Below are positions 1 through 25,528 of a stretch of 25,528 nucleotides of DNA, in pieces. The stretch is from an uncultured Chitinophagaceae bacterium (lineage in GTDB: Bacteria; Bacteroidota; Bacteroidia; Chitinophagales; Chitinophagaceae): contig CAKSVK010000030.1 of assembly GCA_934502905.1 (NCBI GenBank), positions 1 to 25,528 on the forward strand. Direction: 5' to 3'. The notes beneath the pieces were generated by a model. That model ran no database searches and was not told where the DNA came from. It was given only the letters and a program-made list of their open reading frames with translations. The translations under genes and the position numbers were made by a program. Every line of letters begins with the position of its first letter. Positions within the stretch are counted from its first letter, which is position 1.

Positions 1-2880
1 AGATTCCATTACCAGCAATTGTATATGCCGGCGTTTGATTCCCTCAACGGTTATGGAGGGAATATCTTCCGGTATCTCAAAGCGGTTCAAAAGATTCACT
101 TCGTCAAATTGTTTTACAGTATGGTACCGTATATAGGTGATCAACTGCTCCAGCGAATCATTCTTAATATTCAATGACCATACGATCTCGGTCATTTTCT
201 GCAGCAGCTCTTTGGAATGGGTAGATATCTTATCCAGGCTTTCGATATTTAATCCTTCGGGAGAGAAATACTTATTGGTCTCGCTTAATATCCTGATGGT
301 AGACAGTCCACCCCCGATATCGTCGTGCAACTCGGCGGATATACGGGCGCGTTCCAGCTTCAATGCCTGCTCCAGCTCCATTGCAGCTTTTTGCTTTGCC
401 AGCTTACGGTTCATCAGGTCTCTTACCAGCCAATACAATGATGCTGCAAGGAGCAGCATAGCAGCGATCCGGAACCACCAGGTTTTGTACCAAATGGTCC
501 TGACGATAAATGATATTGCCTGCTCACCGGAATAACTGCCATCGGCAAATTGCAGTTTTATCCTGAATGTATAATCATTGCCGGGTAGTTTCCGGTAAGA
601 CAAGGGAACATCCGGATCCGTAACCTGCCAGTCTTTATCATAGCCATCCAGTTTATATACTACCCGGTAAGCGATGGCCTTATCATAGTCGATAATATCG
701 TAGTCAAATACGATAGAGTTTTGCCCCGGCGGGAATACATTTATGGCGGAAGGAACAAAAGCAACCTGCCCGTCATTTGCCAAAATCCTGGGCATTACCA
801 ATGAAGCCCTGCGGGGCTGCAGATATCCCGGCTTAAACCATAACAGCTCACTATACTCATCCTTTATGCCGATATAGCCGTTGGTGGTTGTTGCCAGCGC
901 GCTGTCATTAATATGGAACCGGATATTATTCAAACCGTTAACGGCATTATACGTCAGGAAATACTCTTCCCTGCGATCAAAACAAAAAATACCTAGATTG
1001 GAGGTGATCCACAAATTATCGTTATTGTCTTTAACCAAACGATATACCCGGCTATCAGTCAGTCCCTGCTCCCGGCCGTAAAGCGTATACCGGCTGCTGT
1101 CTTTTGAGTTTGGTGTGAGATGCAGCAGTCCCTTTTCAAATAACAGCATCCAAAGGTCTCCCTTTTCGTCTATTACCATATCGTTTATACTATCATCGGG
1201 TATCTGCCTCGGAGCAGGAGCATCCCGGGAATATACCAGGTTTTTTTCAGGATCATTCAGGTCAATATATAAAACACCGCTGTTGCGGGTGCTCATCCAA
1301 TATTTACCCGGTGCTGTTTTTATAACATTGGTATATTTATATTTGAATGGATCTTTAAAAAGGTCGCCGGAAGAAAAATAGTCGAGTTCTCCACTCACGG
1401 GATCATAAGTCAACAATACAGGCCCTATTGAACTAAAGGCCCATAGAAGATATTGCTTTTTGGAATCGATTGTATCGGCCAAACATTTCGTTACTATGAA
1501 ATGATCAAATATCTTCGGATCTACTTTCTGTTTTTGCAGAAGCAGGGGCCTGGAGGCATATGTGCCGCGATTCACTGAGAAAAAAGAATCATTGAAAAAT
1601 ACAAGATAATGATCATTCTCTGTCATTACATAATCGGGAATGACATTTTTCCGCCGGAGGATAGGCAATTTGCGGGAAATGGCATTACCTGTTTCGGGAT
1701 CCAGTATTGTAAGAGAATGGCTTTTGACAAACAGCAGCTTTTCTTCTTCAGCCAACATGTGTCCGGCATACACATCCTCTTCACGGAACGAGTAGCTATT
1801 GAAGCGGTTATGGACGGCTTGAAAAAGACTGATACCATTCTGGTGAGCAATCCATAAGTTACCTCCTGCATCCGTATAAAACCGGCTTATAAAGCCTTTG
1901 GATATGCCTCTATTCGACTTGTTCAACTGCCAGGAGTGGTAGATTGTATTACAGTTGCGAAAATTATAGAAGAGTACACCATCACTTTCTGTAGCAATCC
2001 ATAATTCATCGTTTGTTAGCCTTATAATATCGTTGCTATTTATTTTTTTGAAATCAATATCGTTCTTGCTTCCAGCATTTATCTCTGCGATATCTCCTGT
2101 AAGCAGATGCAGCAACCAGGTACCACGGTCAGTAGCGATAAGCAACGTATCCCCGTTCCAGGCAACTGCCCTCCGTATTGTTGGTCGCATCTTCTTTCCG
2201 TTATATTGCATTCTGATATGACTAAGCTGGCTTGTTGACGGGTTCAATATAGAAAGCCCGTTTATTGTTCCAATGAGCAGAGAATCCGGCGTATACAGCG
2301 AGAGCATGCGTACATACTGGCTATAGGGCGACCAGGGATTATCCAGGGGTACGTGGTAGAATGTCCGGGATAATGTATCGAACCTGTAGAGCCCCTTGCC
2401 GCGGGTACCCACCCATAAGTTACCGGTGGTATCAAAACACAAATTTGATATTCTTATTCTCTCTCCCCTGTCTGCCCCATAATCCAAAGAGTCCGTATCA
2501 GGTTTGAAATATTGCACGCCCGGTTTTAGATTGTTCGGACTGATCAACCCGAGTCCAAATTCTTTGCTGGCAAACCATAGCCTGTTGTAGCTGTCGGTGA
2601 TAATATCTTCTACGTTTCCTTCCCCGATCACTGGCTCCCTTTCGGGATATGACAGGATATTGAACCGGCGCCCGTTAAAAGAATAGATACCATTATTGGT
2701 ACCTATATAGATATATCCGTTAGAGTCGCTGCAAATGGCATTGCAAAAATTTGATGACAACCCGTTCCGTGCATCCCAGGTCTGAAAATTATAGAAAAAA
2801 TTCTGGGGCAACACGATTTCAACTGACAGTATCAGCATGATGCAGCAACTGACTGTATATGGTAACAGGTGTCGCTTCAT
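1..2880 (-). CDS. Two-component sensor histidine kinase, propeller/Y_Y_Y type (3' end outside window)
   Basis: Membrane sensor kinase of the Bacteroidota type with a periplasmic beta-propeller; it would phosphorylate a LuxR/NarL-type response regulator not seen here. Translation is open for 960 codons from the ATG at 2880 to the window edge. In order: signal peptide (about 1-26), many propeller repeats with motifs such as LWVGTRGKGLYRF and LWIATESDG (about 30-700), a Y_Y_Y domain (about 718-790, containing VYKLDGYDKDW), one membrane helix (about 797-818, WWFRIAAMLLLAASLYWLV), then a HisKA_3 dimerisation domain with AELHDDIGGGLS, the phospho-accepting His being residue 852. The HATPase domain should lie beyond position 1. 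No response-regulator domain is present in the visible part, so this resembles a classical HPK7 kinase rather than a one-protein hybrid. The ligand cannot be told from sequence. Confidence 0.93.
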   Translation of the reverse strand, partial: MKRHLLPYTVSCCIMLILSVEIVLPQNFFYNFQTWDARNGLSSNFCNAICSDSNGYIYIGTNNGIYSFNGRRFNILSYPEREPVIGEGNVEDIITDSYNRLWFASKEFGLGLISPNNLKPGVQYFKPDTDSLDYGADRGERIRISNLCFDTTGNLWVGTRGKGLYRFDTLSRTFYHVPLDNPWSPYSQYVRMLSLYTPDSLLIGTINGLSILNPSTSQLSHIRMQYNGKKMRPTIRRAVAWNGDTLLIATDRGTWLLHLLTGDIAEINAGSKNDIDFKKINSNDIIRLTNDELWIATESDGVLFYNFRNCNTIYHSWQLNKSNRGISKGFISRFYTDAGGNLWIAHQNGISLFQAVHNRFNSYSFREEDVYAGHMLAEEEKLLFVKSHSLTILDPETGNAISRKLPILRRKNVIPDYVMTENDHYLVFFNDSFFSVNRGTYASRPLLLQKQKVDPKIFDHFIVTKCLADTIDSKKQYLLWAFSSIGPVLLTYDPVSGELDYFSSGDLFKDPFKYKYTNVIKTAPGKYWMSTRNSGVLYIDLNDPEKNLVYSRDAPAPRQIPDDSINDMVIDEKGDLWMLLFEKGLLHLTPNSKDSSRYTLYGREQGLTDSRVYRLVKDNNDNLWITSNLGIFCFDRREEYFLTYNAVNGLNNIRFHINDSALATTTNGYIGIKDEYSELLWFKPGYLQPRRASLVMPRILANDGQVAFVPSAINVFPPGQNSIVFDYDIIDYDKAIAYRVVYKLDGYDKDWQVTDPDVPLSYRKLPGNDYTFRIKLQFADGSYSGEQAISFIVRTIWYKTWWFRIAAMLLLAASLYWLVRDLMNRKLAKQKAAMELEQALKLERARISAELHDDIGGGLSTIRILSETNKYFSPEGLNIESLDKISTHSKELLQKMTEIVWSLNIKNDSLEQLITYIRYHTVKQFDEVNLLNRFEIPEDIPSITVEGIKRRHIQLLVMES

Positions 2881-3234
2881 AAAGGTTAATTTTAGAAAGT
2901 AGATCTGTTAACAATAAACGTCAATATCACACCATTGACAAAGCGAGGATCGTGCTAAGTATTGGACTAAGAATCAATACCTAAGATAATAAAAATTCAG
3001 AAAAACCTGTCTGCTTTGGGGAAAGATGATGTATATGTGTATAGAAGAGAAACAACTCCGGTTTTTCATTATCGACAATATATATTGACACAGGATTGGG
3101 CCGGACTGGTTTAAAATGATAAATAGCCCGGTATGGGTGAGTTTCTTAATTTCCTGATCTTATTTAAGGGTTGTGAGAAAACAGAATGGTATTTACCGGC
3201 AATCATAATTATACCTGGCTTACAGAACTATCCT
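2881..3234. other. Gene-free spacer between FAD oxidoreductase and sensor kinase
   Basis: 354 bases, AT-rich, between two minus-strand genes. I see no convincing ORF, no strong hairpin and no clean TTG-N19-TAnnTTTG promoter. On the minus strand TATCTTAG (7 of 8 matches to TAnnTTTG) lies about 100 bases upstream of the kinase start and is the best weak candidate -7 box. The length suggests the kinase has its own promoter. Confidence 0.5.
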
Positions 3235-4935
3235 TTACGCCCATTCCGTTTCAAGGCCCTGCGTCCTGATAAATGCCTGGAATTGTTTCAGCATCGCCGG
3301 GTCCCTTCTGACCGCAGCAGGTAAAATATTATTAGCTTTTGCGAACGTCAGCAGCATACCGACCGCTTCGCCAATGCTCCACTCCACCGGGTGCAACCGG
3401 TAACAACCATTTGTTATATGCGTAGTGCCGATATTCTTATTAGCAGGAAAGATGTTATTAATGCGTACCGGCAGCAGTGCTCCCAACGGTATCTGGAACG
3501 GCAGGGAAGGAAAATCAATATAATTGTTGCCGCCACTGCTTGGATGCAGATCGATATGATAATAGCCGGTGCCTACGGAGTCATAAAAGAAAGCCGCCCT
3601 GTCTGCCGCCGCCGTGGCCACCAGCTTCCGGTTAGCAGCGCCCACGTGCGCTTCCATTACGGTAAACTCTGCTTTAATGCGACGGGATTCCCTGACATAA
3701 GGATATTTGGCAAGGCCGTCATCCGTACCCACTACATCTTTCCGTAACCGCAACCCCTGCCAGCCCTTTCCGCCATCGGGCCGGGGTGCTTCTGTCTGCA
3801 ACCAGTACAACAATGACAGGCTAAGTTGTTTTGATGCATCAACATGTTTCCTGAAAACCTGCGGCGTTACGTCAATGATATTCCCCTCCATATAATCATT
3901 CTGCGGCCAGTTGACAATAGTGATATCTCCCTGGTAAAATCCGTCTTCAAAATTTTTCCGGGCAATGATCCTGCGATAATTCCAGAGATTTAAAACACCG
4001 TCCAGTTCACGGCCATCGGGCGCAAAACCCAACTGCCTGGGCTGCAGTGTCTGCGGCTGTGAATATTGCAGGTCCAGCAGCTTTCCCGACCAGGCAGGCT
4101 GTAGCTTAGGGATATAGTTTTTCCAGTACTGATAGTTCGCTGGTCTGGGGATCACATGGTCTTCACCTGCTGTATAGTCCATAGCAAAACACATGGTGAA
4201 AGCCTGGGTATTTCGGGGGTCTGCCAGATCAGGCGCATGTAGTTCCTGCGTGATTTTATTCGACTCTGTGCCGGTGATGTATTCTGTACCCGTCAGCGGC
4301 AGTAAGTCTCCTAGCTCCGTAGCATCTACAAAGAAAGGCGCTCTTAATTGCATCAGCTCTCCGCTACGTTCGCTTTTAGCCGTTATTGCCGTTACGCTGT
4401 TACCGGATACAGCGGCTGAAACAGCAGAATATTCCATCAGCAATACAAGCCTTCCATTGGATAGATACGGCGCCAACATCTGCCGGATAACTGTTTCCGC
4501 CACTGCCGGCTCATGACAAAGCCGGGAAACAACGCCACTGCCGGGGTTTAGAAAAGGATTGCTTTTTTCTTTTTCCGTAAGCGGATAATTGACGCGGTAA
4601 TAATCGCGTATCCTGTTCCGGACGTCACGATAGGATTGTGGCGCCCCATGTGTTTCTATCCATTGGTGTTCATCCGGCGGCACGGCCTGGGAAGTGAGCT
4701 GTCCGCCCAACCAATCTGTTGTTTCAATAAGAATTACGGACATACCATTCCGCAGCGCTGCCAATGATGACGCTACGCCTCCCAACCCGCCACCTGCAAT
4801 CACTACATCCGCCTGCAACTGGTTTCCCTTGGGGCTTTGTTTCACTTGTACCGGCGAAGACAGCTTAAACGAGCTGCCGATTGTTACTGCTGTTCCGCTC
4901 ATACCCAACAGCTCCAGGAAATTTCTTCTTTTCAT
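3235..4935 (-). CDS. Exported FAD-dependent oxidoreductase (FAD_oxidored, PF12831-like)
   Basis: Secreted flavoprotein of the family often labelled FAD-dependent oxidoreductase or putative xanthan lyase; the substrate is unknown. The start is set at the ATG at 4935, giving 566 aa. An upstream in-frame TTG at 4947 adds only four residues and would separate the KRR from the N-terminus. The N-terminus MKRRNFLELLGMSG looks Tat-like (only two arginines in a KRRNFL context), followed by a short hydrophobic stretch. The dinucleotide-binding motif GGGLGG is at residues 48-53 with the ribose-binding Glu at 71 (ILIE), followed by WLGGQLTSQAVPPDEH, typical of this family. The C-terminal NIFPANKNIGTTHITNG and the HPVEWSIGEA segment complete the FAD fold. 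It lies 57 bases downstream of the 499-aa gene and may share its transcript. Confidence 0.88.
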   Translation of the reverse strand: MKRRNFLELLGMSGTAVTIGSSFKLSSPVQVKQSPKGNQLQADVVIAGGGLGGVASSLAALRNGMSVILIETTDWLGGQLTSQAVPPDEHQWIETHGAPQSYRDVRNRIRDYYRVNYPLTEKEKSNPFLNPGSGVVSRLCHEPAVAETVIRQMLAPYLSNGRLVLLMEYSAVSAAVSGNSVTAITAKSERSGELMQLRAPFFVDATELGDLLPLTGTEYITGTESNKITQELHAPDLADPRNTQAFTMCFAMDYTAGEDHVIPRPANYQYWKNYIPKLQPAWSGKLLDLQYSQPQTLQPRQLGFAPDGRELDGVLNLWNYRRIIARKNFEDGFYQGDITIVNWPQNDYMEGNIIDVTPQVFRKHVDASKQLSLSLLYWLQTEAPRPDGGKGWQGLRLRKDVVGTDDGLAKYPYVRESRRIKAEFTVMEAHVGAANRKLVATAAADRAAFFYDSVGTGYYHIDLHPSSGGNNYIDFPSLPFQIPLGALLPVRINNIFPANKNIGTTHITNGCYRLHPVEWSIGEAVGMLLTFAKANNILPAAVRRDPAMLKQFQAFIRTQGLETEWA

Positions 4936-4992
4936 CTTGTTATTCAATTATATGCTTTGTGATGTTGTGCCTTTCTGATATAATGAAACAGC

Positions 4993-6492
4993 TCAGGATT
5001 TCTTTCCAGGCTTATCTCCCTTCATTCTATCGGAGATCCATCCAATACAATCAAAATACCGGAGCAGCTGTTTTTCAAACCGGTCGTTTTGCAACAGTTG
5101 CATGTCATCAACGATATCTTTAAACGGCTGCTTTTTCAAGTACTTTACTGCCGGCTTCAGCCTGATATAACGAAAGAACAACAACTCAGATTTCAGCAGG
5201 TGCTCTTTTTCAAAAAACCTTTTATAGGACTTTATCTCATATTCCAGGTACCCGGAATCTCCCTGTTCATAGTAGATGGCAATATTCAGCAGGCGTACCG
5301 CTTTACAAACCACCCAGTTTTTTTGTGAGGCATGGTTCTGCAACAACTGATTGATCCACTTATGCGCCTTACCCGGATCCCGGAGATGATAAAAGGATAA
5401 TGCCAGGTAAAAAAGCAATTCCCACTGTTTCTCTTCGTTTACCAGGTTATACGTAGTACGCCACTCTTTCCCTTTCTCATTTATTAAATCAACGACTGAT
5501 CTGTACCTGCCCGCCTGTATCCATAAAACAGATTGGAAAATAACCGCTGTTTTCTGTACCTGGTTTCTAAAATACGGGGGATAAACAGGTTGATCCAGTT
5601 GTTCTACCCTTGAAACATAAAATGGTATCTGATCGTAATATCCCAACACATGCAGGTTATCAAGAATGCCATTCAATGCTGAGAAATAATCAAGCGGCGG
5701 GTTATCCAACAATGTTATATTATCCTCGAAAAGCTTGTTAAGAGACGAAAAGGTTTTTAAAGCAGGCTTATACTCACCAATATTGGTAAAGTAAAAAGAC
5801 TGAAAAAGCAAATGCAGCTTCTGCGCCGCAAAGCTTTTGGATGGCTTGCTGGTTGCCAGTCCCATTTCACTTAATACCAGATCATTTAGTTTCTCCTGTT
5901 GCTCTTTGGACGATATCCTGCGGGCATGGATCAGCCGGTATTTCAACAGTTCAAATAAGGAATGACGATCATGAATGCTGCCCAACTCACGCAGCACTTC
6001 TTTTGCTTTCATTTGAATTTCAACCAGGGCTTTGTCTGTTATAGCCGGAAAATTTATCCCGGATAAATAATTGAGCTCTTCCCGATAAGTCAGGTAGGTG
6101 ATTACAGGGTGCTGAAATGTTATAGCCCTGGCACGTAATGACTGAAGCGCTGCATATCCTTCCCCGGGCAGGGAGCGCTCGTGCAGGATCTTCGCACGCA
6201 TTATGCCCTGAAACAACTGGAACGATGCATCCCGCCCCATCTTTAATTGTATTAAACTGTCGGTTAAAATTTTAACCAGGTATTTTGCAGCATTATGTAT
6301 TGATGCATGCTTATGTAATTTTTTGAAGGCAGCTTCCATCAAGGCTGCATCATTTCCTTTTGCATTTCCTATTATTTTAAAAAGATCTAAATAGATCCTG
6401 CTAACAGATTGCCTTTTTGCGTATAGCTTGAAATAACGTTTTTCGGCGCCCGACAAAGATTTGACCAGCTTAATTGCACCTATCCTGGACAT
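4993..6492 (-). CDS. Uncharacterised 499-aa helical-repeat protein
   Basis: I do not recognise a named family. The protein is soluble, almost entirely helical and lacks a signal peptide, membrane segment or catalytic motif. Length, alternating aromatic/Leu spacing and segments such as LALSFYHLRDPGKAHKWINQL suggest degenerate TPR-like helical hairpins, so a scaffold role is the most I would infer. The start is the ATG at 6492, with an AT-rich divergent promoter region upstream. The 57-base gap to the FAD oxidoreductase downstream allows co-transcription. Similar-sized orphan proteins are common in Chitinophagaceae genomes. Confidence 0.75.
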   Translation of the reverse strand: MSRIGAIKLVKSLSGAEKRYFKLYAKRQSVSRIYLDLFKIIGNAKGNDAALMEAAFKKLHKHASIHNAAKYLVKILTDSLIQLKMGRDASFQLFQGIMRAKILHERSLPGEGYAALQSLRARAITFQHPVITYLTYREELNYLSGINFPAITDKALVEIQMKAKEVLRELGSIHDRHSLFELLKYRLIHARRISSKEQQEKLNDLVLSEMGLATSKPSKSFAAQKLHLLFQSFYFTNIGEYKPALKTFSSLNKLFEDNITLLDNPPLDYFSALNGILDNLHVLGYYDQIPFYVSRVEQLDQPVYPPYFRNQVQKTAVIFQSVLWIQAGRYRSVVDLINEKGKEWRTTYNLVNEEKQWELLFYLALSFYHLRDPGKAHKWINQLLQNHASQKNWVVCKAVRLLNIAIYYEQGDSGYLEYEIKSYKRFFEKEHLLKSELLFFRYIRLKPAVKYLKKQPFKDIVDDMQLLQNDRFEKQLLRYFDCIGWISDRMKGDKPGKKS

Positions 6493-6687
6493 GGCTGTTG
6501 TTTATAATAATTGCATATTGAAAATAAATTTAAATGCAATTAATTAATATTCAATAAAATACAGACAATTATCATCAAATAATAGCTTTTAAAGTTATGA
6601 AAATTGAAAATAAATGATTTTTAAATAGGAGATGTATAGAATAGCTTTAGAGAGAAGATGATTAATAACCAATAAATTGATTGCTAT
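6493..6687. promoter_or_regulatory. AT-rich divergent promoter region with a 13-bp direct repeat
   Basis: This 195-bp region separates the divergent 499-aa gene and rbsK. The 13-mer ATTGAAAATAAAT occurs exactly twice, at 6517-6529 and 6603-6615. The first copy lies between short inverted arms TTGCAT (6511-6516) and ATGCAA (6534-6539). TAGCTTTA near 6638 resembles the TAnnTTTG -7 box for rbsK, but no TTG is correctly spaced. Regulator binding is inference; random AT-rich sequence can also give such repeats. Confidence 0.4.
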
Positions 6688-7608
6688 ATGGAACCCGGAA
6701 AAATAGTGGTTGTCGGCAGTTCTAACATGGACATGGTTGTTAAAACAGATCATATCCCTGTTCCCGGAGAAACAGTGCTCTCCGGATCTTTTTTCATGAA
6801 CCCGGGAGGGAAAGGAGCCAACCAGGCAGTGGCTGCTGCACGGCTGGGTGCGGAAGTAATTTTCGTCTCCAAGCTCGGGAATGATGTTTTTGGAAAACAG
6901 TTCGCTCAATTATTCAGCGATGAAAATATAGATACCGCTTACCTGGTCTCCGACGAGGACTTACCGAGCGGCGTCGCCTTAATTACAGTTGATAAGGAAG
7001 GGGAAAACAGTATAGTAGTTGCTTCCGGCGCAAATGCAAACCTTACCATAGAAGATATCAAAGGATCGCTTCCTGTTATAGCCGGTGCCGGCACCGTGCT
7101 GATGCAGCTGGAAATACCCATGGATGTGGTAGAATATGTTGCCGGGTATGCCTTTTCAAACAACATAAAAGTAATTCTCAACCCGGCGCCGGCGGCTCCT
7201 TTATCGAGTGAGCTGTTAAGCCATATCCATATACTTACCCCTAATGAAACAGAAGCGGCCATGATTGCAGGCATTCCTGTTGATGGTATCGGGGATGCCC
7301 AAAAAGCCGCCTTGCTGATTTGTAAAAAAGGAGTAAAAAAAGTGATTGTGACACTGGGGTCTAAAGGCGCTGTCATATGCGAGGGGAACAAATGCACTTT
7401 AGTAGAAGCCCCCAAGGTGACACCGCTGGACACCACTGCAGCAGGTGATGTATTTAACGGAGCATTGACAGTGGCGCTTTCCGAAGGGAAAGAAACGGAA
7501 GCAGCCGTCCGTTTTGCCTGTGAAGCAGCCGCTATCTCTGTTACCCGTATGGGTGCGCAATCCTCCATTCCGTACCGGAATGAATTGATTGCCCGATCCC
7601 TGACTTGA
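6688..7608 (+). CDS. rbsK: Ribokinase (PfkB family)
   Basis: Phosphorylates D-ribose to ribose 5-phosphate with ATP in the cytoplasm. At 306 aa it matches the usual ribokinase length. The N-terminal substrate motif NPGGKGANQAVAAARLGA is present (GGKGAN about 40-45), as is the start VVVGSSNMDMVVKTDHIPVPGET typical of ribokinase rather than fructokinase. The C-terminal PfkB signature DTTAAGDVFNG lies at 248-258, with the predicted catalytic base Asp254 and an anion hole formed by AAGD. The sugar-porter gene starts 37 bases downstream on the same strand, consistent with a two-gene uptake and activation operon. The exact sugar is inferred from family resemblance. Confidence 0.93.
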   Translation: MEPGKIVVVGSSNMDMVVKTDHIPVPGETVLSGSFFMNPGGKGANQAVAAARLGAEVIFVSKLGNDVFGKQFAQLFSDENIDTAYLVSDEDLPSGVALITVDKEGENSIVVASGANANLTIEDIKGSLPVIAGAGTVLMQLEIPMDVVEYVAGYAFSNNIKVILNPAPAAPLSSELLSHIHILTPNETEAAMIAGIPVDGIGDAQKAALLICKKGVKKVIVTLGSKGAVICEGNKCTLVEAPKVTPLDTTAAGDVFNGALTVALSEGKETEAAVRFACEAAAISVTRMGAQSSIPYRNELIARSLT

Positions 7609-7645
7609 CGAACTGGTTAAATATACTGTCCTAAAACAATGTCAT

Positions 7646-8647
7646 ATGTTTATCATCGAAAGTTACGCGCTGGCGATCTTATTTTGTTTTGTCACCATGC
7701 TGTGCTGGGGTTCCTGGGCCAATACCCAGAAACTGGTTCAGCAAAAATGGCGATTTGAGCTGTTCTACTGGGATTATGTGATCGGCATTTTCGTTTTTTC
7801 GCTGCTGGCTGCCTTTACCATGGGGAGCTATGGTGAAGAAGGGCGAAGCTTCCTGGAAGATATCCGGCAGGCCGGAAGCGGCAATATCGTCAACGCATTG
7901 ATCGGCGGCTTTGTTTTCAACCTGGCCAATATGTTGCTCACCGCTGCCATTGCCGGTGCGGGAATGGCTGTTGCCTTTCCGGTAGGAATTGGTCTGGCGC
8001 TCATTATCGGCGTAGTGATCAACTACATCTTGCTAAGCAAAGGCAATCCTGTATTGCTGTTCTCCGGGGTGCTGCTGGTTAGTATCGCCATTATTATAAA
8101 CGCGGTGGCCTACAGCAAACATATGGGTGCTACCGGCAGAAAAGGAGTTACCAAATGGATCGTCGTATCTGTGATTGCAGGCATATTGATGTCCACATTC
8201 TATTCTTTTGTGGCTTCAGCAATGGACCTGGAAAATTTCGTATCGCCTGCCGTGGGCAAAATGACTCCTTATACAGCGTTTGTAGTATTTGCCACAGGCA
8301 TACTGCTCAGCAATATACTCTTCAACAGCATTTTGATGCGGAGGCCGCTCGAGGGTACTCCCCTGCATTATGCAGATTATTTTAAGGGTGGAAGGCTACA
8401 CCTGGTAGGCATGTTGGGTGGCGCTATCTGGGGACTGGGAAATCTCTTCAACCTGATAGCTGCAGAGAAAGCCGGTCCTGCTATATCATACGGCCTGGGG
8501 CAGGGTGCAACACTTGTAGCAGCACTTTGGGGCGTACTCATATGGAAAGAGTTCAAGGGGGCAAATGTCCCCGTTAGAAGAATGATTTTTGCTATGTTTT
8601 TCCTATTCATAACCGGCCTGGCTTTGATAATTGCCGCCGGTAAGTAA
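7646..8647 (+). CDS. GRP-family (DMT superfamily) sugar porter, probably ribose
   Basis: Inner-membrane permease of 333 aa with about ten hydrophobic helices, fitting the glucose/ribose porter branch of the drug/metabolite transporter superfamily. Visible signatures are the N-terminal FCFVTMLCWGSWANTQKL, which carries the family's CWGSWANT motif, and the glycine-rich later helices GMLGGAIWGLGN and AISYGLGQGATLVAALWGV. There is no signal peptide beyond helix 1. It follows rbsK after 37 bases, so import followed by phosphorylation is the natural reading; this is inferred from neighbourhood. A RhaT-like alternative is less likely given the ribokinase partner. The ATG at 7646 fits the start of helix 1. 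Confidence 0.88.
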   Translation: MFIIESYALAILFCFVTMLCWGSWANTQKLVQQKWRFELFYWDYVIGIFVFSLLAAFTMGSYGEEGRSFLEDIRQAGSGNIVNALIGGFVFNLANMLLTAAIAGAGMAVAFPVGIGLALIIGVVINYILLSKGNPVLLFSGVLLVSIAIIINAVAYSKHMGATGRKGVTKWIVVSVIAGILMSTFYSFVASAMDLENFVSPAVGKMTPYTAFVVFATGILLSNILFNSILMRRPLEGTPLHYADYFKGGRLHLVGMLGGAIWGLGNLFNLIAAEKAGPAISYGLGQGATLVAALWGVLIWKEFKGANVPVRRMIFAMFFLFITGLALIIAAGK

Positions 8648-8709
8648 TCTCAATCACCGAGTCGTGACATGCAAGAGCTTTCACCGATACATTCAACCTG
8701 TATCTAACT

Positions 8710-8767
8710 GCGTGTGAGGACACGCGCCGGGGACAGTGGGCGCCCGGTTGCGCATTCCCACGCAACC
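8710..8767 (-). repeat. Dispersed two-hairpin element, copy at 8.7 kb (minus orientation)
   Basis: This lies between the convergent transporter (ends 8647) and membrane-protein gene (ends 8908). Hairpin B is at 8710-8725 (arms GCGTGT/ACACGC, 4-nt loop). Hairpin A is at 8746-8767 (arms GGTTGCG/CGCAACC), about 20 nt away. Read on the minus strand, the CAACCGGGC linker and the GGCGCGTGTCCTCAC segment match the copy at 23.0 kb. The rest of 8648-8907 holds no supported gene. Confidence 0.7.
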
Positions 8768-8907
8768 TTTGCACCCTGGATATCCGAAAACCATCAACTT
8801 CCTGCAGACCGATGAGAAACAATGACATGTTATTGGCACGCAAGGAAGTATCTACTTTGTGAGCGTTCTCCCTCAACAATATAACGCCCGGACATATCTT
8901 CGTGGCA

Positions 8908-9384
8908 TCAGGATAACAATATACAATACACAAGAGAGATGACAGCAATGACCAGGTTACAATAAGCCTTCCGGAATTTCCTTTTATACAATAATACGAT
9001 CGCTTCGATAACGATAAAGCTGTAATAAATAGTCGCGATAATTACGAGGAGGAAAAAGGCCAGGTATCCTGCGCCTATGCCGCCTTCAATTTTGTACGCT
9101 GCATACACCAGCAGGGACAGGATCGCCAACGCCACAGCCCAGAACAATAACCGTTTTAGCAAATGACGTAATACCTCCCTGTTGTAATAAGCATAACCGT
9201 CTGTTATACGATCTGCTACAATATAATGCAGCACAAGCAACATTGTAAATGCCGGCACCATCAGCCGTAAGTAAGCAAAATCGCTTAACCCTGTATTATA
9301 AAACAGCCACCACCATAACAGCAGGGAAACAAGAAGGACGCCCGGGACAGCGATCCATACCAGCCGTGTAAGACTAACTTTCAT
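8908..9384 (-). CDS. Four-helix integral membrane protein, unknown function
   Basis: A 158-aa protein with about four hydrophobic segments (roughly 8-28, 40-57, 80-98, 105-130) plus a possible fifth at the C-terminus (IAVISLVYCILL). Short basic loops (LLKRLLF, LLYKRKFRK) suggest their cytoplasmic location. I do not recognise a family. Its start codon is 7 bases beyond the stop of the alpha/beta hydrolase upstream (9392-10150), so the two are very probably co-transcribed from the hydrolase promoter. Confidence 0.75.
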   Translation of the reverse strand: MKVSLTRLVWIAVPGVLLVSLLLWWWLFYNTGLSDFAYLRLMVPAFTMLLVLHYIVADRITDGYAYYNREVLRHLLKRLLFWAVALAILSLLVYAAYKIEGGIGAGYLAFFLLVIIATIYYSFIVIEAIVLLYKRKFRKAYCNLVIAVISLVYCILLS

Positions 9385-9391
9385 GTATACA

Positions 9392-10150
9392 CTATGGGTT
9401 CAGTACCTTTATGAGCAACTCCGCGAACGCAGCTACCTTTGAGTTCTGGGGATTGTGATCGGCTGTCATCTCTACGATTTTCCAGTTTCGTTTACGGGCT
9501 CTTTCCGCAAAAAGGTAAAAAAAGTCCTCTTCCGGTTTTTTGCCTTCATCTACAGTAAGTATATAAGTGGCTTTTAAAGCCTTTGCCTGGGGGTTTTTCC
9601 AGGAAACGGGGGTTGTAAAGGTTTTCAGCGATTGGGGAACATCTTTGGGTAAAGGATCTGTTTCTTTTACCCATTGGGGAACAATGAAGCCATTCACCGA
9701 TTCTCTTTCCGGGCCGGATTGGCCGTCCGCCCTGGCGGTTATGGCGCTTTCCCCGTCATCGGGAACAAAGGCATCAAGATATATCAGTTGCTTTATCCGC
9801 TCAGGAATGCTGTCTGCCACACCGGTGATCACCATTCCTCCATAACTATGCCCTACCAGCACGATATCATGGAGGTTCTCAAAAAGAATGGTGTTGACCA
9901 CGTCTTTTATATGGGTATTCAGATCGATGTCCGGCGAAGCCAAATGGACACGCTCTCCCTGCCCCGTAAGCTGGGGGCGATAAACAGTGTAGCCTTTTGC
10001 CGACAAAATAGAATCCGTTCTTTTGAAGGACCAGCTACCGCCCCATGCCCCATGCACAATTACATAGGTGGCTTTTTGTTGGGAATAAGATGCGGATATA
10101 AATAAAACAGATAAAGCAACAGCAGCTATGGACCTGGGAATGATCTTCAT
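9392..10150 (-). CDS. Secreted alpha/beta hydrolase (esterase-like)
   Basis: A 252-aa exported hydrolase of the alpha/beta fold (AB hydrolase_6 type, resembling EstC, salicylate-esterase and pyrethroid-esterase-like enzymes). Residues 1-23 form a signal peptide ending near SYSQQ. The oxyanion-loop motif VHGAWGGSW (32-40) follows the first strand. The nucleophile elbow VLVGHSYGG places Ser102, the candidate acid is Asp126 in IYLDAFVPDDGES, and the candidate histidine is His232 in TADHNPQNSK. That last segment deviates from the usual GHDPM pattern, so the charge relay should be treated as likely, not certain. The substrate is unknown. A good promoter match lies upstream. Confidence 0.88.
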   Translation of the reverse strand: MKIIPRSIAAVALSVLFISASYSQQKATYVIVHGAWGGSWSFKRTDSILSAKGYTVYRPQLTGQGERVHLASPDIDLNTHIKDVVNTILFENLHDIVLVGHSYGGMVITGVADSIPERIKQLIYLDAFVPDDGESAITARADGQSGPERESVNGFIVPQWVKETDPLPKDVPQSLKTFTTPVSWKNPQAKALKATYILTVDEGKKPEEDFFYLFAERARKRNWKIVEMTADHNPQNSKVAAFAELLIKVLNP

Positions 10151-10171
10151 TTTTTATCATTGGTTTGAAAG

Positions 10172-10201
10172 CTAATGTAACTAACATTTTTCATTAATCA
10201 A
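10172..10201 (-). promoter_or_regulatory. Predicted Bacteroidota-type promoter of the hydrolase operon
   Basis: On the minus strand TTG (10201-10199) is followed by exactly 19 bases and then TACATTAG (10179-10172), matching TTG-N19-TAnnTTTG at 7 of 8 -7 positions. The -7 box ends about 22 bases upstream of the hydrolase ATG, giving a short leader. Confidence 0.5.
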
Positions 10202-10407
10202 GCGCGTTGGGGCCACCGGCGTCGTTCAGGCGGGTATGAGAAGTTAAGGATCATTAAGCTTTCCCTTGATTCATCATTTCTTAGTGGTTACTACAGGAAC
10301 TAATAGTGTTCCCGGATAATAAAATGGTTATAAATTCCGCCAGGTATTTTTACATTTACAGCCAATAAGTTGAAAAGAGAAACGCGCTTATTATCATCGG
10401 GTAAATA

Positions 10408-10983
10408 ATGAAAAAACGCATTGCTATATTGGTAGGAGGCTCAGACCTGTTCTCCGGCTTAAGAGGCATTTCCACAGGAACAAAAATCATCCGGGAATCC
10501 ATAAGCCCTTTTTTTGATGAAACCCTGGCAATCAACTATAATTATTTCCTGGATTTTGGGGTCACCCTGCGTAAGCTGGTAACCAGGCTCCAGCGCGAAT
10601 ATGCTCCTTCCGAATTGTTTCTCTATGGATACAGTAAAGGCGGAGAGCTTGTATTACAGCTCAGCCGCATGGTGGAGGAAACCCATGCTGTACCGCTTTT
10701 AATCACCGTTGATATTGCCAACGGTCCATGGTCGGCAAAGATCGACCGTTCGGTTCCGGCCAACGTAAAGAAAAATATCAACGTGTACCAGAAGAATTCC
10801 AGACCTCCCCTGTTTTCGTATGGTTTGCCGGCATACTCACACAATACAGCAGCAATACAAAATATTGACCTTAGTGACGAAACGATCCATGACAGGCAGG
10901 TCAATCATTCAAACATTGAGATGCTGGTGGTGCAACAGGTGATCGGATGGTTGAAGGAGGAAAGCAGCATCTGGCCGGAATAA
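10408..10983 (+). CDS. Small alpha/beta-hydrolase-like protein
   Basis: A 191-aa cytoplasmic protein without a signal peptide. It contains an alpha/beta-hydrolase nucleophile elbow, FLYGYSKGGELVLQL, with Ser76 in a GxSxG context, a possible acid Asp near 101 (TVDIANG) and a possible histidine His167 (QVNHSNIEM), in the correct order for a catalytic triad. The N-terminal AILVGGSDLFSG could supply the oxyanion loop. It is shorter than most family members because it lacks a lid domain. The substrate is not inferable. Immediately after its stop codon (TAA, one codon, then TGA) the same reading frame stays open for 57 more codons (see the pseudogene entry). Confidence 0.7.
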   Translation: MKKRIAILVGGSDLFSGLRGISTGTKIIRESISPFFDETLAINYNYFLDFGVTLRKLVTRLQREYAPSELFLYGYSKGGELVLQLSRMVEETHAVPLLITVDIANGPWSAKIDRSVPANVKKNINVYQKNSRPPLFSYGLPAYSHNTAAIQNIDLSDETIHDRQVNHSNIEMLVVQQVIGWLKEESSIWPE

Positions 10984-10989
10984 CCCTGA

Positions 10990-11163
10990 CAAATATGGGA
11001 AAAGTGGCAGCGTGTCCGGGAAAAATCAACAGGTGCCCATGGCTCGGAACACTATATTTTTCCCGCAGATCCCGCAGCGCTTGTGGGGGACGAGGCTTTT
11101 AAAATATGCAGAAAGGTTATAGTGAATGTTTTGCATCGCTTTAAAGATCCACACTATCTCCGA
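10990..11163 (+). pseudogene. Possible C-terminal remnant of a decayed gene
   Basis: In the same frame as the preceding gene, after two stop codons (10981-10983 and 10987-10989), an open stretch of 57 codons runs to a TAA at 11161-11163. It has no ATG. Its translation has protein-like composition, including WEKWQRVREKSTGAHG, EHYIFPADPAALVGDEAF and VIVNVLHRFKDPHYLR. I do not recognise the family. It could be the tail of a gene removed by deletion, or a chance open frame (about a 6 percent expectation for 57 codons at uniform base use). Confidence 0.35.
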
Positions 11164-11289
11164 TAATATCACCGCAGATCAACGGAAAGATACTACCGCT
11201 CCGGGCAACATACCTGACAAACATCATCTGAATATATTTCAAAAACCTCTGTGTTTTTCCTAAATTACGGCATCGAAAGCTTTGCCGGT

Positions 11290-11655
11290 ATGCATCCCAC
11301 TATACATATAAAACGGGTATATGACCCACCGCTCAAAACCGACCGGTACAGGGTGCTGGTTGATCGCCTGTGGCCGAGGGGACTTACAAAAGAGGAAGCG
11401 GAAATTGACGAGTGGGCGAAAGATATTGCCCCTTCCCCCGATCTCAGAAAATGGTTTGGACACAAGCCGGAACACTGGTCTGTTTTCCAGAAAAAATATA
11501 CACTGGAGTTGTCAGCGAACGAAGCCGTGGATGCTTTTATAACCCGGCATGAAAAACAAAAATTGATCACACTTGTATATGCTGCCAAAGACGAAGCACA
11601 TACGCATGCTATCGTGCTGCAGCAATACCTGCAAAAGCGGTTTCAATCCCGATAA
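11290..11655 (+). CDS. DUF488 family protein (YeaO-like)
   Basis: A small soluble protein of 121 aa, close to the length of YeaO-type DUF488 proteins. The family signature is clear: IHIKRVYDPP near the N-terminus, then YRVLVDRLWPRGLTKEEA, IDEWAKDIAPSPDLRKWFGH and a C-terminal TLVYAAKDEAHTHAIVL. The biochemical function of the family is not established. The ATG at 11290 is chosen because family members begin just before the IKRVY strand. A GTG 39 bases upstream would add a 13-residue tail with no family support. The peroxidase gene begins 15 bases after the stop, so the two are probably co-transcribed. Confidence 0.85.
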   Translation: MHPTIHIKRVYDPPLKTDRYRVLVDRLWPRGLTKEEAEIDEWAKDIAPSPDLRKWFGHKPEHWSVFQKKYTLELSANEAVDAFITRHEKQKLITLVYAAKDEAHTHAIVLQQYLQKRFQSR

Positions 11656-11670
11656 TCCCTCTGACCCGTT

Positions 11671-12879
11671 ATGACCCCAAAAAAAATGTACAGGTTCCTT
11701 CCCTTATTGTTTTGCATTATTTGCTGTGTCGTTATTATTGAAGCCTGCCGGGAGCCTGACGCTAACCAGCAGGTAAAGATCACGCCTAAAAAACAATCTG
11801 ATCCCGGTAAAATAGATGCGTTGCCATTGAGCTATCTTTCACCACCCGACAATCCTGCCACACCCGAAAAGATAGAGCTGGGGCGTTTATTGTTTTATGA
11901 TCCTATTTTGTCGGGCAACAAGGATGTTTCCTGTGCCACCTGCCATCATCCCGAATTTGGGTATGCAGAGAGCCTGGAGCTGCCCATAGGCGTTAATGGC
12001 AAAGGTTTGGGACAAAGCAGGGTATTCAGGAAGCCGAACAATATTCCATTTACCAAACGTAATTCCCAGTCGCTTCTGAATATTGCCTTTAACGGTATTG
12101 ACAACAATGGTCAGTACACCCCGGCTACGGCGCCTATGTTTTGGGACCTGCGGGCTTCAGGACTGGAAGAGCAGGCATTGATACCGATCAAAACGCTGGA
12201 GGAAATGCGGGGGCATGATTTCCATGAAGAGGATATCATACCGGAAGTGGTGAAACGGCTGAATAATATTCCTGCTTACCGGAAAGAATTCAATACCGTT
12301 TTTCCCGAAGACAAAGACATCACAGACACCAACCTTGCAAAAGCGCTGGCTGCTTTCCAACGCTCCCTTACAGCCAACAATTCCCGGTTTGATAAATATA
12401 TGCGTGGCGACAAATCTGCGTTGTCTGCAAGAGAAATAGAGGGCATGCAGCTCTTTATCAGCTCGGGCTGTGCACGATGCCACGGCGGCCCGATGCTGTC
12501 GGATTTTAAACCGCATGTGCTGGGTGTTGCCGACAACGACAAGCTTGGCTTTTCTGACTCAGGCATTGACCAAACCTACGCTTTTCGCACACCCACGTTG
12601 AGAAACCTACGGCGGACCCGGCCCTATATGCATAACGGTAAAATACAAACGCTTGAAAGCGTAATGACCTTTTATGAAGATCTGCAGGGCAAAGAGCTGC
12701 AGAATAAAAACCTGACCCGGCAGCACCTGGACACGCTGGCAAAGCAGGTAAGGGTGGAATTCAAGCACATCAACACCATTGTTGAATTCCTGAATACATT
12801 AAATGATGATGATTACGACCGGAAAATACCGGATAAAGTACCCAGCGGACTTCCGGTTGGCGGATTGATCCAGAACTAA
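11671..12879 (+). CDS. Di-heme cytochrome c peroxidase / MauG-family lipoprotein
   Basis: A periplasmic di-heme enzyme of the bacterial cytochrome c peroxidase family (402 aa), reducing hydrogen peroxide with electrons from c-type cytochromes or, in MauG-like members, oxidising another substrate. A hydrophobic leader ends in IIEAC, so Cys26 may be lipidated. Two c-type heme sites are visible: CATCH at 88-92 (within DVSCATCHHPEFGYAES) and CARCH at 267-271 (GCARCHGGPMLSDF). The family motif FRTPTLRN at about 305-312 and YMHNG, with Met320 as a likely distal ligand, follow. GRLLFYDPILSGNKD at the start of the first domain is typical. It sits 15 bases behind the DUF488 gene and converges with the rhomboid gene, leaving only 9 bases between stops. 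Confidence 0.92.
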   Translation: MTPKKMYRFLPLLFCIICCVVIIEACREPDANQQVKITPKKQSDPGKIDALPLSYLSPPDNPATPEKIELGRLLFYDPILSGNKDVSCATCHHPEFGYAESLELPIGVNGKGLGQSRVFRKPNNIPFTKRNSQSLLNIAFNGIDNNGQYTPATAPMFWDLRASGLEEQALIPIKTLEEMRGHDFHEEDIIPEVVKRLNNIPAYRKEFNTVFPEDKDITDTNLAKALAAFQRSLTANNSRFDKYMRGDKSALSAREIEGMQLFISSGCARCHGGPMLSDFKPHVLGVADNDKLGFSDSGIDQTYAFRTPTLRNLRRTRPYMHNGKIQTLESVMTFYEDLQGKELQNKNLTRQHLDTLAKQVRVEFKHINTIVEFLNTLNDDDYDRKIPDKVPSGLPVGGLIQN

Positions 12880-12888
12880 TCTTCAAAA

Positions 12889-13530
12889 TTAAAAGTTTGT
12901 AATATAGCTCTGTACCTGCCTTGTGAAATGATGCAGCAGGTTGTGACCGGAAGCAAATCCCGCCACTACCAGGAAGGCAATTCCATACAAGGCGCCCCAT
13001 ATATGGGCAGAATGATTGATGTTGCCTCCACCCTTCTTATCCAGGTAAGAGGAAATGCCGATAAACAAAGCCCCGAAGATGAACCCGGGGATATTCAGAC
13101 CGGGCAGGAAGATCAGTCCGATGCCGCGGACCGGTTCCAGGAAGATAAAGGCAAAGATCACGGCAGACACCGCGCCGGAGGCGCCAAGACTCCTGTAGTA
13201 ATAGTTATTCGTGTTTTTAACATAGGTGGGCAGCAGGCAGGCAACCAGCGCCGTTACATACATCAAAAGGTAGAGCCATTTCCCTCCCGGCCCGAAGATC
13301 GTCATGAACCTTACTTCCACATATTCCCCGAATATCCAGAAAGAATACATATTGAACAAAAGATGGGGTATGTTGGCATGAATAAAGCCACAGGTTATAA
13401 AACGGTAATACTGCTTTTGTTCCTGTACGGCCGGCGGATAGAAAATAAGATCATCCATTACCTTCTGGTTGTTGAACGCTGTAAAGGAAACGATACAGGT
13501 CATGATGATAATGACGAGCGTAATGGTCAT
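12889..13530 (-). CDS. Rhomboid family intramembrane serine protease
   Basis: A membrane-embedded protease of 213 aa with about six helices. The catalytic serine is Ser118 in RSLGASGAVSA (the GxSG motif) and the catalytic histidine is His176 in INHSAHIWGALYG. The structural segment FITCGFIHANIPHLLFNMYSFWIFG (43-67) corresponds to the L1/TM2 region with its conserved HxxxxHLxxNM pattern. The catalytic dyad is therefore complete. Substrates cannot be predicted. It is a stand-alone minus-strand gene; an inverted repeat lies between it and the DUF4197 gene upstream. Confidence 0.92.
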   Translation of the reverse strand: MTITLVIIIMTCIVSFTAFNNQKVMDDLIFYPPAVQEQKQYYRFITCGFIHANIPHLLFNMYSFWIFGEYVEVRFMTIFGPGGKWLYLLMYVTALVACLLPTYVKNTNNYYYRSLGASGAVSAVIFAFIFLEPVRGIGLIFLPGLNIPGFIFGALFIGISSYLDKKGGGNINHSAHIWGALYGIAFLVVAGFASGHNLLHHFTRQVQSYITNF

Positions 13531-13598
13531 AAATACTTTTGCCGAAGATAAAGGATTCTCAACAATATGGGTTTATCCTGGGGTAAAAAGGAGGCAAG

Positions 13599-13753
13599 TA
13601 AGGAGTCGTAAGTGATCAGTGGGAAGTAGTTAGTGACAGTTTAGTTACAAGTTGCAGGACGCAGGACAGTCACTGAATCCTGTGTCTTGTCTGCCTACAA
13701 CCTGTGACCTGCATCTTACTTATCACTAACCACTTACTACTTACCACTCCTTA
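13599..13753. repeat. 155-bp imperfect inverted repeat with G+T-rich arms
   Basis: The outer arms begin TAAGGAGT (13599) and end ACTCCTTA (13753) and are built from short degenerate blocks such as AAGTAGT, AAGTGG and TTAGTGA. The core is a hairpin with arms GACGCAGGA (13658-13666) and TCCTGTGTC (13678-13686), 9 bp with one mismatch and an 11-nt loop. It fills the space between the DUF4197 stop and the rhomboid start, both minus strand. Function unknown; a REP-like element or transcript 3' structure is possible. Confidence 0.65.
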
Positions 13754-13758
13754 TCTCC

Positions 13759-14457
13759 TCAGTTTCCAAAAACACTCTTCAGCAGGTCGGTGGTTCTGGC
13801 CAAAGGATCTTTGCGTATTTTCAGCTCTTCCTGTGCTACCTGGTAAAAAATGCCCGACAATGCTTTTTCCGTAACGTAAGCGCCAAGATCGGGGTTCACT
13901 TTTTTGAGCGAAACTTTATTATAGGCGGAAAAAACGGCATTCCAGTATTTGGTAGCATCTACTTTTTCCAGCGATTTTTCAATCACGGGTCTGAAAGCTT
14001 CTGTCAGCTGGGAAGTGGTCTTTGATTTGAGGTAACCGGTGGCAGCGTCATCTCCTCCTTTCAGGATAGAAGCAGCATCCTGGATGCTCATTTGCCTGAT
14101 GGCATTAACGAAAATGGGTGTGGCCGATTTGGCGGCGTCTTCCGCAGCACGGTTCATACTCAGGATCGCATCATCCACCTGCTTTCCCAACCCGATCGCT
14201 CTCAATTTTTCCTCTACTTTTTTCGCTTCATCCGGCATTAATATCTTCACAGCTGCATTCGCAAAGTACCCGTCAACGGATGACAGGTTTTTTGCAGCAG
14301 CTTCTGCACCAATAGATAAGGCTTCCTTTAATCCCGCTGCTATATTGTCGCTGCCCTTATCGCCGCCCAATAAATTTTTAAGCACCTGGGCCTTGGCAGA
14401 AGATACAATCATAAAACCGGAAAGAAACAATCCCAATACAACAGCAATTCTTTTCAT
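13759..14457 (-). CDS. DUF4197 domain protein, exported
   Basis: A 232-aa protein with a clear signal peptide (MKRIAVVLGLFLSGFMIVSSAKAQ) followed by a DUF4197 domain covering nearly all of the rest. Recognisable segments are LKEALSIGAEAAAKNLS, DGYFANAAVKILMPDEAKK, MNRAAEDAAKSATPIFVNAI and the C-terminal DPLARTTDLLKSVFG. The family occurs widely in Bacteroidota and Proteobacteria as a periplasmic protein of unknown role. The ATG at 14457 is chosen since it starts the signal peptide; a GTG 45 bases upstream would put 15 polar and hydrophobic residues in front of it. A strong palindrome (14489-14518) lies just upstream. Confidence 0.88.
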   Translation of the reverse strand: MKRIAVVLGLFLSGFMIVSSAKAQVLKNLLGGDKGSDNIAAGLKEALSIGAEAAAKNLSSVDGYFANAAVKILMPDEAKKVEEKLRAIGLGKQVDDAILSMNRAAEDAAKSATPIFVNAIRQMSIQDAASILKGGDDAATGYLKSKTTSQLTEAFRPVIEKSLEKVDATKYWNAVFSAYNKVSLKKVNPDLGAYVTEKALSGIFYQVAQEELKIRKDPLARTTDLLKSVFGN

Positions 14458-14488
14458 AAGAAATTTATTTATTATGATATGGTCAAAA

Positions 14489-14518
14489 ATAATACCAGTC
14501 ACTTTGGACTGGTATTAT
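14489..14518 (-). terminator. 12-bp perfect stem-loop upstream of the DUF4197 gene
   Basis: Arms ATAATACCAGTC (14489-14500) and GACTGGTATTAT (14507-14518) are exact inverted repeats around a 6-nt loop. Read on the minus strand the stem runs straight into TTTTTG, as in an intrinsic terminator for transcripts arriving from the hexosaminidase gene. The same T-run also makes TATTTTTG, a match to the TAnnTTTG -7 box about 30 bases upstream of the DUF4197 ATG, so it may instead be an operator. I favour terminator weakly. Confidence 0.55.
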
Positions 14519-14595
14519 AAACGAAAGTTTAAAGCCGATAGTGTAATTTTCCGAATACATATAGGTAAGCGACTGCAAATGAGTATTCCCGGAAA

Positions 14596-14764
14596 GTTGC
14601 GTGTGCCCACGTAACGGATGCCGGGCAACCCATGGGGGGGGGGCCTACACCTGTCTTCACATGCAGCCTGCATATCGACCGAATCTATCAGTGACGGACA
14701 ACCGAACAGCGCAACCGGGCAAAGGCAGGCACCCCATTGCCCCTGCACGTGTCCTCACCTGCAG
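14596..14764 (+). repeat. Dispersed two-hairpin element, two degenerate copies at 14.6-14.8 kb
   Basis: Hairpin A at 14596-14615 has arms GTTGCGTG and CACGTAAC (8 bp with one G-T pair). A decayed hairpin B follows at 14645-14666. A second copy keeps only the right side of A (CGCAACCGGGC near 14710-14720) and a hairpin B at 14743-14764 (arms CTGCACGTG/CACCTGCAG, one mismatch, TCCT loop). A run of ten G lies at 14634-14643. This fills the spacer downstream of the hexosaminidase gene; no gene is supported in 14519-14810. Confidence 0.65.
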
Positions 14765-14810
14765 TTCGAAAACCGCTTCCTGACGCGGGATCAAGGCGCG
14801 ACCTGAAAAT

Positions 14811-16703
14811 TTATTTAATCCCTGCCCTCTTTTTCAGGTCAGCCATAGTAATGGAGATCATCCTGCCTGTCGGTTTGCCGTCCCGGTAGGTTATCACCCG
14901 CATCACCTGCGCATCTTTGGGCACCGTTAAAGCTGACTCATATTTCGGATAAAAATTATCCGGATATGAATTATCAAAGCTGTAATGGATATTCAGTCCT
15001 TTGATCCCTGTGCTCAGCGTTACCACCGGGAGGTTCCTGGCATTTTTGGTGACCTTTACAATCGGGTCGTACAATGCCGGTGCATATTTTGTTCCGGCCA
15101 TATCCAGGCGTCCGAATTGTTTTTCTACCTTGCTTATAAAACCATCCCAATCCTTTTTTTCCGCCGGCGACCATAGCGATTCCGAAACGGCAAAGGCCCT
15201 GGGCCAAAGCATATACTGCACGTGCCGCATATTGTATATTTGCTCTGTCCACAAATTAGCCTGCCCGCCTTTTATATATTTCGGATCAACTCCTTTGGGC
15301 AGCGGATCAAATTCATATGTTTTGCTAAAACGTAAGCTGGCATATACAGGAGGCTCTATGACAGCATCACCCTGCATATAATCCAGGTACACAAATGTAG
15401 TAGGGCTCATCACTACTTCATGTTGCTGTTTGGCGGCTTCTATCCCACCCTTTACACCCTGCCAGCTCATCACAGCCGCATTCGGCGCCAGTCCGCCCTG
15501 CAGGATCTCATCCCAGCCGATCACCTTCTTCCCTTTTGATTCTACGATTTTCGCTACCCGCTTTACAAAATAGCTTTGCACTTCATCCAGGTTCTTTAAT
15601 TTTTCTTTCTGCATCAGCGCTTTAATGGTGGCACTTTTTTCCCAGAAGTTCCTTGCTGTTTCATCACCTCCGATATGGATGTATTCAAACGGGAAAAGCC
15701 CGGCTACTTCTGTAAAAACCTTATCCAGGAAAGCATATACCTTTTCATTGGCGGGACAAAGGGTATTGTCTACCAATCCATAAAAATGCCCGCCCGGAGG
15801 CCATACCATAAAGGGCTCGCCTGAGTTTACCACGTATTTGTCTGCACCGGGTGTACAGGAAAGCTCGGGGTAAGACGCAATCGCTGCCAGGCTATGCCCC
15901 GGCACATCAATCTCCGGCATCACATTTACAAACCGGCCGGATGCGTATGCAATGATCTCCCTGATATCATCATGCGTATAAAACCCGCCATAGTCTCTCG
16001 GCTCATCCGACGCCGGTTTGGAGAAGGTATTAAAACGTCCCTCTTTCTTCACGTTCCAGGCGCCTACAGTCGTCAGCTTCGGGTAGCTCTTTATTTCAAG
16101 CCGCCACCCCTGGTCATCGGTCAGGTGAATATGCAGGAGATTGTACTTGTATTTCACCATATCATCAATAAAACGCTTTACCTCTTCTTTCGTAAAAAAA
16201 TGCCTGGACACATCAAACATCATTCCCCTCCATCCGAAACGGGGATAATCTTTTATGGTAACGCATGGAGCTGTCCACGTTATATCGGCTACAACCTTCC
16301 TGCTTTCAATTTCTTTGGGAAGCAGTTGTAGAAAAGACTGCACGCCATAAAATAATCCTGCCGCTTCGTTCGCTTCAATTATTACTGCTGCAGGGGTAAC
16401 GGAAAGCTTATATCCTTCTTTTCCCAGCTCCGCATCCGGGTGGCTCAACAGGGCCAACTTTACCTCTGCCCCGGCATCGGTCGTTTTGTTGAAACGAAAG
16501 CCCGTAGCGCTCAATGCCTCTATCAAAATATCTGCTACCTTGCCTGCATCGCCTTCCGCCTGTATGGAAGCATTGTTTTTGAGGGTAAAAACACCCTCCG
16601 CAGGAATCAAAGAAACCGGCTCCGGTATAATGCTGATGTTGGTCTGGGCATGTGTGCTTGGCAACAGGAAAAAGGAAAGACAAAATAGCAGCAAGTGTTT
16701 CAT
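14811..16703 (-). CDS. Beta-N-acetylhexosaminidase, GH20
   Basis: A periplasmic glycosidase of 630 aa releasing terminal N-acetylhexosamines from chitooligosaccharides or glycans. In order: signal peptide (1-19, ending in THAQ), GH20b N-terminal alpha/beta domain (about 22-150, with LFYGVQSFLQLLP), and the GH20 catalytic barrel (about 153-510), with GWRGMMFDVSRHFF, LHIHLTDDQGWRLEI, MPEIDVPGHS and YIHIGGDETARNFW. The catalytic pair is Asp347-Glu348 of GGDE, fitting substrate-assisted catalysis. A C-terminal Fn3/chitobiase-like domain follows (about 540-630, IHYSFDNSYP and VITYRDGKPTGRMI). Domain set and length match Bacteroidota enzymes. It is preceded by a TACATTTG -7 box. Confidence 0.94.
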   Translation of the reverse strand: MKHLLLFCLSFFLLPSTHAQTNISIIPEPVSLIPAEGVFTLKNNASIQAEGDAGKVADILIEALSATGFRFNKTTDAGAEVKLALLSHPDAELGKEGYKLSVTPAAVIIEANEAAGLFYGVQSFLQLLPKEIESRKVVADITWTAPCVTIKDYPRFGWRGMMFDVSRHFFTKEEVKRFIDDMVKYKYNLLHIHLTDDQGWRLEIKSYPKLTTVGAWNVKKEGRFNTFSKPASDEPRDYGGFYTHDDIREIIAYASGRFVNVMPEIDVPGHSLAAIASYPELSCTPGADKYVVNSGEPFMVWPPGGHFYGLVDNTLCPANEKVYAFLDKVFTEVAGLFPFEYIHIGGDETARNFWEKSATIKALMQKEKLKNLDEVQSYFVKRVAKIVESKGKKVIGWDEILQGGLAPNAAVMSWQGVKGGIEAAKQQHEVVMSPTTFVYLDYMQGDAVIEPPVYASLRFSKTYEFDPLPKGVDPKYIKGGQANLWTEQIYNMRHVQYMLWPRAFAVSESLWSPAEKKDWDGFISKVEKQFGRLDMAGTKYAPALYDPIVKVTKNARNLPVVTLSTGIKGLNIHYSFDNSYPDNFYPKYESALTVPKDAQVMRVITYRDGKPTGRMISITMADLKKRAGIK

Positions 16704-16728
16704 ATGCGGTAATGTTTAATTGATAAAC

Positions 16729-16736
16729 CAAATGTA
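16729..16736 (-). promoter_or_regulatory. Predicted -7 box of the hexosaminidase gene
   Basis: TACATTTG on the minus strand is an exact TAnnTTTG match about 26 bases upstream of the ATG at 16703. No TTG stands at the canonical 19-base spacing, so the -33 element is weak or absent. Confidence 0.45.
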
Positions 16737-16810
16737 GGGCAAAATAACCGCCATATATCGCGCAATCGTATGCGGATATTTTACCGAAGCGGAGAGCAAC
16801 ACAATCTCCA

Positions 16811-17776
16811 TTACTGTGTTACACCATTCACTACGTTCCTGGGACTACCGCTCAGGAACGCTTTGATATTTTCTGCGGATTCATTCAGCAATCGTTGTCT
16901 TGCTTCTTTTGTTGCCCAGGCAATATGGGGGGTGATAATACAATTCGGCGCCCCCAAAAGCGGATTATCTGCTGCGGGAGGCTCGGTGGATAACACGTCT
17001 ACAGCAGCGCCGGCTATCTTCCTTTCCCGTAAGGCTTTGGCCAGGTCAGCTTCCTGTATCAGCGCGCCGCGGGCCGTATTCACGATATAAGCAGAAGGTT
17101 TCATTTTTCCGATCAGGTCCGCGTTCACCATTTCCCTGGTATCATCTGTCAACGGGCAGTGCAGGCTTATAAAGTCTGATCTTTTGAAGCAGGTTTCCCG
17201 GTCGGTAAATTCAATATTGCTTACATCATATTTTGACGGGTCCCTCACCACCGCCAGCACCTTCATCCCAAATGCCAGCGCGATGTTGGCCACCGCCAGC
17301 CCGATCTGTCCCAGCCCCACCAACCCCAGGGTTTTGCCCTGCAGCTCAAAAAGGCCTTCGTGCCCGAAGCAGAAATCTTTACTGCGCGTCCATGCCCCAT
17401 CATGTACTGCTGCAGAACGAAACGCAGTGTTATAGGTCAGCTCCAGGATAAACGCCCAGGTAAGCTGTGCAACAGAATGGGTACTGTAACCGGGTACATT
17501 ACAAACGGGAATATTCCTGGCAGCCGCGGCCCTGATATCAACATTATCATACCCGGTGGCTACTTCACCGATATATTTCAGGTTTTTCATCTGCCCGATA
17601 GCATCGGCCAGCACCTTTGTTTTGTTCGTAAGCACCATATCGGCATTCGCAGCCCGCTCAGCTACCTCCCCGGGGGAAGTCCTGTCATATACCGTAAGAT
17701 TACCCAACGCTTCAAATGCCTTCCAGTTCAGGTCACCGGGATTTAATGTGAATCCATCTAAAATAACAATCTCCAT
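16811..17776 (-). CDS. D-2-hydroxyacid dehydrogenase (hydroxypyruvate/glycerate-type)
   Basis: A cytoplasmic NAD(P)-dependent D-isomer-specific 2-hydroxyacid dehydrogenase of 321 aa, probably reducing a 2-keto acid such as hydroxypyruvate or glyoxylate. The Rossmann motif GLVGLGQIG spans about 151-159. The catalytic residues expected in the family are all present: Arg236 (NTARGALI), Glu265 (STEPP) and His284 (ITPHIAWATKEAR). The substrate-loop segment IGEVATGYDNVD lies near residues 69-80. The ATG at 17776 is preferred over the TTG six bases upstream. It diverges from the serine hydrolase gene and precedes the hexosaminidase by 107 bases, where the latter has its own -7 box. Substrate assignment among glycerate, glyoxylate and lactate is not secure. 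Confidence 0.9.
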   Translation of the reverse strand: MEIVILDGFTLNPGDLNWKAFEALGNLTVYDRTSPGEVAERAANADMVLTNKTKVLADAIGQMKNLKYIGEVATGYDNVDIRAAAARNIPVCNVPGYSTHSVAQLTWAFILELTYNTAFRSAAVHDGAWTRSKDFCFGHEGLFELQGKTLGLVGLGQIGLAVANIALAFGMKVLAVVRDPSKYDVSNIEFTDRETCFKRSDFISLHCPLTDDTREMVNADLIGKMKPSAYIVNTARGALIQEADLAKALRERKIAGAAVDVLSTEPPAADNPLLGAPNCIITPHIAWATKEARQRLLNESAENIKAFLSGSPRNVVNGVTQ

Positions 17777-17844
17777 ATACAAATTCTTTTATCTTAGCCT
17801 GTGAAAATAAGCAGGTTTCCTGAATCTTCAATTTGAAATATCAT

Positions 17845-18978
17845 ATGGCAAAGAACACCCGCAAACCCCGTATCATCCTGATCATCGTATTCATCATTGC
17901 TTTGCTGCCCCTGATCATCGGTAAACCCTATATCTACAAAGCGGTGGTATATAATTTCGCCAACGTAGACGATTACAAGATCTTTGATAACAACATTGTG
18001 CAACCCGCAGTCACACCTGCTGCCTGGCCGCAGGCAGAGGACTATACAACGGATATCCCCGGGGATTTGAATGATTATCTTGAAACGATCCGGTCGGCAG
18101 CACTGCTGGTAGTTAAAGACGGTAAAATAACCGTAGAAAAATACTGGCTGGACTACAACGACAGCTCCCTGACCAATTCTTTTTCGATGGCCAAAAGCAT
18201 CGTGAGCCTGCTCACGGGAATTGCCATCCGGGAAGGTAAGATATCATCTGTGGAAGATGCGGTGGGAAAATATATCCCGGAATTCGCGGAAGGAGAAAAA
18301 GCAAAGCTCAAAATAGTGCACCTGCTTACGATGAGCAGTGGCAGCAACTGGGATGAAAGTTATGCCAATCCTTTGTCTGTCACCACGCAGGCTTATTATG
18401 GATCTGATCTGTACCAGGTAGCTACATCGGTTGATATCGTGCAGGAGCCCGGCACGTATCATTTTTATAAAAGCGGTGATACACAGCTGCTGGGACTGGT
18501 AGTAGAAAAAGCCACCGGCAAATCGCTCAGCGATTATGCATCCGAAAAGCTCTGGCAACCTCTGGGGGCGCAGCATCCGGCGTTATGGAGCACAGACAAA
18601 GCGGGCGGAAATGAAAAAGCCTACTGCTGCTTCAACAGTAATGCCCGTGACTTTGCACGGCTGGGCCAGCTGATGCTGGACAGCGGTAAAATAAAAGGCA
18701 TCCCGGTCATCGACAGCGCTTATTATGCGGCTTCTGTTACGCCCTGCAATATCCCCGACGAAACGGGTAAAGCCTGCAACTATTACGGGTACCAATGGTG
18801 GATCCTTCCCGATCAGCCTGGTATTTTTTATGCCCGCGGTATATTGGGTCAGTATATCATCTGCATTCCTGAAAAAAAGTTGGTGATCGTAAGGCTGGGA
18901 GAAAAAAGGGATGAGAAAATAAACAATGTTCCCAATGAAGTATTGAAGCTGGTGGAATGGGGAAAAGGACTCCGTTAA
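17845..18978 (+). CDS. Serine hydrolase, class C beta-lactamase fold (PF00144)
   Basis: A 377-aa membrane-anchored or exported protein with one N-terminal hydrophobic helix (about 9-26) after a basic start (MAKNTRKPR). The penicillin-binding/beta-lactamase catalytic motifs are present: SMAK, Ser114 and Lys117, in NSFSMAKSIVSLLTG, and YKS at 208-210 in TYHFYKSGDTQLLG. A likely equivalent of the third motif is in YARGILGQYI. HLLTMSSGSNWDE and the DFARLGQLML helix are typical of the esterase/peptidase-like members of the family, which are not antibiotic resistance enzymes as a rule. Most likely an esterase or D-amino-acid amidase-like enzyme of unknown substrate. The ATG at 17845 is preferred to an upstream in-frame TTG. 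It converges with the Rrf2 operon across the tandem array. Confidence 0.88.
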   Translation: MAKNTRKPRIILIIVFIIALLPLIIGKPYIYKAVVYNFANVDDYKIFDNNIVQPAVTPAAWPQAEDYTTDIPGDLNDYLETIRSAALLVVKDGKITVEKYWLDYNDSSLTNSFSMAKSIVSLLTGIAIREGKISSVEDAVGKYIPEFAEGEKAKLKIVHLLTMSSGSNWDESYANPLSVTTQAYYGSDLYQVATSVDIVQEPGTYHFYKSGDTQLLGLVVEKATGKSLSDYASEKLWQPLGAQHPALWSTDKAGGNEKAYCCFNSNARDFARLGQLMLDSGKIKGIPVIDSAYYAASVTPCNIPDETGKACNYYGYQWWILPDQPGIFYARGILGQYIICIPEKKLVIVRLGEKRDEKINNVPNEVLKLVEWGKGLR

Positions 18979-19017
18979 AATAGTCGTTTATCTTCACTAT
19001 CGTCCTACGACCTGTCC

Positions 19018-19984
19018 GAGGCGTCTGAAATCAAGCCGGGATAGACCCTTCCTGCGTCAGGGTGACAAATAACGGAAGTAAGCTGGGCTTACAATCCTAA
19101 CGTCTCGCCGGGGTCTTCATGCAAAGGCATACGGGTAGCCATGAGACCCTGCTGCCAGATCAACAGATCCTTCCTGGTGTGCCAGGAAGCAGGATATAAC
19201 CACTGTAAATAAGCCATTGGGGAAATCGTGTGCGGACACGCGATAGGGCGGTCTCCTGCCTCTGCACGTGTCCGCATGTGCAGTTTAAGTGCAGATTATC
19301 CGGTCAGGGATGTCCCTCTGAGGCAGGACACGTCTGAAACCAGGCGGACATAGATCTTTCCTGCGTCAGGAGGACAAATAGCGGAAATAAGCTGCGCTTA
19401 CAATTCTAACGTCTCACCGGGGTCTTCATGCAAAGCTATGTGGCCAGTCATGAGACCTTGGCGTCGGATCAATAGACCCTTCCTGTGTGCCAGGAAGCAG
19501 GATATAACCACTGTAAATAAGCCATTGGGGAAGTCGCGTGCGGACACGCGACAGGGTGGTCTCTGCCTCTGCACGTGTCCTCACGTGCAGTTTAAGTGCA
19601 GATTATCCAGTCAGGGATGTCCTCTGAGGCACGAAGCGTCTGAAACCACGCGGATATAGACCCTTCCTGCGTCAGGGTGACAAATAACGGAAGTAAGCTG
19701 GGCTTACAATCCTAACATCTCGCCGGGGCCTTCATGCAAAGGCATACGGGTAGCCATGAGACCCTGCTGCCAGATCAACAGATCCTTCCCCTAGTGTGCC
19801 AGGAAGCAGGATATAACCACTGTAAATAAGCCATTGGGGAAGTCGCGTGCGGACTGGTCTCTGCCTCTGCACGTGTCCTCACGTGCAGTTTAAGTGCAGA
19901 TTATCCAGTCAGGGATGTCCCTCTGAGGCACGAAACGTCTGAAACCAGGGAATAGACCCTTCCTGCGTCAGGATGACAAAATAA
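19018..19984. repeat. Tandem array: three ~300-309-bp hairpin-rich units plus a partial fourth
   Basis: The anchor CGTCTGAAA recurs at 19022, 19331, 19637 and 19936, giving unit lengths of 309, 306 and 299. Each unit carries, in order, a CCTGCGTCAGG pseudo-palindrome, GTAAGC-TGG-GCTTAC (19078-19092 in unit 1), a long stem GGGTCTTCATG/CATGAGACCC (19111-19149), TTCCTGG/CCAGGAA (19171-19188), hairpin A (19225-19244, 19533-19552; truncated in unit 3) and hairpin B (19262-19283, 19569-19590, 19867-19888). No reading frame is conserved, since the period is not constant modulo 3. Unit 3 matches unit 1 in its first half and unit 2 in its second. The array fills the space between the convergent serine hydrolase and Rrf2 genes (18979-20003), which has no gene. 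Confidence 0.92.
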
Positions 19985-20003
19985 GAATTGTTGATTCAGG
20001 ACT

Positions 20004-20435
20004 TCACCCAACCAAATGAGCCAACCCCTTGCTGACGGGCTTGTACAGATCATTGATACGGTTGTTCAGGAACAACGCCTCCATGATATCGCGTCCCTTT
20101 TTGTAATCGTTGTGAATAGGACATGGGTGTGTGGAAGAGCAACGGGACAATCCCAGTCCACATTCCTTGAAAACATTTTCGCCGTCAATGGCTTTTACGA
20201 TCACCATGATCGGCTGTCCCAATTGGCGGGCTGTGATATAAAATCCCCCGGAAGGTCCTTTTACACTGTTGATCACCCCTTCCTTTACCAGCTTTTGCAG
20301 CAGCTTGCCAACGGTATGCCCGCTGGCATCAATATACTCCGCAATTTCTTTCACCCCGGCATTGATATGCGTTTCCTGTTTCGAGGCAAGGTAGATCACC
20401 GCTTTGATGGCATATTTGCAGGTAAGGCTCAGCAT
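20004..20435 (-). CDS. Rrf2-family Fe-S transcriptional regulator (NsrR/IscR-like)
   Basis: A 143-aa winged-helix repressor of the Rrf2 family. The N-terminal helix MLSLTCKYAIKAVIYLAS and the HTH and wing segment (about 28-70, VGKLLQKLVKEGVINSVKGPSGGF) are characteristic. Three cysteines, Cys92, Cys99 and Cys105 (FKECGLGLSRC then HPCPIH), sit where NsrR and IscR bind a [2Fe-2S] or [4Fe-4S] cluster, so it probably senses nitric oxide or Fe-S status. It is the last gene of the operon beginning at 24157 and starts 3 bases after the DUF59 gene's stop. A palindrome of the right size lies at the operon promoter, suggesting feedback control. The exact signal (NO, iron or redox) is inference. Confidence 0.9.
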   Translation of the reverse strand: MLSLTCKYAIKAVIYLASKQETHINAGVKEIAEYIDASGHTVGKLLQKLVKEGVINSVKGPSGGFYITARQLGQPIMVIVKAIDGENVFKECGLGLSRCSSTHPCPIHNDYKKGRDIMEALFLNNRINDLYKPVSKGLAHLVG

Positions 20436-20438
20436 GGT

Positions 20439-20768
20439 CTACCGGTTTAAAAATTTACGTCCTTCTTCCGAGATCTGCTCATAACTCCAGGGCGGGTCGA
20501 AGGTAAGCTCCACCTGCACCGTATCACCGGGAAAGAGCTGCTGCAACGCCTGTCTCACGCCATCCACGATCGATTCTCCCATGGGGCAAAACTGCGTGGT
20601 GAGCGTCATGGCCACGTATATCTTTTTTTCTTCCTCGTTGAAATCGATCTGGTATATCAGCCCGAGGTCTACCACGTTCAGCCCGATCTCGGGATCCATC
20701 ACCTGCTCCAGGGATGCCAGGGCAATGGTGGATTTAATATTATTATTGGTTATCAGGTTACTGGTCAT
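20439..20768 (-). CDS. DUF59/MIP18-type iron-sulfur assembly factor
   Basis: A 109-aa soluble protein of the DUF59 family (SufT/PaaD/MIP18-like), which helps load or mature Fe-S clusters on target proteins. The segment LEQVMDPEIGLNVVDLGLIY (20-39) is the family signature, Cys61 in TTQFCPMGES is the conserved cysteine, and VELTFDPPWS (about 86-95) closes the domain. Its ATG overlaps the membrane-protein stop by four bases (ATGA), implying translational coupling, and the Rrf2 gene follows after 3 bases. A role in rebuilding clusters damaged by NO or oxidants fits the rest of the operon. Confidence 0.88.
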   Translation of the reverse strand: MTSNLITNNNIKSTIALASLEQVMDPEIGLNVVDLGLIYQIDFNEEEKKIYVAMTLTTQFCPMGESIVDGVRQALQQLFPGDTVQVELTFDPPWSYEQISEEGRKFLNR

Positions 20769-22051
20769 TGTACGGGCTTATGCATGACTGTTTTCAATAC
20801 ATTAAAATTATACAGGGCGGCTGCCAGCAATAAGAGCAATGCCCCAACCTGCAGGACAAAAATAACGGATAATAACACGCCGGTGATGAACAAAACAAAC
20901 CCCGCGAGGTACGCCACCGCCATCACATTAAAAACCCTGCTGCTGAACAGGTCTTTCGGATTGGGCGCCTGCCCGGTCCCGGCTTTTTTATGATATACCT
21001 TGTTCCATATAATAAACGGCAGGGTCTTGAAGGTCATCCCCAGGATGATGGCCGTGATCCAGCCGAAAAAAACGGTGAACCCATACGCTATTACCAGCCG
21101 GGGATTTTCGCCCGTCAGCCATAAGGCTGCTATTATTATCCCCAGCAGCACCACCGGCAGCAGCATCATGATCACCGACAGCACGGATATCTTCACCTGC
21201 TCATCCACCTGGCGGCGTATCCGCTGCCGGTAACTTTTACGGCAGTAATACCCGAACAGCACCAGGGCGGTTGCGATCGTCAACACCGGTAGCATAAAAT
21301 AATACACCGGCAATACAGCGAAAAACAAGACCGCAAAAGAAAGCAGCCCGGTATTTACCAGGACATAGACCCACCACAACAAACGGGCATTGCTGTATTT
21401 CGAGATCAGGAACATGGGTATCAGCCGCGACCCCACCCCGATAACGAGCAGCAGGAACCAGCCGACGATCCCCAAGTGCGCATGCAGCGAAAGGTAATAC
21501 AACGAGTCCTCCGCGAATATGCGGGTGGAAAAATTATACACCAGCAGCAGCCCGATAATAGTCGTGATCAGCAACCACAGCCCTGCGGTAAACACAAATA
21601 CGGCATGCACATTTTCGGACTTTGAGCGGGACATGCTCACCCCCATGTTGACGAGGTACACCACTACCCCGCTCACCACCAGCTCTCCGCCCCGGCGGGC
21701 CAGGAAATTCATATCAAAATGATAAAACGCATACACCAGCAACGGGATACCAATGCCGGTAAGTATAAAAGAAATATATGCCAGGGTATTGCTGTACAGC
21801 TTCCCCTCTATCAGCACCGGCACCAGTTGGTGACTGGCGCCCAGGATGATCATGGTGCCCCAGCCCAAAGCCATGATATGCGTAACCGCGATCACATGCG
21901 GATGAAAATAATGCCGCCCGAACGCCGGCGCCGCCACCAGCAAAAGAAGCGTGGCTGCTAAAAACGCTAAGGCGGCATATACATAAAAGGGCAGCACCAC
22001 CTTGTAGGAAGTCGTTTTAACCGGACCCGTATTTGCTGCAAAGCCCAACAT
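20765..22051 (-). CDS. His-rich multispan membrane protein, heme-copper-oxidase-I/NnrS-like
   Basis: A 428-aa protein with about twelve hydrophobic helices. Conserved-looking histidines cluster in two places: HYFHPHVIAVTHIMALGWG with ASHQLVPVL (His47, 50, 52, 58, 74) and LSLHAHLGIVGWF followed by GVGSRLIPMF (His190, 192). This HxH/LGW pattern recalls heme-copper oxidase subunit I relatives and NnrS-type membrane proteins, so heme or copper binding and a role in nitric oxide tolerance are plausible. It lacks the complete set of six histidine ligands expected of a normal oxidase or NO reductase, so I do not call it an enzyme of that class. It is tightly packed in the operon (1-base gap upstream, 4-base overlap downstream). 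Confidence 0.75.
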   Translation of the reverse strand: MLGFAANTGPVKTTSYKVVLPFYVYAALAFLAATLLLLVAAPAFGRHYFHPHVIAVTHIMALGWGTMIILGASHQLVPVLIEGKLYSNTLAYISFILTGIGIPLLVYAFYHFDMNFLARRGGELVVSGVVVYLVNMGVSMSRSKSENVHAVFVFTAGLWLLITTIIGLLLVYNFSTRIFAEDSLYYLSLHAHLGIVGWFLLLVIGVGSRLIPMFLISKYSNARLLWWVYVLVNTGLLSFAVLFFAVLPVYYFMLPVLTIATALVLFGYYCRKSYRQRIRRQVDEQVKISVLSVIMMLLPVVLLGIIIAALWLTGENPRLVIAYGFTVFFGWITAIILGMTFKTLPFIIWNKVYHKKAGTGQAPNPKDLFSSRVFNVMAVAYLAGFVLFITGVLLSVIFVLQVGALLLLLAAALYNFNVLKTVMHKPVQ

Positions 22052-22052
22052 A

Positions 22053-22865
22053 TTATTGCCTGAATATTAAAAGGTGCACTTCACCGTCGCTGATCTCCCG
22101 GATGCGGTAGCCGTAACCTCTCTCCGCCAGCTCCGGCAGCAGGAACACGGGGATGCGCTTGTGATACACGAACAACGCGGTATCCGCCGGCAGTGTTTCC
22201 AGCGTAGACAGGATGGTCATCATCGGTCCCGGCATCTCCAGGTGCCGCACATCAATGGTCTGCATTTTCTGCTCAAACTGTTCCAGCAACGTTTCCCAGC
22301 CCTCTCCTGCCCCGGTTTCTTTCGCCGTGGCTGCCACGGTTACCTCCCCGGCCGATTTCCTGTAAAAATAGGTCTCTATCCAGTTGGGCTGTATGGTATC
22401 TGCGTAAGACACAAATCCCTGCTTCCCCAGCAGGGCCATCAGCGGCGTGGGCTCAAAGGTATTGATGATCTTCAGCACCTGTCCGGGCTCCACAGTCTTG
22501 ACTTTTTGAAGGATGAGCTGCAGGGGATCTTTCCCGGAGGCGATCACCGGGCGCACATCCAGGTCTATGATCTGCTCTTTTTTCAGGGAGCTGATAAAAT
22601 CCGGTAAGGGCTTTTTATCCTCCGTTTCCACAACGACGGTATCGTCTGTTTCAAATCCCAGCGGCTTCAGCTTGTGGAAGAAATCGGCTACGCGGCAATT
22701 GCCCACCTTTGCGGCCATCGCCAGGCTGGTCCTGCCCGCCATCACTTTGCGCAGGATCGGGTTCCGCAGCTTTTCAAACTTCGGACTCACCGAAATGATC
22801 GCGTCCAGCGCAGCAGGGTTCGCTTTCAGGATAGCGGCAATTTTTGTAGCGGCGTTGATAGTCAT
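22053..22865 (-). CDS. DUF1858 plus tandem DUF2249 protein
   Basis: A 270-aa cytoplasmic protein with three modules. DUF1858 at about 2-62 begins MTINAATKIAAILKANPAAL and contains SPKFEKLRNPILRKVM and AAKVGNCRV. The first DUF2249 (about 98-168) has IIDLDVRPVIASGKDPLQLI. The second (about 202-268) has TIDVRHLEMPGPMMTIL and ELAERGYGYRI. DUF2249 is TusA-like in fold and recurs in the RIC gene upstream, suggesting shared redox or sulfur/metal handling; the biochemical role is not established. The ATG at 22865 is chosen because it coincides with the DUF1858 start; a GTG 21 bases upstream is possible. It is separated from ric by 341 bases of repeats and is followed after one base by the membrane-protein gene. 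Confidence 0.85.
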   Translation of the reverse strand: MTINAATKIAAILKANPAALDAIISVSPKFEKLRNPILRKVMAGRTSLAMAAKVGNCRVADFFHKLKPLGFETDDTVVVETEDKKPLPDFISSLKKEQIIDLDVRPVIASGKDPLQLILQKVKTVEPGQVLKIINTFEPTPLMALLGKQGFVSYADTIQPNWIETYFYRKSAGEVTVAATAKETGAGEGWETLLEQFEQKMQTIDVRHLEMPGPMMTILSTLETLPADTALFVYHKRIPVFLLPELAERGYGYRIREISDGEVHLLIFRQ

Positions 22866-22931
22866 TATTATTTTTTTATTTGTCACTCCGGAGAAGAAGG
22901 CAGCTTTTCACCGGGGAACCTCATCATATTT

Positions 22932-23026
22932 CACGCAAAGCCGCCACGAAGCGCAAAGAACGCCAGTCACCTTTGGATGCTTTTGTCTTTGCGATACTTT
23001 GCGTCATTTTTTGCGGACTTTGCGTG
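22932..23026. repeat. Imperfect inverted repeat with CGCAAAG arms
   Basis: CACGCAAAG (22932-22940) and CTTTGCGTG (23018-23026) are exact inverted ends. Internal blocks CGCAAAGA and TCTTTGCG continue the symmetry. CGCAAAG-rich palindromes of this type are familiar as intergenic elements in Bacteroidota. Its right end overlaps hairpin A of the next element. This and the two following elements fill most of the gene-free 22866-23206 spacer. Confidence 0.7.
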
Positions 23027-23077
23027 TCCCCCACGCAACCGGGCCTCCCGCTGCCCTGGCGCGTGTCCTCACGCGCC
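23020..23077 (+). repeat. Dispersed two-hairpin element, copy at 23.0 kb
   Basis: Hairpin A at 23020-23038 has arms TTGCGTG and CACGCAA with a 5-nt loop. Hairpin B at 23058-23077 has arms GGCGCGTG and CACGCGCC with a TCCT loop. The linker contains CAACCGGGC and CTGCCC as in the other copies. It lies just downstream of the ric stop. Confidence 0.75.
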
Positions 23078-23097
23078 GTAAGAAAACACCTCCATCC

Positions 23098-23196
23098 CGT
23101 CATCTCGAGCGGAGGAAGAGATCTCATCAAGCGACAAGAGATCTCTCATTCCACTTCCTACCCGCCCGGCAGGCGAGCGTTCCATTCGGGATGACG
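23098..23196. repeat. 99-bp MITE-like inverted repeat downstream of ric
   Basis: The ends CGTCATCTCGA (23098-23108) and TCGGGATGACG (23186-23196) are inverted with one mismatch. An inner perfect pair AGAGATCTC (23117-23125) and GAGATCTCT (23138-23146) forms a 9-bp stem. This GTCATCyCGA...GAGATCT design is a widespread intergenic element in bacterial genomes. It ends 10 bases from the ric stop codon. Confidence 0.75.
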
Positions 23197-23206
23197 TAAA
23201 AGCATA

Positions 23207-24157
23207 TCAGTTCAGCTTCTCTTCCAGCGCCACCGCTTTCGGGAACAGGATATTGTTCTCCAGGTGAACATGAAGATGAAGATCGTCTTCAAACTCCTCC
23301 AGCATTTTAAACAACAGTCCATAGCTTGCGCAGGCATCTTCCGGCAGATTGTAATCGCTGCTCAGGGCACGGATATCTTCCAGGCAACTGCCGGCCGATA
23401 CATGCTCCGTTTCCATAGCCTGCACCGCATTTTTCACAGAAACCGCCTGTGTAACCCCATCCCCTGTATTCCCGGACACCAGCCTTTTCACCAGCGGGAA
23501 CAATTGCTTTTCCTCTTTATCCAGGTGCTCGCCCAGCTCTTCATACAACTGCTCCACCAATTGCCGGATCGAGATCAGTTCGGGGTGACGGTCCCCATGT
23601 ACCTCCGCCACCTTCAAAGCATATTTCCTTATTTCCGGCAGGTTCTTCCGAACATAGCTATGGTGCATGTTCACGATATAATCCGCCAGGAAGTCCAGTC
23701 CCCATTCGTTATACGGCAGGGGGCGACCGGTAATATTCTTATCCGCCTGCTGCAATTCTTTCTCCACTTTTGTGCTGTCGATCCCCTTTTCCGTGCAGGC
23801 TTCCTTCACGGTCTTTTTCCCGCCGCAGCAGAAGTCCAGCCCGTATTTTTTAAACACCTCCGCTTTCCGCAGGTCCTTCGCCGCAATTTCCCCCAGCGTC
23901 TCGTTACTGCTGCCGCTGACCTTTTTGCTGATCCGCACCTTCCACCATTGCGGTCCCTCTTCCAGGTACTCCCATATAAACACGTCTCCCCGCTCTCCCA
24001 GCAACTGGTAATACAGCGGCTTGGGATCATGATCGTTGTGTATGGTCAGGCTCTCTCCTTCCGCCAGCGCATCAAACCGCGCAAAAATAGCCGGGTGCTT
24101 TTTCCTGGGCTCCAGCAGGGTCACGTCCAGGACATTCTCGTTGTTCGTTATGATCAT
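23207..24157 (-). CDS. ric: Iron-sulfur cluster repair di-iron protein RIC with N-terminal DUF2249
   Basis: A cytoplasmic repair protein of the YtfE/ScdA/DnrN family that restores Fe-S clusters after nitrosative or oxidative damage. There are three modules in 316 aa. An N-terminal DUF2249 (about 8-78, with IFARFDALAEGESLTIHNDHDP) is fused to the ScdA_N/DUF542 segment (about 86-140), whose signature is KYGLDFCCGG with Cys110 and Cys111. A C-terminal hemerythrin-like domain (about 150-310) has the expected di-iron ligands: His166 (MHHSY), His211 and Glu215 (EHLDKEE), His252 (ETEHV), and His294/298 with Glu300. YtfE itself lacks the DUF2249 part, so this is a longer variant common in Bacteroidota. 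It is the first gene of the operon, with a promoter and an operator-like palindrome upstream. Confidence 0.93.
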   Translation of the reverse strand: MIITNNENVLDVTLLEPRKKHPAIFARFDALAEGESLTIHNDHDPKPLYYQLLGERGDVFIWEYLEEGPQWWKVRISKKVSGSSNETLGEIAAKDLRKAEVFKKYGLDFCCGGKKTVKEACTEKGIDSTKVEKELQQADKNITGRPLPYNEWGLDFLADYIVNMHHSYVRKNLPEIRKYALKVAEVHGDRHPELISIRQLVEQLYEELGEHLDKEEKQLFPLVKRLVSGNTGDGVTQAVSVKNAVQAMETEHVSAGSCLEDIRALSSDYNLPEDACASYGLLFKMLEEFEDDLHLHVHLENNILFPKAVALEEKLN

Positions 24158-24194
24158 ATCATAATATTTTGGTGATAAAATTTCGGTCGTACAG

Positions 24195-24202
24195 CAAAGG
24201 TA
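24195..24202 (-). promoter_or_regulatory. Predicted -7 box of the ric operon
   Basis: TACCTTTG on the minus strand is an exact TAnnTTTG match about 38 bases upstream of the ric ATG. No good TTG is present at -33, a pattern expected of a repressed or activated promoter. Confidence 0.5.
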
Positions 24203-24213
24203 AGCCTTTTAAT

Positions 24214-24239
24214 AATAAAAGTATTTAATTACTTTTATT
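24214..24239. promoter_or_regulatory. Operator-like palindrome upstream of the ric operon
   Basis: AATAAAAGTA (24214-24223) and TACTTTTATT (24230-24239) are exact inverted repeats around a 6-nt spacer. The palindrome sits over the -33 region of the predicted ric promoter (-7 box at 24195-24202), where a repressor would block polymerase. The size suits an Rrf2 dimer, and an Rrf2 gene closes the operon, so autoregulation by that protein is the natural inference. Confidence 0.6.
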
Positions 24240-24425
24240 TTATCGTTCCGGGATAAATGGGGGCTGTGGTATTGTTGTTTTATCGTCTTAACAGGCAAAA
24301 GCACGCACATCATATGTTGGCATCACCGACAACACGAATAACAGCAGGTCACATGCAAAAACCTACTGGGCAAGCCCCTGGATATATTTGAATACTAAAG
24401 CTATTTTTGAAATGGTATAACTTAT

Positions 24426-24659
24426 TTACAAAGGCTTTTCAGGAAAAAAATCTTTTGGTGAACATTTAAAGATTTTTGCAAGAGCATTGATGTGGTTCAC
24501 ATTATACTTGGCTCTCCTTTTAGGAGTTTCTACGTGACCGACGAAGCTATCGCTCATATTTAATTTCTGAGAAAGTAAAATTTGGGACCATCCGGCAGCT
24601 TCTCTTTTCTCCTTCACCTTTTGTATAAGATACTTCTCTATTTTGGTTGCCTCTTCCAT
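24426..24659 (-). CDS. Small XRE/Cro-type HTH regulator
   Basis: A 77-aa stand-alone helix-turn-helix protein. The HTH spans about 14-70: KVKEKREAAGWSQILLSQKL, NMSDSFVGHVE (recognition helix region) and ALAKIFKCSPKDFFPE at the end, a typical HTH_3 layout. There is no dimerisation or ligand domain. Its promoter region overlaps a perfect 12-bp palindrome (24698-24709), which suggests autorepression. Small XRE regulators of this kind often control mobile, toxin-antitoxin or defence loci, but no partner protein is recognisable here; the nearest neighbours are an inverted repeat and a 94-aa orphan. Confidence 0.85.
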   Translation of the reverse strand: MEEATKIEKYLIQKVKEKREAAGWSQILLSQKLNMSDSFVGHVETPKRRAKYNVNHINALAKIFKCSPKDFFPEKPL

Positions 24660-24693
24660 AGAGAAGCAATTGAGTTAAATATATAAAAATTGT

Positions 24694-24709
24694 CAAAGGT
24701 ACATGTACC
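24694..24709 (-). promoter_or_regulatory. -7 box overlapping palindrome GGTACATGTACC, XRE gene promoter
   Basis: GGTACATGTACC (24698-24709) is a perfect 12-bp palindrome. Its edge forms the TACCTTTG -7 box (24694-24701, minus strand) about 35 bases upstream of the XRE ATG. A dimer bound there would cover the promoter, so autorepression is likely. The palindrome is also about 20 bases from a plus-strand TATATTTG box. Confidence 0.6.
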
Positions 24710-24728
24710 ATTATTGGAAAAATAGGTT

Positions 24729-24736
24729 TATATTTG
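24729..24736 (+). promoter_or_regulatory. Candidate plus-strand -7 box (divergent from XRE)
   Basis: TATATTTG matches TAnnTTTG exactly. A transcript from here would run through the inverted repeat at 24811-25011 toward the 94-aa gene. There is no TTG at the ideal distance (the nearest is 12 bases away), so confidence is low. Confidence 0.35.
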
Positions 24737-24810
24737 AACTTTGAAATTATTAAGGAACTGATAAAAGATAGAAATATAGTTTAACCTCATTAATAAATAA
24801 CAAAAAAGGT

Positions 24811-25011
24811 ATAATCCAAGAGTCTTGCGGCCCAATTCTGACGCCGTGACGCGAGACAGCAGAAGTATACCCCGTGTCTATAAGATTGACTACTTTTGTC
24901 GGTCAAATAGATATGGGGCTTGCTGTAAATCCGTGTCACATAAGGCGTCAGAACCAAATGGGGCCACGGTATGTAAGCCCCATATTTATATACCCAAGAC
25001 TCATTCATTAC
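24811..25011. repeat. Long imperfect inverted repeat, candidate structured RNA
   Basis: The left arm (24820-24890) and right arm (24902-25002) align as inverted copies with several indels. Matching blocks include GAGTCTTG/CAAGACTC (24820-24827, 24995-25002), TTCTGACGCC/GGCGTCAGAA (24836-24845, 24944-24953), GTGAC/GTCAC, and TTGAC/GTCAA at the loop (24886-24890, 24902-24906). The right arm also holds its own 17-bp stem with two G-T pairs (24907-24923 with 24973-24989), which conflicts with part of the long pairing. The 547-base gap 24660-25206 has no convincing gene. An open frame on the minus strand across it (24790-25122) is most likely a by-product. A further palindrome, TTGCATGCAA, is at 25076-25085. 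Confidence 0.7.
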
Positions 25012-25206
25012 AAGGATGAGCGCTCCTCGACGATATAAAAGCATTTTTTTCAGGATAACGGCTGTCCAGTTACACTTGCATGCAAACCCAAAGCTCTGGT
25101 GTAAGTGCCTAGTATCGGGCAAGGGACGGTGGTTTATTGTACCAGTTTACTTCTCATATCACAGTTATACTACCTCAACGAAACGCAAACCTTAAAATAA
25201 TAACCT

Positions 25207-25491
25207 ATGCATTCACTACCAAACTACCTTGAAAACATGAAACAGGAACTGTTGAATAAAGGAAATAAAAAAGCTGCCTGGAATGTGATTCATGAGTATT
25301 TCGACTTTATGGGAATGGAAGCCATCCGGGAAGAGTTATGGATAATGACCAAAGGTCTTATTACAAATGATCTGATGGAGCAGTCGGAAAAAGGGCAAGA
25401 CAGGCACGATATTATTTTCAATTATGAATTCATGCTGCTATTTTTTGATGCGGTGAAGCTGCTGCATGATAAATGGGAACAGAAGCGCTGA
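25207..25491 (+). CDS. Small orphan protein, 94 aa
   Basis: I do not recognise a family. The sequence is compact, charged and predicted mostly helical, with no signal peptide or membrane segment. Segments KKAAWNVIHEYFDFMGMEAIREELWIM and FNYEFMLLFFDAVKLLHDKWEQKR look like amphipathic helices. The start ATG at 25207 follows an A-rich stretch (aaaataataacct). It lies about 200 bases downstream of the inverted repeat and could be transcribed from the plus-strand -7 box at 24729. Coding status rests on codon structure and length alone. Confidence 0.6.
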   Translation: MHSLPNYLENMKQELLNKGNKKAAWNVIHEYFDFMGMEAIREELWIMTKGLITNDLMEQSEKGQDRHDIIFNYEFMLLFFDAVKLLHDKWEQKR

Positions 25492-25528
25492 CAAGCTTGC
25501 TCCGTTGACAGATGAAACAACCATTGAT

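Follow-up and report, generated by a model that had tools for sequence, protein, structure and literature searches.

A tandem array of probable REP-type palindromes between convergent genes of a Chitinophagaceae-like genome

The gap between two convergent genes in the window, by which we mean the whole 25,528-nucleotide stretch of DNA analysed, holds a tandem cluster of what are most likely REP-type palindromes, similar to BIMEs or REPINs, in a Chitinophagaceae-like genome (probability about 0.8). We privilege the reading that the array consists of RAYT-mobilised repeats amplified in place and by now partly decayed. The array belongs to a known kind of element, with a lineage-specific palindrome family, and does not represent a new RNA. 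The preliminary description of this DNA knew of no named family for the repeated unit, a view that is not borne out because parts of the unit behave as REP/BIME palindromes linked to a RAYT.

TRF detects one tandem array in the window (19022-19980, period 309, 3.2 copies, 86% matches). The unit starts at 19018, 19327 and 19633 and the partial fourth at 19932 give spacings of 309, 306 and 299, confirming the three full units plus a partial fourth first described. Ungapped sub-blocks recur at spacings of 309/306/296 and 307/298. The units are:

19018 to 19326, plus strand: unit 1 of the tandem array
19327 to 19632, plus strand: unit 2 of the tandem array
19633 to 19931, plus strand: unit 3, its first half like unit 1 and its second half like unit 2, with an 11-nt deletion through a hairpin
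19932 to 19984, plus strand: partial unit 4, the first ~53 nt of the unit

The left neighbour is a plus-strand hydrolase gene of beta-lactamase fold (Pfam Beta-lactamase, 118.5 bits) ending at 18978, and the right neighbour a minus-strand Rrf2 gene ending at 20004; the two face each other, as first described. Their stop codons bound a gap of 1025 nt, of which the array occupies 967 nt (94%). It had been said to fill the whole gap; about 40 nt on the left and 19 nt on the right are left over. Minus-strand genes at 20004-24157 code for hemerythrin/ScdA-N, DUF2249/DUF1858, COX1-like, FeS-assembly and Rrf2 proteins, in what we take to resemble a nitric-oxide or iron-sulfur stress operon.

The array has no ORF of 90 aa or more, the longest at a threshold of 30 aa having 73 aa, and a protein-coding repeat was dropped as a candidate. 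ORF length is a better support for its non-coding nature than the earlier argument from unit lengths modulo 3, which is weak since 309 and 306 are both divisible by 3 and only the last spacing breaks the pattern. The folding energy of unit 2 is 3.8 s.d. on the plus strand and 3.7 s.d. on the minus strand below that of dinucleotide shuffles, 0 of 100 being as low on either strand. The first description of the array as multi-hairpin is right, but not every unit retains all hairpins: in unit 3 one is cut by an 11-nt deletion and one arm of another is altered.

Palindromes of at least three types make up the mosaic of each ~305-bp unit, and they also occur apart. Its central hairpin, here termed REP-d, has a 15-bp stem with a bulge and a loop of ~22 nt. 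A CTTCCTG/CAGGAAG hairpin is also among the palindromes of each unit. The elements of the array and their relatives in the window are (bit scores refer to the REP-d covariance model R1 described below):

19100 to 19159, plus strand: REP-d copy 1, the central hairpin, 66.6 bits to R1
19409 to 19468, plus strand: REP-d copy 2, 66.1 bits to R1
19715 to 19774, plus strand: REP-d copy 3, 59.8 bits to R1
19038 to 19069, unstranded: short palindrome TTCCTGCGTCAGGRTGACA, ending in TGTC on the minus strand; it recurs at 19347-19378, 19653-19684 and 19949-19980
19170 to 19189, unstranded: perfect hairpin of 8 bp, CTTCCTGG/CCAGGAAG; the unit 2 copy is at 19479-19497 and that of unit 3 is changed
19533 to 19590, unstranded: inverted hairpin pair of unit 2 with core GTGTCC(T/G)CAC (members 19533-19552 and 19569-19590)
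19262 to 19283 (unit 1) and 19867 to 19888 (unit 3), unstranded: second member of this pair, the first being deleted in unit 3
8706 to 8766, minus strand: dispersed intergenic element related to the inverted pair (72% over 61 columns)
14738 to 14766, plus strand: dispersed intergenic element related to one of the pair's hairpins (93% over 29 nt)
23032 to 23079, plus strand: dispersed intergenic element related to the pair, with 67% over 48 nt and, in its core half, 91% over 22 nt

REP-d is found in the window in the array alone (3 copies), the next-best match to R1 having an E-value of 0.055. The GTGTCC(T/G)CAC palindrome lies at three further intergenic sites besides the array; its core GTGTCCTCAC, a motif picked after the relatives had been seen, occurs 7 times in the window with at most one mismatch (4 inside the array) against 0.73 expected. 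Besides the hairpin at 14738, the intergenic gap 14610-14800 carries a more distant one of GTGTCC type at 14640-14668 (69%), and 98 bp separate the two. Adjoining the hairpin at 23032-23079, the segment 23098-23197 starts with CCCGTCATC, ends with GGGATGACGT and has AGAGATCT repeated within; read by eye, it looks like a separate palindrome pair of CGTC type.

Searches with the COX1-like protein of the adjacent operon yielded 31 loci, the nearest by identity of this protein being those of Agriterribacter humi (76%) and of a Chitinophagaceae MAG (77%). When six of these genomes were searched with the array by blast, A. humi gave 42 short matches at E<=10; at E<=1e-3 it has 9, and many correspond to window positions 19103-19151 or their copies. 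Among 12 genomes of the nearest sampled genus group, A. humi included, 7 match at E<=1e-3 through pieces of 25 to ~70 nt, mostly REP-d. Covariance model R1, with 15 pairs and built from 27 REP-d copies, gives rough E-values; at E<=1e-3 it recovers at least 188 REP-d matches in 8 of the 12 genomes (at least 48, 44, 36, 28, 13, 11, 5 and 3). These counts, from at least 3 to at least 48 per genome, are under the more than 100 copies described as usual for REPs in PMC2817692. Sixty genomes drawn from the family include 5 with REP-d, one of them A. humi; the other four have 6, 4, 3 and 2 matches under stricter filters. A family-wide blast finds at least 4 of 294 genomes at E<=1e-5, at least 2 through REP-d and at least 2 through the short palindrome. 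An exact REP-d pattern whose loop range was too short returned 1 copy in 1 of the 12 genomes and carries no evidential weight.

The relatives of palindromes other than REP-d are scattered. The short palindrome TTCCTGCGTCAGGRTGACA matches elsewhere in A. humi and in at least 2 of the 294 family genomes, and its exact pattern is found in 1 of the 12 genus-group genomes. The window element at 8700-8768 gives two weak matches, in 2 of these 12. Nowhere else in the sequence sets searched does the complete ~305-bp unit recur: a 22-mer from its best-conserved stretch is absent from the genome contigs searched, an 18-mer has no match in viral contigs, and distant blastn against plasmid records gives no match. 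Rfam has 0 matches at the gathering score and 0 at E<=1 over 18950-20050. Further copies in relatives, which the preliminary description had proposed to look for, thus exist for REP-d, one palindrome of the unit, but not for the unit as a whole.

REP-d is an extragenic element in these relatives. In 30 loci, where the ORFs of a simple caller cover 70% of the sequence, 34 of 37 REP-d copies fall mainly outside ORFs. By the orientation of the flanking ORFs, the 34 divide into 7 convergent, 8 divergent and 9 unidirectional cases, with 10 more at contig or excerpt edges, a split that reveals no preference of REP-d for convergent gaps. Inverted REP-d partners adjoin at several loci (L066, L069, L124, L131, L134, L140). 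In A. humi, REP-d is dense over ~40 kb around a RAYT gene (C1:39-78 kb of G001, L062-L064), with nearly all copies on the same strand; the same species has a 188-bp tandem repeat (2.9 copies, 88% match) at L065:3458-3997. A Flavobacteriales MAG carries, beside the operon with the COX1-like gene, a 72-bp tandem array without REP-d (L015:9421-9959, 7.5 copies, 97% match).

Comparison of REP-d copies shows that the stem is constrained and that compensatory change keeps an imperfect palindrome, a conclusion that applies to REP-d only among the palindromes of the unit. In 50 copies aligned with MAFFT, 94.1% of stem cells are paired, and 6 pairs and 25 cells are changed on both sides; 0 of 500 shuffles are as high for paired share, two-sided pairs or two-sided cells, and 6 of 500 reach the value for further pair types. 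Sliding the stem partner lowers pairing in these copies to 38-42%. With 70 copies fitted to R1, an alignment that leans to the model, 92.6% are paired, and 7 pairs and 39 cells are two-sided (1 of 500 and 0 of 500 shuffles). Covariation is weaker in the first 27 copies, where shuffles attain the observed count of two-sided pairs in 31 of 500 cases and the score in 10 of 500, and RNAalifold alone on these 27 proposes 5 pairs, none compensated. The 15-pair stem tested was set by hand and the shuffles leave the relatedness of the copies in place. The covariation check that accompanied the original claim, on a model built from the hits, is thus positive for this one palindrome. The foot of REP-d reads (G/T)TC in 61 of 70 copies (CGTC in 7, TGTC in 9), is CGTC in units 1 and 2 of the array, and is GTAG or GTGG in 0 of 70.

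The link to a transposase comes from two relatives. In A. humi, REP-d flanks on both sides a gene (L063:4037-4741; L086) whose protein scores 85.5 bits against a cut-off of 80 with NCBIfam NF047646 (REP-associated tyrosine transposases) and 22.1 with Pfam Y1_Tnp, just below the cut-off of 23. Two of three other RAYTs pass NF047646 (108.5 and 109.6) and the one of L088 fails (74.7). RAYT searches gave 48 matches in 11 of the 12 genus-group genomes, of which 30 were taken as loci. REP-d lies within 500 bp of the RAYT in 3 of the 3 loci with at least 90% RAYT identity (L086, L087 and the fragment L097), and in 0 of the 27 more distant ones. Inspection by eye of L088-L091, which have distant RAYTs, reveals other hairpins beside the gene. 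Such a distribution agrees with PMC2817692 and PMC6006769, which describe every RAYT as paired with a REP of its own. Four genomes with at least 11, 13, 36 and 28 REP-d matches (G009, G010, G011 and G014) have no close RAYT: their best are none at E<=1e-4, 52% identity (interrupted by a stop), 32% and 46%, respectively. They do not fit a strict REP-d/RAYT pairing. The conserved motifs of 25 RAYT pieces are NHxH (22), Y[ILV]xxNP (23) and SS after Y[ILV]xxNP (21); the RAYT adjoining REP-d has NHMH and YIHYNP.

The array can be compared with three described systems. BIMEs and ordered REPIN clusters, as described in PMC2817692 and PMC3116915, share with it short extragenic palindromes of mixed types, inverted pairs and tandem reiteration with flanking DNA; inverted pairs and tandem reiteration are seen in the array, in the pair of unit 2 and in relatives, where a REP-d cluster also lies beside a RAYT (L087). 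The array differs from them by its longer unit (~305 bp), its several palindrome types, a long-stem hairpin, the lack of a GTAG foot and a Bacteroidota host. Ordered tandem REPIN clusters and hybrid BIMEs are both on record in these two papers; hybrid BIMEs combine REPs of two RAYTs (PMC2817692) and, by analogy, the present array would be of that kind. The second system, RAYT group 5 or TnpA-Y1 subclass 2.6, is reported from Bacteroidetes with atypical structures that also lack a GTAG/GTGG foot (PMC6006769). It resembles the present case in its Bacteroidota hosts, its NHxH, YIHxNP and SS motifs and its non-GTAG flanking hairpins, and differs in that NH[LIV]H and YIH[QN]NP are the motifs tabulated there, against NHMH/YIHYNP in the RAYT beside REP-d. 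CGTC-tagged REPs, the third, are reported from Bacteroidetes, with TGTC as a stated variant of the tag, and recall the TGTC end of the short palindrome and the (G/T)TC foot of REP-d, CGTC in units 1 and 2. According to PMC3733652, they have 8-9 bp in the stem and 4-5 nt in the loop, do not adjoin transposase genes and have no transposase dedicated to them. REP-d, with its 15-bp stem, ~22-nt loop, RAYT alongside and minority of CGTC or TGTC feet, does not belong to them. It has instead the features of a REP in being a compensated palindrome, extragenic and, in relatives, RAYT-flanking, the GTAG/GTGG foot being absent.

By analogy with these systems, and from the linkage known in relatives, we infer that a RAYT mobilises the palindromes of the array in this host. 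The transposase (RAYT/TnpA-REP) would recognise the hairpin on single-stranded DNA, cut near its foot and join or copy it, seeding palindromes into intergenic sites. A composite unit would then be multiplied in place, whether through the activity of the transposase or because units slipped and crossed over unequally, in a space between the 3' ends of convergent genes that would tolerate it. The array may also have arisen from the same palindromes with no transposase at all, the hairpin-rich DNA undergoing replication slippage or unequal crossing-over; this explanation is a serious one, with perhaps one chance in three. Unit 3 is a recombinant, identical to unit 1 at 156 of 165 positions in its first half (135 of 164 to unit 2) and to unit 2 at 128 of 128 in its second. 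A single breakpoint fits 30 of 33 informative sites, as well as only 0.0002 of 20000 shuffles do. Of the roles first suggested, that of a recombination element is nearest to the present reading. The dispersal of the palindromes does not extend to the complete 305-bp unit, and the window carries no RAYT (tblastn of 25 RAYT pieces, best E-value 0.038), which also suit a transposase-free origin. Tandem repeats abutting RAYT matches in three relatives, however, point to the enzyme. In L087 (817-1172), REP-d and a partner hairpin form a tandem repeat (130 bp x 2.7, 92% match) 10 bp from the RAYT match; in L088 (1183-1551) a 183-bp repeat overlaps the start of the match, and in L089 (2054-2220) a 91-bp repeat lies 32 bp from it. 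Yet 27 of the 30 RAYT loci have no abutting array: L090 has a 209-bp repeat ~400 bp away, and the remaining 26 have no array of period 40 or more. Units made by a transposase and recombination between units are not exclusive.

The array is probably in the main a by-product, not a selected device. A selected function between the convergent genes, as a two-way transcription block, an mRNA 3'-end protector or a gyrase/supercoiling site, is improbable, although the location between two 3' ends, the strong folding of both strands and such roles reported for REPs in the literature speak for it. Terminator-like sites, 1 found against 1.1 expected and that one inside the end of the Rrf2 gene, are not above chance; a selected two-way block, the bidirectional transcription block proposed earlier, is possible but unsupported. 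The recombination and hairpin decay of unit 3 count against any role requiring every hairpin. REP-d is found in 0 of the 31 loci around the same operon, its dispersed copies have no convergent bias, and A. humi has another sequence after Rrf2; the next gene there also differs, and the locus therefore does not qualify as a clean empty site.

Tandem genes for a structured non-coding RNA, another of the roles proposed earlier, are highly improbable. The folding z-scores (-3.8 and -3.7) and the covarying REP-d stem would suit them, but one stem alone is conserved elsewhere, at scattered places and not as a 305-nt unit, and the array has no Rfam match and zero promoter-like sites. Without these, and with no excess of terminator-like sites, neither a dedicated RNA nor an intrinsic terminator block has positive support. 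An integron-type or MITE-type array is the least probable of all: the many REP-d copies of A. humi C1:39-78 kb, in the same orientation every one to a few kb, recall a cassette array, but the gene beside REP-d is a RAYT and not an integrase, the 305-bp unit has no bounding inverted repeat, and the integron reading was dropped after inspection of the ORFs between REP-d copies, which vary in kind and do not accompany the hairpins one to one.

The reading of RAYT-mobilised repeats provides a concrete palindrome family and a likely transposase for Chitinophagaceae, whose RAYT-linked hairpins are described in PMC6006769 merely as atypical; in the open-licence PMC literature we found no paper on REPs of Chitinophagaceae. 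As a tentative and rather doubtful extension, RAYTs of this Bacteroidota lineage may use (G/T)TC at the foot of a long hairpin as guide instead of GTAG and build composite clusters from several unrelated palindrome types; the array would then be a mobile mosaic of several families, the product of an uncharacterised RAYT-REP pairing. If so, the CGTC/GTC-footed palindromes, described without a dedicated transposase, would gain a candidate enzyme. The REP-d matches, at least 188 in 8 genomes, together with the copies that flank RAYTs and the tandem arrays, make it possible to test which guide sequence such RAYTs use and how arrays form.
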